Positions 1 to 54,525 of a stretch of DNA of 54,525 bases are shown piece after piece. The notes beneath the pieces were generated by a model that did no database searches, was not told the origin of the DNA, and saw only the letters and a program-made list of their open reading frames with translations. The position numbers and the translations under genes were made by a program. Position 1 is the first letter of the stretch; every line of letters starts with the position of its first letter. This stretch comes from Polyangium sp. 15x6 (GTDB lineage Bacteria; Myxococcota_A; Polyangia; Polyangiales; Polyangiaceae). Where the stretch lies: contig NZ_JASBQE010000083.1 in assembly GCF_029960785.1 (NCBI RefSeq), positions 1 to 54,525 on the forward strand. The letters run 5' to 3'.

Positions 1-120
1 GGCTCGTCCTGCGCCTGCGCCGGCGGCTCGCCCGGCGCCCGCGCCTGCGGCTCGCCCGGCTCCGGCTCGCCCGGCGCCTGCGCCTGCCGCGCCTCCTCCC
101 CCGCCTGCTGCCGCCGTCGA
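1..120 (+). repeat. short tandem GC-rich repeat coding Ala/Pro/Arg
   Basis: Imperfect tandem copies of units such as GCTCGCCCGGC and GCGCCTGC run from the left edge to about 120. They encode the ARPAPA-type low-complexity tail of the partial gene. The repeat is in frame with that gene, so it looks like coding expansion rather than a regulatory repeat. Confidence 0.55.
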
Positions 121-256
121 GCCCGAGCCGGCTCTTGCGGAAGAGGCGCCGGAGAGCGCTCCTGCCGAACATTCGGGCGGCCCCCCGCCCCCGGTCGTGC
201 CTGCGGTGCCCAAGGGTGCCAAGGCGCAGATCAGGCGCGGCAAGGGCGCGAAGTGA
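2..256 (+). CDS. C-terminal end of an Ala/Pro-rich protein (partial)
   Basis: This is an open frame entering from the left edge and ending at TGA 254-256. The visible 84 residues are a low-complexity run of Ala, Pro and Arg (units of the type ARPAPA), then an acidic Glu/Ala/Pro stretch, and finally a short basic tail rich in Lys, Arg and Gly. Nothing in this tail identifies a family. A disordered linker ending in a basic patch would suit nucleic-acid or membrane contact, but that is a guess. Its stop overlaps the GTG start of pyrE by 2 nt, so the two are probably co-transcribed and translationally coupled. Confidence 0.7.
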   Translation, partial: ARPAPAPAARPAPAPAARPAPARPAPAPAAPPPPPAAAVEPEPALAEEAPESAPAEHSGGPPPPVVPAVPKGAKAQIRRGKGAK

Positions 257-813
257 GCAAAACCGAGCGAGAGCGGCTCGTCGAGCTGCTCCGCGAACGA
301 TCATTCGAACGCAAACGAGTCGTGCTCGCCTCCGGGCGCGAGAGCGACTTTTTCATCGACTGCAAGCAGACGGCCTTGACCGCCGAGGGGCACTTCCTCC
401 TCGGCGCGCTCATGTTCGACGCGCTCGACGGCCTGCCGCGATGCGACGCGGTCGCGGGCGTGGAGCTCGGCGGCTGTCCGCTCGCGAGCGCCGTCTCCCT
501 GACGAGCTTCGTCCGCGGCCGTCCGCTCCCTGCGCTTTACGTGCGCAAGGAGGCGAAGGACCACGGCTCGAAGCGGCTCATCGAGGGGGATCGCGCGCTC
601 GTGCCGGGGATGGCGGTCGTGATGCTGGAAGACGTGATCACGACGGGCGGGTCGACGCTCAAGGCCGTCGACAAGATCACGGCGGCGGGCGCGCGCGTGG
701 TGGGCGTGGTGGCGATCGTGGATCGGCTCGAAGGCGGGGCCGAGGCGATCCGTCAGGCGGGTTTGCCGGTGGTCTCGATCTGCACGCGGCGCGATTTCAT
801 TCCGGACACGTGA
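253..813 (+). CDS. pyrE: orotate phosphoribosyltransferase
   Basis: Predicted cytosolic enzyme of pyrimidine synthesis that joins orotate and PRPP to give orotidine 5'-phosphate. The protein is 186 residues, normal for PyrE. The PRPP-binding signature is clear at residues 122-134 (VVMLEDVITTGGS), with the two acidic residues followed by TTGGS. An N-terminal FFIDCKQT segment matches the family's orotate-side region, and YVRKEAKDHG near residues 97-105 matches the flexible catalytic loop. The GTG start at 253 overlaps the stop of the upstream frame. The next gene is 66 bp downstream. Confidence 0.95.
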   Translation: MSKTERERLVELLRERSFERKRVVLASGRESDFFIDCKQTALTAEGHFLLGALMFDALDGLPRCDAVAGVELGGCPLASAVSLTSFVRGRPLPALYVRKEAKDHGSKRLIEGDRALVPGMAVVMLEDVITTGGSTLKAVDKITAAGARVVGVVAIVDRLEGGAEAIRQAGLPVVSICTRRDFIPDT

Positions 814-822
814 CCCAGCGTT

Positions 823-850
823 TGTCCGAGGGTGGGACGACCCGTGGACA
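823..850. other. 28-bp inverted repeat between pyrE and the Uma2 gene
   Basis: TGTCC at 823-827 pairs with GGACA at 846-850. Inside it GGGT (830-833) pairs with ACCC (840-843), leaving a 6-nt loop and a 2x2 internal mismatch. No T-tract follows, so it is not a classical intrinsic terminator. It could be an attenuating hairpin or a protein site. Confidence 0.35.
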
Positions 851-879
851 GCGGCGGAGGAGGCGGGTAGGGTAGGCGT

Positions 880-1692
880 ATGGCGCCGCCCGATCCTGGG
901 TACGTGGTTGATCCGAACGATCCTCGCGCGCCTTCGGAGGAGACGTGGGCGCGCATGAGCGCGGAGGAGCGTGCGCGGGTCGTGGGCATGCTCCCGAACG
1001 AGGTGCCGCTCGGCATTTTTCAGCCCGAGGGCGATCCGCACCGCAAGGCGAAGAATCGCGCCCTCGACGCGCTCGACACGTTCTTCCGGAAGATGGGGCG
1101 GCGTGTGTACCTCTCCAGCGACCTTGCCGTGTACTACCCGGGCGAGCCGATGTTCTCGCCCGACCTCCTCGCGGTCGTGGACGTCGATCCGCACGAGCGG
1201 ATGAAGTGGGTGGTGAACGCGGAGGGCAAGGGGCTCGATCTCGTGCTCGAAGTGCACGTGGGGGGCGACTGGGTGAAGGACTTCGAGGCGAACGTGGAGC
1301 GGTACGCGCGGCTCCGGATCCCGGAGTATTTTCTGTTCGACCGACGGAAGAGGTCGCTGCGGGGGTACCGGCTGGAGAGCCCAGGGGCACGGGTATACCG
1401 GCCGATCGTGCCGCAAGGCGGGCGGTGGGCGTCGGAGGTGCTCGGGCTCGAGCTCGTGCTGGAGGGCGAGCGTTTGCGGTTCTACGCGGGGAATGCGCCG
1501 CTGCTGGAGGCGGATGAGCTCGTCGTGCGGCTCAACGCGATGGTGGACGATCTCGTGGAGAAGCACCTCACGGCCGAGGCGGCGGTCGCGGAGGAGCGGA
1601 AGCGAGCGGATGCAGCGGAGGCGGAAAAGCAACTGCTGGCGGCGCGGCTCGCGGAGGCGCTGGCGGAGCTGGAGAAGCTGCGCGGGAGGTAG
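880..1692 (+). CDS. Uma2-family (DUF820) PD-(D/E)XK-fold endonuclease-like protein
   Basis: 270 residues. Residues 50-215 match the Uma2 layout: an HRKAKNRALDAL helix, then SPDLLAVVDV with Pro94-Asp95, and LVLEVHV with Glu124 as the likely metal-binding acid, followed by KDFEANVERYARLRIPEYFLFD. The PD...ExH pattern is the restriction-endonuclease-like active site of this family, whose biological substrate is mostly unknown and which is greatly expanded in cyanobacteria and Polyangia. From about residue 225 the protein becomes a charged Ala/Glu/Arg coiled coil, common in long members. It starts at ATG 880. The 43-bp palindrome array begins 12 bp after its stop. Confidence 0.85.
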   Translation: MAPPDPGYVVDPNDPRAPSEETWARMSAEERARVVGMLPNEVPLGIFQPEGDPHRKAKNRALDALDTFFRKMGRRVYLSSDLAVYYPGEPMFSPDLLAVVDVDPHERMKWVVNAEGKGLDLVLEVHVGGDWVKDFEANVERYARLRIPEYFLFDRRKRSLRGYRLESPGARVYRPIVPQGGRWASEVLGLELVLEGERLRFYAGNAPLLEADELVVRLNAMVDDLVEKHLTAEAAVAEERKRADAAEAEKQLLAARLAEALAELEKLRGR

Positions 1693-1704
1693 CGGCACCC
1701 CGTG

Positions 1705-1912
1705 GCTCGCTTGCCCAAGCGACGCTCGGGGCCCTGGTCGGGCGGTTGCTCGCTTGCCCAAGCGACGCTTGTTGCCCTGGTCGGGCGGTTGCTCGCTTGC
1801 CCGAGCGACGCTTGTTGCCCTGGTCGGGCGGTGGCTCGCTTGCCCAAGCGACGCTTGTTGCCCTGGTCGGGCGGTGGCTCGCTTGCCCGAGCGACGCTCG
1901 GAGGGGCGAGAG
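1705..1912. repeat. five-copy 43-bp tandem repeat, each unit with a palindrome
   Basis: Units start at 1705, 1748, 1791, 1834 and 1877, exactly 43 bp apart. Each opens with GCTCGCTTGCCC(A/G)AGCGACGC, in which CGCTTG and CAAGCG form a 6-bp inverted repeat around CC. Units 3 and 5 carry a G in place of the A. The rest of the unit (TTGTTGCCCTGGTCGGGCGG) is nearly identical in copies 2-4, and copy 5 diverges after about 25 bp. The array lies between the convergent ends of the Uma2 gene and a TPR gene. Since 43 is not a multiple of three, it is unlikely to have arisen as coding repeat, although all frames stay open. It may act as a transcript end or protein-binding array. Confidence 0.9.
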
Positions 1913-1958
1913 CCCGCGAGCTTCGCTCCCCGGACCGATCACGACGGGCCGGGAGGCC

Positions 1959-3086
1959 TCACTCTGTCGCTTCCTCGTCCGGATGCGTGAGCTCGTCGAT
2001 CTGTGTGACGAGGTCATCGCGCCCGATGCTGGACCAGGCGGCGCGCGCGGCTTCGAGGTGGTGCTGGCGGAGGGTTTCGGTGGGGGCGAGGGCGGCGAGG
2101 CTCTTGTGGGCCGAGCCGATGGAGAAGGGCTCGGCGATGCGCTTGTAAAGGCGGAGGGCCTGCTCGAACCGGGCGCGCGCCGTGTCGTCCTCGCCGTCTG
2201 CGCGCGCGATGTCGCCGAGGCGTTGGATGCAGTTGGCCTCTCCGAGGACGGCGCCGACCGTTCGGTAGAGCGTGCGTGCCTCCTCGTAGCGAGTGCGAGC
2301 GGCGTCGTGATCGGAGCGCCCGTACGCGCTCTGCCCCAACCAGAACAACCCCGCCGCCCGCTCCCCGTCCTGCCCCTCCGCCTCGAACGCCTGCACCGCC
2401 CGCGAAAGCTCCTCCTCCGCCTCCCCATACCGGTACGCCCGCACGAGCGCCTCCCCCAGCCGAAGCCGCAATCGCGCCGCCTCGATCTCCGAATGCCCTG
2501 TCCTCCGTTCGAGCACCCCTTGCAAGATCCCCGATAACCTCTCCACCTCCGCCGCGGCGTCCGGATCCGGGAACTCGTACGGCAACACCCTCGCCGGCGG
2601 TTCGCTCTTCGGCCCCCCGTCCGCCGCATGCACGTTCAATTCATACGCCCGCCAGCTCACCAGATCCGGCGCGCTCAACGAAAGCGCCACGAATGCCTCG
2701 TCCGAAGCCACGATCACGAGCGGACCCGGGATCCATGTCGGCAGAGCGTCCCGCGCGAAGTTGAAGCTCGCCAGCGGCGGAGACGCCTGATCCCCCACGA
2801 TATGCTGCTCGAGCCCCGTCAGCGCCACCATCGTCCGCTCGGCATCTTCGAGCCCGAGATCCCTCAGCCGGTAATGCGGCCACTCCCCCGGCTGAAGCTC
2901 CACCTCCACGAGCGGCGGCACCTCGTCTTGCCCAGCCCAGCCCCGCAATCGCGCCAGGATCTCCTCCCGCACGGGCCCCGGCGGCGCGTGAATGAAGATC
3001 ATCGTGAACCCGAGGCTGCCCGCGAGCGCCTCGCGCAGAATCTCCGCTCGACCGTTCGAATCGATGTCGAGCGCGATGCGGCTCAT
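1959..3086 (-). CDS. TPR protein with degenerate STAND-like N-terminal region
   Basis: 375 residues. The first 175 (MSRIALDIDSNGRAEIL..., then NFARDALPTWIPGPLVIVAS and DLVSWRAYEL) resemble the N-terminal NTPase-like part of bacterial TPR proteins that pair with a separate ATPase. No intact Walker A lysine is visible (HAPPGPVREE sits where a P-loop would be). From about residue 180 there are at least three TPR-like helical pairs (EAEEELSRAVQAFEAEG, AARTRYEEARTLYRTVG, TARARFEQALRLYKRI). Its ATG overlaps the stop of the upstream ATPase gene by 4 nt, so the two form an operon. The role is unknown; signalling or conflict systems use this architecture. Confidence 0.65.
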   Translation of the reverse strand: MSRIALDIDSNGRAEILREALAGSLGFTMIFIHAPPGPVREEILARLRGWAGQDEVPPLVEVELQPGEWPHYRLRDLGLEDAERTMVALTGLEQHIVGDQASPPLASFNFARDALPTWIPGPLVIVASDEAFVALSLSAPDLVSWRAYELNVHAADGGPKSEPPARVLPYEFPDPDAAAEVERLSGILQGVLERRTGHSEIEAARLRLRLGEALVRAYRYGEAEEELSRAVQAFEAEGQDGERAAGLFWLGQSAYGRSDHDAARTRYEEARTLYRTVGAVLGEANCIQRLGDIARADGEDDTARARFEQALRLYKRIAEPFSIGSAHKSLAALAPTETLRQHHLEAARAAWSSIGRDDLVTQIDELTHPDEEATE

Positions 3087-4096
3087 GCAGGCGCCTTCGC
3101 GGGATCTGCCTCACGGAATGCCCGCATCCGCCGAGCGAACGGGTGCACGTCGTACCAGGTCTCGCCGTTGTATTCGAGCACGACGAGCTGATAGAGCAGC
3201 CATTGCTTCGTGTCGTCGTCGAACTTCTCCGGGAACGAGCCAGTCTTCGCGACATGGTGCAGATCCCGCAGAAACCCGCGCCCCTGGAGCAGTCGCTCCA
3301 TGCTGCTCGCGAACTCCTTGACGACTTCGTCCACGTCGGCGCGCGTGAGCGAGAGCGTTCGCTTGTTCAGCACGCCCGTCGTCACGATACGAAACAGGTC
3401 TCGAAGGCACCCGCCGGACTGGATGATCGCATGTCGCAGCGCGTCCTCGTCCGCGAACACGACCGAGGTGTCGATGCGGCGTCGAAGCAATCGCGCCAGC
3501 GCCTCGATGCCAGCCTCGTTCGGCGTATCCGTTCCGCGCTCGTGCACGGTGACCATGGGCAGCACCACATCCGTGATGCCATGGAACTCCTGGCGTAGCC
3601 GGCACTGCGTGAAGTGCAGGGTGACGGGGATCGTGATGACGAAATGGGCGGGGACGTTTTGAATGTGAGGGAGCTGCTCGACGAAGAGAATGTCGTGCGT
3701 CGTCCGCTCACTCCCGTCGTTCAGCGGCAACCTCTCGACGCGATCGAGCTTGTCCACGATGATCACCAGATCGTGGACGTCTTGCTTCACGAGGTAGGTG
3801 CGCACGTCCTGGATGAGATCACTCAGCGCCTCCATCAGGCCCGTCACGTGATCCCAGCTCACCTCGCGATAACGCTTCTGCAGCCCGGGTGACGTCTTCA
3901 GCGAGAGCTTGAGCTTGGCGACGCCCACGGGGATCTCCGCGTCGAGCGTCACGCCGATCGACTTCAGCCAGCCGAGGACGTCCTTCCAGACCTTCCTCGC
4001 CGTAGCGGATGCTCGCGCATGCGGCCCGATCGCAGGATCATCGAGGATGGCCGAGATGATCGCCGTGAGGAGCTCCGGGATCTGGACGTCCCGCAC
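3083..4096 (-). pseudogene. AAA/STAND-type ATPase missing its P-loop end (probably truncated)
   Basis: The GTG-started frame gives 337 residues. LVIIVDKLDRVE is a Walker B-like strand, THDILFVEQLPHI and FVITIPVTL fit the core strands, and GGCLRDLFRIV looks like the sensor/arginine-finger region. No Walker A (GxxxxGKS/T) exists in it. The same frame continues upstream of the GTG through family-like sequence (FIDIQDYLDV) until an in-frame TGA at 4127-4129, so the normal N-terminus has been cut off by a nonsense or frameshift change. The residual protein may still be made, coupled to the TPR gene by a 4-nt overlap, but should not hydrolyse ATP in the usual way. Confidence 0.6.
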
Positions 4097-4393
4097 GTCG
4101 AGGTAATCCTGAATGTCGATGAAGACTCATGATAAACGCGGTCTTCCTTGTTCGTCTGGAGCTCTCGCCTCCATCCGCTCGACCCGGTCACCGCCCCGCA
4201 CGGTCGACAGATCCACGCGCAGCTTGACGAGATCCTTGCCCTCCAAACCAAGGGTTGCAAGCAGCCCGCACGTCGCGCGCGGTGCGGGCCGGGAGCTTCA
4301 GCTCCTCCGTCAAGACAATCCGAGGTCGAACGCCGAGAGCCATACCGCGGCCACTCTGCCCCAACCCCCCGGCGCTGCCAATCTTCGCGGCTG
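4097..4393 (-). other. decayed stretch between the truncated ATPase gene and glyQ
   Basis: No intact gene is supported here. On the minus strand two short coding-looking pieces lie in different frames: an ATG at 4343 opening MALGVRPRIVLTEELKLPAR, and, in the ATPase frame, GLEGKDLVKLRVDLSTVRGG, which ends at TGA 4127-4129. Read together across one frameshift they would form a roughly 70-residue protein. That TGA overlaps an ATG (4128-4130) in an ATGA arrangement, which suggests that an original start of the ATPase gene lies here and has shifted out of frame. No glyS follows glyQ. Confidence 0.4.
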
Positions 4394-5338
4394 CTACTCC
4401 GCCGCTTCGGCCACCTTCGGCATCAGCGGATACCCGAGCGCTTCCCTTTGCGCCAGATAGCTCTCGGCCACGAGCTTCGCGAGCCCGCGCACGCGACCGA
4501 TGAACCTCTGCCGCTCCGTCACGCTGATCGCGCCGCGCGCGTCCAGCACGTTGAACCGGTGCGCCGCTTTCACCACGAAGTCGTAGGCGGGCAGCACGAG
4601 CGCCTTCTTCGGGTCCGGCTTCGCGCCTTTTGCCGTCGCGTCGACGCCTCGGAAGAGCAGCCGCTTCACCTCGGACTCGCACTTGTCGAACGCCGCGAAG
4701 TGCTCCTCCACGTCGGCTTCCTCGAAGTTGTACGTCGACCACTCCCACTCGGCCCGCTGGAACAGCTCGCCGTAGCGCACCACCTGCCCGCCCGTGTTCG
4801 AGTACACGAGGTCGTACATGCTGTCCTTGTCCTGCAGGTACATCGCGATGCGCTCGAGCCCGTACGTCAGCTCGCCCGAGATCGGCTTGCAGTCGATGCC
4901 GCCGATCTGCTGGAAGTAGGTGAACTGCGAGATCTCCTGCCCGTCGAGCCACACCTGCCAGCCGAGGCCCCAGGCGCCGAGCGTCGGCGACTCCCAGTCG
5001 TCCTCGATGAACCGCACGTCGTGCTGCAGCGGGTCCGTGCCGAGCGCGCGGAGCGACTCCAGGTAGAGCTCCTGGATGTTCAGCGGGCTCGGCTTCAGGA
5101 TCACCTGGAACTGGTGGAACTGCTGCGCGCGGTTCGGGTTCTCGCCGTAGCGGCCGTCGGCGGGCCTGCGCGAGGGCTCCACGAAGGCCACGTTCCACGG
5201 CTCCGGTCCGAGCGCGCGGAGGAACGTCGCGGGGTTGTACGTGCCTGCGCCGACCTCGGAGTTGTAGGGCTGCACGACGAGGCAGCCGCGCTCGGCCCAG
5301 AAGCGCTGGAGCGTCAGGATGATGTCTTGGAACGTCAT
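4394..5338 (-). CDS. glyQ: glycine--tRNA ligase alpha subunit
   Basis: Catalytic alpha subunit of the heterotetrameric glycyl-tRNA synthetase, which charges tRNA-Gly. It is 314 residues from ATG 5338, the normal length. The start [19 protein letters not shown] is the family's canonical N-terminus, so the four extra codons back to a TTG at 5350 are not needed. Family blocks are complete: [79 protein letters not shown]. The beta-subunit gene (glyS) is not downstream in this window, so it must lie elsewhere. The upstream promoter lies in the AT-richer patch around 5440-5480. Confidence 0.96.
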
Positions 5339-5695
5339 GGCGACGGGCAAGCCATACCCCAGGCCCGACCGCTCGTCGACGTCGACCTCGCGCCTCGCGT
5401 GGCGCTCGGGGCGTACGGCCCCTCTCGCGTCTGTCCAGTCTTTTGTGTACGAACCGCCACAAACCGAAAATTACGCCACAATTCGCTTGCCGGAAAACGT
5501 CCTTGACGCCCCAACGGAGGAGCGATACCCGCAATGACCAGGCGCCAAACAACTGACGCCCGTTTGGTGAATTACCTCGGGGTCGGAGGGAACGAACGGC
5601 TCTCGGTGGTTCGGCCCGAGCGAGGTCGTGCCCGTGGGCATGGCTCGGTCAGCTTGGTCGGTGGCGCCGGGGTACGCCCACGGAAGGACGGTCCG
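5339..5695. other. divergent intergenic region glyQ / response regulator
   Basis: This 357-bp gene-free stretch separates divergent genes. It holds one unusually AT-rich patch (about 5438-5480). There TTTGTG (5442-5447) and CACAAA (5458-5463) form a 6-bp inverted repeat around 10 nt, a possible operator for the leftward glyQ promoter. A GGAGGAG at 5516-5522 precedes an ATG at 5534 that is in frame with the response regulator, but the 54 residues it would add resemble no domain. Confidence 0.4.
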
Positions 5696-6073
5696 ATGCC
5701 GCGCATCCTGATCATCGACGACGACGCGGTCTTCGGCGCCAGCGCGGTGCGGACCCTGGAGAGCGCGGGCTTTTCGGCGCGCTTCCACCGCGGCCCCTTC
5801 GGCAGCCTGCAGGCCATCCGCGAGACGGTCTGCGACCTCGTCTTGCTCGACGTCAACATGCCGAAGCTCGACGGCCCCCTGCTCGTCCGCATGATCCGCG
5901 ACGCCTTCGGCCGCGGGGCCGTGAAGGTCCTGCTCTGCAGCAACATGGAACCCGGGCCCCTCGAGCGCCTCGCGAAGGTGATGGGCGTGCACGGCGCCGT
6001 CCCCAAGCACCTGCCCGAAGCGCATCTCGTCGACCAGGTGCGCGCCGCGCTGCCGCCGCGCGCCACGGCCTGA
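5696..6073 (+). CDS. single-domain response regulator (receiver only)
   Basis: 125 residues forming just one CheY-like receiver domain with no output domain. The acidic cluster is Asp8-Asp10 (ILIIDDD), the phosphoacceptor is Asp52 (LVLLDVNMPKLDG), Ser82 stands at the conserved Thr/Ser site (VLLCSN), and Lys104 is the conserved lysine (VPKHL). All phosphotransfer residues are present. ATG 5696 was chosen because a GGAAGGA lies about 7 nt before it and the receiver begins at residue 3. The partner histidine kinase is not in the window. Such stand-alone receivers work in phosphorelays or bind target proteins. Confidence 0.88.
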   Translation: MPRILIIDDDAVFGASAVRTLESAGFSARFHRGPFGSLQAIRETVCDLVLLDVNMPKLDGPLLVRMIRDAFGRGAVKVLLCSNMEPGPLERLAKVMGVHGAVPKHLPEAHLVDQVRAALPPRATA

Positions 6074-6086
6074 TCCCGCGCGGCGC

Positions 6087-7619
6087 TCAGCCGTGCTGTT
6101 TTTCCAGCGCCTTCTTGTCGATCTTGCCCGCGCCCGTGCGCGGCAGTTCGCGGACGAACACCACCGACTGCGGGACCTTGTACTTCGCGAGCCGCGCGCG
6201 GCAGTGCGCGAGGATCGGCTCGGCTTCGGGCGACGCGCCCGGCGCGAGCACCACGATCGCCCGGCCCACCTGGCCCCATTTCTCGTGCGGCACCCCGATG
6301 AGCGCCGCCTCCGCGACCGACGGGTGCCCCGCGAGCACCGCCTCGACCTCGGCCGGATACACGTTTTCGCCGCCGGAAATCAGCAGATCCTTGCTGCGGC
6401 CCGCGATGTAGAAATGCCCTTCGTCGTCGCAGCGCGCGAGATCCCCCGTTCGTAACCACGCATCGACGACCACCTTCGCCGTCTCCTCGGGCCGGCCCCA
6501 GTAGCCGCCGAAGACGTGCGGCCCGCGCACCTCGAGCTCGCCCACCTCGCCCGGACGAACGGTTTCACGCGCCGCGTCGACGACCCGCGCCTCCACGAAA
6601 AACAGCGGCGCGCCCACGGATCCGACCTTTCGACGCACGTCCGCGGGCGGCAGCCAGAAATTGTTCGGCCCCGCCTCGGTCAGCCCGTAGCCCGTCTTCA
6701 GATCGATCCCTCGCTCCCAGTACGTGTGAAACAGCGGCTCGGGACACGGCGCGCCGCCGCTGATGCAGATGCGCAAGCTCCGGAGCTCGCCCTCGCCGAA
6801 CCGGCGATGCTGCGACAGCGAGAGGAACATCGTTGGAACACCAAAGAACACCGTCACGCCCTGGTCGCGCACGCCCGCGTAGACCTCGTCCGCATCGAAG
6901 GCGCGACAGACCACGGACGTGCCGCCCGCGAGCACGAGCGGCGCCGTGAACACGTTGAGCCCGCCCGTGTGGAAGAGCGGCGCGTTGAGCAGCGCCACGT
7001 CCGACGACGAAAGGCCCCAGCTCGAGATCGTGTTCACCGCGTTCGCCGTGATCGACCGGTACGTCAGCATCGCCGCCTTCGGCGTGCCCGTCGTCCCGCC
7101 CGTCCCGCAGAGCACCCAGGGTTCGTCCCAGCCGATCGATAGTGCCGGCGGCGGCCTGTCCGTGGCGGCGTCGCGCTCGCCGAAATCCACGTCGTCCCCG
7201 CGCGCCCTCGATGCGCTCTCCATCGCCACGAATGCGCGCGGGACGAAGCTTCCCTCGCGCCGGATCGCCTCGCTCGTCGCGGAAAACTCCGGCCCGTAGA
7301 CGAGCACCTCTGGCGTCGTCGCGGCGAGGTACTGCCCGAGCTCGCCCGGCGTGAGCCTGTAGTTCAGCGGCGCGAAGATCGCGCCGAGCTTGCCGCAGGC
7401 GAACCAGAGATCCAGCATCGCGACGTCGTTCATCGCGAGCGCCGCGACCCTGTCGCCGCGACGCACCCCGAGCCGCTCCCGCAGGAAATGCGCCGTGCGG
7501 TTCGCCGTGCGATCCCAGGCTCGGTACGTCACGGCCCGCCCGCCTGCGCCGTTGTCGAGGAGCGCTACCTTGTCGGGCGAGAGCGCCGCGCGTCGTCCGA
7601 GCCAGTCGCCGAGGTGCAT
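6087..7619 (-). CDS. AMP-forming acyl-CoA ligase
   Basis: ANL-superfamily enzyme expected to activate a carboxylic acid as acyl-AMP and then acyl-CoA. It is 510 residues from ATG 7619 (MHLGDWLGRRAALSPDKVALLD). Motifs seen: the P-loop-like CGTGGTTGTPKAAMLTY, the GYGLTEAGPN motif, the hinge GDLARCDDEGHFYIAGRSKDLL and the C-terminal catalytic lysine motif PRTGAGKIDKKAL. The frame stays open upstream of 7619, but that part is not family-like. It is divergent from phaR, and the first PhaR-like inverted repeat lies 51 bp ahead of its start, so it may supply CoA thioesters to the PHA pathway and answer to PhaR. Substrate unknown. Confidence 0.88.
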   Translation of the reverse strand: MHLGDWLGRRAALSPDKVALLDNGAGGRAVTYRAWDRTANRTAHFLRERLGVRRGDRVAALAMNDVAMLDLWFACGKLGAIFAPLNYRLTPGELGQYLAATTPEVLVYGPEFSATSEAIRREGSFVPRAFVAMESASRARGDDVDFGERDAATDRPPPALSIGWDEPWVLCGTGGTTGTPKAAMLTYRSITANAVNTISSWGLSSSDVALLNAPLFHTGGLNVFTAPLVLAGGTSVVCRAFDADEVYAGVRDQGVTVFFGVPTMFLSLSQHRRFGEGELRSLRICISGGAPCPEPLFHTYWERGIDLKTGYGLTEAGPNNFWLPPADVRRKVGSVGAPLFFVEARVVDAARETVRPGEVGELEVRGPHVFGGYWGRPEETAKVVVDAWLRTGDLARCDDEGHFYIAGRSKDLLISGGENVYPAEVEAVLAGHPSVAEAALIGVPHEKWGQVGRAIVVLAPGASPEAEPILAHCRARLAKYKVPQSVVFVRELPRTGAGKIDKKALEKQHG

Positions 7620-7669
7620 GGCGCCCTGCGTAGCAAAGCCGCGCGCGCGCTGGAATGGCTCGCGTGCAT

Positions 7670-7684
7670 TGTTGCGGCGCAACA
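7670..7684. promoter_or_regulatory. putative PhaR operator 1
   Basis: TGTTGC-GGC-GCAACA is a perfect inverted repeat with 6-bp arms and a 3-bp spacer, lying between the divergent acyl-CoA ligase and phaR genes. It is nearly identical to the repeat at 8263-8279. Known PhaR proteins (Paracoccus) bind TGC-rich dyads of the form CTGC-N3-GCAG, which this closely resembles, so autoregulation by the adjacent PhaR is a reasonable inference. Confidence 0.7.
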
Positions 7685-7725
7685 GGCCATTGCGATCTGG
7701 ACGATCGGGGTGTACGACCGTCCGC

Positions 7726-8259
7726 ATGGTCGTGAAGAAGTACGGCAACCGGAGGCTGTACGACACCGAGGCGAGTCGTTACGTCACGCTCGAAGAGGTG
7801 GAGGCGCGTGTCAGGCGCGGCGACGACGTCGAGGTCGTCGACGCGAAGACCGGCCGCGACCTGACGCAGGCGACGCTGGCGCAGATCATCCTGGAGAGCC
7901 GCGGCGCCGCGCGCCTCTTGCCCGTGCCGCTCCTGCGCCAGCTCATCCGCATGGGCGACGACGCGCTGGCCGAGTTCTTCGAGCGCACGGTGATCTGGGC
8001 GCTCGACATCTACCTGCTCGCGAAGAAGGGCGCGCGTGTCTTTCCGATCGGCCCCCTCGGCGCGCTGCCGTTCCTCAACGCGATGCTCGGCGGCGGCCAG
8101 AACGCGCCTTGGTCTCAGCCGCGCGAGCCCGAGCCCGAGGAGCAGATCCCTCCGCCCGACCCGAACGAACGCGACGAGCAGGCCGAGGAGCTCGCCGCGC
8201 TCCGCCGCGAGCTCGAGGAGCTCAAGCGCATCGTCGGCAAGAAGCGCCGCGAGCCCTGA
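7726..8259 (+). CDS. phaR: polyhydroxyalkanoate synthesis regulator PhaR
   Basis: 177 residues. It starts MVVKKYGNRRLYDTEASRYV, the hallmark of the PHB/PHA accumulation regulator N-terminal DNA-binding domain (residues 4-62). A second, PHB_acc-like region (about 65-110, LLPVPLLRQLIRMGDDALAEFF) contacts polymer in characterised homologues, and an acidic/Pro linker and charged helix close the protein. PhaR binds nascent PHA granules and DNA alternately, releasing phasin and synthase promoters when polymer appears. ATG 7726 was chosen because the domain begins there. The dyad at 7670 lies upstream and the second dyad starts 4 bp after the stop, consistent with control of itself and of the next gene. 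Confidence 0.93.
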   Translation: MVVKKYGNRRLYDTEASRYVTLEEVEARVRRGDDVEVVDAKTGRDLTQATLAQIILESRGAARLLPVPLLRQLIRMGDDALAEFFERTVIWALDIYLLAKKGARVFPIGPLGALPFLNAMLGGGQNAPWSQPREPEPEEQIPPPDPNERDEQAEELAALRRELEELKRIVGKKRREP

Positions 8260-8262
8260 GCA

Positions 8263-8279
8263 TTGTTGCGGTGCAACAA
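8263..8279. promoter_or_regulatory. putative PhaR operator 2
   Basis: TTGTTGC-GGT-GCAACAA is a perfect inverted repeat with 7-bp arms and a 3-bp spacer. It sits 7 bp upstream of a strong -35 box (8287-8292) that drives the phasin-like gene. The shared 15-bp core with operator 1 differs only in the central base. Confidence 0.72.
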
Positions 8280-8286
8280 CGTTTGC

Positions 8287-8315
8287 TTGACAGGGTGGAG
8301 GTCGGGGTTTAGGTT
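8287..8315 (+). promoter_or_regulatory. sigma-70-type promoter of the phasin-like gene
   Basis: A consensus TTGACA (8287-8292) is followed after 17 bp by TAGGTT (8310-8315). The downstream gene has GAGGAG 8 nt before ATG 8380. Placement right after PhaR operator 2 suggests that bound PhaR blocks polymerase access. Confidence 0.65.
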
Positions 8316-8379
8316 CGGCTCCCGACGGACGTGAATCACCTTGAAATCAAGGCGATCCTGCTGGGGTGAGGAGCAGACG

Positions 8380-8637
8380 ATGAGCGAACGGGCGGATTCG
8401 CAGGTGCAGCAAAGTCGTGACGTCTCGCAGGGACGGAGCGCGCTCGCCGACGTGTTCGCGGGGCTCGCGGCGCTGGAGACGGCGGGCGTGGCGCAGATGG
8501 GCGTGGTGCTGGGGAGCATGGCGCGCATCGGCCAGGCGTCGCTGCTCTACGGCGCGCGTGTGGCCGCGGAATGGCAGCGGATGGCGCTCGAAGCGACGAA
8601 ACGCGCGGGCGACACGTTCGGCGCGCCGTTCCTTTGA
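8380..8637 (+). CDS. small phasin-like granule protein
   Basis: 85 residues, mostly one amphipathic Ala-rich helical region (ADVFAGLAALETAGVAQMGVVLGSMARIG, then AAEWQRMALEATKRAGDTFG), with no membrane segment or signal peptide. The composition, size, WQRMALEATK-type helix and position directly behind phaR and its operator fit a phasin, the surface protein of PHA granules. Sequence similarity to named phasin families is weak by eye, so the call leans on context. The start ATG 8380 has a GAGGAG Shine-Dalgarno; an upstream in-frame ATG at 8341 has none. Confidence 0.62.
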   Translation: MSERADSQVQQSRDVSQGRSALADVFAGLAALETAGVAQMGVVLGSMARIGQASLLYGARVAAEWQRMALEATKRAGDTFGAPFL

Positions 8638-8727
8638 GCGGCCTTCCAAGCAAAGCCGAGCTCGCGTAAACTCGCTTCTGTCCGGGCGAAACCAGCGAAC
8701 ACGCGCCGGCGAGCGGAGAAAAAGAGC

Positions 8728-10269
<1,542 letters not shown>

Positions 10270-10291
10270 GGCGCGAGAGGGAGAGGATGCC

Positions 10292-10732
10292 GTGGCAAAA
10301 GGGACCTCGAACAAACAACCAAAGCTCTTGACCCGCGTGGTGAAGGGCCTCGGCCATTGGCTCGGGCCGGAGACGCCGACGGGCAAGGTGTTCGTCGCCG
10401 CCGAGAAGAGCATGACCAAGGCGTTCGACAAGCTCGGCAGCAGCGACCGGTACCTGGACCTCGTCGGCGGCGCCTTGAATCGCGCCTTGCGCGTCCGCAA
10501 AGCGTACGTCGAGGCCCAGGAGAACTGGCTCCACCTCCTCCGCCTGCCCACGTCGACGGAGATGGACGACCTGCGCGAAGAGGTGCGCGACGCCAAGAAC
10601 CAGATCGAGGCGCTCTCGTCGCAGCTCGAGCTCGTCGTCGACGCGCTCGAAAAGAGCCGCCGCGAGGCGCAAGGGGTCGAGGCTGTCCGGACGAACGCGA
10701 ACGGCAGCGCGTCGACCGAGCGCCCCTCCTGA
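10292..10732 (+). CDS. short PhaE-like / synthase-associated protein
   Basis: 146 residues from GTG 10292. The C-terminal half, NWLHLLRLPTSTEMDDLREEVRDAKNQ, has the LxLPTxxEMDxLxxxL pattern seen near the end of class III/IV synthase subunits (PhaE, PhaR of Bacillus) and of phasins, followed by a coiled coil. The gene lies 23 bp ahead of phaC in the same direction, exactly where phaE stands in class III systems. It is much shorter than typical PhaE (roughly 300 or more residues), so it may be a reduced subunit or a second phasin. GTG is the only sensible start; its Shine-Dalgarno is GAGAGGA. Confidence 0.6.
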   Translation: MAKGTSNKQPKLLTRVVKGLGHWLGPETPTGKVFVAAEKSMTKAFDKLGSSDRYLDLVGGALNRALRVRKAYVEAQENWLHLLRLPTSTEMDDLREEVRDAKNQIEALSSQLELVVDALEKSRREAQGVEAVRTNANGSASTERPS

Positions 10733-10755
10733 CGGGGAGAAGGACGGGAAACACC

Positions 10756-11886
10756 ATGACGACGCAATCGACCACAGCGCGCCTCCGCTCCTTCGTGGAG
10801 GGCCAGCTCGAGCTCTCGCGCGAGATCATGCGCGCCGCGCAGAAGGGCTCGATGAGCCCGTACCACTACGTAAAACCGTTCATCCTCCGCGCCGCGGACG
10901 TCGGCGAGCCCCCGCTCGCGCCGACCCCGCACAAGGTGGTCTACACGAACGGCAAGATGCGCCTGCTCCGCTTCGAGCCCAAGGTGCGCAAGCACGCGAC
11001 GCCGATCCTCTTCGTCTACTCGCTCATCAACCGTTATTACATCCTCGACTTCCTGCCCGGCCGTAGCCTCATCGAATTCATGGTCGGCCAGGGCTACGAC
11101 GTCTACGCGATCGACTGGGGCACGCCCGGCGCGGCCGAGCGGCGGATGGGCTGGGACGACGTGCTCAACGTGCTCGTCAAGAACGCCGTGAAATGGGCGC
11201 TCCGCCTGAGCGGCGCGAAGGACCTCACGATGTACGGCTACTGCATGGGCGGCACGATGGCGCTCGCCTATGCGGCGCTGCACCCGCAGGGCATCCGCAA
11301 TTTCGTGGCGCAGGCGACGCCGGTCGATTTCCACGAGGGCGGCGTCTTCGCCGAATGGACGAAGCCGAACCGCTTCGACGTCGACGCGCTCGTCGACGCC
11401 TACGGCAACGTGCCGATCGAGCTCATGGAGACGGGCTTCTCGTCGATGGCGCCGATCCAGCGCATGACGAAATGGCTCGAGGTCTTCCGCCGGATCGACG
11501 ACCCCGATTTCGTGACCACGTTCCTCGGCATGGAGCAGTGGGCGTCGGACAACGTGCAGTTCCCCGGCGAGATTTACCGGCAATACATCAAGGATTGCTA
11601 CCAGTACAACAACTTCTGCAATGGCCGCATGAAGGTCGCCGGGCAGACGGTGGACCTCTCGAAGATCAAGGCCCCGATCCTCAACATCATCGCCGACAAC
11701 GACACGATCGCGCCCCCGAAGTCGAGCGAGATCCTGAACACGATCGTGGCCTCGACCGACAAGGAGATCATGCGCTTCCCGGTCGGGCACATCGGCCTGT
11801 CCACGTCGAGCAAAGGCCCGAAGCAGATCTGGCCGAAGGTCGCCGGATGGATCGCGAAGCGATCCGATCCGTGGACCGAGGGCTGA
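10756..11886 (+). CDS. phaC: class III-type PHA synthase catalytic subunit
   Basis: 376 residues, the length of class III/IV PhaC rather than the roughly 580 of class I. It polymerises (R)-3-hydroxyacyl-CoA into polyester on granules. The lipase-like box is GYCMGGTM with nucleophile Cys163. The catalytic Asp is in NIIADNDTIAPP (Asp314 or Asp316) and the His in PVGHIGLS is His345. VYSLINRYYILDFLPGRSLIEFMVGQGYDVYAIDWGTP is the typical class III N-terminal core. It sits last in the acyl-CoA ligase/PhaE-like/PhaC run and converges on the next gene 12 bp away. ATG 10756 is preceded by GGGAGAAGG. Confidence 0.93.
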   Translation: MTTQSTTARLRSFVEGQLELSREIMRAAQKGSMSPYHYVKPFILRAADVGEPPLAPTPHKVVYTNGKMRLLRFEPKVRKHATPILFVYSLINRYYILDFLPGRSLIEFMVGQGYDVYAIDWGTPGAAERRMGWDDVLNVLVKNAVKWALRLSGAKDLTMYGYCMGGTMALAYAALHPQGIRNFVAQATPVDFHEGGVFAEWTKPNRFDVDALVDAYGNVPIELMETGFSSMAPIQRMTKWLEVFRRIDDPDFVTTFLGMEQWASDNVQFPGEIYRQYIKDCYQYNNFCNGRMKVAGQTVDLSKIKAPILNIIADNDTIAPPKSSEILNTIVASTDKEIMRFPVGHIGLSTSSKGPKQIWPKVAGWIAKRSDPWTEG

Positions 11887-11898
11887 GCTTCGCTTCGA

Positions 11899-12603
11899 TC
11901 AGGGGTTCGGCGGCGGGGCGTGGAACTGAAACTGCCCCGGCCGCGGGACCGGGGGGGCCTCGCCGAGGCGAGGCGGGTAGGGCGCGAGAGGCTCGAGCTC
12001 CGCGATGAGAGAATCGACGAACGGGTCGGGCCCCTGCTGCTCCCGGATGCGACGCAGCGCCGGGAGGTTGTGCGCGCAGACGGGGAAGGCACCCCAGGGG
12101 CAATTCTTGCAAGGGTCGTCGAGGCGTTTGGCGCGGAGGCGCAAGGCCGCCGTGCCGAGGCCGAGGGTCGCCACGACGAGCGCGACGCGGATCGCCCAGC
12201 ACGTAAGGGTATTCGGGAGGATCCACGCCGCGCCCGCGACGAGGCCGAAGCCCACGCCGAGGACGAAGCGCGCTGGGATCTTGTACCAGCGACGCTGGAT
12301 GAAGGGCTGAAAGAAGGTCGGCACGGTGCAGCCGAGGGCCGCCACGGCGACCCAGAAGGCCGTCATGATGTCGTGCGCGGGTGAAACGAAGAAAAGGGCG
12401 ATCAGCGCGACCGCGATGCCCGGGTACATGCAGGCGCAGCCCAGGCACAAGGGCACGCCAAACGGGCGGACGAGGTGATGATCGTGCCGCCCGCAGGTCG
12501 GATGATGAGCGAAGGAAGGATAACGGCCGAGCTCGCTCAACGCGAACGCAGCCGGAGGTACCCCCGCGAGCTCGAGCCTGCGCGGGGATACGCGATCAGC
12601 CAC
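11899..12603 (-). CDS. membrane protein with His/Cys metal-binding-like N-terminus
   Basis: About 234 residues. HHPTCGRHDHHLVRPFGVPLCLGCACMYPG near the N-terminus resembles the C...R...LC..C pattern of DUF2085-type membrane proteins and could bind a metal. Four hydrophobic segments follow (IAVALIALFFV, FWVAVAALGCTVPTFF, FVLGVGFGLVAGAAWIL, AIRVALVVATLGLGTAAL). A second Cys motif, DPCKNCPWGAFPVC, lies on the next soluble part, and the tail is Pro-rich. Function unknown. GTG 12603 overlaps the stop of the upstream small gene by a few bases; an alternative GTG at 12624 adds seven residues. Confidence 0.65.
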   Translation of the reverse strand: MADRVSPRRLELAGVPPAAFALSELGRYPSFAHHPTCGRHDHHLVRPFGVPLCLGCACMYPGIAVALIALFFVSPAHDIMTAFWVAVAALGCTVPTFFQPFIQRRWYKIPARFVLGVGFGLVAGAAWILPNTLTCWAIRVALVVATLGLGTAALRLRAKRLDDPCKNCPWGAFPVCAHNLPALRRIREQQGPDPFVDSLIAELEPLAPYPPRLGEAPPVPRPGQFQFHAPPPNP

Positions 12604-12838
12604 GCTTGAAGACCAGCACGGCACAACGCTTGGGGCAGAACGGACCGAACGCGCTGCGGACGTCCATGAAGACGTGCGAGAGCACGAAGCCCTGCGCGCC
12701 CATCTGGTTCGCGAGGTCGGAGATCTTGCTGTGCTCGATGGTACCGCCGCAGCCAGCGTCGATCGTCATGACCTGAAACGAAGCGCCGCCAGCCTGCGCG
12801 CCAGCGTAGCCACCACCATAACCGGGATTCTGTTGCAC
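12596..12838 (-). CDS. small conserved-looking protein, unknown function
   Basis: 80 residues from GTG 12838. A Gly/Tyr/Gln-rich start (MQQNPGYGGGYAGAQAGG) leads to FQVMTIDAGCGGTIEHSKISDLANQMGAQGFVLSHVFMDV and then FCPKRCAVLVFKRG, a beta-alpha-beta-like pattern with three cysteines. No family is recognised. The start is supported by an AGGAAAGGA Shine-Dalgarno 8 nt upstream. Its stop overlaps the start region of the membrane protein gene, which implies co-translation and perhaps a shared job. Confidence 0.62.
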   Translation of the reverse strand: MQQNPGYGGGYAGAQAGGASFQVMTIDAGCGGTIEHSKISDLANQMGAQGFVLSHVFMDVRSAFGPFCPKRCAVLVFKRG

Positions 12839-12846
12839 GACCGGGA

Positions 12847-12862
12847 TCCTTTCCTGAAAGGA
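12847..12862. promoter_or_regulatory. 16-bp inverted repeat covering a ribosome binding site
   Basis: TCCTTTC-CT-GAAAGGA is a perfect dyad with 7-bp arms. On the minus strand its second arm is the Shine-Dalgarno GAAAGGA of the 80-residue gene starting at 12838. It could be an operator, or an mRNA hairpin masking the ribosome site. Confidence 0.45.
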
Positions 12863-12875
12863 GACCAGGCGAACG

Positions 12876-13145
12876 CTACGTCCGAGACGGGGCGCAAGTC
12901 AACACCCTCGCGACGATCAACGCCACGTCGTCCCGGCCGAACGGTTCGTCCGTCCGCTCTGTTCCTGCCACCGTCGAGCCCATGCCGAGGAGCCAGCGGT
13001 CCGTGCTGCTCCGGTGGAAGATCTCGCGATGGGCCGCAGCGAGGGCCGCGCGAATACGATCGGACGCAGGGCCTTCGTCCTCGTCCTGGAACCGCAGCCC
13101 GCGCTGCGTGACCCCGAAGGCCTCGACCCCGCGCCCGATCGTCAT
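12876..13145 (-). pseudogene. collapsed PP2C-family protein phosphatase remnant
   Basis: The 89-residue frame strings together pieces of a roughly 250-residue PP2C phosphatase. VEAFGVTQRGLRFQDEDE corresponds to the family N-terminus (GxTxxGxxRxxNED), AALAAAHREIFHRSSTDRWLLGMGSTV to the central helix and GMGTT motif, and DDVALIVARV to the final strand. The metal-binding GDG and most of the core are absent, so catalysis is not expected. ATG 13145 starts 1 nt after the stop of the lipoprotein gene. Internal deletions that preserve the frame are an odd feature; a functional mini-protein cannot be excluded. Confidence 0.6.
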
Positions 13146-13146
13146 G

Positions 13147-14130
13147 TCACTTCGGCGGCTCGAGCGGCGCGCACGTGGAGACGCCGGCCCCGACGATCCG
13201 GAAGCCGATGTTGGTCATGTACGCATTGTCGATGGTGTTCGCCACCGGGTCGTACTTCGTCACGTTCGAATAATCGAGGCCCGCGGCGGCATAGAGGTAA
13301 AACGAGCCGCCCCAGAACGAGAACGCCCACGCCGAGGGCGTCTCGAGGCCCGTGATCGCCTTGGCGTTCGTCACGCCGCCGGTCGCTTTGTCGATCTGGC
13401 CGACCTGCACCGGCGTCGTCGTGTAATACCCGTAGAGCCGGCCGTCGCCCGTGCCCGTGAGCTCGGCGCTCTGGCCCTTGAACGTGGAGGGGGAGAAGTT
13501 CGCGATCGTCTCGACGCCGAACGAGAGCGGATTGATCTTCCCGAGCCCGGGGCTGTCTCCCGCGCCGATCGCGCCCGTGCCCGTGATGTAGAGCGTCTCG
13601 CCCATCCCGCCGTCGTTCGTGGAAAAACCCATTCCGAGGCGGAACCAGTTCGAGATGAGCTGCACCGTGGGCGCCGGGTCGCAGCTCGCGTCCTTCGTGC
13701 TGACCTTGTAAATGACGCCGTCGATGTCGTCGCCGAGGAACGGGTCGGATTCGACGTAGTTCACCCAGGCGACCGCGTTCCGGTCGACGGCCATCGAGTT
13801 CGGCTGCATCGTGGTGTTGCAGCCGAGCGAGCCGATCTTCGTGAACTTCTTCGCCGGCGGGTCGAAGCTGTAGAGATCGTTCTCGTCCGAGAGCACGTAA
13901 ATCAGCTTCGCCGCGTCGCTGCAATCGTCGCCGGGCCCGAACGCGCCGCTCCCGCCCGCGCCCGGGATGAAGCCGCCGCCCGAGCCGCCTCCACCCTGGT
14001 TCCCCGCGCCCGAGCCGCCGTCGCCCGAGCCGCCGCCCTCATTGTCGAATTTGCTGCCGCCCCCCGTCGCGCTGCAGCCGACGGCGAGGCCAATCGTAAG
14101 CACACTCAAGCAACCCCAGAAAAGCTTCAT
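13147..14130 (-). CDS. lipoprotein with Gly-rich linker and beta-propeller-like body
   Basis: 327 residues. A lipoprotein signal ends at the lipobox LAVGC (Cys19), followed by a roughly 50-residue Gly/Ser linker (GGGSGDGGSGAGNQ...), the style of myxobacterial outer-membrane lipoproteins. The body has repeated strand motifs (LIYVLSDENDLYSFDPPAKKFTKIGSLGC, GVIYKVSTKD, LYITGTGAIG, LYGYYTTTPVQVGQIDKATG) suggesting a propeller that reads data-like strands. Specific function unknown. ATG 14130 is preceded by GGAGG at 8 nt spacing; a GTG nine bases upstream overlaps that site and is less likely. Confidence 0.78.
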   Translation of the reverse strand: MKLFWGCLSVLTIGLAVGCSATGGGSKFDNEGGGSGDGGSGAGNQGGGGSGGGFIPGAGGSGAFGPGDDCSDAAKLIYVLSDENDLYSFDPPAKKFTKIGSLGCNTTMQPNSMAVDRNAVAWVNYVESDPFLGDDIDGVIYKVSTKDASCDPAPTVQLISNWFRLGMGFSTNDGGMGETLYITGTGAIGAGDSPGLGKINPLSFGVETIANFSPSTFKGQSAELTGTGDGRLYGYYTTTPVQVGQIDKATGGVTNAKAITGLETPSAWAFSFWGGSFYLYAAAGLDYSNVTKYDPVANTIDNAYMTNIGFRIVGAGVSTCAPLEPPK

Positions 14131-14204
14131 GTCGCTCACCTCCGAGCCGAGGGCAGTATATCCGAGCGCGCCGCCCGCGAGGTGCGCGGGCGGTCATAAA
14201 ATCG

Positions 14205-15884
14205 TCACCAGATCACGGCCGTGGGGGCGCCGCGATCCGTGGTCGTGCCGTCGCCGACCTCGCCGGCGCCATTTCCGCCCCAGCATCGCGCAGCCCCGCC
14301 TTCGAGCATCACGCACGTGTGCGCGCCGCCCGCGGAAAGAGCGCGCACGCCCGCGAGACCGGGCACGGGGGCGGGGGAAAGTCGCGCCTCGGTCGTGCCG
14401 TCGCCGAGCTGGCTCCGATCGTTCTTGCCCCAGCACGTCACCACGCCGCCTTCCTTCAGCGCGCACCCGTGCTCGGCGCCGAGCGCGATCGCCGTCGCGC
14501 CGCTCAGGCCCTTGACGACCACCGATTCCGCCCGCGCCTCGGTCGTGCCATCGCCGAGCTGCCCCGCGGCATTGTCGCCCCAGCAGCGCACGGATCCACC
14601 TTCGAGCAGGGCGCAGCCGAACGCGGCGCCGAGCGCGATCGCGCTCGCCCCCTCGATGCCCTTGACGGAGACGAGGCGTGATGCCGGGCGCGGGCCGGGT
14701 TTGGGTTTGGCGGGGGACGACGGGCGGAAGCTGCCGAGCTCGCCGCTCTCGTCCTCGCCCCAGCAAGCGACCTGGCCGCCGGGCCCGAGCGCGCACGCAT
14801 GCCGGCCGCCGAGCGCGATTTTCGTGGCGCCGAGCAGGCCCGCGACGGGCGAAGGTGCGCCGCCCGAGGAGGCAGGGAGAGGCGAGGGGACCTCGCTCGC
14901 CGGGGGTTTGCCCGCGGATCCCACGGGTTTGGCGCCGAGCTGCCCGCGGTCGCCGCGTCCCCAGCAGACGACCTTGCCGCCGCCCACGATCGCGCAGGTG
15001 TGCGCCGCGCCCGCCGCGATCGCGGTCGCGCCCGCGAGGCCGAGGACCTGCGTGGGCGGGCGAGGCCCTTCCGTCGTGCCGTCGCCGACCTGCCCGAATG
15101 CATTGTGACCCCAGCAAAGCGCGGTTCCATCGGCCCGCCGCGCGCAGGCGTGCGCGCCCCCGAGCGCGAGCTCGACCGCGCCGACGACGCCCGGGACCGG
15201 CGGCGCTCCATACGCGCCCCGCCGCACGCCCGAGGCGCCGAAGCACGAAGCCGACCCATCCTCGAAAAGCGCGCAGGTATGCGCACCGCCGGCCGCGATT
15301 TGCCGGATCCCCACGCACGCCTTTTCCTTGCAGATCGGGCGTCCCTCGGGGCAGGCCGCTGCCTTCCACGCGCCGTCGTCGCTGCACGTCGCGACGGCGT
15401 TCCCCTCGCAGCGCTCGGCCCCGGGTAGACACGCCCCGCACGCGCCTTTGCCGTTGCACACGCCGCCTTCGCCGCACGACTCGCCCACCGGAGACGGCTC
15501 GTGCACACCCGCGCCTTCCTTGCAGGTCGCGCTCGTGCACTCGTTGCCGTCGTCGCCCGGCACGTCGACGTCGTCGTCGATCTCCATCGCGTGGCCATTG
15601 CCGTCGCATACCTGCATGCGGCAATTGCCCGCGTTTTCATCACGCACCACCGTGTTCTGGGCGGCCGCCACCATCACGCACTGCTGCTCGAAGCAGGTCG
15701 ACACGATGCACGGATCGTCCGAGGGCGGGCAGTCCATCACGTTGAAACACGGGACCGGCTGCGTCGGGCTCTCCGCGACCCGGAGCCCGCATCCGGAGAC
15801 TTCGAGCAGCCCTCCGGCGAGCACGAGCGCGGCCGCGAGCGCGAAGGAGCGCGGCAGAGAGGAAAATTGCGCTCGGGCCCACAT
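14205..15884 (-). CDS. RCC1-repeat lipoprotein
   Basis: 559 residues. An N-terminal lipoprotein signal (lipobox EVSGC, Cys32) is followed by a Cys-rich region of about 150 residues (CFNVMDCPPSDDPCIVSTCFEQQC..., GESCGEGGVCNGKGACG) like the DUF-type repeats of myxobacterial surface proteins. From about residue 185 there are six to seven RCC1 repeats, each with AAGxxHTCAL and CWGxNxxGQLGDGTT. These should fold into a seven-bladed propeller facing outside the cell. Such proteins are numerous in Polyangia and their ligands are unknown. ATG 15884 was chosen as the first start before the signal; its Shine-Dalgarno is weak. Confidence 0.85.
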   Translation of the reverse strand: MWARAQFSSLPRSFALAAALVLAGGLLEVSGCGLRVAESPTQPVPCFNVMDCPPSDDPCIVSTCFEQQCVMVAAAQNTVVRDENAGNCRMQVCDGNGHAMEIDDDVDVPGDDGNECTSATCKEGAGVHEPSPVGESCGEGGVCNGKGACGACLPGAERCEGNAVATCSDDGAWKAAACPEGRPICKEKACVGIRQIAAGGAHTCALFEDGSASCFGASGVRRGAYGAPPVPGVVGAVELALGGAHACARRADGTALCWGHNAFGQVGDGTTEGPRPPTQVLGLAGATAIAAGAAHTCAIVGGGKVVCWGRGDRGQLGAKPVGSAGKPPASEVPSPLPASSGGAPSPVAGLLGATKIALGGRHACALGPGGQVACWGEDESGELGSFRPSSPAKPKPGPRPASRLVSVKGIEGASAIALGAAFGCALLEGGSVRCWGDNAAGQLGDGTTEARAESVVVKGLSGATAIALGAEHGCALKEGGVVTCWGKNDRSQLGDGTTEARLSPAPVPGLAGVRALSAGGAHTCVMLEGGAARCWGGNGAGEVGDGTTTDRGAPTAVIW

Positions 15885-15953
15885 GGTATCCGCGACTCTA
15901 TCGAAGTCGGACCCTTCGTCGCAAGGCGGTTCGGCCTCGGTGAACGGCGGCGC

Positions 15954-15982
15954 TTGGCACTCGAACGACGTTTCTGTATCGT
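15954..15982 (+). promoter_or_regulatory. sigma-70-type promoter for the 16017 operon
   Basis: TTGGCA (15954-15959), a 17-bp spacer and TATCGT (15977-15982) lie 35 bp ahead of ATG 16017, in the space divergent from the RCC1 lipoprotein gene. Confidence 0.55.
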
Positions 15983-16016
15983 TTCCGCCCCGATCGTGGG
16001 GCAGCGAGCGCGAGCC

Positions 16017-16739
16017 ATGGAAGAGACGACGAGAGCCGAGCGCGGGGGCTGGGGCAAGGTGGCCGAGGTCGAAGGCGACGACGCCGAGCCGAAAGCGCCG
16101 CGGATCAAGGATCGCGCGAAGACGCTCGCGCGCGACGTGGGCGCGGCGATCGAAGGTCGCGTCGCGCCCGCCGCGGACCGGGCGGCGCAGGCGGTGAAGA
16201 GCGGCGCGGGCACGGCCCTGCGCGCGCTCGAAGATCCGACGGCGTTCCAGGTCTCGGAGATCCTCGCGCAGTCGGATCTGCCCACGGTCTCGGGCGAGGA
16301 CCCGCTCGCGGATCTCGCGATCCGGCTCGATCGCGAGGCCGATCTGCACCGCGGGATCGCCCTGCGGCAGCACGCGCGGGCGGCGTGGATGGATCGGCTC
16401 GGCGCGATCGGCGCCGTCGTCGCGCTCGTGGGGATCGTCGTCCTCGCCGCCATTGCGGGGTTTCGGGCCCTCTTCGCCCCGGAGGGCGCGCTCTTCGTGT
16501 CGCTGCTCCTCGGCGTCGGCGCGCTCCTCCTTTTGCTCGGCGCCTTCTCGCTCGGCCGCGCGACCGCGCGGATCCGCGCGAGCCAGGCGCAATCGGCGCG
16601 CGAGGCCCTCGTCCGGTCGGACCTCGCGGAGGCGCGCCTGCACCGCATCGCCGCGCTCCTCGCCTTGCGGCAGCTCGATCCGGAGGCCTTCGGCAAGGCG
16701 ACCCAGGACCTCGAGCGCGACATGCGCGCCTCTGGATGA
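16017..16739 (+). CDS. two-helix inner-membrane protein, unknown function
   Basis: 240 residues. A charged N-terminal half (KAPRIKDRAKTLARDVGAAIEGRVAPAADRAAQAV) precedes two membrane helices (IGAVVALVGIVVLAAIAGFRA and LFVSLLLGVGALLLLLGAFSLG). After them comes a charged helical tail ending near the C-terminus. No family recognised. Its TGA overlaps the ATG of the next gene (ATGA), and that gene overlaps the radical SAM gene the same way, so the three are likely made together. Confidence 0.7.
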   Translation: MEETTRAERGGWGKVAEVEGDDAEPKAPRIKDRAKTLARDVGAAIEGRVAPAADRAAQAVKSGAGTALRALEDPTAFQVSEILAQSDLPTVSGEDPLADLAIRLDREADLHRGIALRQHARAAWMDRLGAIGAVVALVGIVVLAAIAGFRALFAPEGALFVSLLLGVGALLLLLGAFSLGRATARIRASQAQSAREALVRSDLAEARLHRIAALLALRQLDPEAFGKATQDLERDMRASG

Positions 16740-17113
16740 GCGACATGAGCGAACCCGACGTGATGGAGCGCCTGGCCGCCGCCCTCTCCGCGGCCTTCAC
16801 GCGTGATTTCGGCGGCCCCGCCTTTCCGAATCCGGAGGGCTGGCGAAACAAGGGCGCCCGCCTCCGCACGTTCCGCCGCACCGTGCCCGTCGTCGAGCTC
16901 GAAATGGAGGGACGAACCCTCTCGTTCATCGTCACGCCCACGGATCCGGCCGAGCCCGCGTATCGGCGTTCGTCCCGGTACGACATCGTGTATTTCTCCG
17001 AGGACGTGCCCGACGACGAGCAATCACGCATTTACGCCCGCGACCGCGCCACGATCGATCGTTTCGTGGCCTGGGTGAAGGCCTGGGACCAGGCGGGCGG
17101 GGGATCCGTTTGA
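16736..17113 (+). CDS. 125-residue protein, unknown function
   Basis: A small soluble protein with strand-rich pattern in the middle (LRTFRRTVPVVELEMEGRTLSFIVTPTD, SSRYDIVYFSED) and a helical C-terminus (RATIDRFVAWVKAWDQ). No known family recognised and no cysteines. It is translationally coupled on both sides: ATGA with the membrane gene, and TTGA with the radical SAM gene. It could be a partner or substrate-binding subunit of that enzyme; this rests only on position. Confidence 0.65.
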   Translation: MSDMSEPDVMERLAAALSAAFTRDFGGPAFPNPEGWRNKGARLRTFRRTVPVVELEMEGRTLSFIVTPTDPAEPAYRRSSRYDIVYFSEDVPDDEQSRIYARDRATIDRFVAWVKAWDQAGGGSV

Positions 17114-18891
17114 GCACGAACGAAACGGCGCTCGCGCGGCCCGAGGCGTCGGGGATGGAGATGGCCCTCGTGCCGCTGCGGCTCGGGGGATTTTCCTGCA
17201 AGGCCATCCTGCTCGAAGGCGAAGACCGGCTCACGGCGCGGTTCGAGGCGAAGGGCAGCGCCGACTGGGTCGAGGTCACGGTCTTGCCGCTCGGCGCGCC
17301 CGGCCCCGTGTTCCGGCGGCTCGCGCGCTCGGCCGTGCGATACCGAGGCGCGATCGCCGAGCGCACGCCGGAGCGGCGTGAGGAGGTCTCGCGGCTCGTG
17401 ATGGCCGTCGCGGCCTCGATCGACGCGCTGCTCGAACGGAGCCCGGGAAAGACGATCGCCGAGGCCCTCGGCCGCTCCCGCGAGCGGGGCCGCCTCCTCT
17501 TCGGCCGCGACGGCCTGCGCGCCCTGCTCTCGCCGGAGATCGTCGAAGGCGCGCCCGCCGCGGCGGGGTTTTCCCTCGTCGACGTCTATCCGAGCTCGTA
17601 CCTGCAGAAATCGCACGAAGGAGGCCTCGAGCTCGTGCTGGATTTCCGCCGGGAATCGGACGCGCGCAGGCTCCTCGTCCTCGTCGGGCGCCGCGACGAG
17701 AGCAAGCCCGCATTCGCCGCGACGGCGCACTTCTCGATCAAGCACCTCTCGCTCGGCGCGGCCGATCCTCCCGGCGCGGACGAGCTCCGCGCGCTCGTCG
17801 CGTTCGTCCTGCAATTGCGGGATCACGAGAACCTCGACGTCGTTTTTCCGGACATCCTCTCGGACGTCGCCCCGGCGCTCCTTTTGCCGTCCGCGCCCGA
17901 GGAGGCGGAGCCCTCGGCCGAGGGGGAGGTCTTGAACCTCGCGATCGACGCCGATTGCGGGCAATCCTGCGCGTTCTGCTCGATCAAGGAGACGGCCCCG
18001 CCCGAGGACGGCGGCGATCGCGTGCTCGCCCGGCTCTACGCCGACCTCGAATCGAACCGCCGCCGCGGCGTGCGCAAAGTCCGCATCAATGGATACGATC
18101 CGCTCGCCCATTCGCGGATCCTCGACGTCCTCCGCCGCGCGAAGGACCTCGGCTACCAGACGGCGCACGTCTTCTCCCCGTGCACGCGCCTCGCCGACCC
18201 GGCCTTCTGCGACGACGTCGTCGCCGCGCTCCCCGAGGAAACACGCTTCCACGTGCCGCTTTATTCGGTATCGCCCGAGGCGCACGACCGGATCGTCGGC
18301 CGCGAGGGCGCGCATGCCGAGGTCACCCGCGCCATAGACAACCTCCTCGCCCGCGTCTCGCCCGAATCCGTGTGGATCCTCTGCGTCGCCACGCGCGACG
18401 GCCTCGGCGAGCTCGAAGGCGTCGCCCGATTCGCCGCCGCGCGAGGTTTGTCCTTCTACCCGCACATGCCTTACCCGAGCTTCGAATCACGCGCCGATCG
18501 GTATTTTTCGTCCGCGCCGCGCATGACCGACGTGGCCGAGGTGATGTCCCGGGCGCTCGCGCGCGGCGTGCGCATGAACGTGCAGGGCGTCGTCCCTTGC
18601 GTGGTTTTTCAGCGGATGCGCGAGGACGGCGCGCCGCCGCGGACCTGGCTCGACGCGCCCGCCGAGCGGCCTCCGCTTCCGGGCACCGAGTACCGCGACC
18701 CACGCTTCCGTCACCGCGCTGGCGAGGCAGAACACGCGGCCTTCCATGCTTCCGCGATCCCCTGTCCTCACGAGGCCCGCTGCGTGCTCGCTTCCGCCTG
18801 CCCGGGCGAGATCCTGCGCAGTTATGCCGAGATCCACGGCGTTGGCGAGCTTCGGCCCGTCTCGCTGCGCGAGCTCGTGGAAGCGACGTAA
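17110..18891 (+). CDS. radical SAM enzyme with N-terminal extension and SPASM-like C-terminus
   Basis: 593 residues from TTG 17110 (an internal ATG 16 codons in is the alternative). The radical SAM CxxxCxxC motif is Cys283, Cys287 and Cys290 in DADCGQSCAFCS, which binds the 4Fe-4S cluster and SAM. VRINGYDPLAHSRILDVL and FHVPLYSVSPEAHDRIVG follow the usual barrel order. Near the end, IPCPHEARCVLASACPGEILRSY gives three Cys in a SPASM-like tail, often an auxiliary cluster. The first 275 residues form an extra domain I do not recognise. Peptide or RNA modification is possible, but no precursor peptide gene was identified. Confidence 0.8.
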   Translation: MSTNETALARPEASGMEMALVPLRLGGFSCKAILLEGEDRLTARFEAKGSADWVEVTVLPLGAPGPVFRRLARSAVRYRGAIAERTPERREEVSRLVMAVAASIDALLERSPGKTIAEALGRSRERGRLLFGRDGLRALLSPEIVEGAPAAAGFSLVDVYPSSYLQKSHEGGLELVLDFRRESDARRLLVLVGRRDESKPAFAATAHFSIKHLSLGAADPPGADELRALVAFVLQLRDHENLDVVFPDILSDVAPALLLPSAPEEAEPSAEGEVLNLAIDADCGQSCAFCSIKETAPPEDGGDRVLARLYADLESNRRRGVRKVRINGYDPLAHSRILDVLRRAKDLGYQTAHVFSPCTRLADPAFCDDVVAALPEETRFHVPLYSVSPEAHDRIVGREGAHAEVTRAIDNLLARVSPESVWILCVATRDGLGELEGVARFAAARGLSFYPHMPYPSFESRADRYFSSAPRMTDVAEVMSRALARGVRMNVQGVVPCVVFQRMREDGAPPRTWLDAPAERPPLPGTEYRDPRFRHRAGEAEHAAFHASAIPCPHEARCVLASACPGEILRSYAEIHGVGELRPVSLRELVEAT

Positions 18892-18977
18892 AACTGCGCT
18901 AGATCGCGTGCAAGCGGCCGGTCTGACCCGTCCCGTTTGCCAGAACCCCTTTCAACGAGCCTCGCGTTTGGTCTAGG

Positions 18978-20567
18978 ATGCGCGAGCCGGTCTCCTCCAT
19001 GCTCGTCACAGGCGCCTTGTTCCACGACCGTTACCGCGTCGTCCGCAGCATCAAGGCGGGCGGTATGGGCGCGGTGTTCGAGGTCCACGACGAGCCGACG
19101 AACCGCAAGCGCGCCCTCAAGGTCATGCACCCGGCCGTGCTGGAGAATTCGGTGATGCGCGGCCGCTTCGCCCAGGAAGCCACGGTCACCGGCGGCATCG
19201 AGAGCGAGCACCTCGTGCAGGTGCTCGACGCGGGCGTGGACAGCTCGACGCAGCTTCCGTTTCTCGTGATGGAGCTGCTCGTCGGCGAGGAGCTCGGCGG
19301 CATGGTCAAGCGCCGCGGCCCATTGCCCGAGCCCGAGGTCGTGCTCTACCTCTCCCAGGTCGCGCTCGCCCTCGACAAGACGCACGCCGCGAACATCGTC
19401 CACCGCGATCTCAAGCCGGAAAACCTCTTCGTCACGACCCGCGACGACGGCCGGTCCTGCGTGAAGATCCTCGACTTCGGCGTGGCCAAGGTCGCCGTCG
19501 CCTCGACCCTCGCGCACACCACCGCCGTCGTCGGTACGCCTCTCTACATGGCGCCGGAACAGATTCACGGCGATGGCGGGATCCGGGCATCCGCCGATAT
19601 TTATTCGCTCGCCCACGTTGCTTATACACTGCTCGTCGGCGAGGCATACTGGAGGCCGGAGCTCTTGCAGCTTCCGTCCGTTTATGCGCTCTTCGGCAAG
19701 ATCATCGCCGGCGAGCTCCCGGAGCCGCCCACGACACGCGCGTCGAGGCGCGGCGTGCAGCTCCCTCCGGGATTCGACGAGTGGTTCCGCAAGGTCGGGG
19801 CGCGTGAGCCCAAGGAGCGACCCGAGCGGGCGAGCACGGCGATCGGCATGCTCGCCGAGCTCTTCCGCGTCCCGGTGTCCGTGCCGCCGTCCACGCCCCT
19901 CTTGCCGCTCTCCGAGCTGCCTCCGCCCTCGCAGGCGGCGCGGCGCATCTCCCAGCGCCCGCCCGTGGCCATTCCCCCGCCGCGCCAGACGCGCGACCGG
20001 CTGCGCGACGACCCGACACCGCCCCCGAGCGCGCCTGCGCCGGGCAGCACGAAGCCGAGGTCCCGGTTCAGCGAAGCCCCCGTGTCGTACGAGCCGACCT
20101 TGCGGAGCGAGGTGAAGGGCGTGCTCGACCAGCCCGGGCTCACCGAGGCCCTCGAGGCCGAGTACCAGTTCAGCGCGAGCACGGGCATTCCCTTCTCGGT
20201 GCTCGTGTTCCAGGTCCAGGAGCCGCCGAAGCCGGAGGGGCCCCGCGCGCGGCCGCCTTTCGCCGGCTGGGGGCTCGAGCGCACGATCGGCGAGCTCGTC
20301 CACCTCGCCCGCGCGCTCGGCCCGGAGCGATCGACGATCGGGCGCTGGCCGAGCAGCACGATCGTGGTCGTCGTCCGCGCCTCGCTCGGCATCACGCTCT
20401 CGCCGAGCGAGGCCCGCGACATCCTCGCATTCGTGGGCAAGCAGCTCGCGGGCCGGGACGAACTGCCGGAGATCCGCGGCGGTTATTCGCAATGCTGGCT
20501 CACGGACCGCTCGGGCATGGACGCTCTCGACCGCGCCCGCTTCGCCTTGAAGCCCTTCAACCGCTGA
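18978..20567 (+). CDS. Ser/Thr protein kinase with degenerate GGDEF-like C-terminal domain
   Basis: 529 residues. The kinase domain (about 19-290) is complete: Gly-rich loop KAGGMGAVFEV, Lys48 in RALKVM, catalytic HRDLKPEN at 142-149, DFG at 166-168, and the APE of MAPEQ. A Pro-rich linker (about 295-375) joins a C-terminal region of about 150 residues. There AEYQFSASTGIPFSVLVFQV, ERSTIGRWPSSTIVVVV and DRARFALKPF follow the order of a GGDEF diguanylate cyclase but lack the GG(D/E)EF signature, so it is probably a non-catalytic c-di-GMP or protein-binding module. No transmembrane segment. Stops of this gene and the convergent one abut as TGATCA. Confidence 0.85.
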   Translation: MREPVSSMLVTGALFHDRYRVVRSIKAGGMGAVFEVHDEPTNRKRALKVMHPAVLENSVMRGRFAQEATVTGGIESEHLVQVLDAGVDSSTQLPFLVMELLVGEELGGMVKRRGPLPEPEVVLYLSQVALALDKTHAANIVHRDLKPENLFVTTRDDGRSCVKILDFGVAKVAVASTLAHTTAVVGTPLYMAPEQIHGDGGIRASADIYSLAHVAYTLLVGEAYWRPELLQLPSVYALFGKIIAGELPEPPTTRASRRGVQLPPGFDEWFRKVGAREPKERPERASTAIGMLAELFRVPVSVPPSTPLLPLSELPPPSQAARRISQRPPVAIPPPRQTRDRLRDDPTPPPSAPAPGSTKPRSRFSEAPVSYEPTLRSEVKGVLDQPGLTEALEAEYQFSASTGIPFSVLVFQVQEPPKPEGPRARPPFAGWGLERTIGELVHLARALGPERSTIGRWPSSTIVVVVRASLGITLSPSEARDILAFVGKQLAGRDELPEIRGGYSQCWLTDRSGMDALDRARFALKPFNR

Positions 20568-21764
20568 TCAGGCGCCCGCGGTCGCGTCGAGGGCCTGCAC
20601 GAGATCCGCGACCACGTCCTCGGTCTCCTCGATTCCCACCGCGAGCCGCACGAGCCCCGGCGCGATCCCGACCGCCACGAGCTCCTCGGGCCCGAGCTCC
20701 GAATAACTCATGATCGCGGGCTGCTCGATGAGCGTCTCCACGCCCCCGAGGCTCGGCGCGATCCGCGCGAGCTTGCACGCGTCCACCACGCGCCGCGCCC
20801 CGTCCTTGCCGCCGCGGACCACGAACGACACGACGCCGCCGCCGCCCGCGAGGTGCTTCTTCGCGATCGCGTGATCCGGGTGGGATTCGAGCATCGGGTA
20901 ATACACGCGCTCCACGGCCGGGTGCGCTTCGAGGGCGCGCGCGACCGCGAGCGCCGTCTGGTTTTGCCGCGACACGCGCAAGGACAGCGTCTTGATGCCG
21001 CGCCCGATGAGCATCGCCGCGTGCGGATCGGACACGGCGCCGAGCACGTCGCGCGCCTCGTGCACGAGCGAGAGCAGCGACGACGGCCCCGACACGCTCC
21101 CGCCGAGCACGTCGTTGTGCCCGCCGAGGTACTTCGTCGCGCTGTGCACGACGAGGTCGATCCCCACGGCCGAGAACATCGCATTGACGGGCGTGGCGAA
21201 CGTCGCGTCCACGAGCGTCTTCGCCCGCGTCTTCTTGCAGATGTCCGCGAGCCTCTCCACGTCGACGCAGCGCAGGTACGGGTTCGTCGGCATCTCCGTG
21301 ATGACGAGCCGCGTCTTCGGCCCGATCGCGCTCTCGAGCCCGTCGAGGTCTCCCGGCTCGAGCAGCGTGTGCGACACGCCGAGCCGCGACAGCATCTTCA
21401 CCACGAACTGCCGCGTCCTCCTGTACGTGTCGCGGAAGAGCACCACGTCGTCGCCGGCCTTCACGAACGCGAGGATCGTCGTCGTCAGCGCGGCCATGCC
21501 GCTCGGGAAGAGCAGCGCGTCCTCGGTCCCGTCGAGCGCGGCGATGCGCGCCTCGACCTCGCGCACGGTCGGGTTTCCGTAGCGCCCGTAGTCGAGCCGC
21601 CCGGGGTCTGGATCCTCGCCGCGCATGAACCGTTCGAGGTCGTCCGAGTCGGCGAACGTGTACGTCGCGGTGAGGGCGATCGAAGGCGCGAGCGTGTGGT
21701 GCGGGCGATCGACGCGTTCGCCGGCGTGAACGGAGTCCGTGCTGGTCGGGAGGGCGGTTTTCAT
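20568..21764 (-). CDS. cystathionine gamma-synthase-family PLP enzyme
   Basis: 398 residues. Cys/Met-metabolism PLP enzyme (cystathionine gamma-synthase, O-acylhomoserine sulfhydrylase or a lyase of the same fold). The PLP lysine is Lys211 in VVHSATKYLGGHND. YGRYGNPTVREVEARIAALDGTEDALLFPSGMAA is the typical N-terminal block, and SLGGVETLIEQPAIMSY the C-terminal one. The exact reaction cannot be decided from motifs alone. ATG 21764 (MKTALPTSTDSVHAGE) fits the family start, but the preceding bases are pyrimidine-rich on the coding strand and lack a Shine-Dalgarno. It is divergent from the sulfite/nitrite reductase across the 43-bp dyad array, suggesting a shared sulfur-regulated control region. 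Confidence 0.88.
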   Translation of the reverse strand: MKTALPTSTDSVHAGERVDRPHHTLAPSIALTATYTFADSDDLERFMRGEDPDPGRLDYGRYGNPTVREVEARIAALDGTEDALLFPSGMAALTTTILAFVKAGDDVVLFRDTYRRTRQFVVKMLSRLGVSHTLLEPGDLDGLESAIGPKTRLVITEMPTNPYLRCVDVERLADICKKTRAKTLVDATFATPVNAMFSAVGIDLVVHSATKYLGGHNDVLGGSVSGPSSLLSLVHEARDVLGAVSDPHAAMLIGRGIKTLSLRVSRQNQTALAVARALEAHPAVERVYYPMLESHPDHAIAKKHLAGGGGVVSFVVRGGKDGARRVVDACKLARIAPSLGGVETLIEQPAIMSYSELGPEELVAVGIAPGLVRLAVGIEETEDVVADLVQALDATAGA

Positions 21765-21870
21765 GGGGGAGGGAGGATGGGCAGATGTCTCGAAGAGGAT
21801 TACCGGGATACCTCGCTCGCGCAATCGCCGGCGCTCCACCGCTCGAACCTCGCGAGCCCCTCCGGAAACG

Positions 21871-22228
21871 CCTGCGCCCCGCCGATCCCCCTTCCCGGAC
21901 GCCTGCATGCGCATGGGACCGGCGCAGAGATACCTCCTCCCTGGGACGCGCCCCCTCCTGCGCTCCGCAGCCATCCATCCGACCTTCCCCGCGAGCACCT
22001 CCGCGCCGCGCAGACATCCTTCCGGGCATGCCCGCGACCGCTTCTGACTTGCGCAGACCGTGCCCGCTCCCACCCGCGCGCATCTCTGCGCTGCGCAGAG
22101 GCCCTCCAGGCCGTGATCTGGACCCCTTCTGATCACCGCAGACGCCTCTCCCGCCTCGCCGGGGCGTCTTTCTGCGTGGTTCAGAGGATGTTCCGGCCGT
22201 TCCGGCGGGTGCTTCTGAAGATTGTCAC
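21871..22228. repeat. nine-dyad array (TCTG-N7-CAGA) with 42-43 bp period
   Basis: Fifteen-bp dyads are centred at 21878, 21921, 21964, 22007, 22050, 22092, 22135, 22178 and 22221, so the steps are 43, 43, 43, 43, 42, 43, 43 and 43 bp. The four at 22043, 22085, 22128 and 22171 have perfect TCTG and CAGA arms; the outer ones keep most arm bases. The best copy is a 17-bp perfect palindrome at 22084-22100 (CTCTGCGC-T-GCGCAGAG). Linkers retain faint similarity (CT before each dyad; ATCC or TTCCGG after several). The array fills the space between the divergent cystathionine synthase-family and reductase genes, and its last, weak site abuts the reductase -35 box. Confidence 0.85.
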
Positions 22229-22230
22229 AC

Positions 22231-22258
22231 TTGACGCGTCGGAAAAGTGGGGGATAAA
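22231..22258 (+). promoter_or_regulatory. promoter of the nitrite/sulfite reductase, near-leaderless
   Basis: TTGACG (22231-22236) and GATAAA (22253-22258) are spaced by 16 bp. Transcription would begin around 22265, only a few bases before ATG 22269, and no Shine-Dalgarno is present, so the message is probably leaderless or nearly so. The ninth dyad of the array ends 2 bp upstream of the -35 box. Confidence 0.55.
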
Positions 22259-22268
22259 GTGGGCTGCC

Positions 22269-23933
22269 ATGTCTGACGCACCGTCACGTATGCAGGCCGC
22301 GCTCGACGAGTACGCGGAGAACATTCAGCGGTTCAAGCGGGGGGAGATCACGCCGGACCAGTTTCGCCCGCTTCGCCTGGGGATGGGCGTGTACGCGCAG
22401 CTCGCGCACGTGAAGCACATGCAGCGCATCAAGGTGCCGGGCGGGCGCATGACGGCGGCGCAGCTCGACGTGGTCGCGGAGGTGACGGAGCGCTGGGCGC
22501 TCGGGCTCGCGCACGTCACGACGCGTCAAGACATCCAGCTCCACCACCTCGAGATCGAGGAGACGGTGGAGCTGCAGCGCGTTCTCGCGAAGGCGGACGT
22601 GACCACCGTGGGCGCCTGCGCCGACACGGTGCGCAACGTGACCGCGTCGCACCTCGCGGGCGTCGCCCCGGACGAAGTCTTCGACGTGACGCCGCACGCC
22701 CATGCGATCACGCAGTACTTCCTGTTCCACCCGCACAACCGCAAGCTCCCGCGCAAGTTCAAGATCGGCCTGTCCGGCAGCGCGCGCGACCACGCGCAGA
22801 TCATGATCAACGACCTCGGCCTGCTCGCGCGCGTCACCGACGCAGGCCGCGGCTTCGCGGTGTACGTCGCAGGCGGACTCGGCTCGACGCCGGAGATCGC
22901 GCACCTCTGGCGTGACTTCGTGCCCGAGCGGGACGTGCTCGCCGCGTGCGACGCGGTGATTCGTGTCTTCTGGCGGGACGGCGAGCGCAAGAACCGCAAG
23001 AAGGCGCGCATCAAGTTCCTGCTGCGCAAGCTCGGCGAGGCCGAGTTCATGAAGCGGCTCGACGACGAGCTCGCGAAGATCAAGGCCGAGGAGGGCGCGA
23101 AGGTCGAGGCGGAGCTCGATCGATACCTCGGCGAATACAAGGACGAGGAGGCGCCTCCGCCGGCCCCGGGCGGCGACGCGATCGGCGACGCCGCCTTCGC
23201 GCGCTGGAAGAGGACGAACACGCTTTCGCAAATCCAGCCCGGTTACCGGGTCGTCACGGTAAAACTGCCGCTCGGCGACATCACGGCCGAGCAGATGCGC
23301 AGGCTCGCGTCGCTGTCGCGCGAGCTCGGCAACGGCGAGGTCCGCACCACGAACGCGCAGAACTTCGTGATGCGCTTCGTCCCCGAGGGGAACCTCGTGG
23401 CCTTGCACCGGGCGCTCTCGCAGATCGGCCTCGCCGAGCCCGACGCCGGGCACATCACGGACATCGTGGCCTGCCCCGGCGCCGATTATTGCTCGCTCGC
23501 GATCACGAAGAGCATGGGCGTCGGCGCCCGCGTGCGCGAGCACCTCTCGGAGAGCGGAAACCGCGCCGAGGCCGACGATCTCGTGCAGAAGATCGGCGCC
23601 TTCGACATCAAGATCTCGGGCTGCCCGAACTCGTGCGGCCAGCACCACGTGGCCGACATCGGCATGACCGGGCTCATGGTGAAGGGCAAGGACGGCGTCG
23701 AGCGCCCGCATTATTCGCTGCGCGTCGGCGGCGGCTGCGGCCCGGACGCGAAGATCGGCGACCGCCTCGACGGCCGCGTGCCCGAGGAGGAGACGCCCAA
23801 GGTGATCGCCGCGATCGCGAGGCATTACGTGGCCGAGCGGGCCGAGGGCGAGAGCTTCCGCGAATTCGTGGCGCGCAAGGGCGCGAGCGAGATCGGGCGG
23901 ATCGGATTCGCGGCGGCGACCGACTTGATCTGA
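22269..23933 (+). CDS. nitrite/sulfite reductase (sirohaem, 4Fe-4S)
   Basis: 554 residues. A six-electron assimilatory reductase converting sulfite to sulfide (or nitrite to ammonia), cytosolic. The siroheme/cluster cysteines are Cys402 and Cys408 (CPGADYC) and Cys452 and Cys456 (GCPNSCGQHH). The two pseudo-symmetric ferredoxin-like halves are visible, with MGVYAQLAHVKHMQRIKVPGG in the first and GYRVVTVKLPLGDITAEQMRRL in the second. A charged insert with a long helix (about 255-300) separates them. The pairing with a cystathionine synthase-family gene favours sulfite, but sulfite and nitrite enzymes cannot be separated safely by eye. ATG 22269 fits the family start. Confidence 0.88.
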   Translation: MSDAPSRMQAALDEYAENIQRFKRGEITPDQFRPLRLGMGVYAQLAHVKHMQRIKVPGGRMTAAQLDVVAEVTERWALGLAHVTTRQDIQLHHLEIEETVELQRVLAKADVTTVGACADTVRNVTASHLAGVAPDEVFDVTPHAHAITQYFLFHPHNRKLPRKFKIGLSGSARDHAQIMINDLGLLARVTDAGRGFAVYVAGGLGSTPEIAHLWRDFVPERDVLAACDAVIRVFWRDGERKNRKKARIKFLLRKLGEAEFMKRLDDELAKIKAEEGAKVEAELDRYLGEYKDEEAPPPAPGGDAIGDAAFARWKRTNTLSQIQPGYRVVTVKLPLGDITAEQMRRLASLSRELGNGEVRTTNAQNFVMRFVPEGNLVALHRALSQIGLAEPDAGHITDIVACPGADYCSLAITKSMGVGARVREHLSESGNRAEADDLVQKIGAFDIKISGCPNSCGQHHVADIGMTGLMVKGKDGVERPHYSLRVGGGCGPDAKIGDRLDGRVPEEETPKVIAAIARHYVAERAEGESFREFVARKGASEIGRIGFAAATDLI

Positions 23934-23941
23934 ACGCGCGC

Positions 23942-23962
23942 GCCGGCCTCGTATCGGCCGGC
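23942..23962. other. hairpin after the reductase gene
   Basis: GCCGGCC-TCGTATC-GGCCGGC is a perfect 7-bp stem with a 7-nt loop, 9 bp after the reductase stop. No T-run follows, so if it ends transcription it does so with help, or it protects the mRNA end. Confidence 0.45.
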
Positions 23963-24005
23963 CGGTCCTCCGTGATACCGTCGCGGGCCACTGGAGGATC
24001 TTTCC

Positions 24006-26690
24006 ATGCGTCGAACTCGTCTTGCCTACGCGCTCGTGCTCGCCACCCTCGGCGCGGCCGGGTGCGGCTCGGAACCCGCGCCCGCGGCGCCGCCGCCCGG
24101 GGCGCCCACCGAATACAGCCTCGGAGGCGCCGTATCGGGCCTCGAAGGGAAGGGACTCGTCCTCGAGGTCGCCCTCCCCGGGGACCTCTTCTCGAACCTC
24201 ACGATCGAGGCGAACGGCGAATTCACCTTCAAGCCCGCCCTCGTCGACGGCGACGGCTACGACGTTACCGTGGCCGTGCAGCCGGCGGATCCCGCGCAGA
24301 GCTGTACGGTCTCGGGGGGCAAGGGCGTCGTGGCAGGCGCCGACGTGACCGGCGTCTCCGTCGAATGCGTGAGGCTACCGCCGAATCCTCGCTGGATTGG
24401 CGGCGAGGTTTCGGGCCTCAAAGGCACGGGCCTCGTCCTCCAGAACAACGGCAAGGACGACCTCTCCGTCGCGATGGACGGCCCCTTCCAGTTCGCGACG
24501 CCTGAGACCGACGGCGAGACGTACGACGTCACCGTCTCCGCACAGCCCACGAATCCCGCGCAGACGTGCGCCGTCGAGGCGGGGAAGGGGACCTTGGGCG
24601 GCATCGACGTGAAGGGCGTCCTGGTGAAATGCACCGACGACCCGCCGGTCTTCAACGTGGATCCCAGCACGATCGACGTGACGAACGCGGATCGCTGTGA
24701 TTTCCTGGACACCGCCCATTGCCTCTTCCCCTGGCCGAACGACCATTTCACCGTCGCCGATCCCACGACGAGCACGGGCCGCCGCGTCGCGCTCCACCCG
24801 CTGTCCATGCCCGTCAATGTCGAGGTCGACCTCTCCCCGGCGGCGGGCGCCCCGGCGGGCACGATCGTGAGCCCCGGCGGGATTGGAATCGATCCGACGG
24901 ACTGGAACCGCGCCGATGGTTTCTCCCCGGGCCAGATGCTGCTCACGTACGTGCCGGGCCTCGACCTCGGCAAGACCGGGATCGGCCCGATCACGCACAT
25001 GGATCGCTCGCTCGAAGCCGATTCGCCGCTCGTGGTGGTCGACGTCGAGACCCTCGAACGCCACCTCGTCTGGGGCGAGCTCGATTCGTATGCGACGAGC
25101 GACGCGACGCGCGCCCTCATCATCCGCGCCGGCATGAATTTCCGCGAAGGGCACCGGTACGTCGTGGCGCTGCGCAACTTGAAGGACAGCGCCGGGCAGA
25201 TCCTCGAAGCCTCGGACGCGTTCCAGGTCTACCGCGACGCGATCCCCTCGAACGTGCCGGCGATCGAGGCGCGGCGTGATTCGATGGAGAAGATCTTCGA
25301 CGCCCTCGCGGGCGCGGGCGTCGAGCGCAAGGAGCTCTACCTCGCCTGGGATTTCACGGTCGCCAGCGCGAAGAGCACCGCCGGTCGCATGCTCCACATC
25401 CGTGACGACGCCTTCGAGAAACTCGGCAATGCCGCGCCGACGTTCACGGTCACGCAGGTCCTCCAGAACCCCGACCTAAACCGCTCGCGCCGCATCATCG
25501 GCACGTTCACGGTCCCGAACTACCTGAACCAGGCGAACGGTGTCTCGGGTTCGTCGTTCCATTACGATGAACCGAACGACGGGCTGCCGGATCAGCTCGA
25601 CGGTAGTGGCACGCTCCAGGCGAACTTCATCTGCAACATCCCAATCTCGGCGCTCCCGGACGGAAACGACAACACGCAGCCCGTCGTCCCCGGCCGCGCG
25701 GCGCTGTATGGCCACGGCCAGCAGGGGGCGGCGAGCCAGGTGAACGGCGGCGCTGCGACCGGCGAGCTTTCGAAGGCGTACAACTTCGTCTTCTGCGCGA
25801 CGGACTTCATCGGCATGTCCTCGAGCGACGACCTCAACATCCTCCAGCTCGTCGCCGAGTGGGGCCGGATGAACACGCTCGCCGACCGGCTCCAGCAGGG
25901 CCTCCTGAACAACCTGTTCCTCGCGCGGCTCATGATTCACCCGCAGGGCTTCATCTCGGATCCGGCGTTCCGGGGCGGCCCGCAGAACCAGCCGCTCATC
26001 GACACGAGCGACGTCTTTTATTACGGCATCAGCCAGGGCGGCATCCTCGGCGGCGCGCTCGTCGCGATCTCGCAGGACATCCGCCGCGGCGTGCTCGGCG
26101 TCACGGGCATGAACTACAGCGTCCTGCTCGACCGCGCCACGGGCTTCGATGATCTCCGGCCGTTCATGGATCAGGCCTACACGAACGAATTCGACCGGCG
26201 CTTCATCTTCTCGTCCATGCAGAACCTCTGGGATCGCGGCGAGACGAACGGGTATGCCTGGCACGTCGGCAATGATCCGCTGCCGAAGACGCCGCCCCAC
26301 GCGGTGCTCATGCAGAACGCGTTCGCCGACCATCAGGTCACGCAATGGTCGGCCGACATCGAGGCGCGCACGATCGGCGCGGGGATCCACGTGCCCGTCT
26401 TGAATCCGGGCCGCTCGATCGACGTGAGCCCGTATTTCGGCATCCAGCCGCTCCAGAGTTACCCGCACTTCGGCTCGGCGCTCTTCGTCTGGGATACGGG
26501 GCCCTATGACATGGCGACGGGCAAGGGCACGCCGGCGCCGCCCGTCGGGAACGAGCCGCTGCGCGACGGGGCCGATCCCCACGGCGTTCCGCGCGTGCAG
26601 CCCGGCGCGCGCTTGCAGATCTCCGAGTTCCTGCGCTCGACCGGCAAGGTCATCGATCCGTGTGGTGACATGCCCTGCCTCGCGCCGTAG
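24006..26690 (+). CDS. large lipoprotein with two SGLxGxGLVL repeats and an esterase-like domain
   Basis: 894 residues. The lipobox is LGAAGC (Cys20). Two tandem repeats of about 85 residues (38-120 and 127-210) share VSGLxGxGLVL, a strand with F.F..P..DG..YDVTV, QP.(N/D)PAQ(S/T)C.V and a closing V.V.C, a repeat style known from surface proteins of Myxococcota and Gammaproteobacteria. The rest looks like an alpha/beta-hydrolase-type region with ALYGHGQQGAA and a nucleophile-elbow motif YYGISQGGILGG, so Ser is a likely catalytic residue. HFGSALFVWDTG near the end could carry the His. Substrate unknown. ATG 24006 has GGAGGA at good spacing. Confidence 0.72.
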   Translation: MRRTRLAYALVLATLGAAGCGSEPAPAAPPPGAPTEYSLGGAVSGLEGKGLVLEVALPGDLFSNLTIEANGEFTFKPALVDGDGYDVTVAVQPADPAQSCTVSGGKGVVAGADVTGVSVECVRLPPNPRWIGGEVSGLKGTGLVLQNNGKDDLSVAMDGPFQFATPETDGETYDVTVSAQPTNPAQTCAVEAGKGTLGGIDVKGVLVKCTDDPPVFNVDPSTIDVTNADRCDFLDTAHCLFPWPNDHFTVADPTTSTGRRVALHPLSMPVNVEVDLSPAAGAPAGTIVSPGGIGIDPTDWNRADGFSPGQMLLTYVPGLDLGKTGIGPITHMDRSLEADSPLVVVDVETLERHLVWGELDSYATSDATRALIIRAGMNFREGHRYVVALRNLKDSAGQILEASDAFQVYRDAIPSNVPAIEARRDSMEKIFDALAGAGVERKELYLAWDFTVASAKSTAGRMLHIRDDAFEKLGNAAPTFTVTQVLQNPDLNRSRRIIGTFTVPNYLNQANGVSGSSFHYDEPNDGLPDQLDGSGTLQANFICNIPISALPDGNDNTQPVVPGRAALYGHGQQGAASQVNGGAATGELSKAYNFVFCATDFIGMSSSDDLNILQLVAEWGRMNTLADRLQQGLLNNLFLARLMIHPQGFISDPAFRGGPQNQPLIDTSDVFYYGISQGGILGGALVAISQDIRRGVLGVTGMNYSVLLDRATGFDDLRPFMDQAYTNEFDRRFIFSSMQNLWDRGETNGYAWHVGNDPLPKTPPHAVLMQNAFADHQVTQWSADIEARTIGAGIHVPVLNPGRSIDVSPYFGIQPLQSYPHFGSALFVWDTGPYDMATGKGTPAPPVGNEPLRDGADPHGVPRVQPGARLQISEFLRSTGKVIDPCGDMPCLAP

Positions 26691-26699
26691 CAAGGCCAG

Positions 26700-27230
26700 C
26701 TAAGCGCGCTCGAGCGCGCGGGCCACGACCCGGTAGTGCTCGAGCATCTCCGCATACGAGAAATGCGCATTGCGCCCGCTGGGGTTCGGGACCACGAAGA
26801 CCCGGGCCCCGCAGATCTCCTCCGGCTGCTCGCCGCAGGGGATGGGCGCCGAGGCCTTCTTGTCGAAATAACTCCGACAAACCGTGATGCCCACGAAGAC
26901 CACCATGCGGGGCCGGAACTTCCGGATCTTCGTGGTGAGCGCGCGCCTGCCCGCGTCGTAGTCCTCGCGCCCGAGGTCCATCACGCCGCGCGTCGCGCGG
27001 GCGACCAGGTTCGTCAGACCGAGGCCGTGGTCGAGCAGGCGCATCTCGTCCTCGGGGGCGAGGCGCTCCGGGACGAGGCCGCTCTCGTGGAGCAATCTCC
27101 AGAACGCGTTCGCCGGATTGGCGAAGTTGTGCCCCTTCTGCGCCGAGAGGAGCCCCGGGTTGATCCCGATGAACAAGGCGTCGAGGTCCGGAGCGAGGAT
27201 GTCGGGGGTGGCAAGCTTGGACGAGGGCAT
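26700..27230 (-). CDS. mug: G/U mismatch-specific DNA glycosylase (Mug/TDG family)
   Basis: 176 residues from ATG 27230. It removes uracil or thymine opposite guanine in DNA repair. The active-site motif GINPGLLSAQKGHNFANPANAFWRLL is the Mug/TDG version of the UDG motif A, with Asn at the catalytic position. NPSGRNAHFSYAEML near the end matches the NPSG...A loop that intercalates DNA. An upstream GTG at 27275 would add 15 residues not seen in the family. The gene converges on the large lipoprotein gene with a 9-bp gap and is divergent from pantothenate kinase. Confidence 0.88.
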   Translation of the reverse strand: MPSSKLATPDILAPDLDALFIGINPGLLSAQKGHNFANPANAFWRLLHESGLVPERLAPEDEMRLLDHGLGLTNLVARATRGVMDLGREDYDAGRRALTTKIRKFRPRMVVFVGITVCRSYFDKKASAPIPCGEQPEEICGARVFVVPNPSGRNAHFSYAEMLEHYRVVARALERA

Positions 27231-27301
27231 GGCGAGAAATGCCCCGATCTTAGTCCCCTCGCAGGGTTTGTCCACGGCAAGCGTGATAACGTGCGGCCAT
27301 C

Positions 27302-28123
27302 ATGCCGCCTGCTCCTCCCGTCCTCGGCCTCGACCTCGGCGCGACCCTCACGAAGATCGCCTTTCGCGCGGGCGAGCTCCACACCGAGCGATGGCCCTCG
27401 CGCGACCTCGAAGCCATCCGCGCGCGTATCGCCGCGCTCGCTCCCCAGCGCATCGTGATGACGGGCGGCGGCGCGGCCGTGCTCGGCGCGAGCGCGCTCG
27501 GCGCGGCCGTGGAGGGCGTCTCCGAGTTCGAGGCCTGGTCGCGCGGCGCCGCGGCCCTCGCCGCCGAGGAGGGCTTGGCCCTGCCCGCGCGGCACTTGCT
27601 CGTCTCGGCCGGCACGGGCACGTCGGTGCTCGTCGTCGACGGCGGCTCGGCCGTGCGCGCGGGCGGGACGGGGCTCGGCGGGGGCACGCTCGTCGGGCTC
27701 GGCAGGTTGCTCGTGGGCGCGGCCTCGTTCGCCGAGCTCGCGGCGCTCGCGGCGCGCGGCAAGCGCGGGTCGGTGGACCTGCTCGTCGGCGACGTGTATT
27801 CGCAGGGCGCGCCCATTCCGCCGCACCTCACGGCGTCCAATTTCGCGAAGCTCGCCTCGACGGAGCCGGCCGACCTCGCGCATGCGCTCGTCGGGCTCGT
27901 CGGCGAGAACATCGCGCTCGTTTGCGCGGGGATCGCGCGGCTCGCCGGCGCGGACACGGTCGTGCTCGGCGGCTCCACGCTCGCGGAGAACCCGGCGCTC
28001 GTCGAGGTCCTCACGCAGACGCTCGGGCTCACGGGGCTCTCCGCGCGTTTTCTTCGACGCGGCGCGTATTGCGGCGCCGTGGGGGCCCTCGTGGCCGGCG
28101 AGCGCCTCGCTGGGTCCGCCTGA
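27302..28123 (+). CDS. coaW: type II pantothenate kinase
   Basis: 273 residues, the size of bacterial type II PanK. It phosphorylates pantothenate, the first step to coenzyme A. The actin-like ASKHA phosphate loops are clear: GLDLGATLTKIAF at the N-terminus, SAGTGTSVLVVD in the middle, GGTGLGGGTLVGLGRLL, VGDVYSQ, and ADTVVLGGSTLAENP near the end. This isoform is typically not feedback-inhibited by CoA. ATG 27302 follows a short divergent spacer shared with mug. Confidence 0.88.
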   Translation: MPPAPPVLGLDLGATLTKIAFRAGELHTERWPSRDLEAIRARIAALAPQRIVMTGGGAAVLGASALGAAVEGVSEFEAWSRGAAALAAEEGLALPARHLLVSAGTGTSVLVVDGGSAVRAGGTGLGGGTLVGLGRLLVGAASFAELAALAARGKRGSVDLLVGDVYSQGAPIPPHLTASNFAKLASTEPADLAHALVGLVGENIALVCAGIARLAGADTVVLGGSTLAENPALVEVLTQTLGLTGLSARFLRRGAYCGAVGALVAGERLAGSA

Positions 28124-28186
28124 GCGCTGTTGCGAGGGCGAAACGAAGCGCGATACGATGTCCCGACGATCGAGGCGCATGGGGCG

Positions 28187-28834
28187 ATGAAACGCAACTG
28201 GCAACGAACGTTCGTGGTCGCGGCGGCGAGCCTCTCGCTCGTCGTGGCCTCCTCCGTGGCAGGGGCCGAGGACGCACCCTCGCAGCCGCAACCGCAGCCG
28301 ACGCCGGGCTCCGCGCCGCCCGCTCCGCGTTATCCCGCTCCGTATCCGTATCCGTATCCCTATCCTCCTCCGCCCTACGGATATCGGCTGCCGAGCGTCG
28401 TGCCGCAGCCCGAGCCCGAGGTCCTCGAGTACGAGGAAGGCAAGGCGATCCCGCCCGGATACACGCGGGTCCAGCGAAACCGCAGGAAGCTCGTCATCGC
28501 AGGAACGGTCCTGCTCGCGACGGCCTATTCGATCTCGCTCATGGGCGCGACGACCTCGGTGCTCTCCGGGGACGAACGGTTCGCGATGCTGTACATCCCC
28601 GTCGCCGGGCCTTTCATCACCATCGCCGCGGCGAGGCGCGACGTGCCCAGCGGCCTGCGGAGCATCTTCTTGCTCGACGGTTTTACCCAGATCGTCGGCA
28701 CCGCGCTGCTCGTGACGGGTATCGCGTGGAAAGAGGATTTCCTCCAGCGGAACGATACGCTCGAGCCCAAGGAAGCGCTCGTGCCGGAGCTCTTGATCGG
28801 CCCGGGATCGGCGGGCATGCGCTTGCGGTTCTGA
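28187..28834 (+). CDS. exported Tyr/Pro-repeat protein with two membrane segments
   Basis: 215 residues from ATG 28187. A Sec-type signal peptide ending about SSVAGAEDA is followed by a Pro/Gln stretch and a YP repeat (PYPYPYPYPPPPYGYR) encoded by short TATCCG/TATCCC DNA repeats. The C-terminal half has a helix (LVIAGTVLLATAYSISLMGA) and two further hydrophobic segments (AMLYIPVAGPFITIAAA, SIFLLDGFTQIVGTALLVTGIAW). Similar Pro-rich N-termini are common in myxobacterial envelope proteins of unknown role. No family recognised. Confidence 0.7.
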   Translation: MKRNWQRTFVVAAASLSLVVASSVAGAEDAPSQPQPQPTPGSAPPAPRYPAPYPYPYPYPPPPYGYRLPSVVPQPEPEVLEYEEGKAIPPGYTRVQRNRRKLVIAGTVLLATAYSISLMGATTSVLSGDERFAMLYIPVAGPFITIAAARRDVPSGLRSIFLLDGFTQIVGTALLVTGIAWKEDFLQRNDTLEPKEALVPELLIGPGSAGMRLRF

Positions 28835-28849
28835 GCGGGTTCGTCCGGG

Positions 28850-30409
28850 TCAACCCACGTCGAAGACCGTGCGCAGCTCGCCGTCGCGCGTGAAATAGGT
28901 GACGCAGGACGAGGAGCGATTGCCACGCAGCATCCGGAGCGCGTGCTCCAGCGTGGCGCGGCGGGCGCGCTCGTCCTCGACCGCGGGCAAGGCGAGGCCG
29001 AGCGCCTCTTCGGCGGCGTCCGCGAGGAGCCACGGCGCGCGGCGCGTGAGCTCTTTCCAGGCCGCGTCACGCGCCTCGGCGTGGCCGAGGTCGTTCTCCG
29101 CGAGCCAGAGGTTCACCCAGGCGCTCGCGCGGGAGGGTGTGTCGCGGCACGTGCGCGCGAGGTCCTCCACGGCTGCGGAGAGATCCCCTCGCAATCGATG
29201 TGCCTCGCCACGAACTCCGTAGAGCGTGGGACCCACGAGCGCCGGGGCGCAATCGATGCTGCGCTGAAAACAGGCGAGCGCCGCGGCGTATTCGTCCCGC
29301 AAGACGTGCACCGCGCCCATGCCGATGTGCAGCCACCGGGCGCGGGGCTGAATCACGAGGCCACGACGGAAATCCTCCTCGGCCTCGTCGACGCGCCCGA
29401 GCCAGAGGAGCAATTCGCCCCGGTAGGCATGCGGGTGATGCGAGCGCGGATGATCCCGCAGGATGGCGTCGAATTCGCCGAGCACGTCCGCGGGGGCGCG
29501 GCTGCGAATCGACCATTGCAAGACCTTGGCGCGGTGCCGCGCCGAGCTGCGGAGCGGGAGGTTGTCCTGGTCGCCGAGCCGCGCGAGCATCGCCTCGGGG
29601 AAGAGGCGCGCGAGGAGGCGGAGCTTCTGGTCGCGCGGGGCCGGCAGCTCGCCTTCTTCCTCGCGGAATCGGTCGCCGAACCGCCACGCGAGCGGCGCGA
29701 GCGCGGCGTCCGGGAGCACGTCCCAGGCGCGGTTCACGATGCGCGCGGCGCGTTCGAGGGCGGGGGCCACGAATCGCCGGTGCAGCGCGCGCTCGATTCC
29801 GGCCTCGCGTGTGGGTTCGTCCGGGCCACGGCCGATCGCCGTGAGCGCCTCGACGTCGAGGAACCCGAAATGCCGCCGGCCGAGCGCGACGAGCTCCAGA
29901 TCGATCCTCCAGATCTGGGCTTCGCCTCCGATGTGCTTGGCCGCGAGCAGATCGAGGATCGCGCCGCGAGGGTCGCCGCGCTCGCTCTTGTCCCGCGCGC
30001 GGCGCACGAGCGCCTCCGCCTCCTCCGCCAAACCCGTTTGGCGTGCCGTATCATTCTCGGCGCCGAACGCATGCAGGAGAATGGCCGCGCGTTCGCGTAG
30101 CGCGGGTTCGTCGGGCACGAGCGCGAGGGCAAGCTCGACATGCCGTTTGCAGCCGGAAAACCGCCCCGCGCTTCGATCGAAGCTCGCCGCGGCCATGTGG
30201 ACCTTCGCCGCCGCGCGCGGGCTCTCCGCCGCCGCGAGCGCGAGCGCCTGCGTGATCCACGCGTCGCCGAGGCGAAGGTCGCCGAGGCGAAACGCGAGGC
30301 GCGCCGCTTTGAGCGCCTGATTCACGTCGCGGCTGGAGGCAGGATCGTGGCGCCCGAGCGCGTCCCAGGCCGCGCGCGTCCCACCTTTGCGCCCCTCGTC
30401 GATCGTCAC
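28850..30409 (-). CDS. TPR-type repeat protein, unknown function
   Basis: 519 residues from GTG 30409. It is helical throughout, with TPR-like pairs at the N-terminus (DVNQALKAARLAFRLGDLRLGDAWITQALALA) and again in the C-terminal half (HAYRGELLLWLGRVDEAEEDFRRGLVIQPRARW, LHIGMGAVHVLRDEYAAALACFQRSIDCAPA, RGEAHRLRGDLSAAVEDLARTC). No signal peptide or enzyme motif. The frame stays open upstream to beyond 32400, but only because it mirrors the opposite-strand gene. It is divergent from the beta-lactamase-family gene and convergent with the Tyr/Pro-repeat gene. Confidence 0.72.
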   Translation of the reverse strand: MTIDEGRKGGTRAAWDALGRHDPASSRDVNQALKAARLAFRLGDLRLGDAWITQALALAAAESPRAAAKVHMAAASFDRSAGRFSGCKRHVELALALVPDEPALRERAAILLHAFGAENDTARQTGLAEEAEALVRRARDKSERGDPRGAILDLLAAKHIGGEAQIWRIDLELVALGRRHFGFLDVEALTAIGRGPDEPTREAGIERALHRRFVAPALERAARIVNRAWDVLPDAALAPLAWRFGDRFREEEGELPAPRDQKLRLLARLFPEAMLARLGDQDNLPLRSSARHRAKVLQWSIRSRAPADVLGEFDAILRDHPRSHHPHAYRGELLLWLGRVDEAEEDFRRGLVIQPRARWLHIGMGAVHVLRDEYAAALACFQRSIDCAPALVGPTLYGVRGEAHRLRGDLSAAVEDLARTCRDTPSRASAWVNLWLAENDLGHAEARDAAWKELTRRAPWLLADAAEEALGLALPAVEDERARRATLEHALRMLRGNRSSSCVTYFTRDGELRTVFDVG

Positions 30410-30505
30410 GACACGCTTCGATACGTCGAGCGTTCGCCGGCGTAAAGCGGGAACCGCCCTTTTTCGTTGGCACGGGCGCGCCGGCGGGGCGAAGATGCGC
30501 GCTCG

Positions 30506-32410
30506 ATGGTGCCCGCCCGCCGTATTCTGCCCCTCGCCGCGCTCTTCGCCTCGGCCTGCGGATCCCCGAAGCCGCCCGAGGCCGCGAAGGTCGAGGGGCG
30601 CGACATGCAGTTCGCCCGCCCCTCGATGCAGCCGCCCGTGTTCCTCGATCCGCAGCGGAAAGAGAAGCTCGCCGCGGCCTTCCCCGCGATCGAGCGATAT
30701 GTCGCGGACGAGGTTTCGCGCCGGGGGTTGCCCGGCGTGGCCGTGGGGATCGTGATCGACGGCGAGCTCGTTTATGCGAAGGGATTCGGCGTGACGGACG
30801 TCGAGACGAAGGCGCCCGTCGACAAGGACTCCGTGTTTCGGATCGCCTCCGTGACGAAGAGCTTCACGGCGATGGCCATTTTGCAGCTCCGGGACGAGGG
30901 AAAACTCTCGCTCGACGATCCGGCCGCGAAATACGTCCCCGAGCTCGCCGGCCTCCGGTATCCCACGCGCGACGCGGCGCCCATCACGCTCCGGCAGCTC
31001 CTCGGACACGGCGCCGGGTTCCCCGAGGACAATCCCTGGGGCGATCGGCAGCTCGGCATTTCCGAGGCCGAGTTCTCGAAGATGATGCGCGAGGGGTTTC
31101 CCTTCTCGACGTCCCCCGGATCGCGGTTCGAGTATTCGAACACGGGATTCGCGATCCTCGGGCGCGTGATCACGAACGTCTCGGGAATGGATTACGCGGA
31201 TTATCTGCGGGCGCGGATCCTCTCGCCGCTCGGGATGAACCGGACGGTCCTCGACGAGCGGATGGTCGAAAAAAAGCACCTCGCGCGCGGGTATCGGAAG
31301 GAGGGCGATACGCTCGTGCCCGAGGTGAACCTGCCGCACGGCGCGTACGGGGCCATGGGCGGGCTTTATTCGTCGCTCGCAGACATGGCGCGGTACGTGG
31401 CGTATCACCTCGCGGCGTGGCCGCCGCGCGACGAGCGGGAGGCGGGTCCGGTCCGGCGAAGCACGCTGCGCGAGATGCACGAGATCGGACGCGCGACCGG
31501 GGTCTGGGCCTCGCCCGGGCTCGGGGACGAGCCGCCGTCCGTGCGCGCGACGGGCTATACGTTCGGGCTCGGCACGTTCGCGACGTGCGAATTCGCGCGA
31601 GGCGTCTCGCACACCGGAGGTTTGCCCGGGTATGGGTCGGTGATCCAGTTCTTGCCGGACTACGGCGTCGGGGTGATCGCCATGTCGAACCTCACGTACG
31701 CGCCGATGTGGCGGATCGTGCGCGAGGCGTTGCGGCGCCTCCAGGAGACGGGCGCGCTCGAGCCACGCGCATTCGTGCCCTCGGAGACGCTCGTGCGGGC
31801 GAAGGAGGCCACGAGCCGGCTCGTCGCGAAATGGAGCGACGCGGAGGCAGATGCGATCTTCGCGGATTCGCTTTACCTCGACAAACCACGCGAGCGATGG
31901 GCGGCGGACCTCGGCGCGCTCCGCGCGGCGCACGGCGCGTGCCGGGAGGAGGGGACGTTCGAGGCGGAGAACGCGCTGCGGGGCACGTTCCGGCTCGGAT
32001 GCGAGAAGGGGTGGATCGGCGTGTCGCTCACGCTCGCGCCGACCTCGCCGCCGCGGATCCAGTATCTCGATTTCCACAGCGTGCTGCCGCCGCCGAGCGC
32101 GCTCGCGTCGGGCGGGGACAAACTCGTCCGGCTCGTGAATCGATGGGACGACGCCGCGGCGGCGGAGCTCTTCGATGGGAGCGTGGACCTCGGGCGCATG
32201 AAGGCATCCCTCGCGAGCCTGAAGGAGATTCGCGGGGCGTGCCGGATCGGCGACGTGATCGGGGGCGACGGCGCCACGCGGGCGGGCTTCCGCCTCGCGT
32301 GCGAAAGGTACCCGGTGGCCGTCGAGATCACGCGGAAGGCGGGCGCCGAGAAGATCGACGGCGCCCGGTTTTTCCCGGCACCCGGGGAGGCCGGGCGGTG
32401 CGCGCAATAG
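30506..32410 (+). CDS. serine beta-lactamase-family lipoprotein with duplicated C-terminal module
   Basis: 634 residues. The lipoprotein signal ends at FASAC (Cys18). The class C beta-lactamase/D-Ala-D-Ala carboxypeptidase-type domain (about 45-400) has the SxxK motif SVTK, YSNTG as the YxN motif, and HTGG as the KTG-box equivalent, so it should be catalytically competent. The substrate could be a peptide or ester. Residues about 425-510 and 535-625 are two copies of a roughly 85-residue module (W.DA.A...F, L..L..(I/A)(R/H)GAC, FRL.CE). Module function unknown. ATG 30506 begins the signal. Confidence 0.82.
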   Translation: MVPARRILPLAALFASACGSPKPPEAAKVEGRDMQFARPSMQPPVFLDPQRKEKLAAAFPAIERYVADEVSRRGLPGVAVGIVIDGELVYAKGFGVTDVETKAPVDKDSVFRIASVTKSFTAMAILQLRDEGKLSLDDPAAKYVPELAGLRYPTRDAAPITLRQLLGHGAGFPEDNPWGDRQLGISEAEFSKMMREGFPFSTSPGSRFEYSNTGFAILGRVITNVSGMDYADYLRARILSPLGMNRTVLDERMVEKKHLARGYRKEGDTLVPEVNLPHGAYGAMGGLYSSLADMARYVAYHLAAWPPRDEREAGPVRRSTLREMHEIGRATGVWASPGLGDEPPSVRATGYTFGLGTFATCEFARGVSHTGGLPGYGSVIQFLPDYGVGVIAMSNLTYAPMWRIVREALRRLQETGALEPRAFVPSETLVRAKEATSRLVAKWSDAEADAIFADSLYLDKPRERWAADLGALRAAHGACREEGTFEAENALRGTFRLGCEKGWIGVSLTLAPTSPPRIQYLDFHSVLPPPSALASGGDKLVRLVNRWDDAAAAELFDGSVDLGRMKASLASLKEIRGACRIGDVIGGDGATRAGFRLACERYPVAVEITRKAGAEKIDGARFFPAPGEAGRCAQ

Positions 32411-32422
32411 GCGCGCACCCGC

Positions 32423-33529
32423 TCATTGCTGCGGGACGCCCTCGGGCTTGACGCGCAGAACGACCTTGCCCGGGCCGTCGGTCGTCGCGCCGTCGAAGCG
32501 GTCGAAGACCAGGAGGTACCGCGAAACGCCGTCCGCGGCCGATTGCACGAGCCACGTGGCGTCCGTCGGCGCGGGCGTCGCCGCAGCTCGATCGATCCAG
32601 TAGTCCGAGAGTGCGCTGAAGATCCGATCGCCCCGCCAAACGAGCTTCGGATCGGAAAGCTCCGCATGTCCGACCGCGTCGAAGCGCGGGAGCTCGGAAT
32701 CGTCCGTGCGCGTTTTCACGATGTCGAGCGTCTCGTCCTTCGTCTCGGACGCGTGCAGATCGACGGCGGTCACGCCGCGCGGCCCGCCGAGCTCGCCATT
32801 GACGCTGACCGAGGCGCGGCGGAAGCAGAGGTGCCAGTCGTTCGTGGTGAGCGCCTCGGCGGGCGTGTGTTTCGTCCGCGCGCCCGTGCCGAGATCGAGG
32901 CATTCGCTGGGCGCGTCCTCGGGCGCCTGCGAGCCGCCCGCGGTGCCGTCGAGGTCGGTGAGCGTCTGCGTCGGGCCCACGCCGGCGGACGTCACCTCGG
33001 CCCACCGAACCCGATAAATGGCCGCCACCGGCGCGCCTTGTTGCTCGGCGTAATACCCGAGGACCTGCACCTTCCATTGCTTGTCGCCGTCGCGCACGCC
33101 GTAGACGTGATAACGCACCCAGAGCACGTGGACGCTCGGGTCGTACGCCCAGAAATCACGGAACGCGCCGCCCGATTCGTCCTTCGTCATGAAGGGGACC
33201 GCCGGCGCGATGCCGTCGTCGAACGTCACCGCGTCGAGCGGCCCGAACGCGCCGCCCTCGCCGGATCCGGACGCGCCGCTGTTCGTGAAGACCTCGTATT
33301 TCTCGAATGCGAGATCCCAGGCCGTCGAGGCGGTGGCGTCGCCCTCGGGCACGACGATCTCGGGTTTTCCGAGCGAGACGTAGGTACGCCCCTCTGCGGG
33401 GACGGGCACTTCGAAGGCCGCGTCGTTCCCGTCGCCCGGGGGCTCTCCCGTCGTCGAGGGTTTGCCCACCTCCTCGCTGCAGGCGCAAAGAAGGAGCGGA
33501 AAAGCTGCGGCCAAAAATGTTCGTTTCAT
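32423..33529 (-). CDS. HmuY-like haem-binding lipoprotein
   Basis: 368 residues. Lipobox LLCAC (Cys17). The region after the linker (YVSLGKPEIVVPEGDATASTAWDLAFEKYEVFTNSGASG) carries the WDLAF...TNSG pattern of the HmuY family, haem-binding lipoproteins best known from Porphyromonas. A middle segment FWAYDPSVHVLWVRYHVYGVRDGDKQWKVQVLGYY continues the beta-rich fold, and the C-terminal half has additional strands. Haem-ligand residues of HmuY cannot be confirmed by eye. Its ATG overlaps the TonB-dependent receptor stop by 4 nt, mirroring the hmuRY order, so the two should act together in haem or iron uptake behind the same Fur-box promoter. Confidence 0.75.
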   Translation of the reverse strand: MKRTFLAAAFPLLLCACSEEVGKPSTTGEPPGDGNDAAFEVPVPAEGRTYVSLGKPEIVVPEGDATASTAWDLAFEKYEVFTNSGASGSGEGGAFGPLDAVTFDDGIAPAVPFMTKDESGGAFRDFWAYDPSVHVLWVRYHVYGVRDGDKQWKVQVLGYYAEQQGAPVAAIYRVRWAEVTSAGVGPTQTLTDLDGTAGGSQAPEDAPSECLDLGTGARTKHTPAEALTTNDWHLCFRRASVSVNGELGGPRGVTAVDLHASETKDETLDIVKTRTDDSELPRFDAVGHAELSDPKLVWRGDRIFSALSDYWIDRAAATPAPTDATWLVQSAADGVSRYLLVFDRFDGATTDGPGKVVLRVKPEGVPQQ

Positions 33530-35526
33530 GGTTCCTCCGCGGGAAAATCGGCCGTGAGGCCAAGGTAAAGGGTCCGCCCCTGGACCGGCCGCTGGTCGCC
33601 CAATCGGCTGGGGTCTTTCTGGGCGCCGAGCGCATTGAGCACCCCGGCATAGGCGCGGAGCCCACGAACGAGCGGGCGCGCGATCCGCGCGTCGATCGTC
33701 TGGAAGCCGGGCGTACGCAAACCCTCGTCGAGGAAGGCGTCGGTGACCATGCGATACCGGAGCACGAGCTCGAGCCGGAGCGGCAGATCGGCCCGGATCG
33801 CGGTGACCACGGTGTGCGGCGGGCGGCCTTCGAGCGGGCGCTCGTTCTCGTCGTCCCGCGTCCAGAGATAGGAGTACCCGGCCTCCGCGCGCAGCACGTT
33901 CGCGAGGGTGAAGGCGCCGTCGATCTGCGCGCCGAACGTGCGCGCGCGGCCGATGTTGCGGTACGTGTAATCGTCGATGCCGCCCTGGCTCGCCGAGGGC
34001 CGGATGTCGATGTCGATGAGGCCGTCGATCCAGTTCGCGAAGACGCTGCCGCGGATCTGAAAGCCGTTTTTCGATCGATAACTCACGTCCCCGCTCGTGC
34101 CCCACGAGGTCTCGGGGCCGAGATTGGGATTGCCGAGCACGCGATACCCGAGGGCGCCGTGATCGAAGGCGAACCCGATCTCCTTCGCCGCCGGCGCGCG
34201 AAACCCGCGCCCGACCGAGGCTCGCACGGTGACGCTCGGCGAGGGCTGATACGAGAGCGCGAGCCGCGGCACCGCGACGCCGCCATAACGCAGGTGCATC
34301 TCCGCGCGGCCGCCGGCGAGCAGGGTGAGCGAATCGAAGAGCTTCCACCCGAGCTGCGCATACCCCGCGACGCTGCCCAGCGTGACGGGGACGAGCTCCT
34401 CGATCGTCTTCGTTTGCACCGCGCCGCTGATGAGCTCGGCGCGCGTGAGCGATTGCGAGAGCTTTTCCACCTCGGCGCGCATGCCCACGACCCAGGTGCG
34501 CCGCCCGTCCGCGATGGTGCCGGTCGCCTCCAGGCTGGAGAGCGAGGCCTCACGATCGCGGGTCTCGTCGATCGGCGATTCGTATCGGTCTTTCTGGGTC
34601 GTGTCGAATGCCCATTGTTGCCCGAGCGCGAGGCGCAGGGTCGATCCGCGGCCGAGATCGACGAGCTCGACGAGGTGGACCGCGAATCGATCGGTGCTTT
34701 GCGGCAGGTCGATCCGATAGGTCCCGAGGCCCGGGACGACCTGGCTTTGCCGGCCCTCGGACGCGTCGTGGATCCAGCGCACGCGGCCTTGCAGGCGCGT
34801 GCGAGAGTCGATGTTTCCGCCGACCCGGAGCCCGACCATTCCTTGCAGGCGCGAGGGCATGGCGAGGTCGACCGCGTCTTCGAGGAGCGAGACCCCGTCC
34901 GTGCGGAAAAAATTGCCGTCGAGCGTGGCCCAGGCGCGCTCCCCGCGCCACGCCGCATTGCCCTGGGCGATCACCCCGCGGCGATTGCGACCTTCGATCC
35001 GGGCCCGCCCGCTGAAGCCCGGGTGCAGGGGTTGTCCCGTGACGACATTGACGACCCCGCCGATCGCGCTCGTGCCATACAGCGAGCTCATCGGCCCGGC
35101 GACGACCTCGACGCGGGCGACGTCCGAGAGCGGCATTCGTGAGAGATCGATCGCGCCGCCCACGTCGCCGATGACGCGCTCGCCGTCTTCGAGGACGAGC
35201 ACGCGTTGTTTGTCGAGGCCCTGGATCTGGATCGCGCTCGGATTGCCGATGTCGCCGTACGCCGATGGATTGATCTGGACGCCGGGCTGCCCCGCGATTG
35301 CCTCGGCCACGTTCGTCGCGCCGCGCCGCTCGGCCTCCTCGCGCGTGACGACGTCGACGCGCACCGTGGCGCGCTGGCTCTGCTCGGGCATGCGTGTGCC
35401 CGTGACGACGACCTCGGCGCCGTTGTCCTTGTCCTTGCCGCTCTGCGCAGGCTCCTCGGCGTGTGCCGTCGCCGCAGCCAGCAGCGAGGCCCCGAAACAC
35501 AGGACGGCCGAGGTCGAAAGTCTCAT
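33526..35526 (-). CDS. TonB-dependent outer-membrane receptor (haem/siderophore type)
   Basis: 666 residues. Signal peptide ends about ATAHA, then a TonB-box-like EVVVTGTR. The plug domain covers about residues 45-160 (VAEAIAGQPGVQINPSA, VEVVAGPMSSLYGTSAIGGVVNVVT), followed by a 22-strand-type barrel ending in LYLGLTADF. FRAPAAKEIGFAFDH and NPNLGPETSWG match the FRAP/NPxL regions of haem and siderophore receptors. FRAP and NPNL motifs plus the HmuY partner suggest haem, though vitamin or siderophore transport is not excluded. No strong Shine-Dalgarno precedes ATG 35526. The promoter and Fur box lie immediately upstream. Confidence 0.9.
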   Translation of the reverse strand: MRLSTSAVLCFGASLLAAATAHAEEPAQSGKDKDNGAEVVVTGTRMPEQSQRATVRVDVVTREEAERRGATNVAEAIAGQPGVQINPSAYGDIGNPSAIQIQGLDKQRVLVLEDGERVIGDVGGAIDLSRMPLSDVARVEVVAGPMSSLYGTSAIGGVVNVVTGQPLHPGFSGRARIEGRNRRGVIAQGNAAWRGERAWATLDGNFFRTDGVSLLEDAVDLAMPSRLQGMVGLRVGGNIDSRTRLQGRVRWIHDASEGRQSQVVPGLGTYRIDLPQSTDRFAVHLVELVDLGRGSTLRLALGQQWAFDTTQKDRYESPIDETRDREASLSSLEATGTIADGRRTWVVGMRAEVEKLSQSLTRAELISGAVQTKTIEELVPVTLGSVAGYAQLGWKLFDSLTLLAGGRAEMHLRYGGVAVPRLALSYQPSPSVTVRASVGRGFRAPAAKEIGFAFDHGALGYRVLGNPNLGPETSWGTSGDVSYRSKNGFQIRGSVFANWIDGLIDIDIRPSASQGGIDDYTYRNIGRARTFGAQIDGAFTLANVLRAEAGYSYLWTRDDENERPLEGRPPHTVVTAIRADLPLRLELVLRYRMVTDAFLDEGLRTPGFQTIDARIARPLVRGLRAYAGVLNALGAQKDPSRLGDQRPVQGRTLYLGLTADFPAEEP

Positions 35527-35535
35527 CTGCGTTGA

Positions 35536-35550
35536 TGAAAGTGACTTTCA
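35536..35550. promoter_or_regulatory. Fur box
   Basis: TGAAAGT-G-ACTTTCA is a perfect 7-1-7 inverted repeat matching the Fur core pattern TGAnAnTnAnTnTCA. It lies 10 bp before the receptor ATG and just downstream of the -10 box, so bound Fur-Fe would block transcription start of the receptor/HmuY operon. Confidence 0.75.
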
Positions 35551-35551
35551 A

Positions 35552-35580
35552 CTTCTAGACGGGAACGTTGAAGAAGTCAA
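35552..35580 (-). promoter_or_regulatory. promoter of the TonB receptor/HmuY operon
   Basis: On the minus strand TTGACT (35575-35580) and TAGAAG (35552-35557) are 17 bp apart, with the Fur box starting 1 bp after the -10 element. The spacing makes iron repression easy to picture. Confidence 0.65.
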
Positions 35581-35638
35581 GAACAAGCGGATCACGTCCG
35601 GCCGCGTACGGTCTGCCGCTTGTGTTGTGTGCTGTGGT

Positions 35639-37828
35639 TCAGAGGTTCCGCACGAAGTAATCGCGGATGAGCTCCTCCATGTAGATGCGGTCCGGGGGAC
35701 GGCGGGGCATGTGGCGCTCGTCCGGGAAGAGGAGGAGGTCGTACGGCTTGCGGGCGGCGATCATGGCATTGATGAGCCGCGCAGTGTGTCGGAAATGAAC
35801 ATTCTCGTCGATGAGGCCGTGCACGAGCATGAGCTTGCCGCGGATGCCCTCGACGTGGCGCATCACGCTGCTGTCCTCGTAGCCGCGCGCGTTCTCCGAC
35901 GGCATGCCCATGTACCGCTCGGTGTAATGGGTGTCGTAGCCGTCCCAGTGCGTGACCGGAGCGCCGGCGACCGCGACCTTGAACGTCTCCGGCGCGCGCG
36001 CGAGGCACATCGCGGCCATGTACCCGCCGTAGCTCCAGCCGTAGACGCCGACACGCGTCGGATCCGCGAGCCCCTGGGAGACGAGAAAGCGGACGCCGTC
36101 GACCTGATCGTCGACCTCGATCGAGCCCATGCGGTACTTGATCGCGCCCTCGAACGCGAGCCCGCGCCGCGCGCTGCCGCGGTTGTCCACCATGAACACG
36201 AGATACCCGAGGCTCCGCAGCCATTGCGGGCGCATCGTGACCGTCATGTTCCAGCCGTTCGTCACGAGCTGCACGTGCGGGCCGCCATACACGTAGACGA
36301 TCGTCGGAAACGGACCCTTGCCGAAATGCGCCGGCGGCCGATAGAGCGCGCCATACAAAGTCTCGCCATCCCGCGAGGTGAACGAGACGAGCTCGGGCGG
36401 CGTGAGGCCGAGCGCGGGGATGCGGGGATCAGGCTCGTCGTGAATCGTGGCGAGCACGGCGCCGTCCTCGATCGAGCGGAGTTTTACGGTGGGCGGGCGA
36501 TCGTTCGTGTGATGGACGTCGACGAAACGACGGCAGGCGCGGTCGCAGGTGACCACGTGCATGCCGGGCTCGGTGGTGATGCGCCGCATCTCGCCGCCGT
36601 CGAGAGGCACGGCATAGAGGTGGCTTTCGAGCGGGCCCGCGGCCGTGGCCGTGAGATAAACGAAGCCGCCTTTTTCATCGACGCCGCGGACGTCGTCAAC
36701 CATCCACGCCCCGCGCGTCAGCTCGGCGACGAGGTTTCCTTCGTGATCGTATCGATGAAGGTGTCGATACCCCGTCCGCTCCGATGCCCACAAGAATCCG
36801 CCGTCCGCGAGCGGGCGGAGGAGGTCGTGCAGGTTGATCCAGACGTTCGTCTCCTCGCGCAAGAGGCGCTTCCGCGCGCCCGTCGCGCGGTCGAAGACCA
36901 CGAGCTCGAGCCAAGTCTGCACCCGATTCTGGAGCTCCGCGGCGAGCCGGCCGCCCGCGAGCCAATGCACGCGGGCGAGATACACCTCCTCGCCGTAGCT
37001 CGTATCCATCCAGGCGGGCGTTCCGCCCGACACGGAGACGACCCCGAGCCGTACGCGGGCGTTCTCCTTGCCGGCGAAGGGGTAATGGTGGTCCTCCTCC
37101 GCCTCGTCGCCCGTCGTGGCCTTGCCCTGGTGGACGATCCGATAAATGGGGATGTGCGTCTCGTCGACCTCGGTGAACGCGATCCATTTCCCGTCCGGCG
37201 ACCACCAGTACCCGCGGTGCCGCGACATCTCCTCCTGCGCCACGTATTCGGCGAGGCCGTGCGTCTTGCCCGTGCCCCGCGCGCCCGAGGTGATCTGCCG
37301 CGGCGAGCCGCCGGCCGCGTCGACGACGTAAAGCTCCGCGTCACGGACGAACGCGACGAAAGCGCCGTCGGGCGAGAGCTGCGGGTCGAGGATCGGCGCG
37401 CCCTCGGACGCGACGAGCTTGCGGAGCGGCGCGGAGGGACCGTCCTGCACGTAGAGATCGCCCTTGATGGGCACGAGCACGCGGTTCGCGCGGTTCGCCC
37501 AGGCGTACGTGGTGACGCCGATCTCGCGCTGGCGCTGGCGCTCGCGGCGCAGCGCCTCGGCGAGCGAGACGTTCTCTTCGGTGGTGCCGCCGTCGGGCGG
37601 CGAGACGAAGAGGCTCTCGGTCCCCGTCTGGGGGTCGAAGACGAAGAGCTGCCGCACGAGGCTGCGTTCGGGGCTCTTCAGATAGGTGATCAGGCGATCG
37701 TCGGGGCTGAAAGCCACCTGATCGGGGATCGCCATGCCCGGCAGCGGGTGGCGGGCGACCTCCTCCACGGCGAGGGTGCCCTCGGCGGCTTCGAGGGCCT
37801 TCGGGGCGTCGATTTCGGTAACGGACAT
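35639..37828 (-). CDS. S9 family prolyl peptidase, DPP4-like
   Basis: 729 residues from ATG 37828. An N-terminal beta-propeller (about 40-470; repeats such as [23 protein letters not shown] and [22 protein letters not shown]) gates an alpha/beta-hydrolase domain. The catalytic triad is Ser599 in GWSYGGYM, Asp674 in GLIDENV and His706 in DERHMPRRP. The overall layout is S9B (dipeptidyl peptidase IV-type), cleaving after Pro or Ala near the N-terminus of peptides. No signal peptide is evident, so it may be cytosolic. It lies upstream of the iron operon in the same direction, but the Fur promoter in between makes it a separate unit. GGGAAG precedes the ATG. Confidence 0.9.
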
Positions 37829-38175
37829 CGTGGTTCTTCCCGGGTGAGCGTGGCGCGCAACGTATACCATCGCCGCGGGAAACTCCACGCGAGCGACCAT
37901 GCCCGAGGGAGACGACGAAGAGGGCAGAGCGTGAGCTGGTGTGATGTCGGTTACGGTTTGACCGGATTGCGCAACGGGTCGGGGCGGGTTGCGCGAATTG
38001 CGCAACGGACGTTTCACAACTTGCGCAAATGGCGCGGGGCGTCATGGGCTTTCCTGGGTTTTCCGGGGGTGGATGGTCGGGCACGTTCATTGCCGATCGT
38101 CCGGACGAAGCCCACGGGACGGCCAGGATGCGCGTCCCTCAGCGACCCCGTGCAGGTACACAGGCAGGTAACCGC
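37829..38175. other. 347-bp divergent region, S9 peptidase / beta-barrel gene
   Basis: Gene-free. On the minus strand TATACG (37861-37866) is a candidate -10 for the peptidase gene. The centre holds the TTGCGCAA cluster at 37967-38028. Between 38040 and 38160 nothing but GC-rich sequence is evident. AGGCAGG at 38161-38167 is the Shine-Dalgarno for ATG 38176. Confidence 0.5.
37967..38028. promoter_or_regulatory. cluster of TTGCGCAA palindromes
   Basis: Perfect TTGCGCAA octamers occur at 37967-37974, 37998-38005 and 38021-38028, and a one-base variant TTGCGCGA at 37989-37996. Two are followed by CGG. Four copies in 62 bp of intergenic DNA suggest a cooperative operator controlling one or both divergent genes. 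The binding protein is unknown. Confidence 0.55.
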
Positions 38176-38835
38176 ATGCGAATCTCCCTTATCGTCGCCT
38201 CGAAGCTCGCGCTCCTCGCAACCCTCGTGACGGTCTCGGCGAGCGCCGCCGAGAACGCGCCGCTGGACGGAGGGAAGGAGCTCCTACTGAGGCCGCGCCG
38301 GTTCCACGTGGGCATCTCGGGCGGCGTAGCCTACCAGACCGTGCGCGTGCCGATGGTGATCCCCACGGAGTACGTGGCCGCGACGCTCGGCCTGCACGCG
38401 GGTTACAAGGTGACCGACCGGCTCTCGATTGGCTTCGAGGTGACGACCATCGAGAAGAACATGGGGCGCGGCGGGCCCTTCCAGAGTTTCGATCCGGGGC
38501 TCGCGCCGCAGGCGGAGTGCAACAACTGCGAGCCGCCGCCGTTCGGCGGCTGGGTGAAGAACACGACGGCGGTCTTCGGCACCCTCGGGCCGCGCGTCGA
38601 GTTTACTCCCTTTGGCACGGACGGCTTCTACCTCGGCGCCACGGCTGGGTTCGCGTTCCTCTGGGGCGTCGACTCGATCTACGGCTTCGGCGGCGCGGGG
38701 CGCGTGGGCTATCGGGTGCGCATCGCCGACATCCTCGGCCTCGCCATCGAAGGCGGCGCCCAGGCGCAAACGTTCGGCAGCGGCTCGTACACCGCCGCGC
38801 CTTACGGGATGGTTTCTTTCCAGCCTTATTTCTGA
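38176..38835 (+). CDS. outer-membrane beta-barrel-like protein
   Basis: 219 residues. A Sec signal peptide (MRISLIVASKLALLATLVTVSASA) precedes alternating strand patterns (FHVGISGGVAYQTVRVP, YVAATLGLHAGYKVTDRLSIGFEV, GTLGPRVEFTPFGTDGFYLGATAGFAFLWG, GRVGYRVRIADILGLAIEGGAQAQTF) ending with an aromatic residue (VSFQPYF). The pattern and terminal Phe are typical of 8-stranded outer-membrane barrels. A loop with CNNC may form a disulfide. Ligand unknown. ATG 38176 has a good Shine-Dalgarno. The TTGCGCAA cluster lies about 150 bp upstream. Confidence 0.75.
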   Translation: MRISLIVASKLALLATLVTVSASAAENAPLDGGKELLLRPRRFHVGISGGVAYQTVRVPMVIPTEYVAATLGLHAGYKVTDRLSIGFEVTTIEKNMGRGGPFQSFDPGLAPQAECNNCEPPPFGGWVKNTTAVFGTLGPRVEFTPFGTDGFYLGATAGFAFLWGVDSIYGFGGAGRVGYRVRIADILGLAIEGGAQAQTFGSGSYTAAPYGMVSFQPYF

Positions 38836-38938
38836 GGCGTCGCAAAGCCGCCCTCGATCCCGGATTGACGGGTGAAAATGGAGGGCGGTAGCCTCCGGGA
38901 ATGCCGAACGTTCCCAACGAGCGGGCGCGCCGAACCCC

Positions 38939-40309
38939 GTGACACGGATTCACGACGTCGTGGTGCTCGGCGGCGGGCCTTCCGGGCTCGCCGCAGCGAT
39001 CGCGCTCGGCGCGCGGGGCCTTCGCGTCGTCGTCCTCGAGCGGGGGCGGCTCGGGCGGCCGCGCGTGGGCGAGACGTTCGGGCCCGAAATCGAGCCGCTC
39101 CTCGCCACGCTCGGGGTCCGGGAGGCGTTTCGGGCCGAGGCCTGCGTGCCCTTTCGAGGCGTGCGTTCGGCCTGGGGTTCGGCGGAGATCGCGGCGCGCC
39201 CGTCGATCGTCCATCCGCTCGGCGAGGGGTTTCACGTGGACCGCGCCCGCTTCGACGCGATGCTCGCGGGCGCCGCGGCCGAGCGCGGGGTCGTGCTCCT
39301 CGAGGAGACCGGGGTCCCGACGATCGAGGAGGATGCGGCGGGGATTTCCGTGCGTTCGCGCGACGGCGTCGAGGTTCGGTGCAGGTTCCTCGTCGACGCG
39401 AGCGGCCGCGGCGCGCCCGCGGGCGCCGTGGGATCGAACGCGCGGCGCTGGCTCGCCTGTGATCGCATGATCGCGATCCTCGCGCGGATGACGCCGCCCG
39501 AGGGCCGGGACGTGGAGCCCGAGCTGCTCCTCGAATCCGCCGAGGAGGGGTGGTGGTACGTCGCGCCGCAGCCGGGCCGGAAGCTCTTCTGCGTGCTCCT
39601 GACGGACGCGGATCTCACGGCCGGGGCGCCTCGCGCGGAGCCCCTCGAACGATTTCGCGCGGTGCTCGAAAGGACGAACCACGTGCGGGCGCTCGCGGAG
39701 GGATGCTCGATCGACGAGCCGCCGCGCGTGGTGCGGGCCGACGTGGGGATGCTCGTGCCGGGCCGGGGCGCGCGCTGGTGCGCGGTCGGGGACGCGCTCG
39801 TCGCGGGGGATCCGCTGGCCGGGGACGGCGTGGCGCGGGGGTTTCGTTCGGCGATCGAGGCGGCGACGGACATCGATCGGGCCCTCGCGGAGGGTGCGGA
39901 TGCCTTGCCTGAGGCGGCCACGGATGCGGCGGCGTTTCTCGCGGGGCATCTCGATCGACGCGCCCGATACTACGGCATGGAGACGCGTTTTTCCGAGGCG
40001 CTCTTCTGGAAGCGGCGCCAGGTGTTCGATTGGCAGAAGGCGCCGATCGGCCTGGATCCGCGGGTGATTTTACGGTGGGACGGGCGCGAGCCCGATCCGC
40101 AGGAGATCGCGCCGATCGAGGCGCTCGTGCCGCCGAAGGCGCTCGCCTCCGTGCTCGATTTCCTTCGGAGCCCGCGCGCCGCGCACGAGGCGCTCGCCGC
40201 GCTCCGGTCCGCGGCGCCGCTCGGCGATCGACGTCTGCTCGTCGGGCTCGAAGGGCTCGTCGCGCTGGGGATCGTGAACGAGCAGGCCGAGAGCGATCTC
40301 AGAGGATGA
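38939..40309 (+). CDS. FAD-dependent oxidoreductase (halogenase/LodB-like fold)
   Basis: 456 residues from GTG 38939. The Rossmann motif GGGPSGLAAAIAL (about residues 11-23) binds FAD; DASGRGAP and the late GDALVAGDPLAGDGVARGFRSAIEAA match the second FAD-contact region of the p-hydroxybenzoate hydroxylase-like flavoproteins, including tryptophan-halogenase-like and LodB-like proteins. The Lys of the WxWxIP halogenase motif is not seen, so halogenation is unlikely. No LodA partner is next to it. The C-terminal 70 residues are helical. Its end overlaps the convergent membrane-protein gene by 11 bp. Substrate not deducible. Confidence 0.72.
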   Translation: MTRIHDVVVLGGGPSGLAAAIALGARGLRVVVLERGRLGRPRVGETFGPEIEPLLATLGVREAFRAEACVPFRGVRSAWGSAEIAARPSIVHPLGEGFHVDRARFDAMLAGAAAERGVVLLEETGVPTIEEDAAGISVRSRDGVEVRCRFLVDASGRGAPAGAVGSNARRWLACDRMIAILARMTPPEGRDVEPELLLESAEEGWWYVAPQPGRKLFCVLLTDADLTAGAPRAEPLERFRAVLERTNHVRALAEGCSIDEPPRVVRADVGMLVPGRGARWCAVGDALVAGDPLAGDGVARGFRSAIEAATDIDRALAEGADALPEAATDAAAFLAGHLDRRARYYGMETRFSEALFWKRRQVFDWQKAPIGLDPRVILRWDGREPDPQEIAPIEALVPPKALASVLDFLRSPRAAHEALAALRSAAPLGDRRLLVGLEGLVALGIVNEQAESDLRG

Positions 40310-41093
40310 ACGGGATCAGGGCGCGCCGCTCGACCGGGTAATCGGGGAACTTCTGGCGGTACCAGGCGTGCGTGGCGAACGCGCGCGGCACGAGGTTCGC
40401 CGCGCTGATGGCGAAGATGAAGACGCCGGCGAGAGACCACGTGCACAGGGCAAACCCGGCCCAGCCCGTGAGCTCGGTCAGGTAGCTCGGGTTCGTGACC
40501 CATTGGAAGAGGCCGCCGCGGGGGATGCGGTAGATCCGCTCGCCGCTGTCGACCTCCGCGCGGGTGCGCAGGTTCCTGAGGATCGAGTCCGAGTGCAAGG
40601 TGAGGCCGAACGAAATGTAATAGATCACGAAACCCACGAGGAAGCGCGGGTCCGTGAGCCATTCGGGGCCGTACTGGGGGCCGAGGCGCGAGATGAAGTC
40701 GGCGTGGAGATAGCCGTGCATCGAGGTGACGAGGACGCCCGTGCCCACGACGAGGAGGCCGAACGTGGAGCGCTGGCCCTTCGGGACGCGCATCGAGAGC
40801 GGAAAGTAGAAGCCGCGGTTGCCGTAATGGAGGAGCCACATCCCGAGGAAGACGAGCGGGACGAGCTCGCCGCGGTGCGGGCCGCGAATGTAAAAGTACA
40901 GGAACGAGAGCGTCGCGGGCAGCTCCATGAGGAACCAGCCGAGGCGCGGGTCGAGCGCGACGCCGAAGCGTGGGCTCGCGAAGCGGCCATACGGAGAGGG
41001 GACGAACCACGCGGCGACCGCGACGAACAGGGCAAAGCCGAGCGCGATCGAGAGGGCGAGGTCGTAGGTGGCGTCGCCGGTGTACGTGAGCAC
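40299..41093 (-). CDS. 3-oxo-5-alpha-steroid 4-dehydrogenase-family membrane protein
   Basis: 264 residues from GTG 41093. Six to seven hydrophobic helices. The C-terminal third has GERIYRIPRGGLFQWVTNPSYLTELTGWAGFALCTWSL and a later NLVPRAFATHAWYRQKFPDYPVERRALIPFIL, the conserved signature of steroid 5-alpha-reductase/enoyl-reductase membrane enzymes, which use NADPH to reduce an enone. Sterol or long-chain enoyl substrates are plausible; myxobacteria are among the few sterol-making bacteria. It converges on the flavoprotein gene with an 11-bp overlap and is divergent from the cytochrome gene. Confidence 0.82.
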   Translation of the reverse strand: MLTYTGDATYDLALSIALGFALFVAVAAWFVPSPYGRFASPRFGVALDPRLGWFLMELPATLSFLYFYIRGPHRGELVPLVFLGMWLLHYGNRGFYFPLSMRVPKGQRSTFGLLVVGTGVLVTSMHGYLHADFISRLGPQYGPEWLTDPRFLVGFVIYYISFGLTLHSDSILRNLRTRAEVDSGERIYRIPRGGLFQWVTNPSYLTELTGWAGFALCTWSLAGVFIFAISAANLVPRAFATHAWYRQKFPDYPVERRALIPFIL

Positions 41094-41167
41094 GGTTTCC
41101 GGGTTGATACTACAGCCTGCACGGGGGGCACAAGCCAGCTCGAGGGGCGGCTGCTAGGATGGGCCAT

Positions 41168-41908
41168 ATGCGATGGATGTCTTTTCTCACCGGAGCCTCG
41201 CTCCTTTCGGGGCTCCTTTGTGCGTGCGAGCCGGAGCCCGAGATCGTGGAGGGCTCCGCGGAGGACCACGGCAAGGCGCTCTTTTCGGACCCGACGCTCA
41301 CCGAGACGCAGGCGAATTCGTTCTCCTGCGCGACGTGCCACCCGACGTCGAAGCCGTCCGCGGACGGACCCATCCTGCCCGGCGCGCCGCTCGCGGGCGT
41401 GACGCGGCGAGCTTCGTATTGGGGCGGAATGGAGGTCGAGCTGCTCCGCTCGATGAACCATTGTCTTTATTATTTCATGCTGTCGAGCAAATCCTGGTCG
41501 GCCGAGGACGAGCGGGGCCGCGCGCTGTATGCGTATCTCGATGCTTTGCCCGCCGGGGCGGAGGACGAGCAGCCATGGCCGTTCACGGTGCCGGTGCAGA
41601 TCACGGCGCCAGCCGCGGGCGACGCGACCGCGGGCGCGTCCGTCTACACGCGCGCCTGCGAGAGCTGTCACGGCGCGGCAAAGACGGGCGACGGCCGCCT
41701 CGTGGCGCGGGCGCCGATCCTGCCGGATCAGACGCTCGCCGAGCACCCGCTCGGCATGTACACGGAGGAGCAACGCAGGCTCGTCTTCGTGCAGAAGACG
41801 CGGCACGGCGGGTTTCTGGGGTACGGCGGGCAGATGCCGCCGTTCTCGATGGAGGTGTTCTCCGACGAGCAAATGGCGGATCTGCTCGCGTTTCTCGGCG
41901 TTCCTTGA
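41168..41908 (+). CDS. dihaem cytochrome c lipoprotein
   Basis: 246 residues. A lipoprotein-type signal (LLSGLLCAC) is followed by two c-type haem motifs, CATCH in the N-terminal half and CESCH in the C-terminal half, each with a downstream Met candidate (MNHCLYYFM; GQMPPFSMEVF). It should carry electrons in the periplasm or at the outer membrane. ATG 41168 has an AGGA at good spacing; an ATG three codons earlier (41159) is also in frame. The methyltransferase gene starts 35 bp later but may be unrelated. Confidence 0.85.
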   Translation: MRWMSFLTGASLLSGLLCACEPEPEIVEGSAEDHGKALFSDPTLTETQANSFSCATCHPTSKPSADGPILPGAPLAGVTRRASYWGGMEVELLRSMNHCLYYFMLSSKSWSAEDERGRALYAYLDALPAGAEDEQPWPFTVPVQITAPAAGDATAGASVYTRACESCHGAAKTGDGRLVARAPILPDQTLAEHPLGMYTEEQRRLVFVQKTRHGGFLGYGGQMPPFSMEVFSDEQMADLLAFLGVP

Positions 41909-41943
41909 CGTCCCAACGCCGCACGCGAGAGACGACATCCATC

Positions 41944-42819
41944 ATGTCAGAATCCGACATCTATCTGCTCGGGCGCAGCGCGCAGGAAGAAGAGCGTCTC
42001 CGCAAGCAGATCCAGGAACTCGCGGGGGAAGCTCGGTGGTTGCTCGATCAAATCCAGATTCGCCCAGGCGCAAGGGCCATCGAGCTCGGCTGCGGCCCGC
42101 AGGGCGTGCTCGAGCTGCTCTCCGAGCGCGTGGGGCCGTCCGGGACCGTGGTCGGGCTGGACAAGAACGAGGGGTTCGTCGCTTCGGCACGGAAGCATGT
42201 GGCGGAGCAACGGCGAACCAACGTCGAGGTCGTGCAAGGGGACGCGAGGGCCACGAACCTCCCCAAATCGTCGTTCGACGTGGTGTTCTGTCGATTGCTG
42301 CTCGTGAACGTTCCAGAGCCGGAACAGGTCGTCGATGAGATGGTCTCGTTGCTGCGTCCCGGAGGCGTCATTGCGAGCCACGAGGCGGACTATCTACCGC
42401 ACATGTGCGACCCACCTTCCCCCGCCTGGGATCGTCTGTTCGAGATTTTCCAGGCGTACAGCCGTGCAAAGGGCGTCGACCTGTTCGTCGGGAGGAGAGT
42501 CCACCGGATGTTGCGTGACGCCGGGATCGTGGAGATTCAAGTGAATCCGGTGATCCACGTCTACCCGCATGGCCATAACCGCCGGAGCATCTTCCTCGAC
42601 TTCGTCCAGAATGTCCGCGACGACCTCGTCAGGGACGGCTTCGCCAAGGAGGAGGAGCTGAACGCGCTCACGCAAGACCTGAAGCGCCATTGCGACGATC
42701 CCGAGACTCTGGTCGTCTCGCACCTGTTTTTTCAGGTTTGGGGCCGCAAACCGGAAGGTCAGAAATCGAGCGGGCCGAGGAGCCAGTGGCCGGGGGAGTC
42801 GGGCGATTCGTCGAAGTAA
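41944..42819 (+). CDS. class I SAM-dependent methyltransferase
   Basis: 291 residues. The SAM-binding fold shows motif I AIELGCGPQG (about 44-53), GLDKNEGF as the acidic motif II, VVQGDARATNLP as motif III with SFDVVFCRLLLVNV following, and LRPGGVIASHE as the post-strand motif. A helical N-terminal lead (AQEEERLRKQIQELAGEA) and an extra C-terminal region complete it. Small-molecule methylation is likely; substrate unknown. Its last 61 bp overlap the 3' end of the EF-hand gene on the other strand. Confidence 0.85.
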   Translation: MSESDIYLLGRSAQEEERLRKQIQELAGEARWLLDQIQIRPGARAIELGCGPQGVLELLSERVGPSGTVVGLDKNEGFVASARKHVAEQRRTNVEVVQGDARATNLPKSSFDVVFCRLLLVNVPEPEQVVDEMVSLLRPGGVIASHEADYLPHMCDPPSPAWDRLFEIFQAYSRAKGVDLFVGRRVHRMLRDAGIVEIQVNPVIHVYPHGHNRRSIFLDFVQNVRDDLVRDGFAKEEELNALTQDLKRHCDDPETLVVSHLFFQVWGRKPEGQKSSGPRSQWPGESGDSSK

Positions 42820-43322
42820 TAACCGCGAATGGTCTCGACCAGATCGCTGACGGTGATGAAGCCGTCGTTGTCCTTGTCGATGCGGTGGAACGCATCTCGA
42901 ACAACCTGTTCGGGCACGCGCATCAACGATCCCATCCAGCGAACCTCGTCGGAAACGGTGAGCTTCCCGTCGCGATCCAGATCGACGACATCCATCACTG
43001 CGTTGATGTAGGGGACATAGCTCTGATCGAACGTTTCGGGCGTCTCGAGCATGCCCGCCGCGAACGCAGCCTTGTACTCGGCCAAGCTGATGCGGTCGTC
43101 GGCGTCGAAATCGGCGACCTTCCGCAGGTGCTCCCACAAGCCCAAGCTGATCTCGACGAGCCTTTGCCGGGCGGGAGACTCGGGACCGTGGCCGAACTCC
43201 TCGGCCATACGCACGGCCGATATCTCGAAGTCACGTCGCTGCAAAAATCCATTGAGATCGTGGTCGTGAGCGCGAAAGCGTCGCGCGAGCCTGCGCTCGA
43301 GAAAATCCGTCATGTGGGTCAT
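42759..43322 (-). CDS. four-EF-hand calcium-binding protein (calerythrin-like)
   Basis: 187 residues. Four EF-hand loops are visible: residues 20-31 (DHDLNGFLQRRD), 71-82 (DFDADDRISLAE), 114-125 (DLDRDGKLTVSD) and 149-160 (DKDNDGFITVSD). Each has acidic residues at positions 1, 3, 5 (or N) and 12. Spacing and length resemble calerythrin of actinobacteria and sarcoplasmic calcium-binding proteins, so it is probably a cytosolic calcium buffer or sensor. ATG at 43322 or 43313 could be the start. It converges on the methyltransferase gene with a 61-bp overlap. Confidence 0.88.
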   Translation of the reverse strand: MTHMTDFLERRLARRFRAHDHDLNGFLQRRDFEISAVRMAEEFGHGPESPARQRLVEISLGLWEHLRKVADFDADDRISLAEYKAAFAAGMLETPETFDQSYVPYINAVMDVVDLDRDGKLTVSDEVRWMGSLMRVPEQVVRDAFHRIDKDNDGFITVSDLVETIRGYYFDESPDSPGHWLLGPLDF

Positions 43323-43355
43323 GCCGTAGCCGGTATCACGGCGATGAGCGAGGTG

Positions 43356-44588
43356 TCAATTGCCGACCGCCGCGCCCGGGATCTGCGCAATGCCATCGGG
43401 ATACACGCCGACGACAGTTTCGCTCTTCGTCGCGAGCGTCGCCGCGTCGAGCGTGAGGACCTTGCCTGGCACCACGTGGTCACCCTCGCAGATGAGGATC
43501 ATACGCGTGTCGTCGAGCCGATCGACGACGTGCGGCCATTTGCATTCGTCGGCCGTGAAATCACGGCGGGTGATCTCCTGGTCCGTTTCGAGATCCCAGA
43601 GGACGAGCGCGTCGGGGGATTGTGTGGGGATCCAGAGGCGCTTGCCGTCTGCGGAGAAGGCCGGAAAGAAAGGCGCGCCGAGCGTGTCGATCTGGCGGTC
43701 GGGCAACATCGCGTTCGCCTCGACGTCGAAGAAACGGACGTCCTTCGAGACCGTGTTGCCGAGCGCCAGGATTTTTCCGTCGGGCGAGAGGATGGCCGAG
43801 TAGGGGCCGTATTTCGGATCGCCGATCGAGCCGCCGGAGGCGTCGACGGGGATGCGATCGATCACCTCGCGTTTGTCGAGGTCGACCACGGTGACGACGT
43901 CTTCACCATAACAGGCGACGTAGGCGCGGGCGCCGTCGGGGCGCGAGAGGGCCATGCCGTGCGGCGCGATGCAGGTGAGGATCCGCGGCGGATCGGCCGA
44001 GCCCGTGGGCAGGACGGCCTCGGGGTCGACGAGGGCGATCGTGGCGCGGGACCTCTCGAGGTCCCCCGGATACTTGATCGCGCGCTGCAGATCGTAATGG
44101 GAGACGACGACGCGGCGACCGTCGTCCGAGGCCACGATTTCCCCGGGATTCGCGTCGACGCGGACCTGGCCGAGGATGCGGAAGTCGTCGAGCGCGAGCT
44201 TTTGCACGTAGCCGGGCTGGATGCTGCTCCCGTGCGAGGCGTGCGGGCCGCCGGTCGCGACGATGGGATACGAGAGGCCGGTGTAGGCGAAGCCGCCGGT
44301 TCTGTCGACGGTGACGTGGTGGGGGCCGTCGAGGCCGACGGGATCACGGCCGACCGGGACATGCCCGATCTTCTCGCCAGTGCCGAGGTCGAGGAGCGAC
44401 AGCGTATCCGAGAGGCTGTCCGTGACGATTCCGAGTCCGCCCGGAGGGACGGCGACGGGCTCACGGCGATCGGGGAATGCTTCGCCCGTGTACGGGCTGT
44501 ATTGGTATTCGATGGGGGCGTCCCCGCATGCAGGCAGGGCGGCAAGCAGGGCGGCGCCGGCGAGGGCGCGAAGGTGAGGTGCGCTCAT
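43356..44588 (-). CDS. YncE-like beta-propeller lipoprotein
   Basis: 410 residues. Lipobox LPAC (Cys21). The body is a seven-bladed-type propeller with repeated IVTDSLSDTLSLLDLGTGEKIGHVPVGRDP, AYVACYGEDVVTVVDLDKREVIDRIPVD and VRFFDVEANAMLP motifs, as in YncE and surface-layer propellers. DGPHHVTVDRTGGFAYTGLSYP and IAPHGMAL carry conserved His. Function unknown, probably outer-membrane or periplasmic binding. Its ATG overlaps the upstream lipoprotein stop (ATGA), so the pair are one operon. Confidence 0.8.
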   Translation of the reverse strand: MSAPHLRALAGAALLAALPACGDAPIEYQYSPYTGEAFPDRREPVAVPPGGLGIVTDSLSDTLSLLDLGTGEKIGHVPVGRDPVGLDGPHHVTVDRTGGFAYTGLSYPIVATGGPHASHGSSIQPGYVQKLALDDFRILGQVRVDANPGEIVASDDGRRVVVSHYDLQRAIKYPGDLERSRATIALVDPEAVLPTGSADPPRILTCIAPHGMALSRPDGARAYVACYGEDVVTVVDLDKREVIDRIPVDASGGSIGDPKYGPYSAILSPDGKILALGNTVSKDVRFFDVEANAMLPDRQIDTLGAPFFPAFSADGKRLWIPTQSPDALVLWDLETDQEITRRDFTADECKWPHVVDRLDDTRMILICEGDHVVPGKVLTLDAATLATKSETVVGVYPDGIAQIPGAAVGN

Positions 44589-45214
44589 GGCGTGATCGTA
44601 AAGGTGGTTTTGCTGCCCTGGAAGGGGCCGCCATCCATGTCGATGCGGTTGTCGACGAGCTGCGCGCCCTGGAGCTCGACCGTGATGGGCGCCTTGGCCG
44701 CGCTGATACGCGCCCAGATCGCGTCCGTGGGTTTCCACGAGGACTCGCTCGTGAAGACACGGGCGAGCTTGGGATCGGCGTCGGAAGAGACGACGAGCCA
44801 GGTCGCATACCCTGTGAACGGCGTGCCATGCGCGTGCGCCGCGCGGACGGGGCCGAGGAGCGCGGCGAGCGGGGCGAGCAGGGGCTCGGCGCGAGGCTCG
44901 GCGGGGAGGAGGGACGGCGGCGCGGGCGGCGCGAGGCGCGAGGAGGCGCCGACGGCCCAGGAGAATGTGGGAATGGTGGAGGCCGAGAGCATGGTGCCGG
45001 CCGGAGGCGAGAGCAGCCCGGGCGCCTGGGAGGGGACGTTCGCGGGCGGATTCGCCTCGGCGGCGGTGAGGAACGCGGCGAGCGCCTCGTCGGTGGTCGT
45101 GCCGCTGTAGACGACGTCTTCGTATCCCGCGGGGACGCTCTCCTCGTGATCGCAGGCATAAAGGGATATCGAGGCGATCGGGATCAAAATGGCGATATGT
45201 AAAAGGTTTTTCAT
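44585..45214 (-). CDS. lipoprotein of unknown function, operon with the propeller
   Basis: 209 residues. Lipobox SLYAC (Cys21), then YEDVVYSGTTTDEALAAFLTAAEA and a Pro/Ala-rich linker. The middle has PTFSWAVGASS; LAPLAALLGPVRAAHAHGTPFTGYATWLVVSS is hydrophobic but not a clear membrane helix; and the C-terminus ELQGAQLVDNRIDMDGGPFQGSKTTFTI is strand-rich. Not recognised. It is the first gene of a two-gene operon (4-nt overlap). Confidence 0.68.
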   Translation of the reverse strand: MKNLLHIAILIPIASISLYACDHEESVPAGYEDVVYSGTTTDEALAAFLTAAEANPPANVPSQAPGLLSPPAGTMLSASTIPTFSWAVGASSRLAPPAPPSLLPAEPRAEPLLAPLAALLGPVRAAHAHGTPFTGYATWLVVSSDADPKLARVFTSESSWKPTDAIWARISAAKAPITVELQGAQLVDNRIDMDGGPFQGSKTTFTITP

Positions 45215-45288
45215 GGCAAGCTCCGTGCGGCGCGCGGGCCGGGCTCTTCGGATCGTAGCGCATCGGGCGCCCGGGGCCAGCGCGGCCT

Positions 45289-47262
45289 TCAGCGGGCGCG
45301 ATGGACGAGGGCCGCCGCGTCCGTGGCGAGCGTGAGCGTCTGGCCCGAGAGCCGGGCCTCGCCGAGGGAGAAGAGGAGCGACGCGGAGGGGAATTCGTCG
45401 TCTTCGAGGTCGACGTCGACGGGGGCGCCGAGATTGACGGCGACGTCGAGGACCTCGGTCTCGTGGGCGCGGCGGAAGATGAAGAGGCTGCCCTCGGCGA
45501 AGACGACTTTGACTGTGCCGCGGCGGAGCGCGGGGTGAGCCGCGCGCAGGGCGAGGAGGGCGCGGACGATCGAAAAAGCACGCTCGCCGGCGGCGTCGGG
45601 GTGGAGCGGGAGGGGCATTCGATCGGGCCAGACGTCCTCGGGCTCGGTGACGGGTGTTTCGGCGAAGAGGTCGTACTCCTCGCCATAAAGAAGCGAAGGG
45701 ACGCCGGGCCACGCGAGGAGGACGAAGAGGCCGAGGAGCCCGTGGCGCGAGGGGCCGCCGTGTTTGCGGGCGATGCTGGCGAAGCGGGGATGGTCGTGTG
45801 TCGAGACGAACCGGAGCGAGCGGGCGCCGGGGGCGCCTCGGTCGAGGTCGAGGAGGGCGAGCCGCTCTGCCGCGAGTTCGGCGGAGACGGCGCGTTTGGC
45901 GAGGAAATCGACGAGAACGTCGTGAAAGCCGAAATCGGTGGCGCAATCGAGGGCACCGCGGCTCGTCCAGCGATGGGCGTGGGCCGGGACGAGCTCGCCG
46001 AGGACGACGGCGTCGGGATTTTCGCGGCGGAAGGTTTCGCGAATGGCGACGGCGAGGTCGTGCGGGACCTCGGCGGCCATGTCGAGCCGCAGGCCGGAGG
46101 CGCCGCGTTTCGCCCAGCGGGACGTGGCGGTGAGGACGAGGGACCGGACCTCGGGGTGATCGAGATCGAGCAAGGGGGCGTCCTTGCGCCTGCCGTAATG
46201 GCGGAGCTTGGGCGCGCCTCGGGAAGGGGTTGTCCAGTGAAACCAGGCGGCGAACGGGGAGCCCGGGCCGCGGGCGCGGACGTCCTCGTAGGGGGGAAAG
46301 CCGCGGCCGGCGTGCGAGAAGGCGAGGTCGACGAGGATGCGGATTCCGCGGGCGCGAGCCTCCGAGACGAGGCGTTCGAAGGCGGGTTCGCCGCCGACGG
46401 CGGGGTCGATCCGGAGGGGATCGACGAGGTCGTAGCGATGGCAGGAGGCGGCGACGATCGTGGGGGTGAGGTAAAGGACGGTGACGCCGAGGTCGGCGAG
46501 GCGAGGCAATGCGAGGCGAATGCCGTCGAGGTGGCCGCCGGCGGGGCGATCGCGGCCGGGATCGTGGCCCCAGGAGGCGCCGGGGCGCGGGGCGAAACGG
46601 TCGACGAAGATGGTGTAGAGGACGGCATCTTTCCACCAGGCAGGGAGATCGTCCGCGGGCGCGGGGACGAGGAAAAATGCTTCGCGCGGGCCGGGATCGA
46701 ATCGGATGCGGAGGGGCCTCGTCGGGCCGGGGAGCGCGGCGCGGAAAAAGAGGTGCTCGTCCTCCTCGGCGACGCGGGGCATTTCGATTTCACCGCCTTC
46801 CCAGAGGAGCCGCAGGTGCTCCCCGTGGCCGCGGCGCAGGCCGGCGCTGACGATGAAATGGTCTTTTTCGGGCGCGTGCACGACAAAAGGCGGCGCGGGG
46901 GCGAAGAGCAGCGGCTCGGGCGCGCCGCCGACGGAGAGGACGCTGTTCCGAATTCGATCCCGCGAGCGCGTCCGCGGATTGTCGAGGTCGAGCGACCAGT
47001 GGCCGCCGGCGCGGAGCTTGTACGAATACACGGAAGCGGGGAGGTCGAGCGTGGCCTCGGCGATTCGTTCGCCGGGCGCTCCGGCCTTCGTGGAGGCGAG
47101 GGGGATCCCCGTTTGCCAGTCGCAGACCTCGCCGAAGAGCTCCACGGGCGCGTCGGGCTTCACGCCGGGGAAGGCGCCGCGCGCGCGCAGGTGGACGCAG
47201 CGGTGATCGGGCGGAGAGGCCGTATCATGGGGGAGGGGTGTGGTCGGGTCTTGTCGCGGCAC
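45289..47262 (-). CDS. glycoside hydrolase family 13 (alpha-amylase-type)
   Basis: 657 residues. An N-terminal sandwich domain (about 20-205, with CVHLRARGAFPGVKP and YSYKLRAGGHWSLDLDNPRTRSRDRIRN like a CBM48/E-set) precedes the TIM barrel (WWKDAVLYTIFVDRFAPRPG, LGVTVLYLTPTIVAASCHRYD). The catalytic nucleophile is the Asp of SGLRLDMA, the general acid the Glu of VLGELVPAHA, and the third acid the Asp of FVSTHDHPRF. The usual DxxxNH of region I is DLAFSHAG here, a mild deviation. No signal peptide is visible, so it may act on intracellular glucans such as glycogen or maltodextrin. GTG 47262 is the only upstream start. Confidence 0.88.
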   Translation of the reverse strand: MPRQDPTTPLPHDTASPPDHRCVHLRARGAFPGVKPDAPVELFGEVCDWQTGIPLASTKAGAPGERIAEATLDLPASVYSYKLRAGGHWSLDLDNPRTRSRDRIRNSVLSVGGAPEPLLFAPAPPFVVHAPEKDHFIVSAGLRRGHGEHLRLLWEGGEIEMPRVAEEDEHLFFRAALPGPTRPLRIRFDPGPREAFFLVPAPADDLPAWWKDAVLYTIFVDRFAPRPGASWGHDPGRDRPAGGHLDGIRLALPRLADLGVTVLYLTPTIVAASCHRYDLVDPLRIDPAVGGEPAFERLVSEARARGIRILVDLAFSHAGRGFPPYEDVRARGPGSPFAAWFHWTTPSRGAPKLRHYGRRKDAPLLDLDHPEVRSLVLTATSRWAKRGASGLRLDMAAEVPHDLAVAIRETFRRENPDAVVLGELVPAHAHRWTSRGALDCATDFGFHDVLVDFLAKRAVSAELAAERLALLDLDRGAPGARSLRFVSTHDHPRFASIARKHGGPSRHGLLGLFVLLAWPGVPSLLYGEEYDLFAETPVTEPEDVWPDRMPLPLHPDAAGERAFSIVRALLALRAAHPALRRGTVKVVFAEGSLFIFRRAHETEVLDVAVNLGAPVDVDLEDDEFPSASLLFSLGEARLSGQTLTLATDAAALVHRAR

Positions 47263-47286
47263 GCGGCTTCATCTTACCCTCGGACA

Positions 47287-48405
47287 ATGATCAAGGTGAG
47301 GGTGCGAAAGGCGGGGACGGGCGTCGCCGCGGCGTCGGGGCTCATCGCCCTTTCGGGGGCGCAAACGGGGTGCGTGGCCGAGCCGATCGAGCCGGGCGAC
47401 GAGCCCATCGCCGAGGCCGAAGACGAGCTCTCGCCGGGCACGGGCACGCTCGCGCTCGACGGCTTCCCGGGCAACTTCAACGTGAAGCTCGTCAACGCGA
47501 ACACGGACGAGTTTCTGCGCGCCGGCCAGGCGCTCACGATCGAGCTGCCCGTGTGGATGCTCTGGGACAAGCTCTACCCGGGGTCGCCGCTGCCGACCGA
47601 TCTCGCGCGGCTCCAGCAGATCACGGCGACGGTGACCGTGAGCGCGGTCGACAAGGCGACGACGATCGCGTCGCTGAAGGCGCCGGTGACGACCTACACC
47701 GGCATGGATCCGTATGGGTTCAAAGCGATCACGAAGACGTTCGTCGTGCCGTCGAAAGCCGACTGGATCGGGTTCGCGATCACGATCACGGACGTCGCCC
47801 CCGGGGGCCTGAGCGCGAGCATCACGGCGGCGGAGCTCTCGACGCTCGCGGTCTTCGGCGGGGAGCTGCCGAACAAGAGCCTGCTCATGGATTGGGCGCA
47901 GGCGACGAAAAAAAACCGGATCATCGAGGGCGACGATCCGATCGCGGGGGCGGAGCTCTTGCTCGCGGTGTCGGACTGGCGGGCCGACGTGATCGTGGAC
48001 AAATCGCTGATCGACACGCAGATCGGCAAGGCGCAGAGCGCGAGCCGGTTCGGCTGGGTGACGATCCCGATTTACGGCAAGATCGTGCACGAGGTCGCCT
48101 ATGCGGTGCATTTCGACGACGGGCTCGACTGGCGGCCCGAGGTGATGCTCACGGAAAAACCGAATTCGCGCTTCCTGGGCTCGGGTCGCACGACGTACGA
48201 GGGGACGATCCAGGTGCCCGCGAAGGCGCGGCGGATGATGATGTACACGCACGTGAAGACGTACCTCGTCGCCGATTACACGGGATACTCGAACATCACG
48301 GAGAAGTGGTACGCGGACGGGGAGAAGATGCTGAAGGCCGACAAGTACGACAACCCGAACGGGGCCTTCACAAATTACTCGTTCTCGATCGCGAATTCGC
48401 TCTGA
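47287..48405 (+). CDS. lipoprotein of unknown function, first gene of the envelope operon
   Basis: 372 residues. Signal with lipobox AQTGC (Cys29) and an acidic linker (EPIEPGDEPIAEAEDELSPG), then a strand-rich body (LALDGFPGNFNVKLVNANTDEFLRAG, ITATVTVSAVDKATTIASLKAPVTTY, ADWIGFAITITDVAPG, WVTIPIYGKIVHEVAYAVHF, RMMMYTHVKTYLVADYTGYSNIT). It reads like a tandem beta-sandwich surface protein. No family recognised. ATG 47287 is divergent from the GH13 gene with only 24 bp between them. TTGTCG (47251-47256) and TTACCC (47274-47279), 17 bp apart, may be the promoter. Confidence 0.72.
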   Translation: MIKVRVRKAGTGVAAASGLIALSGAQTGCVAEPIEPGDEPIAEAEDELSPGTGTLALDGFPGNFNVKLVNANTDEFLRAGQALTIELPVWMLWDKLYPGSPLPTDLARLQQITATVTVSAVDKATTIASLKAPVTTYTGMDPYGFKAITKTFVVPSKADWIGFAITITDVAPGGLSASITAAELSTLAVFGGELPNKSLLMDWAQATKKNRIIEGDDPIAGAELLLAVSDWRADVIVDKSLIDTQIGKAQSASRFGWVTIPIYGKIVHEVAYAVHFDDGLDWRPEVMLTEKPNSRFLGSGRTTYEGTIQVPAKARRMMMYTHVKTYLVADYTGYSNITEKWYADGEKMLKADKYDNPNGAFTNYSFSIANSL

Positions 48406-49272
48406 ATGCTTCTCCCGACGGACCTGCACGGGCACACGTTGTTCTCCGACGGCCGCGCGACGCCGGAGGCGTACGTGGATTTCCGTCGCGAGCTCGGGAT
48501 GCGCGTGATCGCCGTGGCGGATCACGACGTGCTCGCCGCCGTGCCCCGCGCCGCGCGGGCGGCGGCGGGGGCGGGGCTCATGTTCGTGCCGGCCCTGGAG
48601 GTGACGTCGTTCTTGCATTTCGGGACGGATCGGGCCGAGCAGTTTCACGTGCTCGCTTATTTTCCGTCGCGCTTCTCGGTGCTGCCGCTCCTCCGGCAGA
48701 CGGCGCTGTTCCGGCGCGGCGAGCGGGTGCAGGCGAAATGGAAGGCGTTCGTGCTGGCGTGGATGGAAGGGATTTCGGAGGAGGAGCGGCGCGCGATCGA
48801 TCCGGAAGGCACATTCGAGGCCCTCGCGCCGGCCGATTTTCCGGCGCTGCAATCGATGCTGGATCGGGTCGCCTCGCGGACGACGCTGTTTCCGGCGTTC
48901 CGTGATCATCACGTGCGGTTCTGGGAAGAGGATAGGGAGCTCTTCGGCTGGACGCCGGAGGAGGCGATCGAATGCATCCGTCAGGACGGCGCGCTCGACG
49001 TGGTGGCCCACCCGGGCCGGTACCGCGACAAGGAGAGGACACGCGCGGTCCTCGCGCGTGCGAGCGGGATCGAGGTTTATACGTCGCGCCACAAGGCAGA
49101 GGTGGCCGAGTCGTTCCGCGCGTTCGCGGAGGAGCACAAGAAATGCTGGACGGCATCGTCGGACGATCACCAGAATGCACGGTACGTGAGGCCCGCCGCG
49201 GGGACGCCGGTCGCGACGATCGAGCGGATCCTGGGGCGAGCGCTGCCGATCGAGGCGATTCTCTCGGCTTGA
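48406..49272 (+). CDS. PHP-domain metal-dependent phosphoesterase
   Basis: 288 residues. All PHP metal-site motifs are present: DLHGHT at residues 6-11 (Asp6, His8, His10), AVADHDV, ALEVTSF with Glu, HHVRFW, AHPGRYRD and a closing SSDDH. These hold two or three metals for phosphoester hydrolysis. Members of this size are often 3',5'-nucleotide or RNA/DNA phosphatases (RNase AM-like) or histidinol phosphatases. The ATG abuts the stop of the preceding gene, and its own stop overlaps the next TTG start (TTGA), so it is tightly coupled in the operon. Confidence 0.85.
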   Translation: MLLPTDLHGHTLFSDGRATPEAYVDFRRELGMRVIAVADHDVLAAVPRAARAAAGAGLMFVPALEVTSFLHFGTDRAEQFHVLAYFPSRFSVLPLLRQTALFRRGERVQAKWKAFVLAWMEGISEEERRAIDPEGTFEALAPADFPALQSMLDRVASRTTLFPAFRDHHVRFWEEDRELFGWTPEEAIECIRQDGALDVVAHPGRYRDKERTRAVLARASGIEVYTSRHKAEVAESFRAFAEEHKKCWTASSDDHQNARYVRPAAGTPVATIERILGRALPIEAILSA

Positions 49273-51449
49273 AGCGTCGCTCGCTCGGGATCCTGTCGGC
49301 GGCGCTGTTGCTCGCGCCCGGCGCGGCGCTCGCGGCCGATCCGCCGGCGGCGCCGGGTCCAGCGCAGCCGGCGCCGGCGCCGGGCGGATGGGCGGGCGAG
49401 CTCGATGCGCTGTCGAAATGGATCGCGGACCGAGGCAAAGGTCCAGCGTGCGCGGCGCGGTGTTACACGCTCGAACGATTGAAGCTCTCGGGTCGGGTCG
49501 GGGAGGGGCCGCTCGAATTCGAGCTCGTGGGCCGGGTGCTCGCGGACGGGGCCGTCGACATCCCGCTGTTCGGGCCGCCGAAAGAGGTGCGGCTCGAAGG
49601 CGTGACGGAGAACGACAAGGAAGCGGCGATCGGATTCGAGGGCGATCGGTATTTCCTGCACACGTCCGCGAAGCGGTTCGTGCTCAAAGGAAAAATGACG
49701 CTCGGGAGCGATCTGACGCTCCAGATCGCCGGGCCCTTGAACACGCTGGAGGCGGATCTCGCGTCGGGGGTGGTGGTCGAGGGATCACGTTTGTCCGGGA
49801 TCGCGGGGACGACGATCCACCTGAATCGGCAGGACAAGGCGGCCGAGGCCGGGCCCACGGTCTTCCAGCTCTCGCGCGCGGTGCGCGTGGGGCGCGAGAT
49901 CGGGTTCGAATATCGGCTCGTGATGCGCTCGGGGACGGACCTCGGGGTCGTGCGATTGCCGCTCACACTCGGCGAGAAGGTGCTCGACGTGACGGGCGCG
50001 GCGGGGTTCCGGGTCGAGGGAAATGAGCTCATCTTGCCGACGTCGGGGCGGACGGCGGAGATGACCATCACGGGCACGCTCGCGAAGCTCGGCGCCATGG
50101 CGCCGGACGCGCGCTCGGGCTACGAGTGGTGGCTCATCGAGAGTGATCCGGAGCATCGCGTGGCCGTGGCCGGGGACGCGCGGCAGGTGGACTCGGCGGA
50201 GTCGCCCATTCCGCGGTCGCAGCCGACCTCGCGGCTGTTTCTGATGCAAAAAGGCCAGAAGATGGACGCGACCGTGACGCCGCTCGCGGCGGTGGACGCG
50301 CTCGCCGCCGTGGTGCAATCGCACCAGCGGACGGTGGTGGTGACGGCGCGCGGAGACGTGGTCTCGCAGGATCAGGTGAACTACGAGAACAATGGCGTCG
50401 ATTACCTCGCGTACGCGCCCTCGGGCCGGCCGATCTTCCTGTCCACGTCGGGGAAGGCCGAGCGGATCATGCGGCAGGGCGCGGATGCGGAGGAAATCCT
50501 GGTGCCGCTCCGGACGGGGAGCCAATCGGTGCAGGTGCAAGCGCTCTCGCAGACCGGGCTCAAGCCGCTCTTCGGGACGGTGACGGTGCCGATGCCGTCG
50601 TATGCATTGACGGCGAGCCGCGTGCATCTGACCGTGGGATTGCCCGCGGGGGTGTTCCCGCTGGCGTTGCTCGGCGGGGATCGGCCGAAATGGGCGGTGG
50701 AGGGGAGCGATCTTCTGGTGTCGGGCATCGGCTTCGCGGCGGGGTGGGCCGCGGTGCGCCCGGGGCCGGGGACGAGCCCGTCGCGATTGCGGATGCTTCG
50801 CATTCTCGGGGGGATCGTGCTCGCGTCGCTCTGGTTCCTCTGGAAGCCGGGGTTCGTTCTTTCGCTCATCGCGCTCGGGCTCTGGGCGCTCATCTGGGCC
50901 GTGGGCGTGTTCGCGAAGGGCGCGGCGCGGGCGGCGGCGACGCTCGTGCTCGTTGGCGGGCTCGGGCTCGTGGGACTCATCGGCCTCGCGGCCATGGGCT
51001 CGCGTGCGCCGATGAAGTCGTCGGACATCAGCTACGAGCCGCCGCCCCAGCGGGCCGCCGCGCCGGTCTCGACGTTGGGCGGCGGAAAACTCGACGATGA
51101 TCGATCGGGCAATGGTTGGGTGGACAAAGGCGGCGGGGTGCTGGAGGGCGTGACGCCGGTGCCGCTGCCGCTGCCGGAGTATCGGCATGCGATGAGCGCG
51201 AGCCGCGAGCTCGTGACGAAGGATCGGCCCTTCCGGCCGACCTTGGTCTACGTGACGGACACGGCCGTGGCGCCGGTCGCGGTGCTTTGGCTCGTGGGTC
51301 TGGCGATCGTGGTGAGCGCGCATCGAGGGCGCATGAAGGATGGATACCGGCGGCTGCGCGAGCGAATCGATCGCGCGGCGGCGCCGCCGGCCGAGGCGAA
51401 GGCGGCGAACGCCGAGGCGCCGAAGGACAAGGAAGGAGAAGAGGGATGA
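49269..51449 (+). CDS. large exported membrane protein, unknown function
   Basis: 726 residues from TTG 49269. A signal peptide (SLGILSAALLLAPGAALA) leads to a long strand-rich extracytoplasmic region (about 40-510). Then come three or four membrane helices (MLRILGGIVLASLWFLW, FVLSLIALGLWALIWAVGVF, AAATLVLVGGLGLVGLIGLAAMG), a linker, and a last helix (APVAVLWLVGLAIVVSAHRG) followed by a charged Lys/Glu/Ala tail. No catalytic motif recognised. A cluster of PHP enzyme, this protein and a PpiC foldase suggests envelope assembly. TTG overlaps the PHP stop by 4 nt, and its own stop overlaps the next ATG. Confidence 0.7.
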   Translation: MKRRSLGILSAALLLAPGAALAADPPAAPGPAQPAPAPGGWAGELDALSKWIADRGKGPACAARCYTLERLKLSGRVGEGPLEFELVGRVLADGAVDIPLFGPPKEVRLEGVTENDKEAAIGFEGDRYFLHTSAKRFVLKGKMTLGSDLTLQIAGPLNTLEADLASGVVVEGSRLSGIAGTTIHLNRQDKAAEAGPTVFQLSRAVRVGREIGFEYRLVMRSGTDLGVVRLPLTLGEKVLDVTGAAGFRVEGNELILPTSGRTAEMTITGTLAKLGAMAPDARSGYEWWLIESDPEHRVAVAGDARQVDSAESPIPRSQPTSRLFLMQKGQKMDATVTPLAAVDALAAVVQSHQRTVVVTARGDVVSQDQVNYENNGVDYLAYAPSGRPIFLSTSGKAERIMRQGADAEEILVPLRTGSQSVQVQALSQTGLKPLFGTVTVPMPSYALTASRVHLTVGLPAGVFPLALLGGDRPKWAVEGSDLLVSGIGFAAGWAAVRPGPGTSPSRLRMLRILGGIVLASLWFLWKPGFVLSLIALGLWALIWAVGVFAKGAARAAATLVLVGGLGLVGLIGLAAMGSRAPMKSSDISYEPPPQRAAAPVSTLGGGKLDDDRSGNGWVDKGGGVLEGVTPVPLPLPEYRHAMSASRELVTKDRPFRPTLVYVTDTAVAPVAVLWLVGLAIVVSAHRGRMKDGYRRLRERIDRAAAPPAEAKAANAEAPKDKEGEEG

Positions 51450-52003
51450 TGAAGGCAAGCAATGGCGGTCTCGCGTCGCTCCTCGCCGCGACGCTCTTCG
51501 TGGCGTGCGGCGGTGGAACCCCGGAGCCCGTGACGCCCGTCGAAAAGGCGCCCGAGAAGGTCGCCGAGGCGCCGAAGCCCGAGGCGAGCGGGGAAGCGGC
51601 GGCCGGGCCGGACGCGGAGAAGGCCGAGCAATGTATTGCGACGGCAAACGCGAAGCGCGCGAAGTTCAGCGGCGAGCCGCCGAAGGTGACGGTCAAGCAC
51701 ATCCTGGTGAGGTACAAAGGCACGAAGAACGCGGACGCGTCGATCACGCGCACGCGCGAGGCGGCGTGCCTGCGGGCGATGGAGGCGCGCGACAAGCTGC
51801 GCGAAGGCGCGGATTTCGACGAGATGGTGAAGGAGTACAGCGAGGAGCCGGGCGCGGCTTCGCGCGGCGGCTCCGTGGGGGAGATCGAGCGCGCCCAGGT
51901 GGTCAAGCCGTTCGCGGACGCGGCGTTCGAGCTGTCCGTGAACCAGATGAGCGACGTCGTGGAGACGGAGTTCGGCTTCCACTTGATCGTGCGCTCGCAG
52001 TGA
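51446..52003 (+). CDS. PpiC-type (parvulin) peptidyl-prolyl isomerase lipoprotein
   Basis: 185 residues. Lipobox LFVAC (Cys21), then an Ala/Pro/Glu linker. From about residue 80 is a parvulin domain: KVTVKHILVRYKG (the first strand of the family), RDKLREGADFDEMVKEYSEEPGAASRGGSVGEI, KPFADAAFELSVNQMSDVVETEFGFHLIVRS. It should assist folding of exported proteins at the outer membrane. ATG 51446 overlaps the upstream stop, with a GGAAGGAGAAGAGGG Shine-Dalgarno. A strong terminator follows, so this is the last gene of the operon. Confidence 0.88.
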   Translation: MMKASNGGLASLLAATLFVACGGGTPEPVTPVEKAPEKVAEAPKPEASGEAAAGPDAEKAEQCIATANAKRAKFSGEPPKVTVKHILVRYKGTKNADASITRTREAACLRAMEARDKLREGADFDEMVKEYSEEPGAASRGGSVGEIERAQVVKPFADAAFELSVNQMSDVVETEFGFHLIVRSQ

Positions 52004-52012
52004 TCCCAAACG

Positions 52013-52053
52013 AAAAGGCGCGCCCCCGGTCTCCCCGGGAGGCGCGCCTTTTT
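52013..52053 (+). terminator. strong intrinsic terminator after the envelope operon
   Basis: AAAAGGCGCGCC (52013-52024) pairs over 12 bp with GGCGCGCCTTTT (52041-52052); an inner CCCGG/CCGGG stem (52025-52029, 52035-52039) closes the loop. A T-run follows (52049-52053). Because the stem carries A-runs on its left side as T-runs on the opposite strand, it should also end transcription of the leftward glutathione S-transferase gene. Confidence 0.9.
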
Positions 52054-52077
52054 CATTTTGTTACGACGTCGAACGAA

Positions 52078-52695
52078 TCAGCGCGCCTTGCCGATCGCCT
52101 TCTGCCAGGACGGGCGCTCGCTGATGCGGCTCCACCACGCCGCGACGTTCGGGCGCTCCTTGACGATGTCGCCGAGGCCCGTGTCGAAGAGGTACTGGAA
52201 GTACGGCGCGTAGGTGATCTCCGCGATCGAGAACGAGCCGGCGAGGAACTCCTTGCCGACGAGCGCGCGCTCGAGCACGTCGAGGGCCTTCGCCGCGCCC
52301 TCCTTGCCATTCTTCACGACCTCCGGGTCCGGCGTCGTGCCCTTCATCGGCGAGAAGAAGATCTCGAGGATCGCCTTCATCGCGGGCGGGCTGAAGTACG
52401 ACTGCTCGACGCTGATCCACTGCTCCATGACCCCGAGGTCCTTCGCGTCCGTCGGGGCGAGGCCGCCGAGCTTCGCGTTGAGGTAACGCAGGATCGCGCG
52501 CGACTCGTAGAGCACGAAGCCGTCGTCCTCGAGGACCGGCACGACGCCGAAGGGCTGACGAGCGAGGTGCTCGGCCGACTTCTGGTCGCCCTTCATGATG
52601 TCGACGAGCACGAACTCGTAATCCACGCCCTTCTCCGCCAGAGCGCAAAGGACCTTGCGCGTGCACGTGCTCGCCGGATGACCGTAGACCTTCAT
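52078..52695 (-). CDS. glutathione S-transferase (phi/theta-like)
   Basis: 205 residues. The N-terminal thioredoxin-fold half (MKVYGHPASTCTRKVLCALAEKGVDYEFVLVDIMKG) carries the catalytic Ser/Thr-Cys region, with QPFGVVPVLEDDGFVLYESRAILRYL binding glutathione (the cis-Pro and the ES pair). The C-terminal helical half holds LAGSFSIAEITYAPYFQYL, the N-capping motif. It conjugates glutathione to electrophiles in the cytosol. ATG 52695 has GGAGGAGGA at 6 nt; an upstream in-frame ATG at 52752 adds 19 residues not seen in the family. Confidence 0.9.
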   Translation of the reverse strand: MKVYGHPASTCTRKVLCALAEKGVDYEFVLVDIMKGDQKSAEHLARQPFGVVPVLEDDGFVLYESRAILRYLNAKLGGLAPTDAKDLGVMEQWISVEQSYFSPPAMKAILEIFFSPMKGTTPDPEVVKNGKEGAAKALDVLERALVGKEFLAGSFSIAEITYAPYFQYLFDTGLGDIVKERPNVAAWWSRISERPSWQKAIGKAR

Positions 52696-52715
52696 GAGAA
52701 TCCTCCTCCCCGTCA

Positions 52716-52732
52716 CGAAACGGGACGTTTCG
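52716..52732. promoter_or_regulatory. operator-like inverted repeat upstream of the GST gene
   Basis: CGAAACG-GGA-CGTTTCG is a perfect dyad with 7-bp arms and a 3-bp spacer, 20 bp ahead of the GST ATG. The shape fits a TetR- or MarR-type repressor site. No regulator gene is adjacent in the window. Confidence 0.65.
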
Positions 52733-52815
52733 CTCCGCTGCATACTCCCCATTCTCGGCGCCGTCCACCGTCGCGGAAGGCCGCGCGTGATTGTGCGCCG
52801 CGTCGGGCGCGAGCG

Positions 52816-54525
52816 TCACAATCCGTAAACGTGGACGTCGTCGATTCGCCATTCCTCGGCGAGACCGTCGCCCCCGGCCGTCTGGTCGTCGTAATGGAAG
52901 CGGACGACGAAGGGCTTGCCGGCGACGAGCGCCGAGAGGTCGAGGCGGACGTGGCCCGAGGCGTCGAGCGTGTACGCGGCGACGGGGCTGAAGGGCCCGC
53001 CCATGACGGAGATCTCGACCGCGGCGCGGTCCGTGGCCGAGGTCCAGTGGTCGAAGGCGTGGTCGAATTCGAGGAAGACGCGCGTGAAGGGGCCCGCGTC
53101 GAGGGAAGGAGACGCGAGGATCTCGCCGTCGAGCGCGACGTTGCTCTCGTCCTTGAGGAGCATGAACGCGCCGCCGGAGGCGCTGCCCGTGGTGTTGTCC
53201 TGGAGGCAGCCGAGGAGCGGGTCGCAGCGGTAGAAGCTCTTGCCGTCGCCGTTCGCGTCGGTGACGACGAACGGGTCGAAGCCGGAGGAAAAATCCTGCG
53301 CGAGGAGGCTCGTCACGGCGGCGCATTTCGGGCCCATGCCGAGATCGACGCAGGCCGCGCCGTCCGCACAGCGGTTCGCCTTTCCTGACGCATCGCACGC
53401 GAGACCCGGGCCAAGAACGGGGCGGACCATGGCTTCGAGGGCATACGCGCCGAAGTCCATGGAGCTGAAGCCGTCGACGACGAGGTAATACGTGCCGGCC
53501 GCGAGGTTCGTCAGGCCGAACGACTCGGGATGGCCGCCGAGCTGGGTGTCGGCGCAGGCGAGCTCGCCCGCATTCATCGTGCAAGCGTCGAGCAGGTATA
53601 CGCCGGCGTCGAAGAGGGGCGAGGAGGGCGCGACGCGGACCGAGAGATCGGCGGGGCCAGGGAGCGTGAGCGCATAAACGGCCTCGGGGCCGGCGCCGGT
53701 GCAGCTCGCGGAGAGGGTCGCGCCGTCCGAGACGAGCGTGGTGCCGGCGTAGTTGCCCGCGCCGGCGGGGGAGGGCATTGCGCAGGTGCCCGAAGCGTCG
53801 ACGAGGGCGAATGGCTGCTCGGTGACGCGGAGCTCGTAGGGGCCGACGTTCGCGGCCGCATAACCGGAGACGACGAGGAAAACCGGCGTCTGGGGAGGCA
53901 AAACCGCGGTTTCGACGCGCGCGAGGGGACCGTCGCCGCTGTCGTCGTCGCAAGCGTGCTCTGTGCTGGTGTCGAGGCAGTCGAGGTAGGCCCAGGCGAC
54001 GGTATCGGCGAGCGCGCCGCCGATGTCGGTGGTCTCGAAGGTCACGCGCGCGGGGGAGGAGCCCGTGGTGTAACGGTGCACGACGGAAGGCGCCGTGGTG
54101 CCGCCGGCCGAGCAGGTTGGCGTGCCGAACCCGACGACGGCAGAGCCCATCGTGGTGCCGGCATAAACGAGCGTATCGCCCTGCGTTTGGCCCTTCGTGA
54201 GGAGATCGACGGCGTCGCCGCAGGTGGTGCCGGGCTCGAGGAGACATTGGGAGGAGCAACCATCGGCCGGCATCGTGTTGCCGTCGTCGCAGGTCTCACC
54301 CGGCTCGATGAGGTCGTTGCCGCAGACGAACGAGGAGCCGCCCTGGCCACCGGCGCCGCCATTGCCAGCGCCGCCGCTGCCACCACTTCCGCCAGCGCCG
54401 CCGTTGCCACCTACGCCGCCCGCGCCACCACTGCCGCCGACGCCGCCGCTGCCGCCTGCGCCTCCGACGCCGCCCGCGCCACCTGCGCCACCTTGCCCGC
54501 CCGCGCCACCTTGCCCGCCCGCGCC
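52816..54525 (-). CDS. Gly-rich, DUF4215-containing surface protein (N-terminus beyond the window)
   Basis: 570 residues visible; the frame is open to the right edge, so the signal peptide and start lie outside. Order from the N-side: 63 residues of GGxGG repeats (see repeat entry), then FVCGNDLIEPGETCDDGNTMPADGCSSQCLLE, the Cys-rich DUF4215 motif of myxobacterial surface proteins, then two pre-peptidase-like beta-sandwich segments (AVVGFGTPTCSAGGTTAPSVVHRYTTG...; GTTLVSDGATLSASCTGAGPEAVYALTLPGPADLSVRV). A C-terminal region with VFLEFDHAFDHWTS and FVVRFHYDDQTAGGDGLAEEWRIDDVHVYGL resembles a MAM/jelly-roll-like domain. No catalytic residues seen. An internal ATG at 54273 is not the real start. 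Confidence 0.82.
   Translation of the reverse strand, partial: GAGGQGGAGGQGGAGGAGGVGGAGGSGGVGGSGGAGGVGGNGGAGGSGGSGGAGNGGAGGQGGSSFVCGNDLIEPGETCDDGNTMPADGCSSQCLLEPGTTCGDAVDLLTKGQTQGDTLVYAGTTMGSAVVGFGTPTCSAGGTTAPSVVHRYTTGSSPARVTFETTDIGGALADTVAWAYLDCLDTSTEHACDDDSGDGPLARVETAVLPPQTPVFLVVSGYAAANVGPYELRVTEQPFALVDASGTCAMPSPAGAGNYAGTTLVSDGATLSASCTGAGPEAVYALTLPGPADLSVRVAPSSPLFDAGVYLLDACTMNAGELACADTQLGGHPESFGLTNLAAGTYYLVVDGFSSMDFGAYALEAMVRPVLGPGLACDASGKANRCADGAACVDLGMGPKCAAVTSLLAQDFSSGFDPFVVTDANGDGKSFYRCDPLLGCLQDNTTGSASGGAFMLLKDESNVALDGEILASPSLDAGPFTRVFLEFDHAFDHWTSATDRAAVEISVMGGPFSPVAAYTLDASGHVRLDLSALVAGKPFVVRFHYDDQTAGGDGLAEEWRIDDVHVYGL
54337..54525 (-). repeat. in-frame GGxGG repeat
   Basis: Sixty-three codons of Gly with Ala, Ser, Gln, Val and Asn in the third position of GGx triplets, encoded by repeated GGCGCGGGCGGC-type DNA. 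It forms a flexible or poly-Gly-II stalk between the (unseen) lipid anchor and the DUF4215 module, and extends past the window edge. Confidence 0.85.

Follow-up and report, generated by a model that had tools for sequence, protein, structure and literature searches.

The gene for the nitrite/sulfite reductase of Polyangium sp. 15x6 (SiR) is preceded by a series of TCTG-N7-CAGA-like dyads that recur at a nearly constant step, and the question raised by this locus is whether such an array serves the adjoining sulfur genes or belongs to something more general. The initial annotation of the stretch of DNA analysed here (54,525 nucleotides, hereafter the window) leaned towards a polymerising or looping regulator dedicated to these genes. 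The comparison described below shows that the SiR array is one of a set of dispersed intergenic Polyangium arrays that share a 43-bp period, comprise about 6-9 units and differ in unit sequence; the occurrence of one 43-base step across unrelated sequences suggests a DNA scaffold or a process of copying that has yet to be described, and not a switch for sulfur genes. Bacterial minisatellites are usually viewed as local accidents with arbitrary unit length. The Polyangium arrays combine a prevailing non-coding period with a steady number of units (in one family), dyads at the half-period (in another) and a fixed site at which the unit has been replaced, and thus raise the testable question of whether a protein lattice or a copying machine measures out the 43 bp.

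All nine dyads are found at the positions given by the initial annotation, with steps between centres of 43, 43, 43, 43, 42, 43, 43 and 43 bp (Table 1). The matches to the TCTG/CAGA arms number 6, 6, 6, 7, 8, 8, 8, 8 and 4 (maximum 8) for sites 1 to 9; sites 5-8 are perfect, the outer sites are decayed, site 9 retains the left arm only and positions 22084-22100 form a 17-bp palindrome, CTCTGCGCTGCGCAGAG, all in keeping with the original description. The assignment of the flanking genes to sulfur metabolism is borne out by Pfam, and the last site does touch the -35 region of the reductase, with TTGACG beginning two bases past its end; the start of SiR, which simple GC3 gene calls over-extend, was taken from its orthologues. 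In the 504-bp intergenic region, identity at lag 43 holds at 200 of 461 positions, against 132 +/- 9.8 in dinucleotide shuffles (z 7.0), a fraction equalled in none of 1000 shuffles at any lag from 20 to 120. The dyad chain scores 24, the maximum being 5 among 300 dinucleotide shuffles and the runner-up anywhere in the window also scoring 5. The linkers are not featureless, as the exact mid-unit point of the array carries a palindrome that ranks first among 71 centres, and the helical phasing of the sites that had been proposed (43 bp is about four helical turns) is reinforced by these mid-unit palindromes. A blast search of the array region against its own genome returned one real match and 40 at chance level, and a search against plasmids one short match, in Nonomuraea.

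Table 1. Coordinates in the window of the two 43-bp arrays, their component sites and the neighbours of the SiR array.
Feature	Position	Strand	Remarks
43-bp dyad array upstream of SiR	21871..22228	.	nine sites, of which the detector chains eight; the ninth is half retained
Four perfect TCTG-N7-CAGA dyads	22043..22185	.	22043-22057, 22085-22099, 22128-22142, 22171-22185
Mid-unit palindrome CGGGCATGCCCG	22023..22034	.	centre 21.5 bp from dyad centre 22007
Mid-unit palindrome CCAG-N8-CTGG	22106..22121	.	centre 21.5 bp from dyad centre 22092
Promoter-like TTGACG and GATAAA	22231..22258	+	22231-22236 and 22253-22258; boxes read by eye
Nitrite/sulfite reductase gene SiR (NIR_SIR, PF01077/PF03460)	22269..23933	+	right neighbour
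Cys/Met metabolism PLP enzyme gene (Cys_Met_Meta_PP, PF01053)	20568..21764	-	left neighbour
Second 43-bp array	1702..1898	.	4.6 units; 16-bp palindrome TCGCTTGCCCAAGCGA, unrelated to the TCTG dyad

Six genomes belong by classification to the genus of the window (G000-G005, G000 being the window genome), and their SiR orthologues are 91-96% identical. The array is present at the same place upstream of SiR in G001, where it is found letter for letter in NZ_SSMQ01000017.1 of Polyangium fumosum DSM 14668, and in G005, where the step that measures 42 bp in the window array is 43 bp, judging by register. It is absent upstream of SiR in G002, G003 and G004, which still have the promoter sequence, similar TTGACG/GATAAA boxes being found in all six species irrespective of the array. 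No two of the three carriers have the same left neighbour: it is the Cys/Met enzyme only in the window genome, its place being taken in G001 by a gene without a Pfam match and in G005 by the end of a kinase gene (read by eye, the kinase having been assigned in the window). By the four-fold sites of SiR, the closest relative of G001 is G002 and that of G000 is G003. A single short array-less SiR intergenic sequence is common to G002, G003 and G004 (L014, L016 and L017), though these are not mutual closest relatives, and the pattern suggests repeated loss of the array or exchange of the allele.

Between the carriers, the dyads and the linkers diverge at different rates. For units 3-8 (units 1, 2 and 9 were dropped) in the pairs G000-G001, G000-G005 and G001-G005, the arms differ at 3/48, 5/48 and 6/48 positions (6-12%) and the linkers at 30/168, 49/168 and 64/168 (18-38%), with 9/42, 15/42 and 13/42 differences in the 7-bp spacers and 44/298, 64/281 and 56/288 at the four-fold sites of SiR. 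Units 1-2 alone give 3/16, 9/16 and 7/16 for the arms and 15/56, 39/56 and 36/56 for the linkers. The arms of the perfect dyads are kept in the two other species with the exceptions of TCCG at site 6 (G005) and CCGA at site 8 (G001). When the arm mask was slid over the 43 phases, the true phase had the second lowest, lowest and lowest divergence in the respective pairs, and the lowest of the 43 when the pairs were pooled. On these counts, which are pairwise among three sequences and hence not independent, the TCTG/CAGA arms at SiR look constrained, the linkers do not and the 7-bp spacers also drift, so that the selection on the dyads and the greater divergence of the linkers posited by the initial annotation find support. 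That annotation would have taken a lack of conservation in relatives, or equal decay of dyads and linkers, as signs of a neutral duplication; two relatives keep the array, with arms that decay less, and three are without it.

The window holds two lag-43 loci, the second of which lies between convergent genes (a Uma2-family gene and a TPR gene) and has a counterpart in G005 that is 82% identical. In 800 kb of G002, scanned at lags 19-110 without multiples of three for stretches of 172 bp with 50% identity or more, lag 43 accounts for 11 loci, all intergenic, and lag 86 for 8, while the other lags have a mean of 0.33 (from which lags 22, 64, 65, 85, 87, 107 and 108 were also excluded) and a maximum of 2. 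This density, about 14 per Mb, extrapolates to about 180 loci per genome if the sample is typical. Thirteen Polyangium arrays all lie between genes, six of them between divergent, five between tandem and two between convergent genes according to simple GC3 gene calls. Whether the dyads recur near sulfur or nitrogen genes in relatives had been raised as a check; the arrays do recur, but beside many kinds of genes. Elsewhere, three genomes show no excess at lag 43, with 1 locus in 400 kb for G100 and none in 200 kb for either G072 or G012; G119 has two lag-43 loci in 200 kb beside a ladder near 23, 34, 44, 46, 67-68 and 91, and G243 two in 200 kb among other periods. In the Lujinxingia-like G119 (C2:200001-400000, L225-L234), the recurring tandem periods are near multiples of 11.3 bp. 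A literature search, which took in a minority of the subscription papers, found no description of such arrays in Polyangium.

Within Polyangium, TCTG-type arrays occur at three loci. The second locus, unrelated to SiR, was picked out by clustering in a search that allowed three mismatches, in which the dyad count is only slightly above that of the control in G000 (24 vs 15) and G001 (22 vs 15), equals it in G002, G003 and G004 and falls below it in G005 (10 vs 11). Five of the six species carry the same dyad array there: G000, G001, G002 and G004 have 7-8 units, and G005 has just two dyads (in G001 and G005 the locus was recognised by eye from a common promoter sequence). The locus adjoins an 87-aa gene without a Pfam match, called in G000, G002 and G004, and no Pfam family was matched by its flanking genes. 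The third TCTG array, found in G002 only, is situated between the chorismate synthase gene (aroC) and a shikimate kinase/dehydroquinate synthase gene; seven of its eight units are perfect, and it is 70% identical to the window array over 143 bp (E 4e-10). The exact dyad-pair pattern was found in 10 of 377 Myxococcota genomes (6 genera) and the reversed control pattern in four (G113, G243, G260, G367), and the presence of the dyad outside Polyangium may be due to chance. A triple dyad pattern searched over genome contigs gave 70 stretches, many with a 42-bp step, which were taken as coding repeats from their span alone, examination being confined to Polyangium fumosum and Lujinxingia vulgaris; the arrays of G138 are found letter for letter in Lujinxingia vulgaris TMQ2. 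The Lujinxingia arrays (L077, L079, L080, L081, L082) carry different palindromes (TCTGTT...AACAGA, TTTACCTGAGTAAA) on one conserved linker.

The extent to which unit sequences turn over is seen in a dispersed family and at a single fixed site. With 40 candidates scored per genome, the dispersed family gave 25 matches at 21 places in G002, 15 matches in G001, three each in G003, G004 and G005 and two in G000; with six candidates scored per genome, it was found in 7 of 108 genomes of the family-level group, namely the six of Polyangium and one weakly matching genome. Five species have it upstream of one gene, and three have it at a second site. The units within one array carry common species-specific changes, and there are seven units in 10/10 arrays across species (the comparison being between species, not strains of one species, and six edge units without a dyad having been dropped from the count). 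Two orthologous arrays in G000 and G004 (L279:1525-1829 and, on the reverse strand, L280:1508-1812) have steps of 44, 43, 44, 43, 44 and 43 bp and the main dyad in alternate units only, forming a higher-order repeat of 87 bp. Downstream of aroC, clear 43-bp arrays are found in G002, G001, G004 and G005 (lag-43 identity 0.76, 0.72, 0.67 and 0.44, respectively), together with about 2.5 copies with a 42/43 step in G003 and none in G000. The four clear arrays represent three unrelated unit families: G004 and G005 share one (about 74% identical), and the units of G001 and G002 are related neither to each other nor to those of G004 and G005, the aroC genes of G001 and G002 being 96% identical. The unit is thus replaceable at one site between sister species, with location and period kept.

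A significant palindrome per unit is present in about half of the arrays tested: in a column-permutation test, 6 of 11 Polyangium arrays have one at p <= 0.025, and the four aroC arrays give p 0.002, 0.06, 0.14 and 0.55. The window array gives p 0.23 because its 42-bp step breaks the register. For the mid-unit palindromes, the best palindrome centre of each array was located and the point half a period away was ranked among 71 (arrays L078, L079, L081, L082, L084 and L088-L090 fall outside this test). Among TCTG-type arrays, the ranks are 1, 4 and 2 at SiR (three species), 10 at aroC, 6, 10, 1 and 3 at the second locus (four species), 2, 2, 1 and 3 in Lujinxingia, 1 in G243 and 2 in G166. Among 10 non-TCTG arrays, the mid-unit palindrome ranks first in two and beyond 20 in eight. 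In the dispersed family, the top two of 86 palindrome centres lie 21.5 bp from each other.

The statement of the initial annotation that no described regulator has this arrangement fails as far as architecture is concerned. The F-plasmid centromere sopC, to which ParB binds, is described as a row of twelve 43-bp repeats that contain a 16-bp inverted repeat (PMC9178275, PMC6238139). In the sopC sequence, lag 43 is by far the strongest within 8 kb around, and a second palindrome is found at mid-unit (rank 3 of 71). Because sopC matches the SiR array in period and half-period palindrome, each having 43-bp tandem units with one inverted repeat (about 16 bp in sopC) and one mid-unit palindrome, the architecture has a close known analogue. 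The Polyangium arrays, in contrast, are many and chromosomal, with unrelated dyads and about 6-9 units rather than twelve, and no par genes are among the annotated immediate neighbours, which at the SiR array are SiR, the Cys/Met enzyme and a protein kinase. A match in period and half-period dyads, with no tested sequence relation beyond the motif, suggests that the length of 43 bp has a geometric basis, one that could extend to ParB-like assemblies generally.

Other repeat systems resemble the Polyangium arrays in part. BOX elements of Streptococcus and REP/BIME elements are small intergenic palindromic repeats, modular or tandem. RAYT-driven REP elements were rejected, as the RAYT (Y1) transposase PF01797, present in three of the six genomes, is absent from G002, G003 and G004, all of which bear arrays. 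For Leptospira interrogans, dispersed non-coding satellite families are described, such as those of 46 bp (PMC6749651). These share with the Polyangium arrays the tandem non-coding arrangement and the scattering of related families over the genome, whereas one period over unrelated families, a steady unit number, mid-unit dyads and unit replacement at a fixed site distinguish Polyangium.

The interpretation that we prefer, with a confidence just short of even, is that the arrays form a dispersed, fast-turning-over class of helically phased lattices that a dimeric DNA-binding protein would occupy. With their centres 11 bp apart, the two arms would be the half-sites of this putative protein; strong and weak dyads would together place a two-fold site every two helical turns along one face of the DNA, a lattice where dimers might line up as ParB does at sopC, and the likely effect would be local DNA structuring or silencing between genes, with no switching of sulfur genes. 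We lean towards a lattice because the arms are conserved and the linkers are not, in agreement with the phase control; because lag 43 dominates the non-coding periods in 800 kb of G002; because mid-unit palindromes rank high in 14 TCTG-type arrays and in the dispersed family; because seven units are kept in 10/10 arrays of one family despite sequence turnover; because location and period persist with the unit replaced downstream of aroC; and because sopC has the same period and half-period dyad. Against it, sequences that vary from array to array are at odds with recognition by one sequence-specific protein, the palindrome is significant in only 6/11 Polyangium and 1/4 aroC arrays, the non-TCTG mid-unit palindrome lies beyond rank 20 in 8/10, and the SiR array is missing in 3/6 species. 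More broadly, and as a proposal that we hold tentatively, a genome-wide Polyangium system with a fixed 43-bp ruler may build arrays of about 6-9 units, often with two-fold symmetry, and maintain them at set intergenic sites irrespective of sequence. Behind such a system would stand one of two things: a chromatin-like lattice of protein whose four-turn geometry converges on that of sopC, or an enzyme copying units of 43 bp.

The main rival, which we consider rather unlikely, holds that the arrays are functionless neutral minisatellites, produced by a lineage-specific 43-bp copying ruler that acts on any sequence by slippage or template switching, perhaps primed by palindromes, with units homogenised by exchange. 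In its favour are the one period across unrelated unit sequences, the species-wide homogenisation within arrays and the fact that three of six species have lost the SiR array or lack it; it leaves unexplained the constraint on the SiR arms, the seven units in 10/10 arrays and the mid-unit palindromes, and the array at aroC persists at one site after replacement of its unit.

It is improbable that, as first suggested, the array serves as operator for a specialised sulfur or nitrogen regulator that polymerises or forms loops at the promoters of the divergent genes for SiR and the Cys/Met enzyme. The array does abut the SiR promoter in all three carrier species and its arms are conserved, but three species keep the promoter without the array, the same dyads stand beside Pfam-less genes and behind aroC, the left neighbour is not conserved and the array class is found at many kinds of genes; the presence and absence of the array at SiR, together with the other loci bearing the same dyad, led us to set this reading aside.

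Marginally more doubtful still is an array of RNA or single-strand hairpins, in which transcribed or extruded palindromes would act as structures (CRISPR-like, sponge or attenuator). Predicted RNA folding of the array is slightly better than that of shuffles (z -2.6 on the plus strand, 1/100 as good; z -2.0 on the minus strand, 3/100), which is what the palindromes alone would give. No arm covariation was detected within 30 arrays (summed z 1.2 for main dyads and -0.8 for mid-unit dyads), the SiR arms conserve letters rather than pairing, none of eight loci matched Rfam, and the arrays lie at either side of gene ends. Covariation with z about 3 at both dyads of the dispersed family is not specific, because two unrelated centres score higher (5.1 and 4.3). 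In one G243 array (L083:4650-5008), the change from TCTC...GAGA to TCTG...CAGA between units involves both paired arms (covariation p 0.058). The regular step and partly palindromic repeat are reminiscent of CRISPR, from which the arrays differ in having linkers with a common consensus between units instead of unique spacers, dyads of about 15 bp, and many arrays with differing dyads.

A chromosomal ParB centromere or accessory parS-type site is the least probable reading, for although the 43-bp period with main and mid-unit dyads is as in sopC and the aroC array adjoins a parS-like site (G002 has three of these in 4 kb), G003, G004 and G005 have just one ParB_N protein apiece, the dyad sequences are many and different, and neither the window nor the scanned 800 kb of G002, which hold 13 lag-43 arrays, contain a parS-like site (up to two mismatches to the parS consensus). 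The ParB_N matches in G000-G005 number 2, 3, 2, 1, 1 and 1, and only one of them, a strong match, is common to all six; it is at the partner protein that the likeness to sopC ends. Among the sequences scanned, parS-like sites were found only at the aroC cluster, where one is located downstream of aroC in all six Polyangium genomes. The three sites of G002 fall within L086:4665-8581, the first of them between the aroC stop codon and the 43-bp array.
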